64,000 bases of DNA, taken from the NCBI RefSeq assembly GCF_000427405.1, contig NZ_KE386491.1, positions 541,001-605,000 of the forward strand, in the 5' to 3' direction. This DNA comes from Flectobacillus major DSM 103. Lineage in GTDB: Bacteria; Bacteroidota; Bacteroidia; Cytophagales; Spirosomataceae. Position 1 is the first letter of the stretch. Every line of letters begins with the position of its first letter. Both the position numbers and the translations under genes were made by a program. The notes beneath the pieces are model-generated. The model saw only the letters and a program-made list of their open reading frames with translations, was not told where the DNA came from and did not search any database. Shown here one piece after another: positions 1 to 64,000 of this stretch.

Positions 1-1525
1 AAAGCCTTGGGCAAGGTATTATAATGCTAGCTTAGGAAATGAATATTACCAAGAGAATATCCAACCAACGATTAATAAGGTATTGGGAGGGAGTTTGCGG
101 TTGTTTGTGAACTATGTTTACGAAAAATCTTATTATACAAAGAATGAACGTACATGTCTATATGTCAATGCTGGATTGCCCAATCAGGCTACTATCGAAC
201 AAATGAATGATTTGTATTTACGAATAGAAAGTTATTTAGGCCAATTTAAGGAAATAGACCGATTTATTACTCGGATTTATAATGGACAGAGTGGAAGTAT
301 GGCTATTTATTTTAAACCAGAATATGAAAGTAGTTCGTTTCCTTATGTCCTAAAAAATAAAATGATTGTACTTTCAACCGAAATGAGCGGTATCCATTGG
401 GATATTTATGGCGTAGGGCAAGGGTTTAGTCAGCATTTGGACGAAAATAGTACGCCTACTTTTAATGTAATGATGCACGGGTATAATTATAATGAATTGG
501 AACGCCAAGCCAATATATTGAAGAAGCACTTGGAAATACATCCTAGAATTCAGGAGGTAAATATCAATAGGAATATGGATTTTTGGAATAATAAAAGCCT
601 ATACGAATATGTATTAGAAACCGACCCCAAGTATTTAGCCCTGTACGGACGAACCAATGCCGAAGTGTACGATTACTTACAACGTCAAAATGTACGCTCA
701 CGCCCAGATATTTATCAATTTATGTATGGCGAATACGAACAGGTTAAAGTTGTGCCAGACGATAGTAAAAACTTTGACGTGTGGTCATTAATGAATCAGT
801 CGGTAAAAATGGATAGTACTACTGTAAAACTGGCTAATTTTGCCAAGTCTACCAAGCAAAAAATCAGTTCTGAAATTCATAAAGAGAATCAGGAATATCT
901 TAGAATGGTAAGTTTTGAGTATTTTGGGAGTCAAAATTTTGGAGATAAATTTTTAGATAAAACCTTAGCTGATTTCAAAACAGTACTTCCGTTGGGTTAT
1001 ACCGCCAAAAAAATAGGCTATGATTGGTACAGCTATGAGGCCAAAAAGCAATATTGGTTGATAGGCTTGGTCATAGTGCTAATTTATATCATTTGTGCCA
1101 TTATTTTTGAGTCGTTGTTACAGCCTTTGGCATTAATCATGCTAATACCAATTTCGTTTATTGGTGTTTTTCTAACATTTTATTGGTTCGACTTTAACTT
1201 TGACCAAGGGGGCTATGCTTCTTTTATCTTACTGAGTGGCAATGTAGTGTGTGCCGCTATTTTTATTATTGCAGAGTTCAATAATTTACGAAAGTTATAC
1301 CCTTCTACAAAGCCGTTTAAGTTGTATATCAAAGCCTATAATCACAAAATTATTCCTATTTTCCTTACGGTACTTTCAACGGTAGTAGGCTTAATTCCAT
1401 TTTTGATTTATGGACAAAATGAAGTTTTTTGGTTTGCTCTTGGCATAGGCACAATAGGAGGGTTAATGATGTCATTAATAGGGATTATTTTGTATTTGCC
1501 TTTGTTCTTAAAAATAGATAAATAA
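1..1525 (+). CDS. RND-family efflux permease, C-terminal part (5' end outside window)
   Basis: The frame is open from base 2 with no start inside the window, so this is the 3' part of a longer gene (full RND pumps are about 1000-1050 residues). The first two thirds is soluble periplasmic porter/docking sequence. From about base 1045 onward come strongly hydrophobic segments with the typical AcrB/CusA ending: the stretch FESLLQPLALIMLIPISF, then a helix near GGYASFILLSG, and a final pair ending GGLMMSLIGIILYLPLFL. The protein would be the inner-membrane proton-driven pump of a tripartite efflux system. The substrate (drug or metal) cannot be read from this fragment, and the adaptor and outer-membrane genes would lie upstream of the window. 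It converges on the PorE-like gene. Confidence 0.9.
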   Translation, partial: KPWARYYNASLGNEYYQENIQPTINKVLGGSLRLFVNYVYEKSYYTKNERTCLYVNAGLPNQATIEQMNDLYLRIESYLGQFKEIDRFITRIYNGQSGSMAIYFKPEYESSSFPYVLKNKMIVLSTEMSGIHWDIYGVGQGFSQHLDENSTPTFNVMMHGYNYNELERQANILKKHLEIHPRIQEVNINRNMDFWNNKSLYEYVLETDPKYLALYGRTNAEVYDYLQRQNVRSRPDIYQFMYGEYEQVKVVPDDSKNFDVWSLMNQSVKMDSTTVKLANFAKSTKQKISSEIHKENQEYLRMVSFEYFGSQNFGDKFLDKTLADFKTVLPLGYTAKKIGYDWYSYEAKKQYWLIGLVIVLIYIICAIIFESLLQPLALIMLIPISFIGVFLTFYWFDFNFDQGGYASFILLSGNVVCAAIFIIAEFNNLRKLYPSTKPFKLYIKAYNHKIIPIFLTVLSTVVGLIPFLIYGQNEVFWFALGIGTIGGLMMSLIGIILYLPLFLKIDK

Positions 1526-1640
1526 GTGTTGAGCCTACTTCTAATATTTAGGAGTAAAGCTAGGTTGTTTCAACAACAATTTCGGAAATAGTATTTTTAG
1601 GATTCCAAATGTAACCCTGTACTATTCTCCAAACGTATTA

Positions 1641-3575
1641 TTAATAAAACTTCACTTCAATGCGTCGGTTAAGTTTTCGATTTTCTTCCGATGTATTTTC
1701 TACAAACGGACGACTCTCTCCGTACCCTTCTGCTTTGATTTTGAGGGGATTAATTCCTTTACTAACAAGGTAATCCATGACCGATTTAGCTCTTTTTTGA
1801 GATAATATCAAATTGTCAGAATCCTTTCCTACGTCGTCGGTATGGCCTGATATTTCTAGCATCAATTGCGAATTGGCCTTGAGTAACGTTACCAGTTTAT
1901 CGAGTTCTAGGGTCGATTCGGGTTTTAACTCCCATTTACCAACCTCAAAGAAAATATTGTTTAGAACCTCCTTGGCATTTTTTTGAATTGGTTCGAGGGC
2001 AATATCCAACACCTTGTCGAGGGCAGTGCGATTCATAAAGTCAAAATTAAGACTTTTAAAAAAATAACCATTTCTACTAACAAAAATGGCATATTGCCCT
2101 TCAGTATTGAGTACTGTGGTGTATTCGCCGGTTTGGTTGTCGGATGCAAACTTACCTACAATACTTTTTTGATTTAATGAAACTAGTTCAATATCAGCTT
2201 GTAGCTTTTGGTTGGTTTTGGCATCATAAACAATACCTTTCAAAAACGTAGATTTTTGGATTTTTTCTTGAAGTGCAGTAGGCAAAGTAAGCTCTACAAT
2301 TTTGGCTTTTTTGTAACGTTCGCCCAAATCTTGTTCAAGTGAATAATATCCTTTTTGTCCATCGGCGGTAATATACAACGCCACTTGGTCGTCTTGTGTA
2401 TTGATGGGGTATCCTAGATTTTCGGGTTGTTTCCAGTTATTTCCCTGGCGTTGAGCCATAAACAAGTCGAGGCCACCCATGCCCGTATGTCCTTCCGAAG
2501 CAAAAAACAGAGTAGTGCCATTGGCATGAATAAAGGGCGACAGTTCGTCGTCGGGGGTATTAATAACATTACCAAGGTTGGTTGCTTTTTGCCAATTACC
2601 TACCGAATCCTGTATGCTAACCCATATATCACGTTTGCCAATACTACCACGTCGGTCTGAAACAAAATAAAGGGTATGGCCATCGGCCGATAACGAAGGT
2701 TGCGATTCCCATTCGCTGCTATTGATAGCAGCCCCCATATTGATAGGTTTACCCCAATTATCGCCTTCTTTGTGGCTAATAAATAAGTCGCAACTGCCTA
2801 GCCCTCGTCGGCCATCGCATGAGGTAAATACCAAGGTTCGGCCATCGGCCGAGATACTAGCCGTACCTTCGTTTTGGGGTGAATTAATATTTTCAGAAAT
2901 ACTTTTAGGCGACGACCATTGGTTGTTTTTCCACTGAGAAACATAGAGATTTTCGTCGTGGTCGTTGTGGTCTTGTGCTGTAAAAACGAGCGTTTCACGG
3001 TCGGCTGTAAGTACAGGAAAATACTGTGAGTCGAAGCGGTTTACTTCGTTGGGTAATACAACAGGATTAAAATTAAGAGGATTTTGAACTGCATGAAGGG
3101 CAAACTGCGTATTGTTCAATGCCTTTAGTGCTTTTTGTTTGGCCAATAAATTATTGGCAGGAAGGCGAGCTATTAGCTTTTCGAGGTATACAAGGGCCTT
3201 TTCATAATCGCCTTTTCGTTGATACAACGAGCTAATACTTTGTAAGGTATTTACCGACACCGTGGTGGAGTCGTTAGCATTAAAGCTTTTTTCGTAATTG
3301 AGCAAAGCATTGCCAAATTGCCTGTTTTGTTCGTACAGGCGACCTAGTTGGTAATAGGCTTCGGCAAAAAGGCGGTCGCGTTCAATAGCCTCTTCAAATT
3401 GCCCAAAAGCCTCGTCGATATTGCGTTGTTGTAGGGCTGTAATACCCTTTTCATAAGCATTAATCGCCTTTTTGTTGGTGGTAGAAAGTGTAACCTGTCC
3501 AGATACAGTAAAAAAAACAAAGGACAATAAACTTGTTAAAGTACAATTTACTAGGTTTCTAATCAATGTGTTCAT
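1641..3575 (-). CDS. PorE-like OmpA-family protein (TPR + PD40 propeller + CRD + OmpA domain)
   Basis: A 644-residue secreted protein with an N-terminal signal peptide ending near SGQ. Domains in order: TPR repeats (about 35-140), a PD40/WD40-like propeller (about 180-420) with repeated motifs such as ADGRTLVFTS, ADGHTLYFVS and ANGTTLFFAS, a carboxypeptidase-regulatory-like domain (about 440-525, starting LKGIVYDAKT), and a C-terminal OmpA peptidoglycan-binding domain (about 535-644; ISGHTDDVGK and AEGYGESRP). This order matches PorE, the cell-wall anchoring component of the type IX secretion system. Cytophagales carry several paralogues with the same layout, so a direct role in secretion is inference. 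It starts 32 bp downstream of queE on the same strand and may be co-transcribed with it. Confidence 0.85.
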   Translation of the reverse strand: MNTLIRNLVNCTLTSLLSFVFFTVSGQVTLSTTNKKAINAYEKGITALQQRNIDEAFGQFEEAIERDRLFAEAYYQLGRLYEQNRQFGNALLNYEKSFNANDSTTVSVNTLQSISSLYQRKGDYEKALVYLEKLIARLPANNLLAKQKALKALNNTQFALHAVQNPLNFNPVVLPNEVNRFDSQYFPVLTADRETLVFTAQDHNDHDENLYVSQWKNNQWSSPKSISENINSPQNEGTASISADGRTLVFTSCDGRRGLGSCDLFISHKEGDNWGKPINMGAAINSSEWESQPSLSADGHTLYFVSDRRGSIGKRDIWVSIQDSVGNWQKATNLGNVINTPDDELSPFIHANGTTLFFASEGHTGMGGLDLFMAQRQGNNWKQPENLGYPINTQDDQVALYITADGQKGYYSLEQDLGERYKKAKIVELTLPTALQEKIQKSTFLKGIVYDAKTNQKLQADIELVSLNQKSIVGKFASDNQTGEYTTVLNTEGQYAIFVSRNGYFFKSLNFDFMNRTALDKVLDIALEPIQKNAKEVLNNIFFEVGKWELKPESTLELDKLVTLLKANSQLMLEISGHTDDVGKDSDNLILSQKRAKSVMDYLVSKGINPLKIKAEGYGESRPFVENTSEENRKLNRRIEVKFY

Positions 3576-3607
3576 AGGACAGGCTCTTGAATATTTTTGG
3601 ATACGGA

Positions 3608-4291
3608 TTAAGGAATATCCATAAATTTATGAACTTGCAACGAAATTCGCCACTTTGGATTTTGCTTAATATAATCAATAATTTGTGGAAGCATGCTATT
3701 CATTTTACTCCATTCGGGTTGTAAATAAAGCATACACGTGGGCGACATTTTTTCTGCGAAGCTTTCGGCCCACTCAAAGTCGCTTTGGTTATAAATAATA
3801 ACCTTTAATTCATGGGCTTTAGTATAAATATCAGGATTAGGAGCTTTAAATTTTTTGGGAGAAAAACAAATCCAATCCCAATGCCCCGTTACTTGCTCGC
3901 ATACGCCCGAAGTTTCGATATTGGTTTGAATACCCGCGGCATGCAAGGCATCGGTTAGGGCATCCAAATGGTGCATCAGTGGCTCGCCTCCAGTTACTAC
4001 GGCTAATTTGCCGGGGTGTTGGGCCGCCTGCTCTACAATTTCCTGAATACTGTATTTGGGATGGGCATTAATATCCCATGATTCTTTTACGTCGCACCAG
4101 TGGCAGCCAACGTCGCAGCCCCCAAGGCGAATAAAATAAGCTGATTTTCCCTGATAAAAACCTTCCCCTTGAAGCGTATAAAAAGCCTCCATCACAGGAA
4201 GTGAAACACTCGTTGGTATATCTTCTAAATGAGTAGTAAGCATGGTAAATGGTGAATTTTGGTAGTAGTTGTCAAGTAAATAAGCGTTCAA
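3608..4291 (-). CDS. queE: 7-carboxy-7-deazaguanine synthase (radical SAM)
   Basis: A 227-residue QueE, which converts 6-carboxytetrahydropterin to 7-carboxy-7-deazaguanine in queuosine biosynthesis. It shows the family opening MEAFYTLQGEGFYQGKSAYF, followed by the radical-SAM cluster C59-x3-C63-x2-C66 (CDVGCHWC). The glycine-rich TGGEPLMH motif binds S-adenosylmethionine. The usual QueE start lies near residue 34, so the true N-terminus may be the internal Met at base 4243 instead of 4291; both are in frame. It lies between a glycosyltransferase gene (54 bp upstream) and the PorE-like gene. No other queuosine gene is in the window. Confidence 0.92.
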   Translation of the reverse strand: MNAYLLDNYYQNSPFTMLTTHLEDIPTSVSLPVMEAFYTLQGEGFYQGKSAYFIRLGGCDVGCHWCDVKESWDINAHPKYSIQEIVEQAAQHPGKLAVVTGGEPLMHHLDALTDALHAAGIQTNIETSGVCEQVTGHWDWICFSPKKFKAPNPDIYTKAHELKVIIYNQSDFEWAESFAEKMSPTCMLYLQPEWSKMNSMLPQIIDYIKQNPKWRISLQVHKFMDIP

Positions 4292-4345
4292 ATCGTAAAT
4301 TAGTTCGCTAGGTTTACTGCTAAAATCATAAGGGATAGCTAGTTG

Positions 4346-5356
4346 TTATTCTAGTAAATCGCCTAAAATAGCCAAATAAATACCGTATTTATTGGCTTCG
4401 ATGTCTAAATAATGGTGGTAATTACCTTTCAAGTAATTTTTTACAACAGGAATAATCCTTTTAAGTCGATTGCTCGGAAGCTCGGCTCGTAAGTTATAAT
4501 GGTTGTATGCCCTAATAAGAGGTGCCAGCTGCTCGGGAGTATAGCTGAAATGAGCATTGATATAATCCAAAATACTTTTATAATAGGCCGATTTTTCCCG
4601 AAACGGAGCTGTTTTTTCTGACTGAGGTCTAGTAAGTCTATCTTTCAACGTAATTTTTTTAGGAGGTAACTGTGCTCTTGTTCCTACCTGTTGTAAAGGA
4701 TGCTGGCGATACCATACCAAATTTTCATTGATAAAATCAATAGAATTAGTAATAGAGGCAACAAGGGCTATCCATGCGTCATGAATAAATTTATTGCTAA
4801 TATGTGCTGGAAAGGGCAAAACTTGAGAAACAAATACTTTTCTGATAGCCAAGGCACAACCTGTAACCCTATTGCCTTCCAAAAGAATATCGAACGATGC
4901 CCCAGCACGCCACTGTTCTTGCTGTTGTTGTCTAAAACGGACTTTTTCCCAAAGGTTATCATTGAGGCTATTGAGGTGTTCATCTACCAATAAAGCATTC
5001 GAGAAAAGTACCATTGTTTGGGGATTCTCTTGGAGGTAGTTTGTCATTACTTCGAGCTTGTTGCTGGGCCAAAAATCGTCTTGGTCGCACAAAAAAATCA
5101 GGTCGCCTTCACACAAAGTAATTGCTTTTTCAAAATTTTTGATAGTACCTAATGCAGGGCTATTCACATAAACTTTGATTGGAAATGGTGCCTCAAATGC
5201 GTTGATAATCTCAAGAGTACTATCGGGCGAGCTATCGTCGCAAATAATGATTTCAGAGGGTTGTAAGCTTTGATTTCGGATACTTTCAAGTTGCTCTTGT
5301 ATATATTTAGAACCTTTATAGGTGCATAAGGCAATGGAAATGTGTGGAGTATTCAT
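4346..5356 (-). CDS. family 2 glycosyltransferase
   Basis: A GT-A fold glycosyltransferase of about 336 residues. I chose the Met at 5354-5356 because the GT2 core (ISIALCTYKGSKYIQEQL) begins a few residues later; a longer start at 5368 adds only four residues. Visible motifs are the nucleotide-binding start, the CDDSSPDSTLEII segment, and the metal-binding acidic motif FLCDQDDFW. Members of this branch add sugars such as rhamnose to surface polysaccharides, but donor and acceptor are not readable here. It has no membrane segments and sits upstream of queE with a 54 bp gap. Confidence 0.85.
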   Translation of the reverse strand: MNTPHISIALCTYKGSKYIQEQLESIRNQSLQPSEIIICDDSSPDSTLEIINAFEAPFPIKVYVNSPALGTIKNFEKAITLCEGDLIFLCDQDDFWPSNKLEVMTNYLQENPQTMVLFSNALLVDEHLNSLNDNLWEKVRFRQQQQEQWRAGASFDILLEGNRVTGCALAIRKVFVSQVLPFPAHISNKFIHDAWIALVASITNSIDFINENLVWYRQHPLQQVGTRAQLPPKKITLKDRLTRPQSEKTAPFREKSAYYKSILDYINAHFSYTPEQLAPLIRAYNHYNLRAELPSNRLKRIIPVVKNYLKGNYHHYLDIEANKYGIYLAILGDLLE

Positions 5357-5391
5357 ACTACAAAACAAATATGGGAAAAGTGTTTATTAAA

Positions 5392-5416
5392 TGTGGTTCA
5401 TTGTGGTTCATTGTGG
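5392..5416. repeat. short tandem repeat, 10-bp unit x 2.5
   Basis: The unit TGTGGTTCAT is repeated head to tail directly upstream of the glycosyltransferase start. It is too short to assign a function. It could be a slippage-prone spot or overlap the promoter of the minus-strand gene. Confidence 0.6.
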
Positions 5417-5427
5417 AGAATTTAGGG

Positions 5428-5465
5428 GAAGCCTTTTCTGTTTGATATATGTAGGAAAAGGCTTC
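5428..5465 (-). terminator. hairpin between GH20-like gene and glycosyltransferase
   Basis: Arms GAAGCCTTTTC (5428-5438) and GAAAAGGCTTC (5455-5465) are perfectly complementary over 11 bp around a 16-nt loop. It lies about 100 bp beyond the stop of the minus-strand GH20-like gene. The T-tract is weak, so it may be a terminator or an RNA-stability hairpin. Confidence 0.45.
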
Positions 5466-5567
5466 ATCGTATTTTGTCTTGTTGAGATACTACTACTATA
5501 TCTAAAGTGATAGTGACTTCATTATCACAAATTTATATATAACCAAGCATTTTATAACTACAACCTC

Positions 5568-6668
5568 TTATTTAACTTGATTGATTTCATTGAAAAGTCC
5601 AATAAATGTAGCTTTTTGTGATTTTTGAGGGTCTTGAATATTACTTGTATCATAATACTCTTTTATAAACGATTCAGCTCCCGACCAAATTGTTTGCATC
5701 ATACCAAGATACCGTTCTTTCATTTCGGGGTTGGCGTATTGCCTAAATTTTCGCATATCCTGTGTTTGTAGAATAGCGTTTTGCGGTACTCGCCAAGGAC
5801 AAGTAATTACACTAAAACCTTTGCTGGCAAAATACACCGCTGTTTGCTCAGGACGTTCGTAGTGCCAGTCGCATATAATAATGTCTTTATAGAGCATATC
5901 AATGGCTCTGTGAGTGTTGTTGTAGCTGGCTTCCCATTCGCCAATACCCGTAGTTTTTCCGTCGATAAGCCTGTCGCCCCAAATCCAGAGTTTCCGATTT
6001 TTGAGAGCTAAATGATTTCTAATCAAATTTACTTCCCCTGCAAAAAGCTCTGCTTTGTCTCGGCCACTACAGCGAGGGCATTTGCTATCGCCAAGATAAA
6101 ACACCTCGTCCATACCTGCATGAAAAGCTTTGGCTTGAAAAACATCGCATATTTCATCCACCAAATCCCAAACAATAGCGTGGAGGTCGGGGTGTAAAGG
6201 GCAGTAGCTTTTGCAATACAAGCCGTCTGGGTTGGGCCAAACGTATTTTTCGGGCATTTGTACATGAGGTGTTTCATCAAACTGCGGATATACTTTTAGC
6301 AAGTTTTCGGTAGTGCTGGCCCATGACTGATGACCGAGTAGATTGATTTGAGGAATTAGTTCGATTTGGTTGTCTTGACAAACGGCTACCAATTTCTTGA
6401 CTTCTTTTTTGGAAAGAGCTTGAGGGTTGCGTAGCTCGGGGTGGCTCTCAAATTGGTAATTGTAATCAACCCGAAGTATCAGGCGGTTGACATGCCGAGG
6501 GGCAAGCTCGGTTTTAATGAATTTGATAAAATTGTCTAATTGACTAGACTGCGGAGCCGCAATACAGAAACCACGTATGGGCAGAAGGCTGTCGGAAGTA
6601 GTTTGCGAAAAGATTGCCGAACTATTTTGAAGAAAGAACGCAACCCATAGAATCATTAGTTTTTTCAT
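5568..6668 (-). CDS. GH20-like glycoside hydrolase (beta-N-acetylhexosaminidase family), secreted
   Basis: A 366-residue protein with a signal peptide (MKKLMILWVAFFLQNSSAIF) and a single TIM-barrel region. Residues such as NRLILRVDYNYQFESHPELR and the LIPQINLLGHQSW strand resemble GH20 hexosaminidases. The central HAGMDEVFYLG segment supplies the Asp-Glu pair that GH20 enzymes use for substrate-assisted catalysis. It lacks the extra N-terminal domain of typical GH20 proteins, and four cysteines (CKSYCP and CPRCSG) lie near the active-site segment. It probably acts in the periplasm or at the cell surface on amino-sugar glycans, but the substrate is unknown and other glycosidase-like functions are possible. 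Confidence 0.7.
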   Translation of the reverse strand: MKKLMILWVAFFLQNSSAIFSQTTSDSLLPIRGFCIAAPQSSQLDNFIKFIKTELAPRHVNRLILRVDYNYQFESHPELRNPQALSKKEVKKLVAVCQDNQIELIPQINLLGHQSWASTTENLLKVYPQFDETPHVQMPEKYVWPNPDGLYCKSYCPLHPDLHAIVWDLVDEICDVFQAKAFHAGMDEVFYLGDSKCPRCSGRDKAELFAGEVNLIRNHLALKNRKLWIWGDRLIDGKTTGIGEWEASYNNTHRAIDMLYKDIIICDWHYERPEQTAVYFASKGFSVITCPWRVPQNAILQTQDMRKFRQYANPEMKERYLGMMQTIWSGAESFIKEYYDTSNIQDPQKSQKATFIGLFNEINQVK

Positions 6669-6797
6669 GATAGAAATTGGGATAAAGTCATCAGTCGATA
6701 GAATGACTCTACAAGTTGCTGAATTCTTTTTTGTAATTCAAGAGCTGATTAACAAAAATACGGGTAGATCAGGCTACAATTCAATACTATAATTACA

Positions 6798-8078
6798 CTA
6801 AGACAATTTAGGTTTTGGCTTAGCTGTTTTTTTGAAATTGTTTTTTTTCGGCTTATTCGCTGGCGACATAGGCAAATGCTTTTGGGGCAATTTGGTATTT
6901 TTGATAGCCGTTATCATCGACGCTTTTTGGATTTCCAACTCTGAAAGCTGATAAGGATGCTTTTCGTCTACAGGAATTTTTAGGTCAATCAGCTTTTGAA
7001 TATCTCTCAAAAACTCTTGTTCTTCGGCATCACAAAACGAAAATGCAATACCCGCTGCCCCAGCACGGCCAGTTCGTCCAATACGGTGAACGTAGGTTTC
7101 TGGAATATTCGGTAAATCGTAGTTGACCACATAAGCGAGATTATCGACATCGATACCCCTCGCTGCAATATCAGTAGCTACCAAAATCCGAGTACTACCA
7201 TCCTTAAAGTTGTTTAAGGCTCTTTGACGAGCATTCTGTGACTTGTTGCCGTGAATAGCCTCGGTAGTAATTCCCACCTTGCTAAGGTCTTTTACGATAC
7301 GGTCGGCACCGTGCTTGGTACGAGTAAAAACCAAAGCCGAACGGATATTTGTATCTTTTAAAATATGAATCAAAAGAGCTTTTTTGTCATTTTTGGCAAC
7401 ATAAAAAAGCGATTGATTGATAGTTTGGGCTGTCGAAGAAATAGGCGTTACTTCTACTTTTTCGGGGTTGTCGAGAATTCCCCCCGCCAAATTAAGAATC
7501 GAAGGAGGCATCGTAGCCGAGAAAAACAACGATTGCCTTTTGGTAGGTAATTTGGTAATAATTTTCTTGACATCGTTCACAAAACCCATGTCGAGCATAC
7601 GGTCGGCTTCGTCGAGTACCAATATTTTGACATACTGTAAACTAACATATTGCTGGCTCATCAAATCCAGTAGTCGACCAGGCGTAGCCACCAAAATATC
7701 GACACCTCGTTGGAGGGCATCGGTTTGTGATTTTTGAGGAACACCTCCAAAAATCACAAGATGGCGAAGGTGAGTATATTTACCATAAGCGGCCAAGCTT
7801 TCATCAATTTGAATTGCTAATTCGCGGGTGGGCGTTAAGATAAGTGCTTTAATAGCATTATTTTTACGCTCTTTCTGAGCATCTTCAGTAAGTATTTGTA
7901 AGAGAGGTATTGAAAATGCGGCTGTTTTGCCTGTTCCTGTTTGAGCACATCCCAACAAATCTTTTCTTTGTAGAATAATAGGAATGGCTTGTTCTTGAAT
8001 GGGGGTAGGTTGTGAATACCCCTCGTTTTTGAGTGCCTTTAAAATTGGCTCAATAATGCTTAATTCGTCAAATATCAT
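6798..8078 (-). CDS. DEAD-box ATP-dependent RNA helicase (RhlE-like)
   Basis: A 426-residue helicase with all core motifs in order: Q motif (GYSQPTPIQEQAIP), Walker A (AQTGTGKTA), PTRELA, the DEAD motif (VLDEADRMLDMGF), SAT (FFSATMPP), and the second RecA domain ending with ARGIDV and HRIGRTGRAG. A lysine-rich tail of about 30 residues follows and probably aids RNA binding. This class unwinds short RNA duplexes in ribosome assembly, mRNA turnover and cold adaptation. It is monocistronic, preceded by a long leader and a good TAnnTTTG promoter match (8125-8132, minus strand). Confidence 0.93.
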   Translation of the reverse strand: MIFDELSIIEPILKALKNEGYSQPTPIQEQAIPIILQRKDLLGCAQTGTGKTAAFSIPLLQILTEDAQKERKNNAIKALILTPTRELAIQIDESLAAYGKYTHLRHLVIFGGVPQKSQTDALQRGVDILVATPGRLLDLMSQQYVSLQYVKILVLDEADRMLDMGFVNDVKKIITKLPTKRQSLFFSATMPPSILNLAGGILDNPEKVEVTPISSTAQTINQSLFYVAKNDKKALLIHILKDTNIRSALVFTRTKHGADRIVKDLSKVGITTEAIHGNKSQNARQRALNNFKDGSTRILVATDIAARGIDVDNLAYVVNYDLPNIPETYVHRIGRTGRAGAAGIAFSFCDAEEQEFLRDIQKLIDLKIPVDEKHPYQLSELEIQKASMITAIKNTKLPQKHLPMSPANKPKKNNFKKTAKPKPKLS

Positions 8079-8124
8079 TAGTTCATTTTTTGTGAAAAAC
8101 CCAGACAGGGCTTTCTTCAGGCTA

Positions 8125-8132
8125 CAAAGGTA
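8125..8132 (-). promoter_or_regulatory. candidate Bacteroidota -7 box upstream of the DEAD-box helicase
   Basis: The minus strand reads TACCTTTG, an exact match to the TAnnTTTG -7 element of the Bacteroidota primary sigma factor, 46 bp before the helicase start. The -33 region is only a partial match (TTTAG rather than TTG). The implied leader contains a small CCC/GGG hairpin. Confidence 0.45.
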
Positions 8133-8197
8133 CGATTTAGTTTTAGTATCTTGACTAAATTATTGATACACAGCCCCGATATTCAATGATATATCAA

Positions 8198-8362
8198 TTA
8201 TTTAACAGAATTGAGCTTGCTAGGGATATAATTTTGTGTATTATTGGCTTTCTTACGATAGCCCCTAAATGCTTTTATAAACCCGTTGATAGATTCTCTA
8301 AAAACGATACAAATGCTCATGATTAATAAGGTTGTCTGAAGTAAGATTAGTATAATATCCAT
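8198..8362 (-). CDS. small hydrophobic membrane protein (54 aa), hypothetical
   Basis: The frame reads from an ATG at 8360-8362 to a TAA at 8198-8200. The product starts MDIILILLQTTLLIMSICIV and continues with a basic, Lys/Arg-rich tail. One transmembrane helix with a positively charged C-terminus is the typical shape of a real small membrane protein, not of random sequence. No homologue is recognised. It occupies the gap upstream of the helicase leader, on the same strand, with no clear promoter. Confidence 0.4.
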   Translation of the reverse strand: MDIILILLQTTLLIMSICIVFRESINGFIKAFRGYRKKANNTQNYIPSKLNSVK

Positions 8363-8709
8363 TTGTCTGTTTGTGATTTATAATTTATTTGACAAATGAT
8401 AGGGGCAAAGTGTTGCTTGTTGGGCTAAAAAAAACACTTTATTCGCTATTTTGTGAAGATATGTTGTAAATTAGTGAAATCAACTTCCTAAGTAATCCTC
8501 TCAATTATATATGCTTTTCTTCGCTAAAAGTGAAACTACAGCTATGCCCTTTAGAGATTTTTTGAAAGGGATTTCTATATTCAAAATACTTTTGGAATAT
8601 TAACAATATTTATATATTTTGTATAAGTAACTGTGTGATGAACAACGAAAATTGTTATAAAAACTGATAATATCCGTGATTTTTGTATTTGGCAAGATTT
8701 TTGTCAGAG
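8363..8709. other. AT-rich intergenic region upstream of the exopolysaccharide operon
   Basis: About 350 bases without a convincing gene. It holds a weak inverted repeat (AAAGTGTT at 8407-8414 and AACACTTT at 8433-8440) and ends in the operon promoter candidate. It probably carries the control sequences of the operon. Confidence 0.5.
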
Positions 8710-8717
8710 TAGATTTG
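8688..8717 (+). promoter_or_regulatory. candidate promoter of the exopolysaccharide operon
   Basis: TAGATTTG at 8710-8717 matches the Bacteroidota -7 consensus TAnnTTTG exactly. A TTTG at 8688-8691 lies 18 bp upstream, close to the usual 19-21 bp spacing of the -33 element. The first start codon follows about 20 bp downstream. Confidence 0.45.
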
Positions 8718-8737
8718 TAAAACGAAACATAGTGTAT

Positions 8738-9706
8738 ATGTTGAAAAAAGTATCTGTTATTTTGCTCCTCTTGCTGCTAGGAGGCTGCAACTTAGAAAAT
8801 CGCCTTGAATACCCCGATTTGACAATACGTCCTAATTGGGTAGTAAAAGATTTTGAAGCAAGGATTACGTCGGAGTTTGTTAACATTGGAAATGCCTCTA
8901 TCAATACTTACGGGCATTGTTGGAATACCAAAGGTGAGCCTACAACCCGCGATTCGCTTGTGAGCTATATGGGGCAGCCGCCTCTTGAAGTATATTCTTC
9001 TACGATGACAAACCTAATGCCTTCAACAACCTATTATGTGAGGGGATTTGCTAAAATAGGCTTAAAAACCTTCTACTCTAATCAAATTACATTTACTACA
9101 CTAAAAAAACAATTAGCTGAAATTACAACGGGTACAATTGCCGAAGAAGGTATAGGTACACTCACTATTCAGGGAAATATCAATGCCGCAGGGGCATCGC
9201 CTATTATAGAGTATGGGCATTGTTGGGCTTTGAGTACCCCAACGATTGCAAGTCAGCGTACTATTAATACTGGAAATGGAAAATTGGGGAGTTTTTCGAG
9301 TTTGATGAAAAACTTAAACACCAATACTAAATATATTATTAGGGCTTATGCCAAAAATACCGAAGGTGTGGCCTATGGCGAAGAAGTAACTTATATTACA
9401 TCGTGTAAGCTAGCCCCTTCGGTAGTATCGGGCTTAATAGAGAACATTGGTACAAACAATGCTATTGCCAATGGCCTAATCTCTACTTTGGGCTGCTCGG
9501 AGGTGACAGAATATGGGCACTGTTGGTCAAAATCGCCTAATCCGACGGTTCAGAATAGCCGAACGATTTTTAAACAAGGCTCGGTAGGCTCGTTTAGTAG
9601 TGCTGTTACAGGTTTAGAAACCAAAACAGCCTATTATATTAGGGCATACGCCATTAATAGCCAAGGCATAAGCTACGGCAATCAGGTATCTATTATTACA
9701 CTTTAA
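8738..9706 (+). CDS. lipoprotein with three YGHCW/fibronectin-like repeats
   Basis: A lipoprotein of about 322 residues. I place the start at the ATG at 8738, two codons inside a GTG frame, because MLKKVSVILLLLLLGGC is a textbook lipobox signal. The mature protein has three repeats of about 90-95 residues. Each carries a YGHCW motif and ends in a YYxRAYAxNxxGxxYGxxV strand pair (examples: EYGHCWALS, EYGHCWSKS). These are beta-sandwich domains common in Bacteroidota surface lipoproteins; their function is generally unknown. It is the first gene of the exopolysaccharide operon, and its stop codon overlaps the next start by one base (TAATG), so the two are translationally coupled. Confidence 0.8.
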   Translation: MLKKVSVILLLLLLGGCNLENRLEYPDLTIRPNWVVKDFEARITSEFVNIGNASINTYGHCWNTKGEPTTRDSLVSYMGQPPLEVYSSTMTNLMPSTTYYVRGFAKIGLKTFYSNQITFTTLKKQLAEITTGTIAEEGIGTLTIQGNINAAGASPIIEYGHCWALSTPTIASQRTINTGNGKLGSFSSLMKNLNTNTKYIIRAYAKNTEGVAYGEEVTYITSCKLAPSVVSGLIENIGTNNAIANGLISTLGCSEVTEYGHCWSKSPNPTVQNSRTIFKQGSVGSFSSAVTGLETKTAYYIRAYAINSQGISYGNQVSIITL

Positions 9707-11139
9707 TGAGAATTCAAATTAGGCAAATATTCATTATTATCGGAATTATCTTGGTGGGTATGATTCTGGGAATATTTGTAGCCAAAGCTCAAATAGCAGG
9801 AGCTGCCACGCTTATTGTTTTGCCATTTGTAATAGCCTATTTGATTGCTATTTTCAAATTTCCTGCATTGGGCTTGTACTCTGTTTTGTTTTGCTGTTTT
9901 TTTCTCAATGGGCTAGGGCGGTATGTCAATGCGGGGCCATTGGGTTTGCTGATAGATATTTTTCTGATATTGACATTACTGGCTGAATTTTTTAAAAGCT
10001 TTGATAGTGGCCCTTGGCCCGACATGAAACGCAATCCTATTCTGATAGCTATTTATGTGTGGGGAGCGTATTGCTTAATGGAGTTTTTTAACCCCGAAGC
10101 CAAAAGTAAAGAAGCTTGGTTTTATGCCATGCGTGCCGTAATTCTGTACCTAGTACTGATTGTGATGCTGGGGATTATTTTGATGCGAACCGAAAAGCAC
10201 CTCGACCGAGTATTACGAATTTGGACATTGTTTTCGGTAGTAGCTACGTTGTGGGGGGCAAGGCAACTTTTTGTAGGGCTCGACCGCTACGAACAGGCTT
10301 GGATGGACTCAGGTAATGCCATTACTCATATCCTTTTTGGCAAATTAAGGGTATTTTCATTCTACTCCGATGCAGGGCAATTTGGGGCTGCTATGGGGCA
10401 TATAGGTCTTATTTGTATCCTTTTGGCTATTGCCAAATTGCCTACACCCAAACGCATTTTTTATATTGTCTGTGGCTTATTCTGCCTTTGGGGAATGGCC
10501 ATTTCAGGTACACGAGGAGCATTGTTTGTGGTAATGGCGGGTTTTATGTGCTATTTGGGTATGTCCAAAAACTATAAAATGCTGGTAGTAGGAGGTATGA
10601 TAGCCGTCTCGTTTTTTGTGATGCTGAAATATACCAAAATTGGGCAAAGCAATTATCAAATTAATAGAATGCGTACTGGGCTAGACCCCAACGATCCTTC
10701 GTTGCAGTTGCGCTTAATTAATCAGGCCAAATTAAGAGGATATTTGGCATCAAGACCCATCGGAGGAGGCATTGGATCGGCGGGTTTTTGGGGTATTCGT
10801 TTTTCGCCTGGAACATTTTTGGCTGTTACGGCTTTAGATAGTTGGTATGTCAAAATCTGGGCTGAATGTGGGGTTGTTGGGCTTTATGTGCATCTCGGAA
10901 TGCTACTCACATTCATGATTTACTTTGGACTAAGGCTTTGGTATATTCCGCCTTGCTTGCTCCGCGACAAAATGGTGGCCTTGTATAGTGGTATGTTTGG
11001 CATTTTAGTAGCCTGTTATGGCAATCAGCTTTTAGGACAATTACCAACGAATGTTGTGGTTTATTTAAGTATATCATTTTTGTACGTCTTTACTAAAGAA
11101 GAATATTATGGAAAAAAAATTGACACTCCTCATTATTGA
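9706..11139 (+). CDS. O-antigen ligase/polymerase-like membrane protein (Wzy-like)
   Basis: A 477-residue integral membrane protein with roughly ten to twelve hydrophobic segments. The diagnostic region is the Wzy_C/O-antigen-ligase-type sequence AISGTRGALFVVMAG followed by a large periplasmic loop (NRMRTGLDPNDPSLQLRL and SRPIGGGIGSAG). Such proteins polymerise undecaprenyl-linked repeat units or ligate glycans to lipid A core or protein. In this operon, polymerisation of the exopolysaccharide is the more likely role. The start overlaps the lipoprotein stop by one base, and its 3' end overlaps the response-regulator gene by 32 bases. Confidence 0.85.
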   Translation: MRIQIRQIFIIIGIILVGMILGIFVAKAQIAGAATLIVLPFVIAYLIAIFKFPALGLYSVLFCCFFLNGLGRYVNAGPLGLLIDIFLILTLLAEFFKSFDSGPWPDMKRNPILIAIYVWGAYCLMEFFNPEAKSKEAWFYAMRAVILYLVLIVMLGIILMRTEKHLDRVLRIWTLFSVVATLWGARQLFVGLDRYEQAWMDSGNAITHILFGKLRVFSFYSDAGQFGAAMGHIGLICILLAIAKLPTPKRIFYIVCGLFCLWGMAISGTRGALFVVMAGFMCYLGMSKNYKMLVVGGMIAVSFFVMLKYTKIGQSNYQINRMRTGLDPNDPSLQLRLINQAKLRGYLASRPIGGGIGSAGFWGIRFSPGTFLAVTALDSWYVKIWAECGVVGLYVHLGMLLTFMIYFGLRLWYIPPCLLRDKMVALYSGMFGILVACYGNQLLGQLPTNVVVYLSISFLYVFTKEEYYGKKIDTPHY

Positions 11140-11491
11140 TGATGAACCTAGTACAAGAATTGTTTTAGAACACTTTTTGAAAAAAGATTTTAGTGTAATT
11201 GTCAAAAACGATGGGATGGAAGGCTTATCATTGCTAGAAGAAGGTACTGATATTGACTTTATTATTGCCGATTTGAATATGCCTAATCTTAATGGAAAAG
11301 AGTTTTTGAAAATCTTGAGAGCCAGTAATTTATTTGGTGATATTCCAATTATTATTCTTTCAGGTACCGACGAAAGTAAAGAAAGAATCGATTGCCTAAA
11401 TTCTGGGGCAGATGATTTTATGTTAAAACCTTTTAACCCCATGGAGGTACAGGCAAAAATCAGGGCAATATTACGTCGTATTAGTAAATAA
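11108..11491 (+). CDS. single-domain response regulator (CheY-like receiver)
   Basis: A 127-residue receiver domain without an output domain. The acidic pair D11-D12, phospho-acceptor D55 (FIIADLNMPN), S85 (IIILSGTDES) and K107 (FMLKPFN) are all present, so phosphorylation should be possible. It begins inside the last 32 bases of the Wzy-like gene in another frame and is followed after 42 bases by the transferase carrying a degenerate receiver. This arrangement suggests protein-protein control of polysaccharide assembly instead of transcriptional control. No cognate kinase is adjacent. Confidence 0.92.
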   Translation: MEKKLTLLIIDDEPSTRIVLEHFLKKDFSVIVKNDGMEGLSLLEEGTDIDFIIADLNMPNLNGKEFLKILRASNLFGDIPIIILSGTDESKERIDCLNSGADDFMLKPFNPMEVQAKIRAILRRISK

Positions 11492-11533
11492 TACCCCGAA
11501 AAATCACCATACCAACTAAAATTATATTTTAAG

Positions 11534-12715
11534 ATGACAAACTATGAATATGCCCCCCCACAAAAAAAAATATTCTTTGTCGAGAATGATACCAATATTG
11601 TTGTTAGTTTTCTCAAAAAATTTGGTCAAGAATTACAAGTAAAAGTTATTGATACAAGCGACGAAGCACTAGAGTTACTAAAAACGAGCTATGCTCCTGA
11701 TGCTGTAATTATTAGCAAATATGCAGGTGGACTAAAGTTTTTAGAGCAGGTTCGAAGCAATGCCTGGACCAAAGCCCTCCCTGTTATTATTACGTCGCAA
11801 GAGGTAAGTTCGGGCTTAGTCAAAGAAGTGATTGCCAAAAAAGGGGACGACGTTTTTCCAAGTGATTTTAGTTCGGGTGATTTATTGATACGGCTCGACT
11901 ATTTCATCAAACGTCGTCACTATGTAGCCATGCAACAAACCAAGTCTAATAGCCTCGACGTAAAAATCCCTTGGTGGAAGCGTACTTTCGATGTGCTTTC
12001 GACAGGAGCAGCCATTTTGTTGCTTTCGCCCTTGTTGATCATTGTTGCTATTCTGATAAAACTAGATTCTAAAGGCCCAATTGTTTATAAATCAAAACGG
12101 GTAGGGGCAGGCTACAAAATTTTTGACCTCTATAAGTTTAGAACAATGCGTACCGATGCCGACCAATTGATTAAAAACATGGAGTCGCTGAATATGTATG
12201 CCAAAGAAAATAAGGCTACTCAAAGTAACAAATCAGGGTATTGCGACGATTGTAAACTAGCTGGTACTGACTGCCAGCAGTCGATGTATCTGGACGGAAA
12301 AGTGGTTTGTGAAAAACAATACCTTGCCGAAAAAAATAGTAAGGTAGCTTTTATGAAATTTCAAAATGACCCAAGAATTACACGATTGGGCAAGTTTTTG
12401 AGAAATACCAGTATCGATGAACTCCCACAGCTTTTTAATATCTTCGCAGGCGATATTTCATTGGTTGGCAATAGACCCTTGCCTCTTTACGAAGCCGAAA
12501 AACTTACTACCGACGACTATATCTATCGTTTTGCTGGCCCGGGTGGCCTAACAGGTCTTTGGCAGGTAACAAAGCGTGGAAAAGGTAAAAAAGATATGAC
12601 CGAAGAAGAAAGAATTCAATTGGACATTGAGTATGCCAAAAACTTTTCGTTTAAAATGGATTTAATGATAATCCTAAAAACATTTCCAGCATTGTTACAG
12701 TCTGAAAATGTTTGA
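11534..12715 (+). CDS. pseudo-receiver / polyprenyl-phosphate sugar phosphotransferase fusion
   Basis: A 393-residue fusion. Residues about 11-128 fold like a response-regulator receiver (KIFFVENDT, LPVIITSQE) but lack the phospho-acceptor: the expected Asp after VII is S61, and the conserved Lys is replaced in FPSDFS. Residues 147-393 form a bacterial sugar transferase (WcaJ/PglC-like): PWWKRTFDV, one hydrophobic anchor (158-176), YKFRTM, DPRITRLGKFLRNTSIDELP and GLWQVTKRG. It would start repeat-unit assembly by moving a sugar phosphate onto undecaprenyl phosphate. Between FRTM and the DPR motif is an unusually long insert with four cysteines, C237-x2-C240-x6-C247-x11-C259, which may bind metal. 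Confidence 0.88.
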   Translation: MTNYEYAPPQKKIFFVENDTNIVVSFLKKFGQELQVKVIDTSDEALELLKTSYAPDAVIISKYAGGLKFLEQVRSNAWTKALPVIITSQEVSSGLVKEVIAKKGDDVFPSDFSSGDLLIRLDYFIKRRHYVAMQQTKSNSLDVKIPWWKRTFDVLSTGAAILLLSPLLIIVAILIKLDSKGPIVYKSKRVGAGYKIFDLYKFRTMRTDADQLIKNMESLNMYAKENKATQSNKSGYCDDCKLAGTDCQQSMYLDGKVVCEKQYLAEKNSKVAFMKFQNDPRITRLGKFLRNTSIDELPQLFNIFAGDISLVGNRPLPLYEAEKLTTDDYIYRFAGPGGLTGLWQVTKRGKGKKDMTEEERIQLDIEYAKNFSFKMDLMIILKTFPALLQSENV

Positions 12716-12729
12716 TTACTTTACCCATA

Positions 12730-13524
12730 ATGAAAAAATTGATTAATATACGCCGCCTTAAAGCTAGTATTTTGATGCTAGTAGTAGGCCCTAAGTCTGA
12801 CAAGCCTATCCCAAAATTAGCTCGTAATATACCTTTTTTAATACTGGTAGTAGGGGTATTTGGGCTCAATAATTCACTGGCTCAAAATACGACGGTGGCA
12901 GATACCGATTTTAAGTTGCCTCCTTTAGAAGCAATTATTTTGATGGCCGAGGAGCATTCGCCTTTGTTGAAACAGCAAGACGAACAAATCAAAAGGGCTG
13001 ACCAACAATTGGCTGTTCAGAAAAAACAATGGATGACTGGCCTAAGCCTGAGTGGTAATTATTCGGCTGGTAATCAATCCTTGCTGGTACAGCAGGCCAC
13101 AGGCGAACTAGAAGCGTTTAGTAATTTCAATAATGGTTATCGTTTGGCTGTTGGAGCGATCTTTTCTATTAATTCGCTACTAACACAAGGAAGTATTACT
13201 AAGATTGCCAAGCATGATAAAAAGGCCGCTATCGAAGCCCGAAATATATCGCTCGACGAACTAAAAGCTAATGTTATCGCAAAATATTATGCAGTAATTG
13301 CCTCGCAAGAGGTCTTGAAAATTAGTATTGACGTAAAAACTGCTAGCCAAGTCAATAAAAAAATGGCTGAAAAAGAATTTTCAGAAGGACAAATATCGGT
13401 TGCCGATATGGCAAAAGTAATTGAGGCTACGGCTGGTGCGGCACTTTCGTATGAAAATGCCAAACAAAACTTTTATATGAATGTCCGTTTGTTGGAAGTG
13501 TTGATTGGAAAAAGACTACTATAA
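12730..13524 (+). CDS. half-length TolC-family outer-membrane protein
   Basis: An outer-membrane efflux-type protein of about 264 residues. The frame opens at a TTG at 12712 that overlaps the previous stop, but the ATG at 12730 is the more likely start. The signal sequence ends near NNSLAQ after a basic, unusually long N-terminus. The mature part has one TolC repeat: long amphipathic helices rich in Gln, Ala and Lys (AIILMAEEHSPLLKQQDEQIKRA, split by the strand LSLSGNYSAG, then AVIASQEVLKISIDV). Normal TolC proteins are 400-480 residues with two repeats, so this is about half. It sits directly before the Wzz-like gene, so it may supply the outer-membrane or periplasmic part of polysaccharide export. 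Confidence 0.75.
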   Translation: MKKLINIRRLKASILMLVVGPKSDKPIPKLARNIPFLILVVGVFGLNNSLAQNTTVADTDFKLPPLEAIILMAEEHSPLLKQQDEQIKRADQQLAVQKKQWMTGLSLSGNYSAGNQSLLVQQATGELEAFSNFNNGYRLAVGAIFSINSLLTQGSITKIAKHDKKAAIEARNISLDELKANVIAKYYAVIASQEVLKISIDVKTASQVNKKMAEKEFSEGQISVADMAKVIEATAGAALSYENAKQNFYMNVRLLEVLIGKRLL

Positions 13525-13528
13525 GAAT

Positions 13529-16528
13529 ATGAGTTTAATTCGCTTTGTTAGGTTGATAATTGAGTTTAAGTGGTTGGTGATTTTATTACCAATGACCTTG
13601 GCTATTACGGTGTATCGACTAACTAAAAATGAACTTCGAGAGTACACTGGCAACTCGTTGTTATACACGGGGCTAGCCTCTGGGTATAATATTGAGTCGG
13701 GTGGCTCAACCAAAATAGACAACGTAACCGTTAATAATGCTTTCGACAATTTGTTCAATACAATGAAGTCGAAAAGTGCCATGGAAGAAGTGGGTCTACG
13801 ACTTTTGGCAACGCATGTTATGCTCCAAAAGCCCGATTCGTTAGTAGCTAATTCCTATACTTTTGGCAAACTTCATGAGGTACTTTCCAATGAAGAAATA
13901 GCCCAACTGGCAAGCTCATCTTTCGATAGCACCCTCAAAAATATCTATAAAGATATAGAACGCCCTCAAAGCAAAATTGCCAATGTACTAATGGCTGCCG
14001 AAAAAGGTATTTATTCGAGTGCTGGTATTTTGGGCAAATTTGGGGTTAATCGCCAAAACAATAGCGATATGGTGGTGATTTCGTATGCTGCCAACGACCC
14101 TGCCGTTGTTAAAAATACCCTAGAGATTATTACCCAAGTTGTTATTCAAAAATATAAAGATATTAAGATTAATGAAACGGGTAGTGTTGTAGCTTATTTT
14201 GAAGACCAACTTCAGAAAGTGGCTGCTCGCCTGAAAGCTTCGGAAGATAACCTTACCAATTTTTCGAGTAGAAACAGAATTATTAACTATTACGAACAAA
14301 CCAAAATCGTTGCCGTAAAAGAAGGAGACTTAGAAGAGCGTATACAGGCGTTGATTTCTGAAATAGAGTCGAATAGAGCTGTTTTGAGAGACCTCGACGT
14401 AAAATTGGGTATCAAAGAAGACTTGGTCATGAAAAGTAAAAAGTTTTCGGCTATTCGTGATTCTATCAATTTGTATACAACTCGCCTTACACTCATGGAG
14501 TTTGAGAGCAAACCTCGTGAGCAAGATATTAAGCATGTAAAAGACCGTTTGGCTGCCTTGGAGGATAAGCTCAAGACAAGTATGCTAGAATACTACGAAT
14601 TGGCTAATTCTAAGAATGGTATTCCTGCCAAAATGTATTTTAGCGAATGGATAAATGCTATTGTTAGTATCGACAAAAGCCAGGCTCGTTTGCTCATTAT
14701 GAAAGATGTAAAACGAGAATACGACATCAAATACGATAGATTTGCTCCACTGGGGTCTACTATTAGTAGGTTTGAACGTGAAATTGGCGTTATTGAAAAA
14801 GAATATTTGACTATTTTGGGAAGCTTGAATTTGAGTAAAATTAGGGAGCAAAACCTCATGATGTCTACCAATTTGAGGGTAATTGACCCTGCTAAATTTC
14901 CGTCTAAGCCTGAGCCGTCTAAGCGTGTTACGCTCATTATTGCGGCATTTATGGCAGGCTTGGTATTGGCATTAGGCTTTATTGTGGCCAAAGAATACTT
15001 GGACAATTCCTTGAAAAATCCTACTCGTGCCGAACAAGAAATTGGTGTTCCTTTTGTAGGAGCTTTGCCTCTTGTCGACCCTCAAAAGCATAATATTCTT
15101 TTTAATGTAATAGAAACATACACGCTCAACCAGTGTATTTCTCGTATCAAAAAACTGAGTAGCCTACAAGGCCCTACGCCACAGTTGGTAATATTATGCA
15201 GTACTCGAAAAGGCGAAGGGAAAAGCTATTTTATTAGTAAACTATGTGCTCGTATCAACGAAGGGGGGTCAAAGGCTGTTTGGTTAAACCCTCACAACTT
15301 TGAGGAAGAAGATTTTGCTTTTGCTTATGCTCTCAAAGCGAGTTTTGCTAGTATTACTTCATGGAAAGACCTCGACGTTCATCAAGATTTTGAAGATTGC
15401 GAATATATTTTCTTTGAATTACCACCACTTATTAGTCATCCTATTCCTGTGAATTTGGTTCGTAAAGCCGCATTTACATTGCTTCTGGCCGACTCTACAA
15501 GGGTATGGGATATTGCCGATAAGTATATGTTCCAAACGTATTTGGAAAGCACCGCCAATCCTGTAGGTATGCTTCTCAATAAGGTAAAACATGATTACTT
15601 GGAAGGTATTATAGGCGAAATCCCTAAAGTACGCTCGTGGTTTAGAAGAACCTTCAAAAACCTCCTCGTTAAGCGAAGCGAAAGCCGTAATACCAGCATT
15701 AAGCTCAAATACGAAATGCTGAAAAAAGAAGAGGAAAGTGCATGGTTCAATGAAAATGGATTAAGCGATTTTGTCGAAACTAAGGTTGAAACGCCTGTCG
15801 TAAGTCGTGCTAGCAACGAAAATACTGGCAAAGGATTAGGATATTATAGGGTTCGACAAAAGCAACGCCTCAAATTAGTCAAAGCTGTAGCTGGTGTAAT
15901 CAGTGCCGTATTTATAGTGGTGTGTTCGTTATATCTTTTCTGGAAATCAACGCCCGAATCTCAATTTGAGAAGTTTACCGACTTCTTGGTAGGCAATCAG
16001 GCCGATTCTTTGGCAAAAATACAAAGCTCAAAACTTGTAGAGCCATTGACTCCAACAGAAATTATATCGCCAGAAAAACTGGATACTATTCCTGCCGAAA
16101 TTTTGCACGACTCAGTAAAATCGTTGCGACAAAAGGTGGCTCCTGCTCAAACGCCTGCTAGTCCAGCTATTCAGCCAAAGCCTCAACCAAAAGCTACACA
16201 GCCCAAAGCTGTGGCTTCTCAAGTGGTTGTTAAGCTTGTAAACACGACTAAACCTGCCGAACCTCAGCAGGCTACAACTTATAGTAGTTTAGAAAATAAA
16301 AAATATCGACTCATTGGCGGGATGTTCAAAAGCCGAGATAATGCTAATACACAAGTACAAAAATTGAAAACATTAGGCTATAATGCCGAAATCAGTATTT
16401 TGAGCAAGCCGACAGGTATATTTTATAAGGTTGTTGTGGGTAGTTACGATGATAAAAACGAAGCCAATACCAAAGCCCAAGAAATAGAACAGAAGGCAAA
16501 TCTGAGTGTTGTTGTACTTCAAAAATAA
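13529..16528 (+). CDS. Wzz-type chain-length protein fused to a degenerate BY-kinase and a SPOR domain
   Basis: About 999 residues. The frame reaches back to a TTG at 13505, but ATG 13529, four bases after the TolC stop, is the likely start. Layout: Wzz domain with TM1 (about 12-32), a long periplasmic coiled-coil region (about 200-450), TM2 (about 467-490), a cytoplasmic P-loop domain (about 540-690; Walker A STRKGEGKS near 557-566), TM3 (about 784-806), a Pro/Lys/Ala-rich linker and a C-terminal SPOR domain (about 925-999). The BY-kinase part lacks the Walker A' Asp (AVWLNPHNF), has Glu in the Walker B position (IFFELPP), and has no C-terminal tyrosine cluster. It probably sets chain length without tyrosine-kinase activity and can bind denuded peptidoglycan. 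Confidence 0.85.
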   Translation: MSLIRFVRLIIEFKWLVILLPMTLAITVYRLTKNELREYTGNSLLYTGLASGYNIESGGSTKIDNVTVNNAFDNLFNTMKSKSAMEEVGLRLLATHVMLQKPDSLVANSYTFGKLHEVLSNEEIAQLASSSFDSTLKNIYKDIERPQSKIANVLMAAEKGIYSSAGILGKFGVNRQNNSDMVVISYAANDPAVVKNTLEIITQVVIQKYKDIKINETGSVVAYFEDQLQKVAARLKASEDNLTNFSSRNRIINYYEQTKIVAVKEGDLEERIQALISEIESNRAVLRDLDVKLGIKEDLVMKSKKFSAIRDSINLYTTRLTLMEFESKPREQDIKHVKDRLAALEDKLKTSMLEYYELANSKNGIPAKMYFSEWINAIVSIDKSQARLLIMKDVKREYDIKYDRFAPLGSTISRFEREIGVIEKEYLTILGSLNLSKIREQNLMMSTNLRVIDPAKFPSKPEPSKRVTLIIAAFMAGLVLALGFIVAKEYLDNSLKNPTRAEQEIGVPFVGALPLVDPQKHNILFNVIETYTLNQCISRIKKLSSLQGPTPQLVILCSTRKGEGKSYFISKLCARINEGGSKAVWLNPHNFEEEDFAFAYALKASFASITSWKDLDVHQDFEDCEYIFFELPPLISHPIPVNLVRKAAFTLLLADSTRVWDIADKYMFQTYLESTANPVGMLLNKVKHDYLEGIIGEIPKVRSWFRRTFKNLLVKRSESRNTSIKLKYEMLKKEEESAWFNENGLSDFVETKVETPVVSRASNENTGKGLGYYRVRQKQRLKLVKAVAGVISAVFIVVCSLYLFWKSTPESQFEKFTDFLVGNQADSLAKIQSSKLVEPLTPTEIISPEKLDTIPAEILHDSVKSLRQKVAPAQTPASPAIQPKPQPKATQPKAVASQVVVKLVNTTKPAEPQQATTYSSLENKKYRLIGGMFKSRDNANTQVQKLKTLGYNAEISILSKPTGIFYKVVVGSYDDKNEANTKAQEIEQKANLSVVVLQK

Positions 16529-16538
16529 GCTCTGAGAT

Positions 16539-17750
16539 ATGGAATTTGATATTGTTTGTGTAGCATTTCCTGCTTGGGAAGGCAATTATGTAAAAAGTAC
16601 AATCCAACTCATGTCGGAACTGGCCACCAAGCGACGGGTTTTGTATGTCGATTATCAATATACTTGGAAAGATGTATTACAAGCTGTGTTCAAAAACCCG
16701 TTTAATATTCCTATAAAACGGATTTTAGGCTTGCAAAAACGTATCAGAACAATCGAGCTTTACAATGGTGCTACCATCTATGTGTTGTCGACACCGCCAG
16801 TTGTTCCTATTAATTTTATCAAGAATACGTGGCTGTTCAGTAAAATGCTAAGATTTAATGCCTTGGGGCAACAAAAAAGTATTAAAAAGGCATTGAAAGC
16901 ATTGCAGTTTAACCGATTCGTCGTGGTAAATGCCTTTAACCCAGCTTATGGATTAGGTCTTTTTGATTTTTTTGTACCACATCGGCAGGTGTATTATTGT
17001 TATGACGAAATAGGAGCGAGTGTCTGGGCCAAAGACCACGGAGTAAGGTTAGAAAACCAATATATGACCCAAGTAGATGCTATCGTAGTGTCGTCGGAAG
17101 GGCTAAAAAATGCTAAAAAGGTAGTTGGAAAGCCTATTTTTACAGTAAAAAACGGGGTTACTTTTGACTTATTTTATCGGGCATTTGTTCCTGTATCTCA
17201 GAAAAAAACACCTAAAATTATTGGGTATATTGGTACGCTCGACCAACGAATAGACTATAGTATTTTTGAAAAATTAGCACAACAATACTCCGAAGCTATT
17301 ATCATGATTGTTGGGCGGGTTTTGGACGATATGCCCGAAGTAAAAGAAAAAACAGATCCATTGAGGCAATATCCTAATATCCAATTTGAAGGAACAAAGC
17401 CTCCTGAGTTATTGATGGAATACCTAAAAATCTTTCATATAGGAATCATTCCATTTCTAAAAACAGAGCAGACAGCAGCGATTTATCCTATGAAAATCAA
17501 TGAATATTTGGCGGCTGGCCTTGGTGTTGTGGCAACAGATTTTGCTCCACTTACAGAATTTGAGTCGGTAATAGCCATAGCCCACAATACCGAAACATTT
17601 GTAGAAAAAGTAGGCTTACTACTAAATACCGATGCCGATACCAACCAACCAGCTCGGATTGCTATGGCAAAATCGAATGATTGGTCGCAAAGAGGAGTAC
17701 AATTAGATACAATTTTGGATAAAGTTGTATCGACAAACCCAGAATCGTAG
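16539..17750 (+). CDS. GT4-like (GT-B) glycosyltransferase
   Basis: A 403-residue glycosyltransferase with two Rossmann-like halves. The C-terminal half shows the group 1 pattern: KNGVTFDLF, then IGYIGTLDQRIDYS, then the acidic motif region MKINEYLAAGLGVVATD. The N-terminal half begins DIVCVAFPAWEGNYVKST. It is cytoplasmic or peripheral and would extend the lipid-linked repeat unit using an NDP-sugar; the sugar is not predictable. It starts 10 bases after the Wzz fusion and is followed 5 bases later by another glycosyltransferase, so all are one transcript. Confidence 0.85.
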   Translation: MEFDIVCVAFPAWEGNYVKSTIQLMSELATKRRVLYVDYQYTWKDVLQAVFKNPFNIPIKRILGLQKRIRTIELYNGATIYVLSTPPVVPINFIKNTWLFSKMLRFNALGQQKSIKKALKALQFNRFVVVNAFNPAYGLGLFDFFVPHRQVYYCYDEIGASVWAKDHGVRLENQYMTQVDAIVVSSEGLKNAKKVVGKPIFTVKNGVTFDLFYRAFVPVSQKKTPKIIGYIGTLDQRIDYSIFEKLAQQYSEAIIMIVGRVLDDMPEVKEKTDPLRQYPNIQFEGTKPPELLMEYLKIFHIGIIPFLKTEQTAAIYPMKINEYLAAGLGVVATDFAPLTEFESVIAIAHNTETFVEKVGLLLNTDADTNQPARIAMAKSNDWSQRGVQLDTILDKVVSTNPES

Positions 17751-17754
17751 CTCA

Positions 17755-18636
17755 ATGGATTTACAACCGCTCGTATCAATTATAGCTGTCAATTATAATC
17801 AGCCACAAGTAACACGTGAGTTTCTGGATTCGGTAAAAGACATTACCTATCCCAATTACGAAATCTTTGTGGTAGATAACGGCAGCCCTCAGCAAGGTAT
17901 TCAGGCATTGATACCTGACTATCCTTGGGTCAAATTTATTATTAGCCCCCAAAACTTGGGTTTTGCAGGAGGCAATAATCTTGCTATTAAAGAGGCCAAA
18001 GGTGCGTATATTTTGTTGCTCAACAACGACACCGAAGTACCCGTAGGCTTTTTAGAACCCTTGGTAAATGCCATGCAGCAAAACCCTAAGATAGGAATGG
18101 CAAGTCCTAAAATTAAGTACTTTTTTGAGGATAATATGATTCAGTATGCTGGCTCGCCCGAAATCAACGTATTTACAGGTCGTGGTGAAGCTTTTGGCAA
18201 AAAACAAAAAGACCTTGGGCAGTTTGACAAAAGTACCCAAACAGCCTATATTCATGGAGCTGCAGTTTTGGTTTCGAGAAAAGTACTTGATAAAACAGGG
18301 CTGATGGACGATTCTTATTTTTTGTACTATGAAGAATTGGACTGGTGCAAAAGGTGTCGCAACGATGGCTTTGAGGTGTGGTATATTGCCGAATCGATGG
18401 TGTTGCACAAAGAGTCGGTTTCGACAGGCAAGAATAGCCCACTCAAAATGTACTATATGACTCGCAATAGACTAAAGTTTATGAAGCAAAATTTTACACT
18501 TTTACAATGGCTTATTAGTTTTAGCTTTTTTGTATTTGTGGCCATACCCAAGAACCTACTTGTTTTTGTGAAGAATAAACAATACGAATTTATCAAGCCA
18601 TTTTTGAAGGGTTTTTGGTGGAATATTTACCACTAG
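17755..18636 (+). CDS. family 2 glycosyltransferase (rhamnosyltransferase-like)
   Basis: About 293 residues from the ATG at 17755 (the open frame begins ten codons earlier, inside the previous gene). The core includes VSIIAVNYNQPQVTREFLDS, VVDNGSPQQG, the LLNNDTEVP acidic motif and the acceptor-side segment YYEELDWCKRCRNDGFEVW. These features place it in the WsaF/RfbN-like GT2 group that adds rhamnose or similar sugars to polysaccharides. A C-terminal hydrophobic segment (WLISFSFFVFVAIPKNLLVF) probably attaches it to the membrane. It is the second of three consecutive transferases in the operon. Confidence 0.87.
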   Translation: MDLQPLVSIIAVNYNQPQVTREFLDSVKDITYPNYEIFVVDNGSPQQGIQALIPDYPWVKFIISPQNLGFAGGNNLAIKEAKGAYILLLNNDTEVPVGFLEPLVNAMQQNPKIGMASPKIKYFFEDNMIQYAGSPEINVFTGRGEAFGKKQKDLGQFDKSTQTAYIHGAAVLVSRKVLDKTGLMDDSYFLYYEELDWCKRCRNDGFEVWYIAESMVLHKESVSTGKNSPLKMYYMTRNRLKFMKQNFTLLQWLISFSFFVFVAIPKNLLVFVKNKQYEFIKPFLKGFWWNIYH

Positions 18637-18681
18637 TACTTGTACCAACTTTTAATTGAACATATACTTTAACACTATATA

Positions 18682-19848
18682 ATGATGGGAATTATATTGA
18701 ATATCGCTGTAATTGTGCTACTCTTGCTAGGCGTATTTACGATTTATTTGTTAGTTTTTGCCATTGCAGGAAGGCTGAAAAATACTAAAACAACTACCCG
18801 AAAGCCCGAAAAAATGCGTCGTTTTGCGGTATTTTTACCTTCTTACAAAGAAGATAAAGTAATTCTGGAATCGGCAAGAACGGCGTTGATTCAGGATTAT
18901 CCAGCGGCATTATACGATGTTATTGTAATTGCCGACTCGCTCAAGCCCGAAACCGTTGCCAAACTTCGAGAACTTCCCATCAATACTATCGAGGTAACAT
19001 TTGATGTATCTACCAAGGCTAAAGCCTTGAATTATGCTATTGGTCAGATTGCCAACAATTACGACGTTGCTCTTATCCTAGATGCCGATAACATTATGGC
19101 TTCTGATTTTATCACTAAAATAAATGCCACATTCGATCTTGGGTATCAGGTGGTACAAGGGCATCGTACAGCCAAAAATACCAATTCTCCTACAGCTATC
19201 TTAGATGCTATTAGCGAAGAAATAAATAATCATATTTTGAGGAAAGGGCATCGTGCCTTAGGGCTTTCATCGGCCTTGATTGGCTCAGGAATGGCCTTTG
19301 AGTATCAATTGTTTCGCAATGTGATGCTCGAAATCCATGCTATTGGTGGATTTGATAAAGAATTAGAAATGCGTTTGCTCAAACAGGGCGTAACGTTTGA
19401 TTATATCGACGATGCCATTGTGTATGACGAAAAAGTACAAAATGCAGAGGTTTTTGAAAAGCAGCGTACTCGCTGGATTGCCGCACAGTTTAAGTATCTC
19501 AAGCAGAATTTTGCATCGGGGATTATCTATTTGTTCAAAGGCAATATTGACTATGCCAACAAGGTATTTCAGGCATTGTTGCCGCCACGCATTATTTTGT
19601 TGGGTATGCTGATGTTCTTTTCGTTTGTTTCGCTCTTTTCTGGCGACAAAGCCTTTATGCAATTGGCCATAGGACAGCTATTTTTGCTGATATTTACTTT
19701 CTATATATCAACGCCCGATTTTTTGAAAAAGCTTATTACATGGAAAGAAATTAGCCTTTTACCTTCGTTATTTTTCCGTTTTATCAGAGCTATCTTAAAA
19801 ATGGGTGAAGCTAAGAAAAAGTTTTTGCATACCCCTCACGACTCGTAG
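18682..19848 (+). CDS. membrane-bound processive-type family 2 glycosyltransferase
   Basis: A 388-residue GT2 with an N-terminal transmembrane helix (ILNIAVIVLLLLGVFTIYLL), a GT-A domain and two or three C-terminal helices. Key motifs are VIADSLKPE, the DxD-like LILDADNIM and the acceptor motif QRTRW, which fits QxxRW of hyaluronan and cellulose synthase-like enzymes. It lacks a PilZ domain. It is the last gene of the operon, followed by a 17-bp bidirectional terminator hairpin (19973-20018). It could either extend the repeat unit or make a homopolymer directly. Confidence 0.87.
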   Translation: MMGIILNIAVIVLLLLGVFTIYLLVFAIAGRLKNTKTTTRKPEKMRRFAVFLPSYKEDKVILESARTALIQDYPAALYDVIVIADSLKPETVAKLRELPINTIEVTFDVSTKAKALNYAIGQIANNYDVALILDADNIMASDFITKINATFDLGYQVVQGHRTAKNTNSPTAILDAISEEINNHILRKGHRALGLSSALIGSGMAFEYQLFRNVMLEIHAIGGFDKELEMRLLKQGVTFDYIDDAIVYDEKVQNAEVFEKQRTRWIAAQFKYLKQNFASGIIYLFKGNIDYANKVFQALLPPRIILLGMLMFFSFVSLFSGDKAFMQLAIGQLFLLIFTFYISTPDFLKKLITWKEISLLPSLFFRFIRAILKMGEAKKKFLHTPHDS

Positions 19849-19972
19849 CATGATGTGATAAACCTTTGGTAATATTAAAAGAGACTACCTATGTGTGTGG
19901 ATTCATCAGGTAGCCAAGTGAATTTTGAAGAGGCTTATAATTTGCTCAAATGATAGAAAAGTAGGGGCTATT

Positions 19973-20018
19973 CATACAAAAGGCGTTCGGAAAACTAATT
20001 TCGAACGCCTTTTGTATG
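19973..20018. terminator. bidirectional hairpin, conserved-loop family copy 1
   Basis: Arms CATACAAAAGGCGTTCG (19973-19989) and its exact complement (20002-20018) enclose the 12-base loop GAAAACTAATTT. The A-rich 5' flank and T-rich 3' side allow termination in both directions between two convergent glycosyltransferase genes. The loop recurs at 30953-30960 (opposite orientation) and 56365-56376 with different stems. Confidence 0.8.
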
Positions 20019-20021
20019 TTA

Positions 20022-20080
20022 AATGTCAGAATGACACATCTTTAGTTGCAAAGCATTGCGTCTCTACTCGTGAAAATTAT
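20022..20080. repeat. dispersed repeat flank (REP-like), copy 1
   Basis: The sequence TCAGAATGACACATCTTTAG with a following GCAAAG closely matches 30985-31012 (TCAGGATGACACATCTTTAG, also followed by GCAAAG). Both copies lie just beyond a conserved-loop hairpin, so hairpin and flank look like one mobile or duplicated intergenic element. Confidence 0.55.
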
Positions 20081-20146
20081 ATTCAAAAATAATCACTCAT
20101 TCACTCAATTTGAGATGACCCATGTTATGGATTTACGAAAAGAGTA

Positions 20147-21367
20147 TTACCCGTCGGCTCTTTTTACTTTTTCCCAAATACCTGAAGTAAGGCCATTTTT
20201 GTACCTAAAATACCCTTTGATAGCACACCAATTCATAAATGAAAAATAAAAAGGTACAAATAATAATTTTACCCTAATTTGCCTATCTTCAAGCTGAAAG
20301 CCCAACAATGCCATGATATAAAAAATGGTCTGGGCAATTAGCAAAGCTATATAAAAGTAATTGGGTAATAACGTAACCGAGCTGTCCCACGGAAGAACTA
20401 TCAAAAAATTGAATAAGTAAATAAGAGGTAAACAAAACGGAGCTACAGCCCATCGCATAGCCCGATGCGATACGTACTGAAAAGATAGCCAACCATATTT
20501 AAAAACATTAAGAAGCATCTGTAAGCGATTAATAGCCTGAAAACCGCCCGCAGCAATCCTGATTTTGCGTTTCATTTCGTCTTTGATAGAGAAAGAAGGG
20601 CGTTCTATAGCATAAGCTTCTGGCTCATAAATTACACGGTATCCGTCGGCCGCAATTCGGAGCGAAATCACAAAGTCATCGAGTAGGGTATCCTTTTCTA
20701 CTTGCTGAAACAGGGGTGTTCTTACCGCAAAAAGTTCGCCAGCAGCACCTACAACACTGTACAATTCGGTATCTAATTTTTTCAGAAAAGACTCATATTT
20801 CCAGTATAAACCTTCGCCAGCACCAGCGGCTGCCTCGCTATCATTTAGCTGAATACGTTTTTCGCCAGCTACAGCTCCTACCTTTTCATCCTTAAAGTGC
20901 CTTACAATATTCTTAATAGCTAATTTGTTTAGCGTAGTATTGGCATCGGTAAAAATCACGATAGGCGTTGTAATAGTAGGTACAGCCATATTCATGGCCT
21001 CAATTTTGCCTCGGCGTTCGGTGCCGCCAATAAGGTGAACGTTGGGATATTGCTTTTTTATAGATTCTATATATTCGGTAGTTCCATCGGTAGAGCCTTC
21101 TGTAACAAAAAGGAATTCTATTTTTTTGGCAGGATAATCAAGACTCAGCGAATTGAAAAGTTTACTTTCTACACACGAAATTTCGTTGTAGGCAGGTACT
21201 ACCAAGGTTACGCTGGGCAGATACGAGGGGTCGTTCATGATAGGAAAAGTTTTTCCAAGAACTTTTCTGATTTTGACAAGTCCCCATGCTATTATACCAT
21301 ATCCTAGATAGGTATACAATACCAAGAAAATAGAAACACCAAGGAATAGTTCCAGTAAGTTTTTCAT
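20147..21367 (-). CDS. membrane family 2 glycosyltransferase
   Basis: About 406 residues from the Met at 21365-21367 (MKNLLELFLGVSIFL), preferred over a far upstream start that would add 46 AT-rich, unlikely codons. It has an N-terminal helix, a GT-A domain (VTLVVPAYNEISCVESKL, VTEGSTDGT, IFTDANTTL), the segment GAGEGLYWKYE typical of cellulose synthase-like GT2 enzymes, and three C-terminal helices. In place of the canonical QxxRW it has KRKIRIAAGGFQ. It converges on the exopolysaccharide operon and probably serves the same or a related surface glycan. Confidence 0.85.
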   Translation of the reverse strand: MKNLLELFLGVSIFLVLYTYLGYGIIAWGLVKIRKVLGKTFPIMNDPSYLPSVTLVVPAYNEISCVESKLFNSLSLDYPAKKIEFLFVTEGSTDGTTEYIESIKKQYPNVHLIGGTERRGKIEAMNMAVPTITTPIVIFTDANTTLNKLAIKNIVRHFKDEKVGAVAGEKRIQLNDSEAAAGAGEGLYWKYESFLKKLDTELYSVVGAAGELFAVRTPLFQQVEKDTLLDDFVISLRIAADGYRVIYEPEAYAIERPSFSIKDEMKRKIRIAAGGFQAINRLQMLLNVFKYGWLSFQYVSHRAMRWAVAPFCLPLIYLFNFLIVLPWDSSVTLLPNYFYIALLIAQTIFYIMALLGFQLEDRQIRVKLLFVPFYFSFMNWCAIKGYFRYKNGLTSGIWEKVKRADG

Positions 21368-21695
21368 ATTCAGATGTTTAGTGATGTGCTTTTGTGTGAT
21401 TAAGTCAATTTTTTTATACAGGAAGGTTATTGTAAAACATATATCAAACACCAAGCCATAAATAGATATTATGGGCAAAAAAAAGTCAGATAAATAATTA
21501 GGCAAGTTGTATAATTAAGTAATAGTGCAAAATGAAGTTGAAATTTTAAAAATAATTAATGGTCTGGTAATGAGTTGTTTATTGTAAAAAAAAACACTAT
21601 TCATGATGCCATATTCCTACTTAGAAGCTGCTTGGTATTTTGGGTATGGGTTAGTCCAAGTAGTAGTGTGTTAGCTATAATTGTAATCGTTTGTT

Positions 21696-22046
21696 TTAGC
21701 CAAGAAATGTTTCTATTTGGGGTAATATAAATTGTATTTCCGTATCAATCAATTCATAAAGCGAGGCTATTTTGGAAGGCTCAGGGGTTAATTTTAGGGT
21801 AGTTTCTAGCTCTTGAATAGGGTCATGAAAATCTTGTAGACCAACCATCGTAAACGAGGGTTTGATACGATGTACCAGCTCGCCTGCTTTTTTGTAGTTA
21901 TTTTGCTGTAGAAGCTCAGCCACACTTCTCCAAGTAGGAATACTGTCGGTAAGAAAAATAGTCATCATCACCGTGATGATTTCTTGGTCGTCGGCATAAA
22001 CCTCTGAGAGATATTGCTTATTGATTTGACGGTTGAATACAAACAT
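21696..22046 (-). CDS. Hpt (histidine phosphotransfer) domain protein
   Basis: A 116-residue stand-alone Hpt protein. The phospho-accepting site is H59 in the motif ELVHRIKPSFTMVGL, which fits HxxKxxxxxxG of HPt domains. The rest is predicted as a four-helix bundle. It would relay phosphate between a hybrid kinase and a response regulator. No partner is adjacent; the single-domain regulator in the exopolysaccharide operon (about 10 kb away) is a possible acceptor, but this is only inference. Confidence 0.82.
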   Translation of the reverse strand: MFVFNRQINKQYLSEVYADDQEIITVMMTIFLTDSIPTWRSVAELLQQNNYKKAGELVHRIKPSFTMVGLQDFHDPIQELETTLKLTPEPSKIASLYELIDTEIQFILPQIETFLG

Positions 22047-22223
22047 ATTGCGATGTGGTCAAGTTTTGAACTAATAATAGCTAGTTAGTATTATTGTCAA
22101 ATATAGTAAAAAACTTAAAAGCTTAATAGTAAAAACAGTATTTACTTTCATGAATACGTTTATTTATTTTTATGTAAGTGTAGAAAAATAACCAATAAAA
22201 GCAATAGGTCTTCCATAAAAGAA

Positions 22224-22249
22224 AAAGCGGCTCAATACTGAGCCGCTTT
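22224..22249 (-). terminator. rho-independent terminator of the malic enzyme gene
   Basis: Perfect 11-bp arms AAAGCGGCTCA and TGAGCCGCTTT with a 4-base loop. On the minus strand the stem is followed by a T-rich stretch. It lies 20 bases past the maeB stop. Confidence 0.85.
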
Positions 22250-22269
22250 GGTAATAATACTGAAAAAAC

Positions 22270-24543
22270 TTATTTTGACTGAGCCTCTACCACAGCAATT
22301 GCTACCATGTTGACAATTTCTCGTACCGACGACCCCAACTGTAATACATGGACAGGCTTGCGAAGACCTAACAAAATTGGGCCGATATATTCGATATCGC
22401 CTGTTTCTTTAAGCAAGTTGTAAGAAATGTTAGCCGCCGAAAGATTCGGAAAAATCAACACGTTAGCTCCTTCTTCGGCAAGCTTCGAGAATGGATAGTT
22501 TTCACGTACCAAATCGGTATCAAAAGCTAAGTGAGCTTGCATTTCACCTTCTACAATCATTTCGGGGTGTTTCTTCTGCAAAATAGCCGTAGCTTCTCGC
22601 ATTTTTACGGCATCGTCGCCATCGGCAGTACCAAAGTTTGAGTACGTTAGCATAGCAATCCTTGGCTTGAGGTTGAATTGCTCAACGGCTTTGGCTGTCA
22701 ATTCGGTAATCTCAACAATATCCTCTACACTAGGGTTGAAGTTTACAGTGGTATCCGAGAAGAAAATAGGGCCTTTCTTTGAAAGCAATATATACATACC
22801 CGATACTTTCTTTACACCTTCGTCTCTACCAATTACTTGTAATGCTGGCCTAATAGCATCTGGGTAGTTACGTGTCAAACCCGAAATTACGCAGTCGGCA
22901 TCGCCAGTTTCTACCATCATCGCCGCAAAGTAATTGCGAACTTGCATTTGCTTATGAGCTTCGTATTGGTTGTAGCCACGGCGTTTGCGTTTTTCAAAGA
23001 AAATATCTCCGTACTTCTTCAATTGTTCGGCATTTTGTGGGTCACGAGTATCAATGATTTTTACATCGCACAAATCCAAATTGTTTTCACCAATAATACG
23101 CTTGATTTTGTTGACATCTCCCAACAAAATTGGCTGACAAATACCTTCATCTCTTGATTGTTGAACAGCCTTTAATACTTTTAGATTTTCGGCATCGGCA
23201 AAAACCACTCGTTTAGGAGCTCGCTTGGCACGATTAATAATATATCGCATCAATTGGTTGTCGAGTCCAAGGCGTTTGGCTAGCTCTTGTTCGTAGGCTT
23301 CCCAGTTTTCGATAGGCTTTTGGGCAATTCCCGACTCCATAGCCGCACGAGCTACCGCCGGGGCAACCGTTGTAATAAGGCGAGGGTCTACAGGTTTTGG
23401 AATAATATAAGTACGGCCAAACGAAAGGTTTTTTTCGTTATAAGCCAAGTTTACAATATCAGGAACAGGCTTTTTGGCTAATTCGGCCAAGGCTTTGGCT
23501 GCTGCCATTTTCATGTTTTCGTCAATCTCGGTAGCACGTACGTCTAAGGCACCTCTAAAAATATAAGGGAAACCCAATACGTTATTGACCTGATTCGGGT
23601 AGTCTGAACGTCCTGTCGCCATAATAATATCTGGACGAGCCGCTACAGCATCTTCATACGAAATTTCGGGGGTAGGGTTGGCCATTGCAAATACAATGGC
23701 ATCGCTGGCCATAGACTTAATCATGTCTTGCGAAACAATATTGCCTACCGAAAGCCCCAAAAATACATCTGCATTGTGCATGGCATCGGCCAAAGTAGCA
23801 ATACCGTCACGGTCGGTAGCAAACGGAGCTACGTATTTGTTGAGGTCGGTACGTTTTTTATGAATAAGGCCATCTTTATCGAACATGAGCATATTTTCAA
23901 TTTTTGCTCCTAACAAAAGATACAATTTGGCACAAGAAAGTGCGGCTGCACCTGCTCCCGAAATCACAAATTGACATTCGTCGATTTTTTTGTTGACCAA
24001 TTCCAAGGCATTCAAAAGAGCTGCTCCCGAAATTATGGCCGTTCCGTGTTGGTCGTCGTGCATAATCGGAATATTGAGCTCTTTTCTCAAACGCTCTTCA
24101 ATCTCAAAACACTCTGGCGATTTAATATCTTCAAGGTTGACACCACCAAAAGTTGGCTCTAATATCTTGACAGTCTTGATTAAATCTTCAGGGTCTTGTG
24201 TATTTAGTTCAATATCAAAAACATCAATATCTGCAAATATTTTGAATAGTACCCCTTTTCCTTCCATAACGGGCTTACTAGCTTCGGCACCAATATTGCC
24301 CAAGCCCAAAACTGCCGTACCATTTGAAATAACTGCTACCAAGTTGCCTTTGGCAGTGTATTTATACACGTTTTCGACATTGGCGGCAATTTCGAGACAA
24401 GGCTCGGCAACGCCTGGAGAATACGCCAACGATAAATCTCTTTGTGAAGCTGTTTCTTTGGTAGGTACTACAGCAATTTTGCCGGGTCTGCCTTTGGAGT
24501 GATAATCAAGGGCATCTTGTTTTCTAATTGATATTTGTTTCAT
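22270..24543 (-). CDS. maeB: NADP-dependent malic enzyme with phosphotransacetylase-like domain
   Basis: About 757 residues from the Met at 24541-24543 (MKQISIRKQDALDYHSKGRP); the frame extends 23 codons further but the family N-terminus begins here. The N-terminal half is malic enzyme: SLAYSPGVAEPC, DDQHGTAIISGAALLNAL, and the nucleotide-binding GAGAAALSCAKLYLLLGA. The C-terminal half (about 430-757) is a phosphotransacetylase-like domain (VFADAENLKVLKAVQQS, GLTRNYPDAIRPALQ) that in MaeB proteins is regulatory rather than catalytic. It decarboxylates malate to pyruvate and supplies NADPH, linking the glyoxylate bypass to pyruvate. Confidence 0.95.
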   Translation of the reverse strand: MKQISIRKQDALDYHSKGRPGKIAVVPTKETASQRDLSLAYSPGVAEPCLEIAANVENVYKYTAKGNLVAVISNGTAVLGLGNIGAEASKPVMEGKGVLFKIFADIDVFDIELNTQDPEDLIKTVKILEPTFGGVNLEDIKSPECFEIEERLRKELNIPIMHDDQHGTAIISGAALLNALELVNKKIDECQFVISGAGAAALSCAKLYLLLGAKIENMLMFDKDGLIHKKRTDLNKYVAPFATDRDGIATLADAMHNADVFLGLSVGNIVSQDMIKSMASDAIVFAMANPTPEISYEDAVAARPDIIMATGRSDYPNQVNNVLGFPYIFRGALDVRATEIDENMKMAAAKALAELAKKPVPDIVNLAYNEKNLSFGRTYIIPKPVDPRLITTVAPAVARAAMESGIAQKPIENWEAYEQELAKRLGLDNQLMRYIINRAKRAPKRVVFADAENLKVLKAVQQSRDEGICQPILLGDVNKIKRIIGENNLDLCDVKIIDTRDPQNAEQLKKYGDIFFEKRKRRGYNQYEAHKQMQVRNYFAAMMVETGDADCVISGLTRNYPDAIRPALQVIGRDEGVKKVSGMYILLSKKGPIFFSDTTVNFNPSVEDIVEITELTAKAVEQFNLKPRIAMLTYSNFGTADGDDAVKMREATAILQKKHPEMIVEGEMQAHLAFDTDLVRENYPFSKLAEEGANVLIFPNLSAANISYNLLKETGDIEYIGPILLGLRKPVHVLQLGSSVREIVNMVAIAVVEAQSK

Positions 24544-24612
24544 GTTAATTGGGTGACTGTCCCACGGGGATTCTATGTTAAAGTTCTGTTCAGGCATGAA
24601 GGCACAACGCAT

Positions 24613-24971
24613 AAAATCCTCGCGTCATACGCCGATTATGTTTGTTTTAGATGAATTGAGTAGGGCGAAGTTAGTAGATTGATTCTGAAAAGTCTATAAA
24701 AATATCCTAAGTAAGCAAATCTTGATAGGTGCGTATTGAACAGTGGAAATTTTATTTTTTCTAAAAAAATGCAATAAATCGTATAAAACAAGCCCGTAAA
24801 TCAGTATAAAACTTTGTAAAATGCTTAAATAGCCTAATGAATGATGTTTTTTGACCCAAAAATAAATTTATACAAAAGGGATAAAATTCTGTAAAATATT
24901 ACCTAAGATTACCCCTTTAAGGCAAAAAAAGCTCTTTGTCAATAACTATACTTATTAGCAAAGCCTTAGGC
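24613..24971. other. AT-rich intergenic region between the symporter and malic enzyme
   Basis: No gene is visible. The stretch contains several repeats of a GTATAAAA-like motif (near 24780 and 24805) and a 12-bp palindrome CTTAGGCCTAAG that spans the stop codon of the symporter (24965-24976). Confidence 0.4.
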
Positions 24972-26243
24972 CTAAGCTTCGTTAAAGGCCCTAAGCATTT
25001 TCTGGTGGTCAAATTCTTGTTCATTATTGGCCAAAAATATAGTAGCCACTCCATTGCCAATACAGTTGGTAATAGCCCTAGCTTCTGACATGAACCTATC
25101 CACTCCCAAAAGTAAAGCTAGCCCTTCGACAGGTATTACCCTAATAGCCGTGAGGGTCGATGCCAGTACAATAAATCCACTTCCTGTAACGCCTGCAGCT
25201 CCTTTCGACGTAACCATCAAAATACCAATAATCGTAAAAATCTGCTCGATAGTAAGATGTATATTAAATACCTGTGCCAAAAATATAGTAGCCATCGACA
25301 AATAAATGGTAGTGCCATCGAGGTTGAACGAATAGCCTGCTGGCACAACCAAGCCCACTACCGACTGCGAGCAGCCCATGCGTTCGAGTTTTTGCATAAG
25401 CGAGGGCAAAGCTGCCTCCGACGACGACGTTCCTAAAACAATCAATAATTCTTCTTTGATATATTTCAGAAAGCCCCACAGGCTTATTTTGTAATACCTC
25501 AAGACTAGCGAAAGTATGCCAAAAATAAATATTGCCATTGTAATATATACAGTTCCCATAAGCTTGGCTAGGGGCAAAAGCGTTTTTAAACCATATTTGG
25601 CAATAGTAAAAGCCATGCCTCCGAAAGCTCCGATAGGGGCTAGTTTCATAACAAAATGTAGCCCAGTAAAAATAATCCCCGACGCTTTTTTGAAAAGACT
25701 AATAATTTGCTCTTTGCCACTGTACGAATTGAGCAAAGAGCCTAGCACAATTGCTAGTACCAAAATTTGTAAGGTAATATTGTCCAGAAAAAATTTAAGC
25801 CAACTAAATTCGGTTGCACCTTTGGTATATTTTGAAATATCGCCACCCTTGATGGCATCGGTAACTACGCCATGACCTGGTTGAATCACATTGGCAACCA
25901 CAATTCCAATAATAAGTGCAACCGTTGTAATGATTTCAAAGTATAGCAAAGCCTTGCCACCAAGTTTTCCTACCTTTTTCAAGTCGCCCATACTAACAAT
26001 CCCTAATGTAATAGTTAAAAAGATAATAGGGTTGATAAATTGTTTGACAACACTAATAAAAATACCACTCAAAAACTCACTAAGGGTGTTACCAATACTT
26101 ACTTCGTTGCCCAGCAACTTGAATTTGATGGCTTCGGGCATAAACTGATATAAGGCCAACGTTGGGGCAAAATGCCCTAATAAAATACCAAGGGTAATAG
26201 CTGTTAGTACCCAGAAAGTAAGATTTGTAAATAGTTTTTTCAT
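24972..26243 (-). CDS. dicarboxylate/amino acid:cation symporter (DAACS family)
   Basis: A 423-residue membrane transporter of the GltP/DctA family. The first reentrant-loop serine motif GTSSSEAALPSLMQKLERMG is exact, and the later GYSFNLDGTTIYLSMATIF motif gives the substrate and cation site. It has about eight helices. It should import glutamate, aspartate or C4-dicarboxylates with protons or sodium; the motif does not decide which. It is transcribed alone in the same direction as maeB, and C4-acid uptake would feed that enzyme directly. Confidence 0.92.
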   Translation of the reverse strand: MKKLFTNLTFWVLTAITLGILLGHFAPTLALYQFMPEAIKFKLLGNEVSIGNTLSEFLSGIFISVVKQFINPIIFLTITLGIVSMGDLKKVGKLGGKALLYFEIITTVALIIGIVVANVIQPGHGVVTDAIKGGDISKYTKGATEFSWLKFFLDNITLQILVLAIVLGSLLNSYSGKEQIISLFKKASGIIFTGLHFVMKLAPIGAFGGMAFTIAKYGLKTLLPLAKLMGTVYITMAIFIFGILSLVLRYYKISLWGFLKYIKEELLIVLGTSSSEAALPSLMQKLERMGCSQSVVGLVVPAGYSFNLDGTTIYLSMATIFLAQVFNIHLTIEQIFTIIGILMVTSKGAAGVTGSGFIVLASTLTAIRVIPVEGLALLLGVDRFMSEARAITNCIGNGVATIFLANNEQEFDHQKMLRAFNEA

Positions 26244-26693
26244 AAAATAGTGAAACTGAGTGTTTAGGTTTGTGGCAAGAGTAAAGCTTAGTCGTTGTCA
26301 CCTGTTTTGTAAACTAGAAAAATATATGAGTTATTGGCAACAAAGCTCTTCAAAAATGCGTCTTTATCAGTAAGTAAACCATACAAAATTAAAGAAGGTT
26401 GTTTTTTATTATTTGAAAAAGTACTGAAATAAAGCGAAAAACCCAAAGAATAGACACAAAGCGTTTCTGAAAAAAGTGTAAATATTTTAAGAAGGAATAG
26501 GTACTATTATAAAAGAATTTGGCGTTTTGGTATTATTCTGCAATTTTTGTAAATATATTTTTGTTTACGATTTAGACCTATTTATTGAAGTGGGCTTTGC
26601 TGGATACCTCCACTTTGAGCAATAAGTCAACGACCCAACAAACAGGTCTAGCTATATCGAAATTTAGAATCCAGTCAATTTTTTAAAATTACA
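26244..26693. other. divergent intergenic region between the symporter and trxB
   Basis: 450 bases of AT-rich DNA with no visible gene. It contains the candidate trxB promoter (TATTTTTG at 26556-26563). Nothing else is clearly structured. Confidence 0.5.
26556..26563 (+). promoter_or_regulatory. candidate -7 box upstream of trxB
   Basis: TATTTTTG fits TAnnTTTG. There is no well-spaced TTG at -33, and the box lies about 130 bases before the start codon, so this is a weak call. Confidence 0.25.
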
Positions 26694-27632
26694 ATGGCAG
26701 AACATATTAAGTGCCTTATTATAGGCTCAGGACCCGCAGGCTATACCGCTGCAATTTACGCTTCACGTGCTGGTTTAGCACCTGTAATGTATCAAGGAAG
26801 CCAGCCTGGCGGACAGTTAACAATCACTAATGATGTAGAAAATTTTCCGGGTTATCCAGAAGGAATTCAAGGCCCAGAAATGATGCAAGATTTGGAAAAA
26901 CAAGCTCGTAGATTTGGTACAGATGTGCGTTATGGCTTGGCTACTTCAGTAGATTTTGCGACTTCACCTAAAAAAGTAACTATCGACGGAGCTACCGAAA
27001 TTACAGCCGATTCTGTAATTATTGCTACTGGTGCTTCGGCAAAATGGTTGGGCTTGGAGTCTGAGCAAAAATACAATGGCTTGGGCGTATCGGCTTGTGC
27101 TGTATGTGATGGTTTCTTTTTCCGTAACCAAGAAGTGGCCATTGTAGGTGGTGGCGATACTGCCGCCGAAGAGGCTACATATTTGGCCAATCTTTGTGCA
27201 AAAGTACACATGATTGTTCGTCGCGATGAATTACGTGCATCGTTGATTATGCAAAAAAGGGTAAAAAATAACCCTAAAATCGAAATCCACTGGCTTTCAG
27301 AAACAGAAGAGATTTTGGGCGATGGCAATGGTGTAACGGGGGTTAGAATCAAAAATGTGAATACAGGCGAAAGCAAAGAGTTGCCAGTAACAGGTTTCTT
27401 TGTAGCGATTGGTCACAAGCCTAATACAGATATATTCAAAGGGTTTTTGGATATGGACGAAGCGGGCTATATTCAAACAGTGAAAGGGTCAACCAATACT
27501 AATATTGAAGGTGTGTTTGCTTGTGGCGATGCCCAAGACAATATTTATCGTCAGGCTGTAACCGCCGCAGGTACAGGCTGTATGGCAGCTTTAGATGCCG
27601 AACGTTGGTTGGCAGCCAATGAATTACACTAG
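26694..27632 (+). CDS. trxB: thioredoxin-disulfide reductase
   Basis: A 312-residue flavoprotein that reduces thioredoxin with NADPH. It shows the FAD-binding GSGPAGYTAAIYASRAG near the N-terminus, the redox-active C135-A-V-C138 followed by DG, the NADPH-binding VGGGDTAAEEA, and the C-terminal FAD motif GVFACGDAQD. Length and motif order are normal. It sits directly upstream of two peptidoglycan peptidase genes and about 2.5 kb from bshB1, but nothing in the sequence shows a functional link. Confidence 0.96.
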   Translation: MAEHIKCLIIGSGPAGYTAAIYASRAGLAPVMYQGSQPGGQLTITNDVENFPGYPEGIQGPEMMQDLEKQARRFGTDVRYGLATSVDFATSPKKVTIDGATEITADSVIIATGASAKWLGLESEQKYNGLGVSACAVCDGFFFRNQEVAIVGGGDTAAEEATYLANLCAKVHMIVRRDELRASLIMQKRVKNNPKIEIHWLSETEEILGDGNGVTGVRIKNVNTGESKELPVTGFFVAIGHKPNTDIFKGFLDMDEAGYIQTVKGSTNTNIEGVFACGDAQDNIYRQAVTAAGTGCMAALDAERWLAANELH

Positions 27633-27727
27633 TTATGATTATAAAGGACAATATATTGAACCAAAATAGATACTTTTGGTTGGGTATGTTGTCCTATATA
27701 CTTCGGAATAACTATAAATACAATCCA

Positions 27728-28846
27728 ATGAGCATACGAAGTAATTTTCTTACACTACTATTTACGTTTACCGCCTTATTGGCTTTGGCTCAAGAAAAAG
27801 GGAGTTTTAAAAATAATCCCAAAATCAAGGTCAAAGACAATACGGGTTTGTACAAGGAAAAAGAAAAAAAGCAGGATGAGTTGTTAGATGAACTGCCTAA
27901 GCTTCAATTTAGAAATGAATTTGAAGTTGTAGATAAGCAGGCTACAACATCGGCTGCTGCTGAAAAATTTGAGCCTGTTCGTGCTATCAACCCTTCCGTT
28001 AGTAGCTTCGACACTACCTCTGTCGATGAGCGTGAGCCTCTGGTAATAGAGATAGAGGAGGAAATGAAGCCTTCAGGAAGCGATGATTTTGTAACAGTAG
28101 CCTCTTATTTCTCTGTGTGGGACACCAACAATATCGACCCTTATGGTATTGATGCCAAAGGGTTTGACGATGTTGTGGATTTGGAGTTGTTCAACAAAGA
28201 ACAAGGACGCTATTGGGGGGCTCCAACCAACGCACCTAAACTAACATCGCAGTTTGGCCCTCGATGGGGGCGTTTGCATGCTGGGGTAGATATTGATTTG
28301 GAAACGGGCGACCCTGTTTACGCAGCTTTTGATGGTATTGTACGTGTTTCGGGTTATGATGGCGGCGGCTATGGTAATTTCTTGGTGGTGCGTCATTACA
28401 ATGGCTTAGAAACCCTTTATGGCCACCTTTCTCGTAAAGGATACGAATCTGGTATGTATGTAAAAGCAGGTGATGAAATTGGAAAAGGAGGGAATACTGG
28501 TAGAAGTACAGGTTCGCATTTGCACTTTGAAACTCGCTACGAGGGTAATCCATTCAATCCTACTTATGTGTTTAATTTTGCAGGTGAGGGTACACAGCCT
28601 GTTTCTGAACATTTATTAGTTTCGGCTAGAGTTTTCGATACTTATGGCTTGGCATTGGGTAATGAATATGGCGATGCTGGTAACAAAATTGCTACTCGCC
28701 GTACTGCATGGACGGTGGCTCGCTCGGGCGATACCCTGCACTCTATTGCCAATCGTGCAGGTATTTCGGTAGAGCGTCTTGCCAAAATGAACGGAATGAG
28801 GTTGTCGTCGAATTTGAGAGTAGGAAGACGTTTGAGAATACATTAA
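27728..28846 (+). CDS. M23 peptidase with LysM domain (first of tandem pair)
   Basis: About 372 residues from the ATG at 27728, which puts a normal signal peptide (MSIRSNFLTLLFTFTALLALAQ) at the N-terminus; the frame starts 31 codons earlier, just after trxB. A central lysostaphin-like M23 domain has the zinc ligands in LHAGVDID and HLHFE plus GxxGxxxGSHLHFE context. A single C-terminal LysM repeat (about the last 45 residues; RSGDTLHSIANRAGIS) binds peptidoglycan. It should be a secreted cell-wall endopeptidase. The next gene is a close paralogue. Confidence 0.9.
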   Translation: MSIRSNFLTLLFTFTALLALAQEKGSFKNNPKIKVKDNTGLYKEKEKKQDELLDELPKLQFRNEFEVVDKQATTSAAAEKFEPVRAINPSVSSFDTTSVDEREPLVIEIEEEMKPSGSDDFVTVASYFSVWDTNNIDPYGIDAKGFDDVVDLELFNKEQGRYWGAPTNAPKLTSQFGPRWGRLHAGVDIDLETGDPVYAAFDGIVRVSGYDGGGYGNFLVVRHYNGLETLYGHLSRKGYESGMYVKAGDEIGKGGNTGRSTGSHLHFETRYEGNPFNPTYVFNFAGEGTQPVSEHLLVSARVFDTYGLALGNEYGDAGNKIATRRTAWTVARSGDTLHSIANRAGISVERLAKMNGMRLSSNLRVGRRLRIH

Positions 28847-28901
28847 GAAAGGTTGTTTAGGCAAATATCTTGAGCATCCATAAAATAATAGTACATACAA
28901 T

Positions 28902-28934
28902 AGGGTTATAGTTATAAGCTATAACCCTTTTTTT
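28902..28934 (+). terminator. rho-independent terminator between the M23 paralogues
   Basis: Arms AGGGTTATAG (28902-28911) and CTATAACCCT (28919-28928), followed by a run of T's. It lies 56 bases past the first M23 stop, so the two paralogues are probably separately transcribed. Confidence 0.85.
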
Positions 28935-28975
28935 ATGTTTTTGTGTTGAATGTTATAGCTCAAATTTCCGAGCGT

Positions 28976-30076
28976 ATGAAGAATTTAGTGCTATTTTTAG
29001 TAGTTGTATTATCAGTAAAAAGTGTTGCTGCTCAAGAAAGTGGGCGGTACAACAAGAAGACACCTATTCCTAAAAGGACAATTAGTACCCCGCCGCAGTC
29101 AAAGAAAAATGATGATTTTTTGCCTCCTTTACGAATCAAGAACGATTTTGAGAATGTTCGGCAAGAAACGCTTCCCGAAACTACTCATGGCCACTTTGAG
29201 CCTCGCCGTGAACTAAACCCAACGATTAGTGCATTTGATACTACCTCGGTAGATGAGGGCGAGCTTCGCCCTGTTGAAGTAATAGAGTCGGTTAAAATTA
29301 ATGGTGCCGACGATGTGGCTATGGTGGCTACGTACTATTCTATTTGGTCGTCAAAAAATATCGACCCTTATGGGATTAATATAAAAAATTTTGAAGGAGT
29401 CGTTGATATAGAACTTTATAACGAAAGCCTTGGCTATCGCTGGGCTTCGCCACTGAATGCTCCCAAAATTACATCTAATTTTGGCCCCAGATGGCGGAGG
29501 TTACATGCAGGGGTAGATTTGGATCTAGACACTGGCGACCCTGTTCATACAACCTTCGACGGAATTGTGCGAGTTTCGGGGTATGATGGGCGAGGGTATG
29601 GCAAATACTTGGTGGTTCGTCATTACAATGGTATCGAAACAGTATATGGTCACCTTTCTGCCAAAAACTACGAATCTGGAAATTTTGTCAAAGCTGGTGA
29701 TGTTATCGGAAAAGGCGGAAGTACAGGGCATAGTACGGGCTCTCATTTGCATTACGAAACCCGATATGAAGGAAAAGCATTTAACCCAACCTACGTATTT
29801 AATTTTGCTGGAAAAGATACCAAGCCTGTTGACCAACATGTACTTATCTCGGCTAGGGTTTTTGATACTTACGGCGAAATTTTGCCCAACGAGTTTAATG
29901 AAAACGTAGAAAATGAAGAGGAAATAACTACAACTACATGGGTAACTATTCGGGCAGGGGATACCCTTGGCTCAATTGCCAATTTGGCTAATATTTCGAT
30001 ACAGCAACTTGCAAAAATGAATGGGATTAGTACATCTACTCGACTCAAAGTAGGAAGAAGACTAAGAATTAACTAA
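28976..30076 (+). CDS. M23 peptidase with LysM domain (second of tandem pair)
   Basis: About 366 residues from the ATG at 28976, giving the signal peptide MKNLVLFLVVVLSVKSVAAQ. Domain order is the same as in its neighbour: a variable N-terminal part, a conserved DTTSVDE segment, an M23 domain with LHAGVDLD and HLHYE zinc ligands, and one LysM repeat (RAGDTLGSIANLANIS). The two proteins share long identical blocks in the catalytic and LysM regions but differ in the N-terminal linker, which indicates an old tandem duplication. All catalytic residues are kept in both copies. Confidence 0.9.
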   Translation: MKNLVLFLVVVLSVKSVAAQESGRYNKKTPIPKRTISTPPQSKKNDDFLPPLRIKNDFENVRQETLPETTHGHFEPRRELNPTISAFDTTSVDEGELRPVEVIESVKINGADDVAMVATYYSIWSSKNIDPYGINIKNFEGVVDIELYNESLGYRWASPLNAPKITSNFGPRWRRLHAGVDLDLDTGDPVHTTFDGIVRVSGYDGRGYGKYLVVRHYNGIETVYGHLSAKNYESGNFVKAGDVIGKGGSTGHSTGSHLHYETRYEGKAFNPTYVFNFAGKDTKPVDQHVLISARVFDTYGEILPNEFNENVENEEEITTTTWVTIRAGDTLGSIANLANISIQQLAKMNGISTSTRLKVGRRLRIN

Positions 30077-30134
30077 TTTTGAAAACAAAATTGATTGAGA
30101 CCATTAGTTTTCTGTAAATACGTAAAGTTAAGGA

Positions 30135-30854
30135 ATGAAATTAGATATTTTGGTAATGGCTGCACATCCCGATGATGCAGAATTAAGCTGTTCAGGAACA
30201 ATTTGTTCGCATATAGCACAAGGCAAAAAAGTCGGCATTGTAGATTTTACAAGAGGCGAATTAGGAACAAGAGGAACGCCTGAAATTCGGTTGGCGGAGT
30301 CGGAAGCGGCTACCAAAATATTGGGTATTCATGCTCGTGAAAACTTGGGCTTTAGAGATGGTTTTTTTGTAAACGACGAAGCTCATTTAATGAAGCTTAT
30401 TGCGACGATTCGTCGCTATAAACCAGAAATTGTTCTGGCAAATGCTATTTTTGACCGTCATCCCGACCATATCAAGGGTGGAGAGTTGGCCGTAGATGCT
30501 TGCTTTAAGGCTGGCCTACGAATGATTGAAACTTTTGAGGAGGATGGCTCGCCTCAGCAAGCTTGGCGACCTAAAAATGTGTACCATTATATTCAAGACC
30601 GCTACGTTCAACCTGATTTTATTGTAGATATTACGCCTTATTGGGAGCAAAAAGAAGCTTCTATACGTGCGTTTAGAAGTCAGTTTTATGACCCTAAGTC
30701 TACAGAGCCTAATTCATACTTATCGTCGCCTGAGTTTCTGAAATTTATCGAAGCTCGTAATCGAGAAATGGGACATGCTATTGGTGTTACTTTTGGAGAA
30801 GGATATACCAGCTATAAGCGAATCGGAGTGACAGATTTACATAGCTTATTATAA
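30135..30854 (+). CDS. bshB1: bacillithiol biosynthesis deacetylase BshB1
   Basis: A 239-residue PIG-L/LmbE-type zinc deacetylase. The metal-binding motif AHPDDAEL (residues 10-17) and a second histidine in DRHPDHIKGG are present, as is the BshB1 segment DFTRGELGTRGTPEIRLAE. It removes the acetyl group from GlcNAc-malate in bacillithiol synthesis. The other bsh genes are not in the window. It stands 58 bases after the second M23 gene and converges on fabV. Confidence 0.93.
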   Translation: MKLDILVMAAHPDDAELSCSGTICSHIAQGKKVGIVDFTRGELGTRGTPEIRLAESEAATKILGIHARENLGFRDGFFVNDEAHLMKLIATIRRYKPEIVLANAIFDRHPDHIKGGELAVDACFKAGLRMIETFEEDGSPQQAWRPKNVYHYIQDRYVQPDFIVDITPYWEQKEASIRAFRSQFYDPKSTEPNSYLSSPEFLKFIEARNREMGHAIGVTFGEGYTSYKRIGVTDLHSLL

Positions 30855-30861
30855 ATAACAT

Positions 30862-31024
30862 GAGTCATCCTGAATTTAGTGAATTGTGATTCTGAAATTT
30901 AATATGAAAACAAAAGTTATCCCGAATATTTAGAACAAACAAGGCGTTCGAAATTAGTTTTTCGAACGCCTTGTTTGTTAAATATCAGGATGACACATCT
31001 TTAGCCGCAAAGCTAAATTCAGGA
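30862..31024. repeat. nested inverted-repeat element containing conserved-loop hairpin copy 2
   Basis: Outer arms TCCTGAATTTAG (30868-30879) and CTAAATTCAGGA (31013-31024) are exact complements. A second pair, GTCATCCTGA (30864-30873) and TCAGGATGAC (30985-30994), is also exact, so the two pairs compete. The centre holds the long hairpin at 30934-30979. Parts of the element recur near 20022 and 56292. It resembles a REP- or MITE-like palindromic repeat and carries no gene. Confidence 0.7.
30934..30979. terminator. bidirectional hairpin, conserved-loop family copy 2
   Basis: 19-bp perfect arms (30934-30952 and 30961-30979; core ACAAACAAGGCGTTCGAA). Read on the minus strand the loop is GAAAAACTAATTTC, the same as copies 1 and 3. 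It separates the convergent genes bshB1 and fabV. Confidence 0.8.
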
Positions 31025-31053
31025 CGATTCATATTTTGCTATTAGGGGCAAAA

Positions 31054-32244
31054 CTACTGCAATCCAGCAATTTCTACAATTTCCTCAACACTCTCTTCGT
31101 AATTAATACCACCTACCTTGAAGCCAAACAGATTAAAGAAGTCTGTTTTATAACCTTCTAGGTCGCCAATCGCAGGTAATGATTCGGTTGTAGCTTCTTC
31201 CCAAAGTACTGCTACTTTTGCCTGAACATCTTCACGCATTTCCCAATCGTCTATTCTTACACGACCCTTATCGTCGGTAGGAATACCTGATGTGCTATAA
31301 AGTCTATCTTGGAACAAACGTTGGATTTGCTCAATACAACCTTCGTGAATTCCCTCTTCTTTCATAACTTTATAAAGCAATGAAATATACAAAGGAATTA
31401 CAGGAATAGCCGAACTAGCCTGAGTAACCAGAGCCTTGTTGACCGAAACATAAGCTTTTCCACCAATATCTGCAAGCTTGTCAGAAATCGTAAAGGCAGT
31501 AGCCTCTAAGTGGTCTTTAGCACGCCCGATAGTTCCTTTTCTATATACCGCTTCGGTAAGAGCTGGGCCAATATACGAATAAGCAACAGTAAGAGCATTT
31601 GGTGCCAAAAGGTTAGCTTCTTTCAAGCCGTCCATCCACATAACCCAATCTTCGCCACCCATTACTTTTACTGTATTTTCAATATCCTGCTCGGTACAAG
31701 GGTCAATTGAAATTTCGGTTACGTTGCCTGTGTGGAAATCAACAGTTTTGTTTTTGAAAGGAGCTCCGATAGGTTTCAAAACCGAGCGGTGAGTAATACC
31801 AGTAGTAGGGTCGGTTCTTACTGGCGAAGCCAAGCTATATATTACCAAGTCGATTTGCCCTAGATCTTCTTTGATTAAAGCAAACGTTTTTTCTTTTACT
31901 TCGTTAGAAAAGGCATCGCCATTGATACTTTTTGCATACAAACCAGCTTCATGGGCTTGTTTTTCAAAAGCAGCGGTATTATACCAGCCTGGTGAAGCTG
32001 TTTTGCCTGGAGCTGCTGGTTTTTCAAAGAAAATACCAATCGTTGAGGCATCAGAACCAAATGCACTGGTAATTCTTGAAGCCAAGCCAAAACCTGTAGA
32101 CGCACCAATTACCAATACTCTTTTAGGCCCGTCGATTTTGCCTTTAGCTTTGATATAGTTGATTTGATTAATTACATTTTGTTCACAACCTTTTGGATGT
32201 GCTGTAAGGCAGATAAATCCGCGCATTCTTGGTTCAATAATCAT
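31054..32244 (-). CDS. fabV: trans-2-enoyl-ACP/CoA reductase, FabV type
   Basis: A 396-residue FabV. It begins MIIEPRMRGFICLTAHPKGC as in other family members. It carries the NAD-binding GASTGFGLASRI and the active-site Tyr-x8-Lys region YSYIGPALTEAVYRKGTIG-RAK. It catalyses the last step of fatty-acid elongation with NADH. FabV is triclosan-insensitive where it replaces FabI; whether a second enoyl reductase exists cannot be seen here. It is transcribed alone. Confidence 0.95.
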   Translation of the reverse strand: MIIEPRMRGFICLTAHPKGCEQNVINQINYIKAKGKIDGPKRVLVIGASTGFGLASRITSAFGSDASTIGIFFEKPAAPGKTASPGWYNTAAFEKQAHEAGLYAKSINGDAFSNEVKEKTFALIKEDLGQIDLVIYSLASPVRTDPTTGITHRSVLKPIGAPFKNKTVDFHTGNVTEISIDPCTEQDIENTVKVMGGEDWVMWMDGLKEANLLAPNALTVAYSYIGPALTEAVYRKGTIGRAKDHLEATAFTISDKLADIGGKAYVSVNKALVTQASSAIPVIPLYISLLYKVMKEEGIHEGCIEQIQRLFQDRLYSTSGIPTDDKGRVRIDDWEMREDVQAKVAVLWEEATTESLPAIGDLEGYKTDFFNLFGFKVGGINYEESVEEIVEIAGLQ

Positions 32245-32451
32245 TACAAATATTGTTTTTGTGATTTATGCAAAGGGGTGAAATATTACAGCGGTAGCAA
32301 TATTTCAGTATTTTCGTTCGATAAAAGTACAAAAGTTGCGTGTAGCACACAAGTTTTACTAAATTTTCGATAGGATTTACTACGATAAAATAGGTAGGTT
32401 TATCAAATAAAACGCTAGCCGATTAGCAATATCAACTAGCGTTAAAGTTTT

Positions 32452-33306
32452 TCATGAAGTTTTGGTATCGTGAGGAGGAAGAGGCTTTAAATAACTAAAT
32501 AACCTTTTGAATTCTTTGACGATTCGGTTTTTGACCATGTCAAAAAAGCTTCCATCTTTGTCTAGGGTACGTGTGCCCGTCCATACTCGTATTTTACTGC
32601 TTTTTACCTGAACCACCTTCCCAAATTGCATGAGGTCGAAGGTTAAGCGGCCGTCTTCGCCACGTACATGACGCATTACATAGCCAACCTTTAGGGCATC
32701 GGCTGTTTTGTAGCCCATGGTCATGCCCAAGGTATTGAGATAGGGCCTTTTTAATTGCCTTAGCTCGGCAATAATATCCTTCATTTTTTCATAAATAGCC
32801 AATTTCCAACGAGGTGTTGTTTCATTGGCAATAAACGAATAACGGCCATATACGCAAGCTACGTCGTTGGGGCGTAGTGCTTCAATCATTTTATCAATCC
32901 ATAGTGGTGGGTAAATACAGTCGGCATCGGCCGAAAGAATATATTTACCTTTGGCTTGTTCTAAGCCCATTTGGCGTGCAGGGCCACAACCTTGGATAGG
33001 TTGATTACAGCTTCTAATCAGGAGTTTGTCCAAAACCTCTTGCGTACGGTCGGTCGAATTGTTATTGACTACCAGTATTTCAAAAGGGATTTTGGTAACG
33101 GTATCGGCCAATGAGCCAATCGTAGGAAGCATATTTACTTCTTCGTTCCACGCTGCAATGACAATACTTACTTCTGGGTTGTCTGACTGGGTAAGTTTGG
33201 CTAATTTTTGATTAATTTGGGCATATACATGCTCAGGGATGTCATCGACCCGCTGGTAAGGATAATCATATTGACTAATCCATGCTGGATTCTTAAAAAA
33301 GCTCAT
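32452..33306 (-). CDS. family 2 glycosyltransferase
   Basis: A 284-residue soluble GT2. The core shows VSIVIAAWNEEVNMLPTI, VVNNNSTDRTQEV and the acidic ILSADADCIYPP motif. The GRYSF, RGEDGRLTFDL and WTGTRTLDKDG segments belong to the acceptor side. No membrane helix is visible. Substrates are unknown. It is not linked to other polysaccharide genes; pdxH follows 262 bases upstream on the same strand, with a hairpin between them. Confidence 0.85.
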   Translation of the reverse strand: MSFFKNPAWISQYDYPYQRVDDIPEHVYAQINQKLAKLTQSDNPEVSIVIAAWNEEVNMLPTIGSLADTVTKIPFEILVVNNNSTDRTQEVLDKLLIRSCNQPIQGCGPARQMGLEQAKGKYILSADADCIYPPLWIDKMIEALRPNDVACVYGRYSFIANETTPRWKLAIYEKMKDIIAELRQLKRPYLNTLGMTMGYKTADALKVGYVMRHVRGEDGRLTFDLMQFGKVVQVKSSKIRVWTGTRTLDKDGSFFDMVKNRIVKEFKRLFSYLKPLPPHDTKTS

Positions 33307-33475
33307 GAGTCTTTTTGGTTAGTATAAGAGCAATTTAAGTACAAAATAGGATAAATACAAGTGAAGATTAGGCAGTATTTTGACAGAAAATTGGTGATAA
33401 AGGGTTTGGCTTGTTTTAGCTTTTGGGCTTGACAGCAAGCACATAAATCTTGAACTATCTTGTTGGTACTTTATA

Positions 33476-33530
33476 CAACAGACACGGTATCGCTGAGGGA
33501 AAAATACATTGTGGTATATCGTGTCTGTTG
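33476..33530. terminator. hairpin between pdxH and the glycosyltransferase
   Basis: Perfect 11-bp arms CAACAGACACG (33476-33486) and CGTGTCTGTTG (33520-33530) with a 33-base loop. There is no strong T-tract, so it may be a regulatory palindrome. Confidence 0.35.
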
Positions 33531-33568
33531 ATAATAGATTTGTATATCAGTGTTTTGGTAGCTGTATG

Positions 33569-34216
33569 TTAAGGAGATAGACGCTCAATTTTCCACTGAT
33601 TATTTTCAGTAAGCGTATAAGCTATTCTATCATGAAGGCGAGATGGTCTCCCTTGCCAAAACTCGATGTAATGAGGTACGAGTCGATAACCTCCCCAATG
33701 CGGAGGACGAGGTACATCTTTGCCTTCAAATTTGGCCACAATACTTTTTTCTCGTTCCTCAAGTACCTCTCGGTTGTCGATAACCATACTTTGATTTGAT
33801 ACCCATGCCCCAATCTGGCTACCACGAGGCCGCACACTGAAATATTCGTCCGAATCTTGTTCGCTTACTTTTTCGATAAGCCCTTCTATTCTTACCTGAC
33901 GCTCTAGCTCACCCCAAAAAAAGGTAATACAAGCGTGTGGGTTTTCGGCCAATTCTGTTCCTTTTCTACTTAAATAGTTGGTATAAAAAGTAAATCCTGT
34001 GCTATCTAATGATTTTAAAAGTACAATTCTTGAAGAAGGTTTACCTTCGTTAGACACCGTCGAAACGTGCATAGCATTAGGTTCAAGGATTTGACTATCA
34101 ACAGCTTGTTCAAACCATTTTTGGAACTCTTGAATAGGAGATGGCAGTACGTCGCTAACGTCTAAGCTACCTTTTGTATAATTTTCTCGCAAGGCTGCAA
34201 GATCAACTTTATTCAT
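33569..34216 (-). CDS. pdxH: pyridoxamine 5'-phosphate oxidase
   Basis: A 215-residue FMN enzyme that oxidises pyridoxine or pyridoxamine phosphate to pyridoxal phosphate. Family features are all visible: the N-terminal [36 protein letters not shown], the FMN-binding [14 protein letters not shown], and the C-terminal [13 protein letters not shown]. Length is typical (210-220). The start at 34216 places the conserved block at the expected distance. Confidence 0.96.
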
Positions 34217-34646
34217 AACGATAATTGTTTAGAAAAGCATTTATAATGTTATAATACCAATTTTAGCGATTTGTTCAGGAAAAATACTCCAAGAATATTT
34301 TATGAAACGTTAAGCAAAATTTGGCGTAATACGCTATAATAAAATACAGTAATCAGAAAACCGTCAGTCCTATAACTATTGAATTGGCTGTCAGGTTTTA
34401 ATCAACTGTATCATTAAATCGTTGAAGAGGCTTTATAAGTTACCTTACGTTGCTAGCCGCAATATTACAGCCTTCTCTACTAAAACACAACCGATACAAG
34501 ATGATTTTGGGTAGTTATAGAAATGATTTTGCACACCGAAATACAAAAGGCCCGATGTTCTGACTTGAACACCGAGCCTTGATTGTCATTAATTGTGGAT
34601 AATAATATAAGCAGACATAGTTACACCAGCTATGGGGTATTCCTAC
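34217..34646. other. intergenic region upstream of pdxH, with acs terminator
   Basis: 430 bases without a gene. The distal part holds the acs terminator (34547-34580). The remainder should contain the pdxH promoter, but no clean TAnnTTTG match is present. Confidence 0.45.
34547..34580 (-). terminator. terminator of acs
   Basis: 14-bp arms (34547-34560 and 34567-34580) with a 6-base loop. Two positions are A-C mismatches on the plus strand but G-U pairs on the minus strand, which shows that the minus-strand transcript is the one that folds. Confidence 0.75.
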
Positions 34647-36542
34647 TTATAACGCACCTGTTTTGATTTCTTCTACTACCGATGGGTCGAGTAGGGTAGA
34701 GGTATCGCCTAAGTTAGCAGTTTCGCCTTCGGCTACTTTTCTCAAAATACGACGCATAATTTTTCCTGAACGAGTTTTGGGTAATCCACTCACAAACTGA
34801 ATTTTGTCAGGCTTGGCAATTGGCCCAATGATACGGGTAACAGTTGCCAATATATCTTTACGAGTTAGGTCTGCATCGTTGATATGCTTTTCGCAAATAA
34901 CATACGCATAGATACCTTGGCCTTTGATGTCGTGAGGATACCCAACAACCGCCGATTCAACCACGCCAAGGTGCATATTGATAGCATTTTCTACTTCGGC
35001 AGTACCGATACGGTGTCCCGAAACATTGATTACATCATCTACACGCCCCGTGATTCTGTAATAGCCATCTTCGTCTCTTAAACAGCCATCGCCTGTAAAA
35101 TAAAGATTTTTGTAAGTAGAGAAATAAGTTTGACGACAACGCTCGTGGTCGCCATAGGTAGTTCTGATAATAGAAGGCCAAGGGAATTTGATACATAAGT
35201 TACCCGAAACGCCATTTCCTTCGATTTCGTTGCCTTGCTCGTCGACCAACACTGGCTGAACCCCAGGAAGCGGAAGAGTTGCATAAGCTGGTTTGGTTTT
35301 GGTAACATTGGCAATAGGCGAAATCAAAATACCACCTGTTTCGGTTTGCCACCAAGTATCTACAATTGGGCATTTACCTTTCCCAATTTTTTCGTTGTAC
35401 CAGTGCCAAGCTTCTTCGTTGATAGGTTCGCCTACCGAGCCTAAAACTTTCAACGAGCTTAAATCTTTACCTTCTAAATACTGATCGCCATAAGACATCA
35501 ACGAGCGGATGGCCGTTGGGGCAGTATAAAGAATATCTACTTTATGTTTATCTACAATATCCCAGAAACGACCCGCATCAGGATACGTCGGAACGCCCTC
35601 AAACAACAAGGTAGTAGCTCCACAAGCCAATGGGCCATAAACAATATAAGAGTGCCCAGTAATCCAACCAATATCGGCCGTACAGAAATGTACTTGTCCT
35701 GGCTCGTACTGAAATACATTGGCAAACGAATAGGCCGAATACACCATATACCCTCCGCAGGTATGTACTACACCTTTGGGCTTGCCTGTCGAGCCTGAAG
35801 TATAAAGGATAAACAGCATGTCTTCAGAGTCCATTTCTTCGGCAGGGCAGTCGGCAGACACCAATTTTACTTCATCTTCCCACCAGCAGTCACGGCCTTT
35901 GAGCATCGAAACGGGTGTACGAGTACGAGTCGATACAATAACACGTTGTACCGAAGGGCATTGGATAAGGGCATCGTCTACGGTGGCTTTCAACGGAATT
36001 TCTTTGTTGCCACGGAAAGCCCCATCAGAAGTTACAACGATATTACATTCGGCATCGTTGATACGGTCGGCAATAGATTGAGCCGAAAATCCTCCAAATA
36101 CTACAGAGTGGATAGCCCCAATTCTGGCACAAGCCAAAACAGCAATAGCTAGCTCAGGAATCATTGGCATATAAATACAAATGCGGTCACCTTTTTTTGC
36201 ACCGTTTTTTTTCAAAACATTGGCAAAACGACAAACTTGCTCGTGCAATACCTTATAAGTAATGGTATGAGCGGCTTCGTCGGGGTTGTTAGATTCCCAA
36301 ATAATAGCAGGTTGGTCACCTTTAGTAGCCAGATGGCGGTCTAGGCAGTTTTCGGTGATGTTCAACTTTCCACCTTTAAACCAATTCACTTTAGGGTCGG
36401 TAAAATTCCATTCTAAGGTTTTTCTCCAAGGTTTTCTCCAATAAAAGTTTTGAGCAATTTCGCCCCAAAAACCTTCTGGGTCTTCAACACTGTACTGATA
36501 TTTCTCCTGATAGTCTTCGAATGATTTAATTTTTAAGTCCAT
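34647..36542 (-). CDS. acsA: acetate--CoA ligase (acetyl-CoA synthetase)
   Basis: A 631-residue AMP-forming acyl-CoA synthetase. Motifs: YTSGSTGKPKGVVHTCGGYMV (ATP/AMP binding), TWWQTETGG, YFTGDGCLRDEDGYYRITGRVDDVINVSGHR, and the C-terminal PKTRSGKIMRRILRK that carries the acetylatable catalytic lysine. W-containing acetate pocket sequence TWWQTE is the usual one for acetate. It activates acetate to acetyl-CoA, which can enter the glyoxylate bypass encoded further along. It is read in the same direction as the prpE-like gene but separated by its own leader. Confidence 0.95.
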   Translation of the reverse strand: MDLKIKSFEDYQEKYQYSVEDPEGFWGEIAQNFYWRKPWRKTLEWNFTDPKVNWFKGGKLNITENCLDRHLATKGDQPAIIWESNNPDEAAHTITYKVLHEQVCRFANVLKKNGAKKGDRICIYMPMIPELAIAVLACARIGAIHSVVFGGFSAQSIADRINDAECNIVVTSDGAFRGNKEIPLKATVDDALIQCPSVQRVIVSTRTRTPVSMLKGRDCWWEDEVKLVSADCPAEEMDSEDMLFILYTSGSTGKPKGVVHTCGGYMVYSAYSFANVFQYEPGQVHFCTADIGWITGHSYIVYGPLACGATTLLFEGVPTYPDAGRFWDIVDKHKVDILYTAPTAIRSLMSYGDQYLEGKDLSSLKVLGSVGEPINEEAWHWYNEKIGKGKCPIVDTWWQTETGGILISPIANVTKTKPAYATLPLPGVQPVLVDEQGNEIEGNGVSGNLCIKFPWPSIIRTTYGDHERCRQTYFSTYKNLYFTGDGCLRDEDGYYRITGRVDDVINVSGHRIGTAEVENAINMHLGVVESAVVGYPHDIKGQGIYAYVICEKHINDADLTRKDILATVTRIIGPIAKPDKIQFVSGLPKTRSGKIMRRILRKVAEGETANLGDTSTLLDPSVVEEIKTGAL

Positions 36543-36890
36543 TGCGTGATTATGTTTTTGGCCTGTCGGTTGTTTCTTTTTTCAGCTTGCCTTATTATTA
36601 TGCTAAAAGGTTCTGTTTACATAGTCAAAATGACAGGAATGTAAAGAAGGTACGAATTGTTAAATTTTATACTGTAAAAATACAAGATGATTCTTTCTGG
36701 ATTGTTATACTTTGTAGGGTTTTATGCTAATTTAATATATATTTTATTGCTAAAATTCTATATGTTGAAGATAGAATACAAAAAAAAGCGTCGACTTGTA
36801 CTTTTTGAAGATAAATTAAAGGAAATTGTACTTTTTGTTGAAGTATGTTGCGTTTTGATTTTTCGGATATAAAATCATGATTGAGGGTAA
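36543..36890. other. acs leader and upstream region with direct repeats
   Basis: About 350 bases without a gene. It includes two exact copies of TTGTACTTTTTG (36796-36807 and 36826-36837), 30 bp apart, which is close to three helical turns. This phasing would suit tandem binding sites for a regulator of acs. Confidence 0.45.
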
Positions 36891-36935
36891 AAAATAAAAG
36901 TCAGCATTTCTTATAGAAATACTGACTTTTATTTT
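36890..36935 (-). terminator. terminator of the 43-residue membrane protein gene
   Basis: 21-bp arms (36891-36911 and 36915-36935) with a 3-base apparent loop. One position is A-C on the plus strand and G-U on the minus strand, so the functional RNA is minus-strand. It lies just beyond the stop at 36956. Confidence 0.8.
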
Positions 36936-36955
36936 GGTACGAAATATATTACTGA

Positions 36956-37087
36956 TTAGTGTCCTCCACCAATTTCTATTTCACTGCTTGATACAACATT
37001 GACAAGCCAAATGGCTGCTCCAATAATAGCCGCCGCAATAATGATTCTGAGTATCCAGTTTGGTTTTTTTTCGGTTTCTGTGCTCAT
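36956..37087 (-). CDS. 43-residue single-span membrane protein
   Basis: ATG at 37085-37087, TAA at 36956-36958. The product is MSTETEKKPNWILRIIIAAA followed by a hydrophobic helix (IIGAAIWLVNVV) and a short GGGH tail. A charged N-terminus, one helix and a strong terminator directly behind the stop support a real gene. It lies 90 bases downstream of the prpE-like stop on the same strand. The function is unknown. Confidence 0.7.
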   Translation of the reverse strand: MSTETEKKPNWILRIIIAAAIIGAAIWLVNVVSSSEIEIGGGH

Positions 37088-37176
37088 AGTGTTATGATAG
37101 TTTTGTTTTGAAATAAGTTTTGATATGAATCGGTATGCTTTAAAGTATTAATTACGATTGGGCATACACGGTGAAT

Positions 37177-39075
37177 TTAGTTTTTCACATTGGCAAAAGC
37201 CTCACCAATTTTTCGTTCTTCTAATCTTGCAGCAATTTCGGTCAAAATAGCAGGGTCGTCGATTGTAGAAGGTACGCTAAAGTTTTCGCCATCGGCAATT
37301 TGTCGTATGATTTTTCTCAAAATCTTCCCTGAACGAGTTTTGGGTAATCTTTTTACCAAAATAGTATTTCTATAAAAAGCTACAGCACCAATTTGCTCAC
37401 GAATTTGTGCAATGGTTTGTTGCTCTAAAGTAGCTTCGTCGATAGTCTGTCCATCTTTTAGGACAGCAAAGCCGACGGGTCTTTGTCCACGGAGTTCGTC
37501 GCCGATACCCACAACAGCACATTCGGCCACGGCAGGGTTCGATGCGATGATCTCTTCCATAGCTCCAGTAGAAAGGCGGTGTCCAGCTACATTGATAACG
37601 TCGTCGATACGCCCCATAATAAATACATAGCCATCTTGGTCGATATAGCCTCCGTCGCCAGTAAGGTAATACCCTTCAAAGGTATTTAGGTACGAAGTTT
37701 TAAAACGTTCGTCGTCGTTCCAGAGTGTTGGTAAGCAACCTGGGGGCATTGGCAATTTAATACAAACATAACCGTCTTGATTGGGGCCAAGTTCGTCGCC
37801 AGCTTCGTTGAGGATTTTTAGTTCAAATCCACAGATAGGCTTAGTAGCAGAGCCAGCTTTCACAGGAAAAGCCTCGATGCCTACCATACCCCATCCTGTT
37901 TCGGTTTGCCACCAGTGGTCAAGTACAGGAAGTTGAGATATTTCCTGAAGCCATTCCAAAGTAGGGGGGTCGCAGCGTTCGCCTGCCAAATAAATAGCTT
38001 TTAGCGAGCTAATATCGTATTGTTTTAGGAGTGCAGCATGAGGGTCTTCTTTTTTGATAGCCCTAAAAGCTGTTGGGGCTGTAAAAAAACATTTTACTTG
38101 GTGTTCTTCTATTACTCGCCAGAAAGTACCTGCATCGGGTGTTTTGATAGGTTTTCCTTCAAATAAAATAGTAGTGCAGCCATAAATAAGAGGAGCGTAA
38201 ATAATATACGAATGTCCTACTACCCAGCCTACATCGGAGGCTGCCCAGTACACATCGCCAGGCTCAACATTGTAGATATTTCGCATAGAAAAGTGCATCG
38301 CAACAGCATGGCCGCCATTGTCACGAACAATCCCTTTGGGCTTGCCTGTAGTACCAGAAGTGTATAATATATACAGTGGGTCGGTGGCATCTACTATTTC
38401 GCAAGGAGCTTCTGGCGAGTTTTGTACTAATGTTTCATAGTCGATGTCTCTTGGCTCGATAAGCGAAGCTTGACTTTGTGGTCTTTGGAATATTACACAG
38501 TGAGCAGGCTTGTGCTCGGAGGCATCAATGGCATCGTCCAAGAGGGGTTTATAAGCAATAACCTTTTCAAACTCGATACCACACGATGCCGAAATAATAA
38601 CTTTTGGTTTAGCATCATCGATTCTGACAGCCAATTCGTGTGGAGCAAACCCACCAAATACTACCGAGTGAATAGCACCAAGCCTAGCACAAGCAAGCAT
38701 GGCCATTGCAGCCTGAGGAATCATTGGCATATAAATCACAACGGTGTCGCCTTTGCCAACGCCTAAGGCTTTGAGGCCCCCAGCTAATTTAGCTACTTCT
38801 TTGGTTAATTCACTATAGCTATACTTTTTTACACTTTTGGTAGCAGGGGAGTCATAAATAAGGGCTATTTGGTTGCCACGACCATTTGCTACGTGGTAAT
38901 CTAAGGCCAAATAGGCCGTGTTCATCTTGCCACCCTTAAACCATCTGTAGAAACCCTTTTCGTCGATAGATAGGGTTTGACATGGTGCTTCGAACCACGA
39001 AATGTTAGTAGCCTGTTCTGCCCAAAAAGCCTCGGGGTTATCGATGCTGAATTGGTATTTTTCTGCGTAAGACAT
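37177..39075 (-). CDS. prpE: propionate--CoA ligase (PrpE/ACSS3-like acyl-CoA synthetase)
   Basis: A 632-residue AMP-forming ligase. It starts MSYAEKYQFSIDNPEAFWAE, like PrpE. Motifs: YTSGTTGKPKGIVRDNGGHAV, DHWWQTETGWGMVG, YLTGDGGYIDQDGYVFIMGRIDDVINVAGHR and LPKTRSGKILRKIIRQ. The RDNGGHAVAM and FGGFAPHELAVRIDDAKPK segments fit propionyl-CoA synthetases (PrpE, mammalian ACSS3) more than acetyl-CoA synthetases. Acetate or other short acids may also be substrates. Two exact 11-bp direct repeats (39087-39113) and a palindrome lie immediately upstream of the start. Confidence 0.85.
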   Translation of the reverse strand: MSYAEKYQFSIDNPEAFWAEQATNISWFEAPCQTLSIDEKGFYRWFKGGKMNTAYLALDYHVANGRGNQIALIYDSPATKSVKKYSYSELTKEVAKLAGGLKALGVGKGDTVVIYMPMIPQAAMAMLACARLGAIHSVVFGGFAPHELAVRIDDAKPKVIISASCGIEFEKVIAYKPLLDDAIDASEHKPAHCVIFQRPQSQASLIEPRDIDYETLVQNSPEAPCEIVDATDPLYILYTSGTTGKPKGIVRDNGGHAVAMHFSMRNIYNVEPGDVYWAASDVGWVVGHSYIIYAPLIYGCTTILFEGKPIKTPDAGTFWRVIEEHQVKCFFTAPTAFRAIKKEDPHAALLKQYDISSLKAIYLAGERCDPPTLEWLQEISQLPVLDHWWQTETGWGMVGIEAFPVKAGSATKPICGFELKILNEAGDELGPNQDGYVCIKLPMPPGCLPTLWNDDERFKTSYLNTFEGYYLTGDGGYIDQDGYVFIMGRIDDVINVAGHRLSTGAMEEIIASNPAVAECAVVGIGDELRGQRPVGFAVLKDGQTIDEATLEQQTIAQIREQIGAVAFYRNTILVKRLPKTRSGKILRKIIRQIADGENFSVPSTIDDPAILTEIAARLEERKIGEAFANVKN

Positions 39076-39078
39076 TGA

Positions 39079-39113
39079 TTATAAGCTTATAATATTGTTT
39101 TGTTATAATATTG
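39079..39113. promoter_or_regulatory. palindrome and direct repeats upstream of the prpE-like gene
   Basis: The palindrome TTATAAGCTTATAA (39079-39092) overlaps the first of two direct repeats TTATAATATTG (39087-39097 and 39103-39113; 16-bp phase). They start only 4 bases before the prpE-like start codon, so they could be an operator. Confidence 0.4.
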
Positions 39114-39140
39114 AATATAGACTTTGAAGCGTATTTATTA

Positions 39141-39191
39141 TAAAAAAAAACACCTAAATGCTCAACATAAATGTTGGTTTTTGAGCATTTA
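39141..39191 (-). terminator. rho-independent terminator of the response-regulator gene
   Basis: Arms TAAATGCTCAA (39155-39165) and TTGAGCATTTA (39181-39191). On the minus strand the stem is followed after four bases by nine T's (39142-39150). It ends the sensor-kinase/response-regulator unit before prpE. Confidence 0.85.
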
Positions 39192-39283
39192 TTTCCTCGT
39201 AAGTCTATCTGGAAAATAATGATATTTTTGTATCTACTAAATTAAGACTTACCTATAAAAAACGCTGAAAAAATTAGCTAAAC

Positions 39284-39670
39284 TTAGCTAGTCGCAATCC
39301 CTAGAGCCAAAGCGTTCACTTTTGATACCAATGTTCTGGTAGAGAATGGCTTAGGTACGTATAGGTCGGCACCCAAGGCATAACCTTTTTCCATGTCAGA
39401 TTCCTTATTTTTGGCACTCAAGAATACTATTTTGATATGACTCAGCTTGAGTGTTCCTTTTACAAAATGACACACCTCATAACCATCAACATTGGGCATC
39501 ATGATGTCTAATAATATAATTGATGGAATTTCACGTTCAATGATGTCAAGAGCTTCCTCTCCATCGCGAGCAATAAATACCTGATATCCTTCTTTTTTCA
39601 TCAGGAATTCAAGCGACATCAAAATGCCTGGCTCGTCGTCAACTACTAATACTTTTAATTGTTCTTTCAT
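39284..39670 (-). CDS. single-domain response regulator
   Basis: A 128-residue receiver domain without output domain. D11-D12, phospho-acceptor D55 (IILLDIMMPN), S85 (IVFLSAKN) and K107 (YVPKPFS) are intact. It follows the SSS-STAC sensor kinase by 43 bases and is the obvious phosphorylation partner. Because it lacks a DNA-binding domain, output must go through another protein or a phosphorelay. A strong terminator follows. Confidence 0.93.
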   Translation of the reverse strand: MKEQLKVLVVDDEPGILMSLEFLMKKEGYQVFIARDGEEALDIIEREIPSIILLDIMMPNVDGYEVCHFVKGTLKLSHIKIVFLSAKNKESDMEKGYALGADLYVPKPFSTRTLVSKVNALALGIATS

Positions 39671-39713
39671 CTTGAAATAGTGCTTGCTTGGTAGCGTGTA
39701 CCAATAAATTATT

Positions 39714-40196
39714 CTAAAAAACAGGGAGCATAAAGGTAAATTTTGAGCCGTGTCCTACTTCGCTTTCTACCCAAATTTGTCCTTGATGCAATTCAACTAT
39801 TTTTTTGGAAATAGCCAACCCTAGGCCACTTCCTTTAGGTTTTTTGATAGTTTGGTCTTCTGCTTGGAAAAATTTATCAAATATTAGTCGCTGAAACTCT
39901 TTGGCAATGCCCGCTCCGTTGTCTTGAATACTTGTATAAATAGCTCCTTCTACATAGTGTGTGGCAATTTGAATTTCGCCTCGGTCTGCTTCGCAGTATT
40001 TAATGGCATTTGATATTAAATTTACAACAACTTGGATTAATTTATCTCTATCGGCTTCAAATTTTGGTGCAAATCTGTCTGGAATAAATACAATCTTAAT
40101 GCCTTTTTCCTTGGCTTGCTGATAAAGGGTTTCAATACTGTCTTTGATAATATCTTGAATATCTACTTTCTCTTTGGTAATTTTTGTCGTCCCGAC
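39714..40196 (-). pseudogene. histidine kinase ATPase domain, out of frame with the upstream sensor kinase
   Basis: The minus-strand frame from 40196 down to the TAG at 39714 has no start codon, but codes a full HATPase domain: KITKEKVDIQDIIKDSIETL, N box NLISNAIKYC, G1 box DNGAGI, G2 box GSGLGLAISKKI, ending GHGSKFTFMLPVF. It continues the kinase of the next entry. One extra A in the A5 run at 40181-40185 would join the two frames into a protein of about 903 residues. This is either a sequence error or a real disrupting mutation. Confidence 0.85.
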
Positions 40197-42421
40197 TCAT
40201 ATTTTTCAAGGTCAAGTACCTGATTAATCAAGCGGCTCAGGCGGTCAGATTCTTTTACAACTGTGCCTAAAAAGTGTTCTCTTTCTTCTTGATCCATATC
40301 AGGATTATCGTACACAATTTCAGACAAAGCCCTAATAGATGTAAGAGGTGTTCTGATTTCGTGGGCTACCGTCGACAAGAAATCGTCTTTGAGTTTATCG
40401 GTTCTTTTCAGTATTTCATTGGCTTCTTTTAGCTCGGAGGTAGCTTTTTCTAGCTCAATGGATTTGCGTCGAAGTTCTTTGTTATTGACCATCAGTTCTT
40501 GTGAGGCACGTAAAATATTGATTACTTCATCCATCGAAATGTTTTCCTCTTTAGAAATCGATGCCACCATGATTCTTGCCGAAGCCGTGCCAACTACCCC
40601 TGCTAGCAGTTTTTCGGAATAAGTAACCAATTTAGGGTCGGCTTTTTTATTTTCAAGATTGAGGTTGTGTTTTTGGGCAAAAAGCCGAAGCACTCGGTCG
40701 GTTCTTTTTTCACCAAAGAAATTTAGTAATAAGGTTCTAATATCATGCAAATAGGCCGTTCCACGCCAAATAGTGGTATTATCGCTAAATTTAGAATGAC
40801 TGAATATATCGACAAACGTTACAGCCTGATTAAGCTCGATAGAGGTTGCTTTGGTAAGCATCGAAAAAGTAAGATAACATCCTAAATTGAAAAATATACT
40901 CCAGAATAGACCATGCGAAATGGTATCCATACCTTCTAAACCAAACAAAGCAAAAGGTTTTAGTGCCGAAAACCCCCATAAACCTTTATCTAAAATCGAC
41001 TGAGGAAAAATACCCGCTCCAATAAGCGAAGGTAAAACGAGCGTATAAAACCAAATAAATGTACCCAAAACAATACCAATGATAGCCCCTTTTTTGGTGC
41101 CTTCTTTCCAATATAGCCCTCCAATAATAGCAGGTGTAAATTGAGCAACAGCCGCAAACGACACCATTCCTATAGATACCAACGAGAAATATTGGGCAAT
41201 AGCCTTGGCATAGGTATAGGCCAACAACAAAATAATGATAATACTGACACGCCTAATATTGTTGACCAATTGGCTCAAATTGTTGCCATACTTACTAATT
41301 ACCGATGGAAAAGCCAGCAAAACGGGCATTACCAAGCTATTAGACACCATAATACTAAGGGCTATGGTTTCTACAATAATCATACTGGTGGCAGCCGAAA
41401 AACCACCTATATATGTTAGCAGAGCTAGAAACTTTTTATCGAATTTGAGTGGTATTGCCAACAAATAGTTGTCGGGATTGACATTGTTATGAGGAAAAAT
41501 CAATGCTCCACCAAAAGCAATAGGCAATACAAATATGTTGATAACCAACAAATACAATGGAAAAAGCCACATGGCTTTGTTCAAATGTTTTTCATTGACA
41601 TTTTCTACAACAGCAACCTGAAACTGACGAGGCAAAAACATAATGGCACTCATCGATAATGCTATATGCCAAAACCAGGTAGAGTATTCGCCCGAGGATT
41701 CGGTCATCAACAATTGTTGTTTGATACTTGGAATAGCCGATGCTCTGTTAAAAATATCGCCGAAGCCATTGAATACACCGTAGGTTACAAAAATGCCAAC
41801 TACCAAAAAAGCCAATGCCTTGATAATAGACTCTGCCGCAATAGCCGCAACCATTCCTTCGTGGCGTTCGGTGGAGTCTATTTTGCGAGTACCAAAAATG
41901 ATGGTAAAAATGCCGAGGCCAATAGCAATATAAAAAGTAAGGTCGTCCAGAAAAATATGCTGAACCTTGGGATCGCTAGTACCTGTTAGTATTCTAAAAC
42001 TACTCGAAATAGCTTTTAGTTGAATCGCAATATAAGGTAATGTACCCATGAGGCACACCAAGGTAACAATAATACCAAGGGTTACATTTTTGCCGTATCT
42101 CGACGAAATAAAATCAGCTATCGACGTGATTCTGTATACTTTACATATTCTGATAATTTTGCGTACTACTATCCACCACAGGGGCATCATGAGGGTAGGG
42201 CCAATATATACCGATAGGTATTCGATACCATGACTTACTGCCCTGCCCACCGACCCGTAGAATGTCCAAGCGGTACAGTAAATCGCCAAAGATAAAGCGT
42301 ATATGTAGGGGTTGGTAACCAAACTTTTGCCTCTTTCCGAGCGTTTTTCGGCCCAGTAAGCAACCCCAAATAAAAATGCCAGGTACAGCAAGGACGCTAA
42401 AACTAAGATTACGCTATTCAT
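40163..42421 (-). CDS. SSS-STAC sensor histidine kinase, N-terminal part (CbrA-like), frameshifted before the ATPase domain
   Basis: A 752-residue product. Residues 1-about 510 form a sodium:solute symporter-like (SSS) domain with about 13 helices. A STAC domain follows (EKLLAGVVGTASARIMVASI), then a coiled coil (NNKELRRKSIELEKATSELK) and a HisKA dimerisation domain with H687 in STVAHEIRTPLTS. The reading frame then ends at GRQKLPKRK, where the ATPase domain should begin. In CbrA-type sensors the SSS domain detects or transports a nutrient. The first base pairs overlap the small membrane protein gene by 8 bases; the response regulator follows downstream. Confidence 0.87.
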   Translation of the reverse strand: MNSVILVLASLLYLAFLFGVAYWAEKRSERGKSLVTNPYIYALSLAIYCTAWTFYGSVGRAVSHGIEYLSVYIGPTLMMPLWWIVVRKIIRICKVYRITSIADFISSRYGKNVTLGIIVTLVCLMGTLPYIAIQLKAISSSFRILTGTSDPKVQHIFLDDLTFYIAIGLGIFTIIFGTRKIDSTERHEGMVAAIAAESIIKALAFLVVGIFVTYGVFNGFGDIFNRASAIPSIKQQLLMTESSGEYSTWFWHIALSMSAIMFLPRQFQVAVVENVNEKHLNKAMWLFPLYLLVINIFVLPIAFGGALIFPHNNVNPDNYLLAIPLKFDKKFLALLTYIGGFSAATSMIIVETIALSIMVSNSLVMPVLLAFPSVISKYGNNLSQLVNNIRRVSIIIILLLAYTYAKAIAQYFSLVSIGMVSFAAVAQFTPAIIGGLYWKEGTKKGAIIGIVLGTFIWFYTLVLPSLIGAGIFPQSILDKGLWGFSALKPFALFGLEGMDTISHGLFWSIFFNLGCYLTFSMLTKATSIELNQAVTFVDIFSHSKFSDNTTIWRGTAYLHDIRTLLLNFFGEKRTDRVLRLFAQKHNLNLENKKADPKLVTYSEKLLAGVVGTASARIMVASISKEENISMDEVINILRASQELMVNNKELRRKSIELEKATSELKEANEILKRTDKLKDDFLSTVAHEIRTPLTSIRALSEIVYDNPDMDQEEREHFLGTVVKESDRLSRLINQVLDLEKYESGRQKLPKRK

Positions 42422-42638
42422 CGGGTTGGGAGTTATCTTGGTTTTTATTTACCTCTCTGACATTGATGTATATCACCACAATAAGGATAATCCAAAGAGA
42501 AAAAACATAGAAAAAAAGTAAAGGAATACCTGCTACCTGTGTTTCCAGATTGAAGATTGAAATAATCGGGAAATTGAATAATAGCAAAAACAGGCAACTC
42601 ACAACAATTAATTTTTGCTCTTTTAGGGTTTCTTTCAT
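42414..42638 (-). CDS. small membrane protein paired with the SSS-type sensor (DUF3311-like)
   Basis: A 74-residue protein with two hydrophobic helices (LIVVSCLFLLLFNFPIISIF and IPLLFFYVFSLWIILIVVIYI) and a charged tail. Size, the P-x-I-S-I-F-N pattern and the position, with its 3' end overlapping the start of an SSS gene, match the small partner proteins (DUF3311 and similar) that accompany sodium:solute symporters. The family match is inferred from shape and context. It would assemble with the SSS domain of the sensor. Confidence 0.72.
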   Translation of the reverse strand: MKETLKEQKLIVVSCLFLLLFNFPIISIFNLETQVAGIPLLFFYVFSLWIILIVVIYINVREVNKNQDNSQPDE

Positions 42639-42930
42639 GTTTTTAGGAAATAGGTATTGGCTTTTGGCTAAATACCTTGGTCATTAAAATTTGGCCTATC
42701 GACAGATACACTATGACATCGGCAAAATAATAACAAATAATATTTATTTAATAAAAAATAGGCAATTACTTAGCTAAGTTGGTAGAGTTTTTGTTTTACC
42801 GCTATTTTACCCTCATAAACTAAGAATGTATGCCAAGAGCCCGACTGAACTTCATTGACATACATTGCTCAACTTTTCTATCCCTAAAAACTATAATTGT
42901 TTTTTACTTCCCCTCTAAAGCTAGAGGTGA
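42639..42930. other. intergenic region, no gene recognised
   Basis: 292 bases between two minus-strand genes. A short hairpin (CCTCT / AGAGG, about 42911-42927) lies just past the stop of the next gene. Nothing else is visible. Confidence 0.4.
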
Positions 42931-43155
42931 CTATTTGTCTTCACTGAATTCTCCTTGTAAAGCATATTTACCAAAAATAAGTAGCCCACCCGTAATAATT
43001 GGTGTAAGGATAAACATGATGATAATACCAAAAACTAAGTCATCTTGTTTGCCAGAAGCTAGCTTTGGCAACCCTAGTTCTGAAATACCAAACCATGCGG
43101 CCGCAACGCCCAAAAGAATCCATACTATACCGAGTATTTTTTTTATTCCGTCCAT
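42931..43155 (-). CDS. small two-helix membrane protein downstream of MFS transporter
   Basis: A 74-residue protein with two helices (ILGIVWILLGVAAAWFGISEL and FGIIIMFILTPIITGGLLIFG) joined by a polar loop (ASGKQDD) and ending GEFSEDK. It is 95 bases downstream of the MFS gene on the same strand, so it may be a partner subunit of that transporter. I recognise no functional family with confidence. A hairpin (43198-43238) separates the two genes. Confidence 0.75.
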   Translation of the reverse strand: MDGIKKILGIVWILLGVAAAWFGISELGLPKLASGKQDDLVFGIIIMFILTPIITGGLLIFGKYALQGEFSEDK

Positions 43156-43197
43156 TGTTGTATGATGTTTTTTAAATGATTAATCAGATGAAAAGCT

Positions 43198-43238
43198 AGC
43201 TGTTTGAACTGAAAATTAGATAGAGGATTCAAACAGCT
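43198..43238 (-). terminator. hairpin between MFS gene and small membrane protein gene
   Basis: Perfect 11-bp arms AGCTGTTTGAA (43198-43208) and TTCAAACAGCT (43228-43238) with a 19-base loop, directly after the MFS stop. No T-tract follows, so it may protect or attenuate the transcript instead of ending it. Confidence 0.45.
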
Positions 43239-43250
43239 CAACTCTACTAT

Positions 43251-44813
43251 TCAACGCCTCCCTTTTTTTCTTTGATATAAAGCAAGCCAATTACAAAACA
43301 TACTGCAGCTAATCAACATTGGGTATTTTAGGCCTTCCAAGTAAGGTTGTGCATATACGGCTGCTTTGCCTGCTTTTTCGGCTACTTCGTTGGCATCTTT
43401 GGCTTTTGATACCAAATAGGTAGCAATTGCTGGCATCAATCCTCCAAATACACCGTTACCAATGTGATATGGCAATGACATAGACGTATAGCGAATCTTC
43501 ACTGGGAACATCTCTACCAAGAAGGCAGCTATTGGGCCATAAGCCATTGTTACAAATATCAACTGAATAAATACCATCCAAATCAATGTCCATTTGTCTC
43601 CTTCATTCACTTTTACTGTTTTGGTAACTTCAGCTTTAGGAGCTTCTTTCGATTTGTCGGCCAAGACTGTCAATTTCTTTACTTCTTTGTATTTTGTACC
43701 ATCCGTAAACTCTTTGGTAATTGTTGTCGTAATCAACGAATCTGTTGTAGAGTTTTCTACCAAAGCACGTTTTACTTCTTCGGTTGTTTTAGCTGTGATC
43801 TCTTCTTTGTTTTTGATATTGGTAGTTTGGTAAATCTTCTCGTAGATTGGACGATAACACAACACCCCTAGCAATATCCCTGTAAGCATAATACCCTTGC
43901 GACCAATTTTGTCGGACAACCAGCCAAAGAATACAAAGAATGGAGTTCCCAACATCAATGCAATAATCAATAAGGTATTGGCTTGTTGAAAATCTACGTT
44001 ACAGATTTTTAGGAGGAAAGTTTGGGCATAAAATTGACCTGTGTACCAAATCACCCCTTGTCCCATAGTAGCACCAAACAAAGCAAGCAAAACAAATTTG
44101 AAGTTCAATTTATTACCAAACGATTCTTTCAATGGGTTGGTCGATGTCTTTCCTTCAGCTTTTGCTTTGGCAAACAATGGCGACTCGTGCATATTTTTAC
44201 GAATCAAAACCGATACATACACCATGATAATAGATACCCAAAACGGTACACGCCATCCCCAATCATCAAATTTTTCTTTACCTAAAGTTGATTGAGTAAT
44301 CAAGATAACCCCCAACGAAATAAACAAACCCGCTGTAGCAGTAATCTGAATCCAAGATGTCCAAAAGCCTTTTTCGTTGGCAGGAGCGTGTTCAGCTACA
44401 TAAGTGGCAGCACCACCATATTCGCCACCCAAGGCCAAACCTTGCAATAATCGTAGAATTAGCACCAATAATGGAGCAAAAAAGCCGATGGTTTCATAAC
44501 CCGGAATACAACCGATAGCAAACGTAGCACCGCCCATTAGTACCAACGTAACCATAAATGTGTACTTACGGCCAATTAAGTCGCCCAAACGGCCAAAAAA
44601 TAAAGCTCCAAACGGACGTACTACAAAGCCTGCGGCAAAAGTAGCCAAAGTGGAAAGGAAAGCGGCTGTAGGGTTTTCTTTTGGAAAAAATTGTGTTGAA
44701 ATAATGGTAGCCAAGCTACCAAAAATGTAAAAGTCGTACCATTCAATTAGGGTTCCAACCGAAGAAGCTCCGATAATGGATGCAAGGCCGGCTGTTGATT
44801 TCTTTTCTGACAT
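43251..44813 (-). CDS. MFS transporter, metabolite:H+ symporter (MHS) family
   Basis: A 520-residue major-facilitator protein with 12 predicted helices. It opens with the MHS signature GTLIEWYDFYIFGSLATI. It carries the loop 2-3 motif FGRLGDLIGRKYTF and LRLLQGLALGGEYGGAATYVAEHAP. These proteins import organic acids or osmolytes with protons (ShiA, KgtP, ProP relatives). An unusual polar insertion of about 90 residues, rich in Lys, Thr and Glu (TTNIKNKEEITAKTTEE to VNEGDKWTL), sits between two C-terminal-half helices. The porin-like gene lies 46 bases upstream, so the pair probably takes up the same small acid across both membranes. Confidence 0.9.
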   Translation of the reverse strand: MSEKKSTAGLASIIGASSVGTLIEWYDFYIFGSLATIISTQFFPKENPTAAFLSTLATFAAGFVVRPFGALFFGRLGDLIGRKYTFMVTLVLMGGATFAIGCIPGYETIGFFAPLLVLILRLLQGLALGGEYGGAATYVAEHAPANEKGFWTSWIQITATAGLFISLGVILITQSTLGKEKFDDWGWRVPFWVSIIMVYVSVLIRKNMHESPLFAKAKAEGKTSTNPLKESFGNKLNFKFVLLALFGATMGQGVIWYTGQFYAQTFLLKICNVDFQQANTLLIIALMLGTPFFVFFGWLSDKIGRKGIMLTGILLGVLCYRPIYEKIYQTTNIKNKEEITAKTTEEVKRALVENSTTDSLITTTITKEFTDGTKYKEVKKLTVLADKSKEAPKAEVTKTVKVNEGDKWTLIWMVFIQLIFVTMAYGPIAAFLVEMFPVKIRYTSMSLPYHIGNGVFGGLMPAIATYLVSKAKDANEVAEKAGKAAVYAQPYLEGLKYPMLISCSMFCNWLALYQRKKGRR

Positions 44814-44859
44814 AATTGTTAATAGTTAAAAGGATTTGAATTTTGTATAAGGGTTATGG

Positions 44860-46272
44860 TTATAAATAGATTTGCGTTTGCAAAATAAATTCTCCTCTAT
44901 GGTCAAGTACATTGCCTCCTACATATACTGGTCTCGACGAATATTGCCCAGTAATTTTTGCATGATGGCCGTCAATAAACCAGTTGATACCAAGATCCCA
45001 AGCTGTTCCTGATTCTTTAAGAGCTTTGAAGTTGCTGTTGGTAATAGCTCCAATTACTTGAAAACGGCTTTTGCCTTGTCCTTTTGGCAATAATAAACCT
45101 GCCTGAGCATACACGATTTCGCCAGTACCAATCAATGCACGAGCATTGCCTACTCCACTATTCGATAATTGAGCTTTGTCATAATTAGGGTCTACAGTTC
45201 CTTCGTTCATAATACCTAGATTGCGAAGGTAGTTAGGCCCAAAATTATAGTTGAAATATCCTGTATAAGCCGTAATTGCCATTCCTTTTTCTTTTTGTCC
45301 GATAGGCATATCCAAAAAGGCATCTGCCGCAAACAAGCCTATGTTATGGGCTTCTGGAGTACTTACATTGGTTGCCAATGTTTTAGTACCATCAGGATTG
45401 TTATAAAAGCCTACTCCCAAGTTGAACACCTTTTTAGTACCCAAATATGTACCTACTTTAAATGGCAATAGGTTGGATTCTTGTTCTAGGAACTGGTATT
45501 CTAAATAACCCGCTGTCGACCATTTGTTACCGATACTTGTGCCAATTACACCTTGGTTGTTGTCTACGGCAGGGCCACCAGCAAGTGGTACAATATTGGT
45601 AGAAAATGGTTTGTTCAAGCTTAGGCGATACTCTAATTTACCTGCTTTACCTTTGGCAAAAAAACCCATTTGGCGAGCAAACTGGTCTGAGTTTTCGATG
45701 AGTGGCCATGAAAATATAGGCGAGTCCACCATCAAGAAATTAAGAGTTGACCCCATTGTTAGGCGTGATACACCCAACATATAATGTAGCCCCGCACCAA
45801 GCGACATCGTAAATTTGTTTACTTTGCCTGTTTTCAAATTTTTGGGTAGAATCACATGGTATTCATTCCAAGCATCGTGGATAAACATCTGTGGTTTTTT
45901 ACCTGCACCATACCCTCCCGTTCCTGAAGTACCAGTACCTCCGCCATTCACAAATGTTTGGTTATTGATACCCCAGTGGGTCAAAACCATATAGCGAGGT
46001 GATATTTGAGCATAAGCCAAAAAACGTGAGCGACGAATACCAATATCGCTGGTGGTAGATTCTGCTTTGCCGTTGACAAGTGTACCAGGGTTGTTTTCGA
46101 TAGAACGTGCCCAGATTTGGTGCCAAGTGATAAAGCGTATAAACTTTGTACCTTCTGGATTTAGGTTCACTTTAATACCAGAACCGTAGTCGGCCGAACC
46201 TTGTGCTAGCGTATTTTGATAACCTAATAGCATTATAGCCAAAGTTGCCAATGAAAGTATAAACTTTTTCAT
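44860..46272 (-). CDS. porin-like outer-membrane beta-barrel protein
   Basis: About 470 residues with a signal peptide (MKKFILSLATLAIMLLGYQN to TLAQ). The mature part is an alternation of short amphipathic strands with Tyr/Trp/Phe belts, such as RFITWHQIWARS, SRFLAYAQISPRYMVLTHWG and AGYLEYQFLEQES, ending in an aromatic-terminated strand (GEFILQTQIYL). This is typical of Bacteroidota porins that share a transcript with an inner-membrane transporter. It is followed after 46 bases by the MHS transporter. The substrate is unknown but probably a small organic acid. Confidence 0.82.
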   Translation of the reverse strand: MKKFILSLATLAIMLLGYQNTLAQGSADYGSGIKVNLNPEGTKFIRFITWHQIWARSIENNPGTLVNGKAESTTSDIGIRRSRFLAYAQISPRYMVLTHWGINNQTFVNGGGTGTSGTGGYGAGKKPQMFIHDAWNEYHVILPKNLKTGKVNKFTMSLGAGLHYMLGVSRLTMGSTLNFLMVDSPIFSWPLIENSDQFARQMGFFAKGKAGKLEYRLSLNKPFSTNIVPLAGGPAVDNNQGVIGTSIGNKWSTAGYLEYQFLEQESNLLPFKVGTYLGTKKVFNLGVGFYNNPDGTKTLATNVSTPEAHNIGLFAADAFLDMPIGQKEKGMAITAYTGYFNYNFGPNYLRNLGIMNEGTVDPNYDKAQLSNSGVGNARALIGTGEIVYAQAGLLLPKGQGKSRFQVIGAITNSNFKALKESGTAWDLGINWFIDGHHAKITGQYSSRPVYVGGNVLDHRGEFILQTQIYL

Positions 46273-46278
46273 AATCAA

Positions 46279-46560
46279 AGAATGGTTATTGTGGTTTTGT
46301 TTTGTTATGTTTTTTTATCTAAGTATTTGTTTATAAAATGGTTAAGTGGTGTGTGGTATATTTTTAAGTTGGTTTTTTATATAATTTTCAAAATTGGTTT
46401 TTTGTAATATTCTGTGCTTTTTTTGCATATTTTATGATACAAACCTCATAAAAAAAACTATACCAACAATATCAGTGGTATAGTTTTGCAATTTTTGTAT
46501 AGTTTTTGTGGAAAATCTTTTCAATAATAGGATGTAAATTGAAAAACCCCTATCGTTGAA
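46279..46560. other. leader region of the porin operon
   Basis: About 280 bases, very T-rich, with the terminator of the upstream gene (46451-46487). The porin promoter must lie here, but no clean -7 consensus is evident on the minus strand. Confidence 0.4.
46451..46487 (-). terminator. terminator of the InsA-like gene
   Basis: 12-bp perfect arms AAAACTATACCA (46454-46465) and TGGTATAGTTTT (46476-46487) with a 10-base loop. The minus-strand side ends in seven T's. Confidence 0.85.
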
Positions 46561-46980
46561 TTAATGCTTGAGTCGTTCCCACTTAATAAGCATAAACTTG
46601 TCGCCTAATTCGGTGACAATCATGCCTGCCCCCTTCAAATTATCTCTATTGGCATAAAATTCGGCTAATTCTCTGTGATTAAGTATTTTATAGGTGGGGT
46701 GATATTCGTTGCCTTTAGGTACTTTTATTTGGTATTTTTTTACCCAATTCATCACCGAAACGTGCGAAACGCCCAATAAACGTTCAATTTCTCGGTAAGT
46801 AACTCCTTCTATGTAGAGTTGTAACGCTTTAATTACATAATACTGTGAAATTCCCTTTCCGAGTTTCTCTACAGTAAAGTTGTAATTGCAAGATTTACAC
46901 TTAAAACGTTGTTTATCCTTGATAACACCGCTTTTCGTAACTAACGAAGAGTCACATTTGGGGCAATTTGGGTTTTTCAT
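46561..46980 (-). CDS. InsA-like zinc-ribbon/helix-turn-helix DNA-binding protein (transposase-derived)
   Basis: A 139-residue protein. The N-terminus is a Cys4 zinc ribbon (CPKCDSSLVTKSGVIKDKQ then FKCKSCNYNF), like IS1 InsA. Next comes a helix-turn-helix (GVTYREIERLLGVSHVSVMNWVKKY). A C-terminal extension of about 50 residues is not found in IS1 InsA. No InsB catalytic (DDE) gene, terminal inverted repeat or target duplication is visible nearby, so it looks like a domesticated, stand-alone DNA-binding protein. It sits upstream of the porin/MFS operon with its own terminator and may regulate it. Confidence 0.7.
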   Translation of the reverse strand: MKNPNCPKCDSSLVTKSGVIKDKQRFKCKSCNYNFTVEKLGKGISQYYVIKALQLYIEGVTYREIERLLGVSHVSVMNWVKKYQIKVPKGNEYHPTYKILNHRELAEFYANRDNLKGAGMIVTELGDKFMLIKWERLKH

Positions 46981-47136
46981 AGAAATTTTTGTGATATATT
47001 ATGGTTAGCAAATATATATCATTTGAGCAACAATATAAAAGTTTTAATAAACTTATTTTTTGTACTAAAAATGATTGAAATAGAATGTCTATTCAAAATA
47101 TTATTTTGGAAATTTAATAATATCGAAATTTTATTT

Positions 47137-47174
47137 GTTTTGTACAACAAAAGCTCTACTCTGTTGTACAAAAC
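47137..47174. promoter_or_regulatory. 12-bp inverted repeat of two TTGTACAA palindromes
   Basis: GTTTTGTACAAC (47137-47148) and GTTGTACAAAAC (47163-47174), spacer 14. Each arm contains the self-complementary TTGTACAA, so either one large hairpin or two dimer sites are possible. It lies 157 bases upstream of the InsA-like start. Confidence 0.6.
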
Positions 47175-47392
47175 GAAGAAAATGTATAAAAAATAATGTT
47201 TTCTCTGTTAAAAGAGATAAATGTCATTTTCTACCAATTTTTTAATAAAAATTTTGAACATATCTGACACCTTGGCAATCAGTAGGTTTATTGGCTTGAT
47301 AATGATTTCTTTTCGTTCAAAAAAATCATCTAGTTCAGGGTGTTTAGAGGAGAATTATAGGTATTTGTAATTAAGCAATGAATGATTATTGT

Positions 47393-47531
47393 GAAGCTAT
47401 TTGAACGTCATTGTCAAGATTTTAGGATTTTTATGATAAAAAAACACACCTGAAAACCTTTTAATCCAAAACCCTATCATCTAGTGTTTTGTACTGCTAT
47501 CAATCTACATAAAATAAGTTCAAATAGCTTC
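47393..47531. repeat. 14-bp inverted repeat with 111-bp spacer
   Basis: GAAGCTATTTGAAC (47393-47406) and GTTCAAATAGCTTC (47518-47531) are exact complements. The spacer holds no gene. Possibilities are a decayed small mobile element or a long RNA fold; it is also near the 3' end of the XRE gene. Confidence 0.5.
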
Positions 47532-47571
47532 TATACCATAATCAATAGTCTATATATAATTTCTTCGATTC

Positions 47572-49065
47572 CTAATTTTCAAGCGATGCTATTGCCATTT
47601 TGATGCGTTCACGGGCTTGTTTTTTTTCTAGTACCAAAGGTGGTTTCATTCGCTCGGCACAGCCTATAGCTCCACAACGTTCGCAGGTTTCATTAACCTT
47701 GCGGCGAGGTAGGCTTGGGTCGTTCAGAAACTGAGCCATACTTTTGAGATTGTCGTCGATCGCAAAACCAATCGTAACACTGCTATTTTTATGCTTATTG
47801 GGTGGCGAAGGCTTCGCTAGTGACATCACAAAATAGTGATTGTTGGTATCGATATACTCCGATACCTGAGCTTTGCACAATACCTTTTCGGCATCATAAC
47901 CCTGTTCTTTCTGGAGCTTTTCTAGGTCTTTCAGAATCGTTAAGGATACCCAACGGCGACAATAATGCTCGTTGAGTGCCGTACCATGTGGAGTATGGAG
48001 TTTGGCCAAGTGCATTTCCTTGGTTAGGTAAAATAGCTCGTTGTCTACTTCATTATTGAAACGTAAGAAAAATAAGTTATTAATTTTGAAATGACTGGTC
48101 ATCAGGTTGGAAAGGCGATGATAGAACATTTCGGGAGTAGCATTGAATAGCCTCATAATACTGAGCATCATTTCGCCATCCCATTTGGGGCTTGCAAAGA
48201 AATAGGTAAGCCTATCAATCAATACATTTTTATTGATAAGAATAGCTCCCGCAAAATAAGATGCCTTGAAATTGTTGAGAACCTGCTCGAAGGAGTTTAC
48301 TTCCAATACCGACGATATGTAAGGACGGTTTTTGAGCTGTAAAAATTGGTAGCCAATTTCTCGGCCGAAGGTAAATGCTCTTTGTTCGGGGCTTAAATCG
48401 CCATTGATAAGAAGTTTCGACGTTTTGGGATTGTACACCGACCGAATACTCAACAAGTCGGGGTGGCTTTCACGGGTAAACTCTTCTATTTGATAGCCGT
48501 AAAAATTCTGTAGGATTTCGGCCAAAAGCGTATCGTTGGGCGATGTAATCGGAGAAATTTCAAACAGTTTTCTAAACTGCTGAGCCGAGTCTTCGATGTC
48601 GGGAAAGTAATTATCGTACATTTCTTGATACGACCTCAGTACCGAAAAATAAAACTGTTCGACACGCATATCATAATTGCGGCTGATTTCGATAATAGTA
48701 CTGATAAAAGCACTGATTTTGGCAGGAGCTTCCGACATCAGTTCGATAAAGTCGGCAGGTTCTACGCCAAAAATCTCTAAAGGAAGTTCGGTAAGGATAT
48801 TAGAATTGAGTAATTCGGCAATAGGCTCAAGCTGTTTGCTCAGTTTGAGTGATACCAAAGAATCATAATCTATTTCTAGGGCATCTGACAGTGCCATGAT
48901 TTTTTCGGTCTTGGGATATTTTTTTCCCTTCTCGATTTCGTTGAGATATGATATAGAAAGCCCCGACTTTTCTGCTACTTCACTAAGAGAAAGTTTCTTG
49001 TCGAGACGTAACTGTCTGATTTTCAGTCCAAAAATTATTTTGACTTTGTCGCTGTTTGCACTCAT
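47572..49065 (-). CDS. ScfR-type XRE regulator (RamB/PrpR-like), glyoxylate bypass control candidate
   Basis: A 497-residue protein. Residues about 12-66 are an XRE helix-turn-helix (IRQLRLDKKLSLSEVAEKSGLS and SYLNEIEKGKKYPK). The middle has an ImmA/IrrE-like fold with a degenerate zinc motif (FTFGREIGYQFLQL). The C-terminal domain fits the short-chain fatty acyl-CoA regulators, with a final Cys motif C461-x2-C464-x4-C469 (CERCGAIGC) like that shown to hold an iron-sulfur cluster in mycobacterial PrpR. Relatives RamB and PrpR control acetate and propionate genes. It is divergent from aceB-aceA, with matching palindromes between them (49131-49250). Confidence 0.85.
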   Translation of the reverse strand: MSANSDKVKIIFGLKIRQLRLDKKLSLSEVAEKSGLSISYLNEIEKGKKYPKTEKIMALSDALEIDYDSLVSLKLSKQLEPIAELLNSNILTELPLEIFGVEPADFIELMSEAPAKISAFISTIIEISRNYDMRVEQFYFSVLRSYQEMYDNYFPDIEDSAQQFRKLFEISPITSPNDTLLAEILQNFYGYQIEEFTRESHPDLLSIRSVYNPKTSKLLINGDLSPEQRAFTFGREIGYQFLQLKNRPYISSVLEVNSFEQVLNNFKASYFAGAILINKNVLIDRLTYFFASPKWDGEMMLSIMRLFNATPEMFYHRLSNLMTSHFKINNLFFLRFNNEVDNELFYLTKEMHLAKLHTPHGTALNEHYCRRWVSLTILKDLEKLQKEQGYDAEKVLCKAQVSEYIDTNNHYFVMSLAKPSPPNKHKNSSVTIGFAIDDNLKSMAQFLNDPSLPRRKVNETCERCGAIGCAERMKPPLVLEKKQARERIKMAIASLEN

Positions 49066-49130
49066 AGTGATTATTGTTTTTTCAAAATTACATATAAATT
49101 TTTAAAGAAAATAACGAAATATAAAAATTT

Positions 49131-49144
49131 AGCGAAATTTCGCT
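49131..49144. promoter_or_regulatory. candidate ScfR operator, perfect palindrome
   Basis: AGCGAAATTTCGCT is a perfect 14-bp palindrome, 66 bases upstream of the regulator start. The TTTCGC half-site resembles the TTTGCAAA-type sites of RamB and PrpR. Confidence 0.6.
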
Positions 49145-49150
49145 TGTTTT

Positions 49151-49165
49151 TTAAATTTCGCAATT
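49151..49165. promoter_or_regulatory. candidate ScfR half-site 2
   Basis: TTAAATTTCGCAATT repeats the AATTTCGC half of the palindrome at 49131-49144, one to two helical turns away. Confidence 0.45.
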
Positions 49166-49236
49166 ATAAATTTGTTCCATAGTTCAAGGATAAGTTATTT
49201 GTTTTATTTGAATTATAAATAATAGTCCGTTAAAGA

Positions 49237-49250
49237 TTTAGCGAAAATTC
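49237..49250. promoter_or_regulatory. candidate ScfR half-site 3
   Basis: TTTAGCGAAAATTC repeats the left side of the palindrome (TTTAGCGAAATTTC) with one changed base. It is closer to aceB and could control it. Confidence 0.45.
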
Positions 49251-49577
49251 TCAAAATGATATATGTTAGTAAAACCTAGAATAAAAAAATATAGAAATAA
49301 AATTGTATTTTGTTGATTATCAGTGTTTTAAAAATATGGCTATTTCCTAATCGATTATTGTAAGTAGGTGTACAAAATAACAAAAATGGTAGTAGTATTG
49401 TATGGTCTTGATTATCAGGTTTTTAATTGCTTATTTGTCAATACACATCATTTCTTATATATCGAATGATACATCTTTACTACCCTTTTGCATAAAAAAC
49501 ATTAAAGCGTATAGGCTCAAGCCGAAAAAATAGCCGAAAGCCACAAGCAGATTTAACAAAACAAAACCACCCGCATA

Positions 49578-51209
49578 ATGAATCAAGTAACCATTCAAGG
49601 AGTGGAGGTATTGGGAGAAATATCACCACAGTTTGAGGCTATTTTAAGCCCTGATACTCTTACTTTTGTCCGAGACCTCCATCGGATGTTTAATCGCCAA
49701 AGGCTTTTTTTACTACAAAACAGAGTGCTGCGTCAAGCCCAAATTAATGAAGGGCTTATGCCTCAGTTTTTGCCCGATACTACGGTTATCCGCCAGAGCG
49801 ACTGGTCGGTAGCACCTATTCCTGCCGATTTGCAAGATAGACGTGTAGAAATCACAGGGCCAGTAGACCGACGAATGGTAATCAATGCCCTTAATTCGGG
49901 AGCTAAAGTATTTATGGCTGACTTTGAAGATGCCAATACGCCTTCGTGGAGTAATGTAATAGAAGGACAAATCAACCTACGTGATGCCATACGAAAACAA
50001 ATAGATTTTACGGCAGACAATGGCAAATTCTATGCCTTGAATCCACAAGTAGCTGTGCTGAAGGTACGTCCAAGAGGCTGGCACATGGAAGAAAAACACG
50101 TTTTGATAGACGGCGAACCTATTTCTGCTTCTATTTTCGACTTTGGTTTGTACTTTTTCCATAATGCTTGGGAGCTTATTAAAAGAGGTAGTGGGCCATA
50201 TTTTTATTTACCCAAAATGGAAAGCTTTGAAGAAGCCCGACTCTGGAACGATATTTTTGTGGCAGCCCAAGAAACCCTAGAAGTACCCATAGGAACTATC
50301 AAAGTAACCGTTTTGATTGAAACCATTATGGCGGCTTTTGAAATGGACGAAATTTTGTATGCTCTCAAAGACCATATTGCTGCACTCAATGCAGGTCGTT
50401 GGGATTATATTTTTAGTTGTATCAAAAAGTTTCATCGTTATCAAGACTGTATTTTGCCCGATAGGTCGCAGGTTACAATGGCTGTACCTTTTATGAGGGC
50501 TTATGCCAAGCTACTGGTACAAACTTGTCATAAACGCAAAGCTCATGCTATTGGGGGGATGTCTGCGTTTATACCTAACCGTAAGGATGAAGCCGTGAAC
50601 AAAATGGCTTTTGAGCGTGTAAATGCCGACAAAGAGCTAGAAGCTACAACGGGTTTTGATGGAACATGGGTAGCACACCCCGACTTGGTAGCTGTAGCAT
50701 TAGTACCTTTTAATAAAGCTTTGGGAGATGCCCCGCACCAAAAAAACCAATTGCTTGAAAATGAGCATATTGATGCAAAAAATCTGATAGATTTTAGGAT
50801 ACCCAATTCGTCAATAACTGAAGCGGGTATCAGAATGAATATACAAGTAGGTATTTTGTATATCGAATCGTGGTTGCGTGGTATTGGAGCGGCTGCTATT
50901 CATAACTTAATGGAAGATGCCGCAACAGCCGAAATATCAAGGGCTCAGGTATGGCAGTGGCTTCGTCATGGTGCTAGTACCAATACTGGCCAACTAATAG
51001 ATTTGGCGTATTATAAATTCCTTTTGGCCGATGAAATCCAGAAAATCAAGCAGTTAGTAGGAGAAGAACGTTATGGAAAAGGTAAGTTTTTTGATGCTAT
51101 TGAGCTATTTGATAAACTTGTTACACAAGAAAACTTTGATTATTTCTTAACCACCGATGCCTACGATATTTTGCTTGAACAAGAGCAAGTAGAGCAGGAA
51201 AACCAATAA
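49578..51209 (+). CDS. aceB: malate synthase A
   Basis: A 543-residue malate synthase, which condenses glyoxylate with acetyl-CoA. Family sequences are visible throughout: DFEDANTPSWSNVIEGQINLR (metal/glyoxylate site), PKMESFEEARLWNDIF, LIETIMAAFEMDEILY, and GGMSAFIPNRKD. Length is normal for the A form (530-545). It is the first gene of an aceB-aceA operon, 49 bases before aceA, and divergent from the ScfR-type regulator, which is the arrangement expected for acetate-dependent control. Confidence 0.96.
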   Translation: MNQVTIQGVEVLGEISPQFEAILSPDTLTFVRDLHRMFNRQRLFLLQNRVLRQAQINEGLMPQFLPDTTVIRQSDWSVAPIPADLQDRRVEITGPVDRRMVINALNSGAKVFMADFEDANTPSWSNVIEGQINLRDAIRKQIDFTADNGKFYALNPQVAVLKVRPRGWHMEEKHVLIDGEPISASIFDFGLYFFHNAWELIKRGSGPYFYLPKMESFEEARLWNDIFVAAQETLEVPIGTIKVTVLIETIMAAFEMDEILYALKDHIAALNAGRWDYIFSCIKKFHRYQDCILPDRSQVTMAVPFMRAYAKLLVQTCHKRKAHAIGGMSAFIPNRKDEAVNKMAFERVNADKELEATTGFDGTWVAHPDLVAVALVPFNKALGDAPHQKNQLLENEHIDAKNLIDFRIPNSSITEAGIRMNIQVGILYIESWLRGIGAAAIHNLMEDAATAEISRAQVWQWLRHGASTNTGQLIDLAYYKFLLADEIQKIKQLVGEERYGKGKFFDAIELFDKLVTQENFDYFLTTDAYDILLEQEQVEQENQ

Positions 51210-51258
51210 AGTAGATTACCCCAAGCGTATCTTATAACAAAACAAAACTTTTAAAACC

Positions 51259-52548
51259 ATGAAAATTTCACAAGAAGAAAGAATCCAACAGTTGGTAACT
51301 GATTGGAGTACAAACCCTCGTTGGGAAGGAATTGAACGCCCTTATAGTGCCGAAGAAGTAGCCCGTTTGGCTGGTTCGTACAAATTGGATTATAGTATTG
51401 CCCGTATGGGAGCCGAACGCTTGTGGGACTTGTTGAAAAAAGATAAATGGGTAGCTGGATTGGGTGCATTGACAGGCAACCAAGCAGTACAAGAGGTACA
51501 GGCTGGAATGAAAGCCATTTATTTGTCGGGATGGCAAGTAGCAGCCGATGCCAACCTTTCGGGCAATATGTACCCCGACCAAAGTTTGTACCCTGCCGAT
51601 AGCGTTCCTGCTGTAGTAAAACGTATTAATAATGCTTTGCTTCGTGCCGACCAAATTCAAAATGTAAATGGCGATGGCGATACCCACTGGATGGTGCCTA
51701 TCGTAGCCGATGCTGAGGCTGGTTTTGGAGGTAATTTGAATGCCTTTGAATTGATGAAATGGATGATTGAGGCAGGTGCTTCGGGTGTACACTTTGAAGA
51801 CCAATTGTCGTCTGCCAAAAAATGTGGCCACTTAGGCGGAAAAGTATTAGTACCAACCCAAGAAGCTATCAATAAATTAGTAGCAGCACGTTTGGCTGCC
51901 GATGTACTAGGTGTACCAACCTTGGTAATTGCTCGTACCGATGCCGAAGCGGCTAATTTGATTACATCGGATATAGATGAAAGAGATTTGAAATTTATCC
52001 AAGCCGACAAAGGAAGGACTTCTGAAGGATTTTTTCATGTGAAAAATGGTTTAGAGCAAGGTATCGACCGAGGTATCAGTTATGCTCCTTACTCAGATTT
52101 GATTTGGATGGAAACGGGTAATCCTGATATAGGTATGGCACGTGAGTTTGCTCAGGGAATTCATGCCAAATACCCAGGCAAAATGTTGGCTTACAACTGT
52201 TCGCCTTCGTTCAACTGGGCTAAGTTTATGGATGTCAACAAAATGGAAACATTCCGTGAGGAGTTAGCAGATTTGGGTTACAAATTCCAGTTTATTACTT
52301 TGGCTGGTTTCCACGCATTAAATACTGCAATGTTCGAGTTGTCGAGTGCTTACGTAAAACGTGGTATGGCTGGTTTCTCTGAATTACAACAACGTGAGTT
52401 TGCATTACAAGCAGAAGGGTTCAAAGCCGTAAAACACCAAGCTTTTGTAGGAACGGGTTATTTTGATGCTATTCAAAATACAGTAACTGGTGGTTTGGCT
52501 TCGACGGGTGCTTTGAAAGGCTCGACAGAAGAAGAGCAATTTCATTAG
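51259..52548 (+). CDS. aceA: isocitrate lyase
   Basis: A 429-residue isocitrate lyase, which splits isocitrate to glyoxylate and succinate. The catalytic signature [10 protein letters not shown] is exact, with the active-site Cys at residue 189. [21 protein letters not shown] gives the magnesium site, and [15 protein letters not shown] follows in the C-terminal part. With aceB it forms the glyoxylate bypass, allowing growth on acetate or fatty acids. A rho-independent terminator follows at 52662-52694. Confidence 0.97.
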
Positions 52549-52661
52549 AAATATTGGGTAAATGAATAATTGTGAGTTTTGGCAAAGTAGCAATAGCAAC
52601 ATTCACAATTCATTTATTACAATTTAATTACTAAATATTTAGGTGAATAGTTTGGTTTGGA

Positions 52662-52698
52662 AAAAGCCTGTTTATGCTTTTCAAGCAGGCTTTTCTTT
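52662..52698 (+). terminator. terminator of aceA
   Basis: 12-bp stem (52662-52673 and 52683-52694) including one G-U pair on the plus strand, followed by TTTTCTTTT. The G-U orientation fits folding of the plus-strand transcript. Confidence 0.75.
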
Positions 52699-52832
52699 TA
52701 GCAATAGTCATGTGTTATACCAATATTCATCAGTGTTTAAGCTTTTGTTTAGTAGTACTTTAGGGTAACTTTTCGGATAGCTTATGTATTCTAAAGTAGG
52801 AGAGTGGTTTTACTTATTCACCAAAATTAATC

Positions 52833-52858
52833 AAGGGCAAAGTAGTGCTTTTGCCCTT
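52833..52858 (+). promoter_or_regulatory. leader hairpin upstream of pckA
   Basis: Perfect 9-bp arms AAGGGCAAA (52833-52841) and TTTGCCCTT (52850-52858) end 26 bases before the pckA start codon. It could be an operator or an RNA element in the leader. Confidence 0.4.
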
Positions 52859-52884
52859 ATAAGATAACTATAAAAAAAAATGTT

Positions 52885-54462
52885 ATGAAACATGATATGC
52901 TTGCAGTTGACCTCAGTAAAACTGCCAAACCAACCGTAAATCATCCAGTGTTCAAACAGCATGGCAACACCCTTCTAAACCTTCGTGTGCCAGCGTTGAT
53001 TGAAGAGGCATTAAATAACAAAGAAGGGGTTTTGACCGATTCGGGGGCTTTTATGTGCGACACAGGGAAATTTACAGGGCGTTCGCCAAAAGACAAGTTT
53101 TGTGTGTATGACGACAAAACAGCCGAAACAGTTTGGTGGGGCGATATCAATCACTCGTTTGATGCCGATAAATTTGAAGCATTATACCAAAAAATGATTG
53201 CTTTTGTAGCTGACAAAAAATTGTATGCTCGTTATTCGTATGCTTGTGCTTCGCCAAAACATCGTTTGAATGTATTAGTAATCAATACTTTGGCTTGGCA
53301 TAACTTGTTTTGTAATCATTTGTTTTTGCGTCCAGAGGAAGACGAATTGGATACCTTCGAGCCAGAATGGGTAATCTTGAATGTACCCGAGTTTGAGGCT
53401 ATTCCAGAGGTAGATGGAACACGCCAAGGCAATTTTACCATCATTGATTTTACCCGAAAAATTATATTGATTGGTGGTACAGGCTATGCTGGCGAAATGA
53501 AAAAGGGAATTTTTACAGTTCTGAATTATATTTTACCACAAGAAAAACAAGTATTGTCTATGCACTGCTCGGCCAATATTGGCCAAAAAGGAGATACCGC
53601 ATTATTCTTCGGGCTGTCGGGTACAGGAAAAACGACTCTATCGGCCGACCCTGAGCGTAAGCTCATCGGCGATGACGAACACGGCTGGTCGGACGATGAA
53701 GTATTCAATTTTGAAGGAGGGTGCTATGCCAAAGTAATTAACTTGAGTGCCGAACAAGAACCCGAAATCTTTGGAGCAATTCGCTATGGCTCTATTCTAG
53801 AAAATACACGATTTATAGAGGGAACATCTACCGTTGACTATACCAATCAGTCGGTTACCGAAAATACCCGCACAGCTTATCCCATTAGCTATATTCCGAA
53901 TGTAGCCAAGCCGTCGATAGGAAGTGCCCCTAAAAATATCTTCTTCTTAACAGCCGATGCCTTTGGGGTTTTGCCTCCGATTGCTCGTTTGAATAAAGAA
54001 CAGGCTATGTTTTATTTTGTGTCGGGTTATACCTCAAAACTGGCAGGTACCGAAATGGGTATCAAAGAACCACAAGCTACTTTTTCGGCTTGTTTTGGGG
54101 CAGCTTTTTTGCCTTTACACCCTCTAAAATATGCCGATTTGTTGGGCAAAAAAATCAACGATGGCGAAGTGAATGTATGGCTTATTAATACTGGCTGGAC
54201 AGGTGGCCCGTATGGTGTTGGTTCTCGAATGAAGCTGAAATATACCCGTGCTATGATTCATGCGGCACTAGATGGCAAGTTTGGCAATATTGCTTTTGAA
54301 AACCATGCCGTATTTGGTATCGAAATACCCACTGAATGCCCTAATGTTCCTACCGAGATTTTGAACCCTATCAATACTTGGGAAAGCCCCGAAGCATATA
54401 CCGATAAAGCAAAATATCTTGAAGGTTTATTTGAAGAGAATTATCATAAATACATGAAGTAA
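52885..54462 (+). CDS. pckA: phosphoenolpyruvate carboxykinase (ATP)
   Basis: A 525-residue ATP-type PEP carboxykinase that turns oxaloacetate into PEP, the first step of gluconeogenesis. Conserved blocks: TGRSPKDKF, MHCSANIG, the kinase 1a P-loop GLSGTGKTTLSADPERKLIGDDEHGW (about 243-268), FEGGCYAKV and NTGWTGGPYGVGSRMKL. Length is normal. It follows aceBA in the same direction, with terminator and separate leader in between, and feeds the pathway together with the downstream fructose bisphosphatase. Confidence 0.97.
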   Translation: MKHDMLAVDLSKTAKPTVNHPVFKQHGNTLLNLRVPALIEEALNNKEGVLTDSGAFMCDTGKFTGRSPKDKFCVYDDKTAETVWWGDINHSFDADKFEALYQKMIAFVADKKLYARYSYACASPKHRLNVLVINTLAWHNLFCNHLFLRPEEDELDTFEPEWVILNVPEFEAIPEVDGTRQGNFTIIDFTRKIILIGGTGYAGEMKKGIFTVLNYILPQEKQVLSMHCSANIGQKGDTALFFGLSGTGKTTLSADPERKLIGDDEHGWSDDEVFNFEGGCYAKVINLSAEQEPEIFGAIRYGSILENTRFIEGTSTVDYTNQSVTENTRTAYPISYIPNVAKPSIGSAPKNIFFLTADAFGVLPPIARLNKEQAMFYFVSGYTSKLAGTEMGIKEPQATFSACFGAAFLPLHPLKYADLLGKKINDGEVNVWLINTGWTGGPYGVGSRMKLKYTRAMIHAALDGKFGNIAFENHAVFGIEIPTECPNVPTEILNPINTWESPEAYTDKAKYLEGLFEENYHKYMK

Positions 54463-54508
54463 TTGAGCAAAATAAAAGGTAATGGCCTGATGAAATAAAG
54501 TTTGCCTT

Positions 54509-54540
54509 AACCTCCGCAAAGGTTTTCCATTGCGGAGGTT
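54509..54540 (+). terminator. terminator-like hairpin after pckA
   Basis: 11-bp perfect arms AACCTCCGCAA (54509-54519) and TTGCGGAGGTT (54530-54540), loop 10, 46 bases past the pckA stop. The T-tract is weak. Confidence 0.6.
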
Positions 54541-54639
54541 TGCAAGGGTATTGGGCTTGGCAAAACAATACAAATATTGGAGTTTAATCAACTTATCTAT
54601 TTTACGCTGGGTACATCTTTAACTAATATTTATGCTTCA

Positions 54640-54966
54640 TCAAGCTATTGCTATCCGTAACCTATGAAATAAAAGAAGTTTTTTGGGTAAATCGGCCTTT
54701 GGTCGGATTACCCAATAGCTTTTTGGTAGATTATGAACCGACTTTCTAGGTATAAATGGTTGAGAAATATTGGATAGCGATTTTATTTCGGAATGATTGG
54801 GTTTGTAACTCGTTTTGAAAATAAAGAATGAAGTCATTTCCGAATTCAGTGCCTCTACATCTGGTATAACATCTAAACTTTTGTATACCGCTAACCTACC
54901 ATCACAGGATGGACTAGGAGAGTTGGTTGAATTATTTGTTATAGGTTTGCAACAAGAAGTAAGCAT
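54640..54966 (-). CDS. doubtful small lipoprotein-like ORF, possibly a remnant
   Basis: A 108-residue frame starting MLTSCCKPITNNSTNSPSPS. The TSC resembles the end of a lipoprotein signal peptide, but the hydrophobic core that should precede it is missing: upstream codons in this frame are polar and reach a stop with no better start. It may be a decayed lipoprotein gene or simply a chance frame. No family is recognised. Confidence 0.25.
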   Translation of the reverse strand: MLTSCCKPITNNSTNSPSPSCDGRLAVYKSLDVIPDVEALNSEMTSFFIFKTSYKPNHSEIKSLSNISQPFIPRKSVHNLPKSYWVIRPKADLPKKLLLFHRLRIAIA

Positions 54967-55190
54967 GTAAGTGTAGTTAAAGACTTGTGTTTTGGTAATT
55001 AACTTATAATCAATTGTTTAATAATAGAGTATAATACTATGGTTGATTGTCTTTCCTGCTTATCTAAGTAAGTAAAATAAAAATTCAGCCATAGAATTAT
55101 ATCTTTTTATAACACATCAATTTGCTCAATTACTCAACTAATGTACCAATTATAAATCACCGATAAAGAAGTTTTAAACCAAGAAAGACT

Positions 55191-56195
55191 ATGACTACAG
55201 AATCGACTCTTGCTCTCCCAGTTGGCACAACGCTCGACCGTTTCATTATGCGTCAGCAAGAATCATTTGCCTATGCAAAAGGCGAATTGTCGCAATTATT
55301 ACGAGATATTGCTTTGGCTTCCAAGATTGTTGGACGAGAAATCAATCGGGCTGGGCTTACTGATATTACAGGAGCGTTTGGGCGTGATAATATTCAAGGT
55401 GAAAGCCAACAAAAATTAGACGTAATTGCTAATATTCGTTTTAAAAGAGCTTTGATTAATGGAGGAGAAGTATGTGGGATTCTTTCGGAAGAAGAGGACG
55501 ATATTATTCAAACCAACAATTATAATGGCAAATACGTAGTGGCAATCGACCCACTCGATGGTTCATCGAATATCGACGTGAATGTTTCTATTGGTACAAT
55601 TTTCTCGATTTATCGTCGTGTAAGCCCCATAGGCACACCTGCTACTTTCGAGGATTTTATGCAAGGAGGACGTAGGCAGGCAGCCGCAGGCTATATTTTG
55701 TATGGTTCTTCTACCGTAATGGTATACACAACAGGCAAAGGGGTCAATTGTTTTACTTACGAAAACTCGTTGGGAGAATTCTTTTTTTCTAATGCCAATA
55801 TTCAGATGCCCGTTACGGGTAAAATATATTCTATTAACGATGCCTATTACGATGAATTTGCCCCTTCAATCAAATCGTTCATTGCCGATATGCGTGTGTC
55901 GTCGGGTGCAATGGCTCGTTATATAGGCTCGTTGGTAGGAGATTTTCATAGAAATTTGTTGAAAGGGGGGATTTATCTATATCCACCTACTCAGAAGGCA
56001 AAAGAAGGCAAACTACGTTTATTGTATGAATGTTATCCTTTGGCCTTGATACTTGAGCAAGCTGGAGGGCGTGCAATCGATGGCACTCAAAATATCTTAG
56101 ATATTGTACCTACCAAAGTACATCAGCGTTGTGTGGCGTATTTAGGTTCAAAAAACTTGATTGACGATTTGGAACAACGGGTATTGAATGTATAA
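55191..56195 (+). CDS. fbp: fructose-1,6-bisphosphatase, class I
   Basis: A 334-residue class I fructose bisphosphatase. The metal-binding signature [21 protein letters not shown] is at about residues 117-137, preceded by SEEEDDII. The C-terminal substrate-binding block [18 protein letters not shown] and the [20 protein letters not shown] stretch are conserved. It performs the irreversible phosphatase step of gluconeogenesis, completing the set with aceBA, maeB and pckA. It converges on the acyl-ACP desaturase gene across hairpin copy 3. Confidence 0.97.
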
Positions 56196-56291
56196 GTAGG
56201 AGTGTTGGCCTACAAGCGTAGGAGTTGCTACCAAGTAATTATTGTCATAAAAAGCTGGGAGTTATTTTACATTCATTAAAGTTTGGATAAA

Positions 56292-56345
56292 CGTTGAGTT
56301 ATCCCGAATTTTGGGAAAATTTACAAGAAAGACCTTATTGGCTAT
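56292..56345. repeat. dispersed repeat flank, copy 3
   Basis: GAGTTATCCCGAATTT at 56292 onward matches AGTTATCCCGAATATT upstream of hairpin copy 2 (about 30914-30930). Together with the hairpin it supports an intergenic element that has been copied. Confidence 0.5.
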
Positions 56346-56395
56346 TAATCAAAAAAGGTGGTTGAAAAACTAATTTCGACCACCTTTTTTGATTA
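56346..56395. terminator. bidirectional hairpin, conserved-loop family copy 3
   Basis: 19-bp arms (56346-56364 and 56377-56395; core TCAAAAAAGGTGGTTG), one G-U pair, loop AAAAACTAATTT. The stem uses GGTGGT/ACCACC where copies 1 and 2 use GGCGTTCG/CGAACGCC. It separates convergent fbp and the desaturase gene. Confidence 0.8.
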
Positions 56396-56422
56396 AAAAA
56401 ATCGGTATGACTTATGTTTTAT

Positions 56423-57397
56423 TTATAATACCCATGAAAATTTATATTCACAGGTTGGTATTTTAGTTCTTTCTGCAATTTTCAAGAATCGACTTGGCAA
56501 GCCCATCACATAATCTTGTGCTTTACAAGCTTCGTCATTGAGCCCTGTCATGGTTGAAATATTCCAGTCTTTCAATAGCGATTCCATAATTGAAATATAA
56601 TCCTTGGTTGTGTATACCCCAATCCGTTGAGCAGCATCTGAAAAGTGACCAAACACACTCGACTGCTCGCCGTTCATTTCACGCAAAAAGTGGGCAGGCA
56701 TAACAATTTTTTGTTTCATCATCTGAGCAAAAGCAATCATCATTTCAGAAGGGTCTATTTCAAAAATAGCCGAAATAAAAGCACGGTATGCCTTGGCGTG
56801 TCGTAGTTCATCGGCAGCAATTTGTCCACAAATTCTAGAAAGCAATGAACTACCATAATTTTTGGCCAACGAGGCAGTTCTACGGTGAGAAATATTGGTA
56901 GCTAATTCTTGAAAAGAGGTATAAACAAAGCTTTTGTAAGGGTCTTGAGCAGTACCAATATCAAAGCCATCTGCAATTAGGTACTGCGTTGATGTTTCAA
57001 CGGCACGCATATTTACTTTTCCTGAAAGATAAAGAAAGCGGTTGAGTAAGTCGCCATGTCGGTTTTCTTCGGCTGTCCAAGCCTTTACCCATCTTGCCCA
57101 GCCATTATTATCTAAGGGTTTTACACCTTCTACACACATCAACCAAGATTCGTAAGTGGGTAAAGCTTCTTCGGTAATGGTATCGCCAATCAAAACAGCC
57201 CAATAGTCGTAAGGAAGCTCTTTACAGGCTTTTTGTAGCTCTTTTATTTCATCAAAGAAATTATCGTTACTTGCATCGGGTAAGAAATCGGTAGGTTGCC
57301 AGTTGGTATCAATCGGAATAATATAGTCTTCCAAAAATGAGGGCATCCTAGTGGCAAGATGATTCATTACTTCGATACGGGTATGTAGTTTTTGCAT
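56423..57397 (-). CDS. acyl-ACP desaturase (stearoyl-ACP desaturase family)
   Basis: A 324-residue soluble di-iron desaturase of the plant and mycobacterial DesA type. Iron ligands are seen in E110-E111-N112-R113-H114 (EENRHGD), a second pair around E164 and H171, and D196-E197-L198-R199-H200 (ADELRH). It inserts a double bond into acyl-ACP chains using oxygen and a ferredoxin-type donor, thereby adjusting membrane fluidity. It stands alone; the reductase partner is not in the window. Confidence 0.92.
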   Translation of the reverse strand: MQKLHTRIEVMNHLATRMPSFLEDYIIPIDTNWQPTDFLPDASNDNFFDEIKELQKACKELPYDYWAVLIGDTITEEALPTYESWLMCVEGVKPLDNNGWARWVKAWTAEENRHGDLLNRFLYLSGKVNMRAVETSTQYLIADGFDIGTAQDPYKSFVYTSFQELATNISHRRTASLAKNYGSSLLSRICGQIAADELRHAKAYRAFISAIFEIDPSEMMIAFAQMMKQKIVMPAHFLREMNGEQSSVFGHFSDAAQRIGVYTTKDYISIMESLLKDWNISTMTGLNDEACKAQDYVMGLPSRFLKIAERTKIPTCEYKFSWVL

Positions 57398-57828
57398 TAG
57401 AAAAAGATGGTATAATTCATGAGGTAGTTAGGTAATTTAATTTGGAGTTAAGGTTATTTTGACCCAAAAAAAATAAAAAAACGATACCCCTATTGTAACA
57501 AAGATAACGAAATAAAACCAATAGCTAAGGATATTTTAATTATTATTAGATTAAAAAAAAATCTCTAAAAAATATCATATTTCTTAGAGATTTATATCGT
57601 TTTCTGTAATACAAACGAACTACAACTGTTTTTATTCTTTGAAGCTGTTGAAACTTCTTGAAGGTTAATTCAAAAATTTGTTAGTAGTACACAATGCCCT
57701 ATGATTGTATGTAAAAACAGGTTTTTCTGTGGTATAAAAGCTTGAACAGTTGCGTTACTAAATACTGTAAGTCACAGAGTTGCCTCTGATGTGTATGATA
57801 TAACCCTGTGACCTTTCGAGAACTTATC
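57398..57828. other. intergenic region with the aguB terminator
   Basis: 431 AT-rich bases without a gene. The terminator at 57553-57593 and a second hairpin (57771-57781 with 57802-57812, one G-U pair on the minus strand) both lie behind the amidohydrolase gene. Confidence 0.5.
57553..57593 (-). terminator. terminator of the amidohydrolase gene
   Basis: 17-bp arms (57559-57575, 57577-57593) with one G-U pair on the minus strand, followed on that strand by nine T's. It lies about 235 bases past the stop. Confidence 0.7.
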
Positions 57829-58710
57829 TTAATCTATATATCGCTTGGCAATAGGAGCGTAGCTATCGACACGGCGGTCACGCAAATAAGGCCAAGTGCT
57901 GCGATAATATTCGGTTTTGTCCAAATCTATTTCCTGAACATGTACTTCTTCTTGGTCGTGCGAACCTAAATACAGCAATGTACCAAATGGATTACTCACA
58001 AAACTACCTCCCCAAAACTGCTGGTCGGCTTCGCGGCCTACCCGATTAACCGACACCACATGAACGCCATTGGCTACTGCATGCGAACGCTGTATAGTTT
58101 GCCAAGCATTGTATTGTTCACGGTTGATAGATGCCTCTGTTTCGTTGGTATCCCAGCCTATGGCTGTTGGGTAAAACAAAATCTCTGCACCTTTCAAGGC
58201 CGTAATCCTCGAAGCTTCTGGATACCACTGATCCCAGCAAATCAAAACGCCAATTTTGGCAAATTTGGTTTCAAAAACCTTGTATCCCGAATCCTCAGGC
58301 GAAGCATCGCCAGGAGTAAAATAAAATTTCTCATAATACCCTGGGTCGTCGGGAATGTGCATTTTACGATATTTGCCCAAATACGAGCCATCGGCATCCA
58401 ACACAGCCGTTGTATTATGATAAAGCCCTGCTGCTCTTTTTTCAAAAAGGGATGCTATAATTACTACGCCCAATTCTTGGGCAATAGCTGAAAGGGTATC
58501 GGTAGAGGGCCCAGGAATAGGCTCGGCTAATTTAAAATTTTCGTGGTCTTCTACATCGCAGAAATATAGAGAAGTAAATAATTCTTGCAAACAAACGATG
58601 TTTGCACCTTTTGCAGCGGCTTCACGAATACCAGCTATTGCTTTCTGCATATTAGCCGATACATCGGCCGAACAAGACATTTGAACAAGTCCTATGTTTA
58701 CTTTTTTCAT
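57829..58710 (-). CDS. aguB: carbon-nitrogen hydrolase, N-carbamoylputrescine amidase-like
   Basis: About 293 residues from the Met at 58708-58710; a longer frame adds ten residues before the family N-terminus (MKKVNIGLVQMSCSADV). The catalytic triad of the nitrilase superfamily is complete: E43 (LQELFTS), K116 (YRKMHIPDDPG) and C158 (ICWDQWYPE). The sequence YRKMHIPDDPGYYEKFYFTPGD is typical of AguB, which makes putrescine from N-carbamoylputrescine. The usual partner agmatine deiminase (aguA) is not in the window, so the pathway assignment is moderately sure. Confidence 0.88.
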   Translation of the reverse strand: MKKVNIGLVQMSCSADVSANMQKAIAGIREAAAKGANIVCLQELFTSLYFCDVEDHENFKLAEPIPGPSTDTLSAIAQELGVVIIASLFEKRAAGLYHNTTAVLDADGSYLGKYRKMHIPDDPGYYEKFYFTPGDASPEDSGYKVFETKFAKIGVLICWDQWYPEASRITALKGAEILFYPTAIGWDTNETEASINREQYNAWQTIQRSHAVANGVHVVSVNRVGREADQQFWGGSFVSNPFGTLLYLGSHDQEEVHVQEIDLDKTEYYRSTWPYLRDRRVDSYAPIAKRYID

Positions 58711-58835
58711 TTTGAAGATGAGTTGGGGATTATACCACAACTTTTATACGGATTTATTTTAAATTCTGATTCAAGTTGGGGGCGAAATCCCCCGAGCTTT
58801 TATCTTGATAATTACCTGATAATCAATGCATGGCT

Positions 58836-59849
58836 CTAGGAATCAGTGCTTTTGTTTAGCCTATTTACCAAGCTTGGGAGTTGCTCAAAGCTCAGGTCGT
58901 TGGTACATTTAAAATGCCCTAAAGGACATTTGTCGTAACCTATTTTAGAACATGGCCGACAATTAAGTGATGTATTTTCAATATTGACAAAGGGTGTTTG
59001 GTACGGATACATCCCAAATTCGGGAACAGTATTGCCCCAAATGGCTACGACTTTCTTTTTCAGTGCCGCAGCTACGTGCATCATTCCTGTATCGTGACTA
59101 ATGACCCATTGGGCTTGTTTGAGTAATGATGCCGACTGGTTCAAGTTACAATTACCACAGGTATTCAAAATACTACGCCCCTCTTTTTCTAGTGCTTCTA
59201 CGATAGCATTTGCGACTAAAATATCCTCTTTGCCTCCAATCAATACCAATGGCTCATGTACCTGTCGGCACAAGGCTAACATTTGTAAATGAGGCAATTT
59301 CTTGGTTGTATGCTGGCCACCAATGGCGTATACCACAAAGCCTTGTTGGAATGCTTGGGGTAGCCAATGGCGAGGTAGTTCGTCTTTTTCAGGAATAAAA
59401 TAATCCAAACCCCGATTATCATTTTGAATTCCCAACGATGCCACAGTGTTCATATAGCGGTTTACGATATGTACATTGGGCATTAGATTTTTCTTTAGTT
59501 TAACATAAATCCACTTTCTAAGATTCAATTTATCAAAACTAAAAGCTTTTACCTGAAGCCGAAATTTGATGATTTGGGTACGAAGATTGTTGTGTAAATC
59601 AATGACGTAATCAAATTTCTCTGCTTTCAATTGGGCAATTAAGGTAGATAACGAACCGTCCAATACATGGGTTTTGTCAACGTATGGATTGTTCTGTAAA
59701 AGCGATTGAAAGTTTTTTTTCGTAGCAAAATGTACTTCTGCATTAGGAAACTGCAATTTGACACAACGAATAACTGGAGTGGTTAATACGATGTCACCAA
59801 TCGACGAAAAGCGAAGGATTAAGAATTTGGTCTTGGGCATTTTTGCCAT
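58836..59849 (-). CDS. glycosyltransferase family 9 (heptosyltransferase-like)
   Basis: A 337-residue GT-B protein of the LPS heptosyltransferase family. It starts KFLILRFSSIGDIVLTTPVI, a signature of GT9. The C-terminal half has NTCGNCNLNQSASLLKQAQ, SHDTGMMHVAAALKKKVVAIWG and the donor-binding CRPCSKIGYDKCPLGH. The acceptor is probably the lipooligosaccharide inner core. It stands between the amidohydrolase and the hypothetical secreted protein, with no other LPS genes beside it. Confidence 0.9.
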   Translation of the reverse strand: MAKMPKTKFLILRFSSIGDIVLTTPVIRCVKLQFPNAEVHFATKKNFQSLLQNNPYVDKTHVLDGSLSTLIAQLKAEKFDYVIDLHNNLRTQIIKFRLQVKAFSFDKLNLRKWIYVKLKKNLMPNVHIVNRYMNTVASLGIQNDNRGLDYFIPEKDELPRHWLPQAFQQGFVVYAIGGQHTTKKLPHLQMLALCRQVHEPLVLIGGKEDILVANAIVEALEKEGRSILNTCGNCNLNQSASLLKQAQWVISHDTGMMHVAAALKKKVVAIWGNTVPEFGMYPYQTPFVNIENTSLNCRPCSKIGYDKCPLGHFKCTNDLSFEQLPSLVNRLNKSTDS

Positions 59850-59869
59850 TTTAATTTTTTGGCAAAGAT

Positions 59870-59910
59870 AAAAAAATAATAGGCATCCCTCAACAAAGGG
59901 GATGCCTATT
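59870..59910 (-). terminator. terminator between the hypothetical protein gene and the GT9 gene
   Basis: Arms AATAGGCATCCC (59878-59889) and GGGATGCCTATT (59899-59910), loop 9, with a T-rich run on the minus strand. It sits about 170 bases past the hypothetical gene and 21 bases before the GT9 start. Confidence 0.7.
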
Positions 59911-60079
59911 AATAAGATTACCTAACCACTAATTGTTATTTGAATGTAATTTTCTCATATCTAAATGAGAACTTCTTGCCTTTGAATATAAAAAGAATAT
60001 TGTACCGACAAGGGCGTTGTTTTGTCAATCGCTGATATGAGTTTACCAATATGCCGTATCAATTGGACTAAAGCCATGC

Positions 60080-60787
60080 TTATTTTACTAACGTATATCT
60101 AAGCTTACCTCGTTTGGCTTCAAGGCAGTCATTCGAGTTTTTGTCTTTGAGTGTACACGTTATATCGTAGATTTTGAGGGTGTTACCCATAAACTGAAAG
60201 GCGAAGTCTTGTCCCTTTTGTAAATCTTTGGTTTTGCCAAGTATAATTTGGTCAAAGCCGTAGCTTCCGCCAAAATAATCATATTGAGGAAAGTAGTAAC
60301 TATAGCCTGCCAAGCCCGAAACCTTGCCATCGGCCGAAAAGGTAACTTTTTGACCATTGAGTAAGTATGTTCCTTGAAACAAAAGTTCTTCTACAAAACG
60401 AGTATTATCACGAGTTTTGAGTTTTAGGAAGGTATCTTTCCCAACTTTGATTTTTTGGTTTGTGGTCAATATACTCAAATTACCAAGTTTATGTACTGGT
60501 TCGGTATGCCAAACTTCGTATTGAGTACCCTTTTTTTTGAGGATAATAGATTCGCCTTCATGAAAATTCCAGCCAATCATATTGTTTTGAGTAGCCGAAC
60601 TTGAGAACGAAATATTGCTCAATCTAGCAAGTTGTTGAGCCTTATAAGGTGATTTACTTTTGCGAATTTCATTGACATAACGCTCATTAATCCATAGCCC
60701 AGCAAAGGGGTTACTAGCGTTTTGGGCGTATAATTGATAACAAACAACTATTGTTATCAAGAGTGTTTTTAAGGTTTTTTGTATCAT
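60080..60787 (-). CDS. hypothetical secreted protein, 235 aa
   Basis: A 235-residue protein with an N-terminal hydrophobic signal (LKTLLITIVVCYQLYAQN). The rest is mostly predicted beta strand with repeated polar/aromatic alternation (PFAGLWINERYV, VTFSADGKVSGLAGYSYYFPQYDYF). A pair of cysteines near the C-terminus (CTLKDKNSNDCLEA) could form a disulfide. The strand pattern and the opening NPFAGLWINERY hint at a lipocalin-like barrel, but I recognise no family. It is monocistronic and divergent from glyS. Confidence 0.75.
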   Translation of the reverse strand: MIQKTLKTLLITIVVCYQLYAQNASNPFAGLWINERYVNEIRKSKSPYKAQQLARLSNISFSSSATQNNMIGWNFHEGESIILKKKGTQYEVWHTEPVHKLGNLSILTTNQKIKVGKDTFLKLKTRDNTRFVEELLFQGTYLLNGQKVTFSADGKVSGLAGYSYYFPQYDYFGGSYGFDQIILGKTKDLQKGQDFAFQFMGNTLKIYDITCTLKDKNSNDCLEAKRGKLRYTLVK

Positions 60788-61020
60788 TTTTAAGATTTTT
60801 TGAGGTTCTGGCTAAACCAAGTTGTGCAATTATTACAAATATCCACAAGAAAAGGAATAACTTTGTAGAATGAGTTTGGATTTATAGTAAACGGTAAATG
60901 AATGCCATGTTGTTCTATACAATCAGCATTCGGCAATCACTGAATATATACCCTCAAGGTATCTTTGCCCGATATGAATATCTACAAGCTTGAAGATTGA
61001 TTTTGATAACCGAAAAAACA

Positions 61021-62514
61021 ATGGCTGAACAAAAACAAGATACCGCATCTGCATTAAAAGACATTATTTCACATGCCAAAGAATATGGCTTCGTGTTTCC
61101 TTCTTCTGAGATTTATGATGGTTTACAAGCCGTATACGATTACGGTCAAAACGGTGTTGAGCTAAAAAATAATCTTAAAACGTTGTGGTGGAAAGCTATG
61201 ACGATGTTGAACGACAACGTAGTGGGTATTGATGCTTCCATTTTTATGCACCCACTTACTTGGAAAGCCTCGGGTCACGTAGATTCGTTCAACGACCCAA
61301 TGATTGATAACAAAGATTCAAAAAAACGTTATCGTGCCGACCAACTCCTAGAAGCCAAAGCCGAACAGTATGAGGCTGAGGGTACTCCTGAAAAAGGCAA
61401 AGCTTTATTACAAGAAATGGCAAGGTTGTTGGATGCAGGCGAATTGGACGGTGTGCGTCAGTTGATTATTGATGAGGGTATCAAATGCCCTATTTCGGGT
61501 ACAAGCAACTGGACAGATGTACGCCAATTTAACCTCATGTTTTCTACACAAGTAGGAGCGGTGTCGGAAGATGCGTCGTTGATTTACCTTCGTCCCGAAA
61601 CAGCACAAGGTATTTTTGTCAACTTCCTGAATGTTCAGAAGTCTGGTCGTATGAAAGTACCTTTTGGTATTGCTCAAATCGGTAAAGCGTTTCGTAACGA
61701 GATTGTAGCTCGTAACTTCATTTTCCGTATGCGTGAATTTGAACAAATGGAAATGCAGTTTTTCTGCCGCCCTGGTACCGAAATGCACTGGTATAATACT
61801 TGGAAAGAAACTCGTTTGAAATTTCATAAAGCTATTGGTTTGCCAGCAGCAAAATTAAAATACCACGACCACGAAAAATTGGCTCACTATGCCAATGCGG
61901 CTGTAGATATTGAATTCCAGTTCCCATTTGGTTTCAAAGAAATGGAGGGTATTCATTCAAGAACAGCTTTCGACTTAACTGCCCACCAAACGCTTTCTAA
62001 AAAGAAGCAACAATATTTTGATGCCGATTTAGACGAAAATGGTAAGCCCTACGGAAATTATATTCCTTATGTTGTAGAAACGTCTGTGGGTGCCGACCGC
62101 CTGTTTTTAGCGGTACTTTGCAATGCTTACACCAACGAAGTAGTTGGTGAAGGGGAAAATGCCAAAGAAAGAACTTACCTGAAGTTTCACCCAACGGTAG
62201 CTCCTATTAAAGCAGCGGTATTGCCATTGGTGAAAAAAGATGGATTGGCCGAAAAAGCACAAGAGATTTTTCATTCATTAAAACGTTCGTTTAATACTAC
62301 TTACGATGACGGTGGAGCAATCGGAAAACGTTATACTCGCCAAGACTTGATAGGTACACCATTCTGTATTGCTGTAGATTACCAAACAATGGAAGATAAC
62401 ACCGTAACTATTCGTCACCGAGACTCGATGGAACAAGAACGTGTAGCCATTGCCGATTTGCGTGAAAAAATCGGTTATGCTGTTTCGATGGAAAGAGTAT
62501 TTGAGCAATTATAA
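61021..62514 (+). CDS. glyS: glycine--tRNA ligase (single-chain, class II)
   Basis: About 497 residues from the ATG at 61021 (MAEQKQDTASALKDIISHAK); an in-frame TTG lies eight codons upstream. It is the eukaryote/archaea-like alpha2 type with motif 2 FRNEIVARNFIFRMREFEQMEMQFF, the YLRPETAQGIFVNF segment, and motif 3 VETSVGADRLFLAVL. It charges tRNA-Gly. Length and domain order are standard, and a 23-bp terminator follows. No T-box or other riboswitch is seen upstream. Confidence 0.96.
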   Translation: MAEQKQDTASALKDIISHAKEYGFVFPSSEIYDGLQAVYDYGQNGVELKNNLKTLWWKAMTMLNDNVVGIDASIFMHPLTWKASGHVDSFNDPMIDNKDSKKRYRADQLLEAKAEQYEAEGTPEKGKALLQEMARLLDAGELDGVRQLIIDEGIKCPISGTSNWTDVRQFNLMFSTQVGAVSEDASLIYLRPETAQGIFVNFLNVQKSGRMKVPFGIAQIGKAFRNEIVARNFIFRMREFEQMEMQFFCRPGTEMHWYNTWKETRLKFHKAIGLPAAKLKYHDHEKLAHYANAAVDIEFQFPFGFKEMEGIHSRTAFDLTAHQTLSKKKQQYFDADLDENGKPYGNYIPYVVETSVGADRLFLAVLCNAYTNEVVGEGENAKERTYLKFHPTVAPIKAAVLPLVKKDGLAEKAQEIFHSLKRSFNTTYDDGGAIGKRYTRQDLIGTPFCIAVDYQTMEDNTVTIRHRDSMEQERVAIADLREKIGYAVSMERVFEQL

Positions 62515-62995
62515 GATTAAAATAAGTTAAATAATAACCCAAAAGCCCCTAGAAAAGTATTTCTAGGGGCTTTTGGGTTATTATACTACCGTAAACTAAG
62601 TTATAGGGAGTTTTGCACAAAAAAATGGAGGATAGGTTTTTTAACTAACTATTTTTTCTAGTAATTTGTACTTGACAAGTTAGAGTCGTATTATACAACC
62701 TATTAAATAAAAATAGCTGTCAAAATTTTAAAAGTACAAGTTGCTATTATTGATATTTTATTGGATGTACGAATTATCATTGGTCCAGATATATCTTAAA
62801 ATGGAGTATTACTCCCTTTTAAAGAGGAATGTTTGAAGACCCAACAACCTTTCGACTTGTTGTATTCAGTGGTATTTTAACCCTATAGGAAGGAAAAGAG
62901 TAAGACTCGGAAGTTAGAAGAGGACAATCTGCTAATCAACAAGGTTATTGTATTTGTGTTTTTTATCGTCTAATAGTTAATATCTAAAATCTACC
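62515..62995. other. intergenic region after glyS
   Basis: 481 bases. Besides the terminator at 62533-62582, an imperfect 12-bp hairpin around 62796-62822 (TTAAAATGGAGT with one mismatch) and a small palindrome ACTTGACAAGT (62670-62680) are visible. No gene. Confidence 0.5.
62533..62582 (+). terminator. terminator of glyS, 23-bp perfect stem
   Basis: Arms 62533-62555 and 62560-62582 are exact complements (core AACCCAAAAGCCCCTAGAAA), loop AGTA. It is the longest perfect hairpin I found in the window. Confidence 0.85.
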
Positions 62996-63778
62996 ATGCA
63001 ATTTTTTAAGAAAGTTACATTCTCGACTCAGCAGGATACCATTGCCGAGCTAAAAGAAGCTTTAAATGAATACGGTGTTGTTCATTTATCCAATTATAAC
63101 CTCGATTTGTCTCTTCATGAGTTCTATCAAAATCTGTCTGATGAAATAGGGAAAGCCTTCAGTACCGACGAAGACTTGATAACGGGAAAAAGCCTTGAAA
63201 ACCGTTGGATAGACATTAGTTATGACCCCAATATTCAAGATAGATACCGCACCAGCAACACTCGCCAGCCTTTGCATACCGACGATTCGTATGTCGAGCT
63301 GTATGATGAAAAGGCCGTTCAGTTTTTTTATTGCGAATCAAGAGCCGCATTGGGTGGAGCTACCACTTTTTTAGATTTATCTATTTTGATAAAAGCTATG
63401 GAAATCGACAAAAAAGACGATTTGCTAGCAAGGCTATTTAGCACAGAGGTGAATTTTGAAAAGGCAGGACGCAAAAAAGTACGTAAAATCTTGGATAAAG
63501 ATGATACAGGGCTTTTGGTAAACTGGAATTACTACTGTATCGATAAAAATAATACGCCTGAGGCTTTACAATTAGTAGAAGAATTTCATGCGTTTTTAGA
63601 AACCAGAATTATCAATTCGGGTTTGGTATTGCCTATACAGTTGGAAAAAGGTGATGCTGTATTTTTTCATGACGATAGGCTCCTCCACGGCCGAAATGCC
63701 TATTTTGCTACTCATAAAGGCGAACGTTGTTTGATTAAGGGAAAAATAATCCTTGATAACGAAAAAGTGACTTCATAA
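62996..63778 (+). CDS. TauD/TfdA-like Fe(II)/2-oxoglutarate dioxygenase
   Basis: A 260-residue dioxygenase. The iron ligands are H94 and D96 in PLHTDDSYV and the distal H231 in LLHGRNAYF; R244 binds 2-oxoglutarate (GERC). Members hydroxylate or desaturate small molecules such as taurine or natural-product intermediates. The substrate cannot be predicted and no biosynthetic cluster is adjacent in the window. It may form a pair with the following aldo/keto reductase, but a terminator lies between them. Confidence 0.82.
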   Translation: MQFFKKVTFSTQQDTIAELKEALNEYGVVHLSNYNLDLSLHEFYQNLSDEIGKAFSTDEDLITGKSLENRWIDISYDPNIQDRYRTSNTRQPLHTDDSYVELYDEKAVQFFYCESRAALGGATTFLDLSILIKAMEIDKKDDLLARLFSTEVNFEKAGRKKVRKILDKDDTGLLVNWNYYCIDKNNTPEALQLVEEFHAFLETRIINSGLVLPIQLEKGDAVFFHDDRLLHGRNAYFATHKGERCLIKGKIILDNEKVTS

Positions 63779-63834
63779 GCTTATTCAGAGACGTATATAA
63801 GGTGTTGTGCCTGATAATTTTGTACATGTATTGG

Positions 63835-63875
63835 TACCTTCTTCCTCTCAAAACGAAGAAGGTATTTTTATTTTT
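63835..63875 (+). terminator. terminator of the dioxygenase gene
   Basis: 10-bp arms TACCTTCTTC (63835-63844) and GAAGAAGGTA (63855-63864), followed by TTTTTATTTTT. Confidence 0.75.
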
Positions 63876-63884
63876 CCCAAAAAT

Positions 63885-64000
63885 ATGAATCCTTATCATA
63901 GATTTACTACAAGACTTACTCACAAATTGGGCATGGGTACATGGCAGTTTGGCGGGCCTAATTTTGTTAATAACAAACCCACAGGTTGGGGGCATTTTGA
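63885..64000 (+). CDS. aldo/keto reductase, N-terminal fragment (runs out of the window)
   Basis: The frame begins at the ATG at 63885 with MNPYHRFTTRLTHKLGMGTW and continues QFGGPNFVNNKPTGWGHF to the window end. LGMGTWQFGG is the typical first strand of the aldo/keto reductase barrel. The start follows the dioxygenase terminator by about 10 bases. Only 38 codons are visible, so the subfamily and substrate cannot be told. Confidence 0.75.
   Translation, partial: MNPYHRFTTRLTHKLGMGTWQFGGPNFVNNKPTGWGHF

Follow-up and report, generated by a model that had tools for sequence, protein, structure and literature searches.

Why should three of the four convergent gene junctions in a short stretch of bacterial DNA carry long hairpins whose stems differ and whose loops agree? 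The window, by which the whole analysed stretch of 64,000 nucleotides from Flectobacillus major DSM 103 is meant, has convergent junctions at 1525/1641, 19848/20147, 30854/31054 and 56195/56423 according to gene calling, and the last three each contain such a hairpin. Hairpin 1 (19973-20018) has 20 pairs, one of them G-T, around the loop AACTAA, and is bidirectional and terminator-like. Hairpin 2 (30934-30979) is paired at 20 of 20 positions, and its loop runs the other way, as TTAGTT. Hairpin 3 (56345-56396) forms 23 pairs, one G-T, from the stem sequences GGTGGTTG/CGACCACC and again has the loop AACTAA; all three pair counts include GAAA/TTTC. The sequence-only reading that first pointed to these structures had placed them correctly and had recognized that copy 2 is inverted. 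The fourth convergent junction (1526-1640) contains no element. As judged from sequence comparison, the hairpins are with a probability of roughly 80% the central, bidirectional terminators of an IS-derived, MITE-like family whose members stand where the native terminators of genes would be expected.

The sequence-only reading had expected further copies in the genome, and the family is real: the loop 13-mer AAAACTAATTTCG occurs 73 times in 6.22 Mb, against three occurrences of the reversed control. The loop is not universal: approximately 28 of 43 copies have CTAA and approximately 13 have CAA, with other types in the remainder. The proposed stem covariation is also genuine. Among 22 distinct hairpins from a 1.66-Mb sample, pairing holds in 97.2% of cells, and both sides have changed in 10 of the 18 stem pairs. 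The covariation score is 0.322, compared with 0.118 +/- 0.016 after shuffling, a value reached by none of 500 shuffles and by no slid control. An 880-kb stretch of contig 6 (1.07-1.95 Mb) lacks the exact CTAA-loop 13-mer although elements are present; most of those in the 400 kb read there have the CAA loop, so that loop types cluster by region.

Inspection of the flanks of 30 copies places every hairpin within a longer dispersed repeat. Both ends of this repeat read AACATGAGTCATCCC.. inwards, forming inverted terminal repeats of ~20 bp that give 184 matches with at most three mismatches, compared with none for the control. Inward-facing pairs of these ends, 60-320 bp apart, bracket the hairpin and define 61 distinct elements. 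The arms between ends and hairpin are modular (alpha, beta, gamma or short) and combine mostly as alpha/beta or gamma/short. There are 46 elements in 1.664 Mb, which extrapolates to ~170 genome-wide. An early suggestion that the hairpin marks the target of a mobile element was right about the mobile element, although the hairpin forms its core and is more than a target mark. Like the MITEs of a prokaryotic review (PMC10969869), the elements are short, non-coding, dispersed and intergenic, with terminal inverted repeats common to an autonomous IS, and their copies are old, being ~75-83% identical. Unlike those MITEs, they show no target-site duplication (none in 56 of 61 elements), have a dedicated bidirectional terminator-like core, and are very strongly confined to gene 3' ends; in the review, the formation of terminators is merely conceivable. 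A target-site duplication is usual, not universal, among MITEs, and because it is missing the family is called MITE-like.

Element 1 (19859..20126, delimited as the union of BLAST matches with other elements) consists of a beta arm, the hairpin and an alpha arm, and its left terminal repeat is degenerate. It lies between two convergent genes for family 2 glycosyltransferases, one upstream at 18682..19848 on the plus strand and one at 20147..21505 on the minus strand, and a query around it has 67 matches in its own genome. Element 2 (30857..31035) has terminal repeats at both ends and lies between a PIG-L family deacetylase gene (30135..30854, plus) and a convergent trans-2-enoyl-CoA reductase gene (31054..32244, minus). 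Element 3 (56291..56419), also with both terminal repeats, separates the convergent genes for fructose-1,6-bisphosphatase (55191..56195, plus) and a family 2 fatty acid desaturase (56423..57397, minus). Element 1 is absent from the syntenic locus of the congeners G117 and G119, element 2 is absent in G117, G119 and G120, and element 3 is absent behind the same gene in G117-G120. An unrelated terminator follows the gene of locus 2 in G120, and an ordinary terminator follows that of locus 3 in G117-G119. G117 and G119 have an additional stretch of ~0.9 kb, apparently a further gene, between the genes that flank element 1 (19849-20146 in the window), which is missing here. No Rfam match was obtained within the window, and no relative of element 1 was found among the PLSDB plasmids.

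Gene context was scored in 1.66 Mb, comprising the window and three stretches of 400-800 kb selected by their coordinates, in which gene calling with a hexamer model gives 201 convergent, 938 tandem and 198 divergent junctions. The 46 elements in this sample are distributed over 33 convergent and 13 tandem junctions, the 33 including one doubtful 37-bp fragment, and none is divergent or intragenic (Fisher p = 1e-18). The anticipated enrichment between convergent genes is thus upheld. The window itself was a lucky one, with a hairpin at three of four convergent junctions, whereas the sample has elements at 33 of 201 (16%). The median distance from element to gene 3' end is 11 bp, and 44 of 45 elements are nearer a 3' end than a 5' end. 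Both strands have the anatomy of an intrinsic terminator, a G+C-rich stem followed by a T-rich tail: 97% of 78 tails contain at least five T within the first eight bases after the G+C core. A terminator scanner did not list the element hairpins, probably because the T-tail pairs within the long stem. On this anatomy, the hairpins look like bidirectional intrinsic terminators.

The elements also appear to stand in place of the genes' own terminators and to bring a replacement with them. With a native hairpin defined as a stem of at least 8 bp, an additional hairpin is found at none of 32 element-bearing convergent junctions and at 114 of 168 element-free ones (p = 3e-14). Intergenic sequence at the former, with the element subtracted, has a median length of 33.5 bp, compared with 72.5 bp at element-free junctions. 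Short junction length is not the reason for the missing hairpins, as 80% of element-free junctions of 30-50 bp have one. Two occupied loci in other genomes can be compared with empty sites. A copy of the autonomous IS described below, L366 in G164, lies between convergent genes, 15 and 4 bp from their stop codons, with no native hairpin, and all ten syntenic congeners examined have a hairpin between these genes. Another IS copy, L373 in G192, 7 and 4 bp from the stop codons of convergent genes, likewise has no native hairpin beside it, and one is present in all eight syntenic congeners examined. This empty-site support comprises two loci, and the congeners compared are separate species whose flanking gene is roughly 65-85% identical at the nucleotide level.

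The autonomous partner was found by a scan of 84,980 species genomes with ACATGAGTCATCCCGAAT, which matches many Bacteroidota and a few Chloroflexota contigs. At four loci these ends lie 1431-1461 bp from each other (~1.45 kb) and enclose one ORF of 446-458 amino acids. Its product matches PF01609 (DDE_Tnp_1) above the cut-off and contains a complete YREK motif, Y-MH-R-WNI-E-QAFRFA-K, and its remote matches are IS4-type models and the Tn5 transposase. All NCBIfam models for IS4, IS701 and IS1634 score below their cut-offs (best 58.5 bits, against a cut-off of 152 for IS4), and the transposase is therefore named only as a member of the IS4 superfamily. The outer arms of the MITE-like copies align with the transposase-proximal end of the IS over 56 bp at 82%, which identifies the small elements as non-autonomous derivatives of the IS. 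The IS has its own hairpin between one end and the start of the transposase gene, and 11 of 18 autonomous copies are no more than 30 bp away from the 3' end of a gene. The transposase is present in the congeners G117, G118 and G119 at 92-100% identity, the protein of G119 being 100% identical. It was not found in the F. major genome (E <= 0.001) or in G120 by a search that was positive in 21 of 222 genomes of the family. The copies in F. major are probably either remnants or the product of mobilisation in trans.

In common with the IS4 superfamily (PMC2266710), the IS has DDE_Tnp_1, the complete Y-(2)-R-(3)-E-(6)-K signature, a length of ~1.45 kb, inverted terminal repeats and a hairpin before the transposase gene. 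It differs in falling below the NCBIfam cut-offs, in lacking the 7-13 bp target duplication that IS4 subgroups generate (PMC2266710), for which reason it is not filed as a member of the IS4 family in the strict sense, and in its apparent position in place of terminators. Short target duplications were rejected as a general feature, being absent from most autonomous copies as well as from the small elements. Long ones were rejected as a rule, since only two of the 18 autonomous copies have long direct repeats. These two (L365 and L368, both on contig 4 of G164) have a whole hairpin directly repeated on either side of the IS and immediately next to its ends, the repeats measuring 23-24 and 49-50 bp. 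Congeners have no hairpin at the L365 site, so a native terminator was not simply duplicated there. The two copies, with direct repeats of 23 and 49 bp, recall IS1634 and IS1549, relatives of IS4 with atypical duplications of 8-514 bp for which there is no mechanistic model (PMC2266710). The full YREK motif is missing from most IS1634 members, however, and most copies here have no duplication.

Under the main reading, the IS and its derivatives settle immediately after stop codons, mostly between convergent genes, where other junctions and other species lead one to expect a native terminator hairpin; this hairpin is missing, as the statistics and the two syntenic loci show. The element hairpin, with T-rich tails on both strands, would by its anatomy end the transcription of both neighbours, and an element that brings its own terminator would be nearly harmless on insertion, allowing copies to persist. 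If such replacement takes place, it would offer transposons a near-neutral route of persistence in compact bacterial genomes and give hosts a ready source of new terminators, with 16% of the sampled convergent junctions served by an element. It would also supply a testable model of target choice for an IS group whose long duplications have no mechanistic model.

The manner in which elements reach these positions is a more tentative matter. The IS4-type transposase may itself recognise terminator hairpins and remove, or sometimes duplicate, them, with an IS or MITE that carries a terminator taking their place; this is put at a little under even odds. Such an exchange would make the target a transcription signal folded in DNA, whose destroyed function the element restores, and would hint at how the variable target duplications of the IS4 superfamily, so far unexplained, arise. 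Direct insertion into hairpins would leave palindromic flanks. These are seen in 9 of 51 elements, compared with 4.4% of mismatched pairs; the enrichment is approximately fourfold, modest and limited to a minority, and it counts against the main reading, as do the general lack of target-site duplications and the duplicated hairpins at L365 and L368.

It is also possible, though open to considerable doubt, that insertion is neutral and occurs anywhere, that copies survive only downstream of genes because elsewhere their strong terminator would be polar, and that native terminators made redundant then decay. SPRITE, BOX and RUP in Streptococcus pneumoniae have been explained in this way (PMC3049150). 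Insertion wherever selection allows could alone account for the location, and the age of the MITE copies leaves time for terminators to decay. Against this, the intergenic sequence left beside elements is half of that at element-free junctions, whereas random insertion biased by length would leave ~205 bp. IS copies elsewhere are nearly identical (seven in G164 differ by about one base, and five in G192 are 100% identical in DNA). The identity of the G192 copies implies recent insertion and makes slow decay after insertion unlikely there, yet L373 has no native hairpin in the few bases left between its convergent genes. Autonomous copies, moreover, already lie mostly close to gene 3' ends.

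SPRITE is the closest precedent for the F. major family: its scattered copies contain a long hairpin of terminator type with an 18 bp stem, are enriched between convergent genes, lie near 3' ends and have been proposed to be co-opted as terminators (PMC3049150). SPRITE has only AAAA/TTTT ends, and the passages compared name no IS partner for it, whereas the present family has 20-bp terminal repeats, modular arms and a known IS. It also has evidence of missing native terminators, the two families being compared by anatomy and location only. No IS that replaces or targets terminators, and nothing closer than SPRITE, was found in a literature search that covered few subscription papers and is weak evidence for that reason. 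The proposed replacement of terminators is the novel part.

An improbable alternative, raised by the sequence-only reading, is a conserved structured RNA or protein-binding site whose loop is read by an RNA-binding protein or a small RNA. The strength of the covariation would fit this, as would the recurrence of the loop in congeners and a second genus. The family cautions, however, against taking covariation among dispersed hairpins of bacteria as evidence for a functional RNA; in mobile terminators it stems from selection on pairing, from palindrome-templated repair, or from both. The loop is conserved no more than the arms, with a column identity of 0.75 for the loop region and a mean of 0.75 for the whole element in an alignment without re-orientation of the loop. 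There are two common loop types, and loop orientation relative to the arms is random, at close to even ratios (18:15 and 14:11). In Lewinella, Rudanella, Cesiribacter and Saprospiraceae, elements that share these ends have long hairpins with different stems and unrelated loops, and Rfam is silent within the window. A binding partner is therefore not needed, and descent explains the conservation of the loop.

The loop is common to the copies by descent and changes its orientation freely, presumably through template switches inside the palindrome. Recombination between the palindrome arms, or template switching, would turn the loop around and leave the arms identical. Small inversions of hairpin loops are well known in chloroplast genomes. 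In Saprospiraceae SJ15 (L194, L228), a related element has a stem of 26-29 bp and a loop that occurs both as acgattag and as its reverse complement ctaatcgt. This is possibly loop inversion in another family, or just two opposite orientations of the element.

REP or REPIN elements mobilised by a RAYT (Y1) transposase are likewise multi-copy, palindromic and extragenic, but this origin was rejected as highly unlikely, since the genome has no Y1_Tnp gene (the same search was positive in five control genomes) and the present elements are much longer, with paired 20-bp terminal repeats and a DDE IS partner. Ordinary host terminators with loops alike by coincidence would account for the terminator-like appearance and position, and are just as hard to credit, given that every hairpin is embedded in a dispersed repeat bounded by paired terminal repeats, that the usual terminators of the genome have varied loops, and that the window copies were not found at the syntenic congener loci examined.

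Two observations concern the labels of database records. The 18-bp terminal repeat occurs in contigs labelled as Chloroflexota (SAR202, Thermoflexus and Anaerolineales; L200, L226 and L237), to be explained either by horizontal transfer or by an error of binning. The record 'Cellulophaga sp. BC115SP' (L182, L186, L223, L224 and L247) carries elements whose ends are the same and whose hairpins resemble those of the window genus, and its genus name may be wrong.
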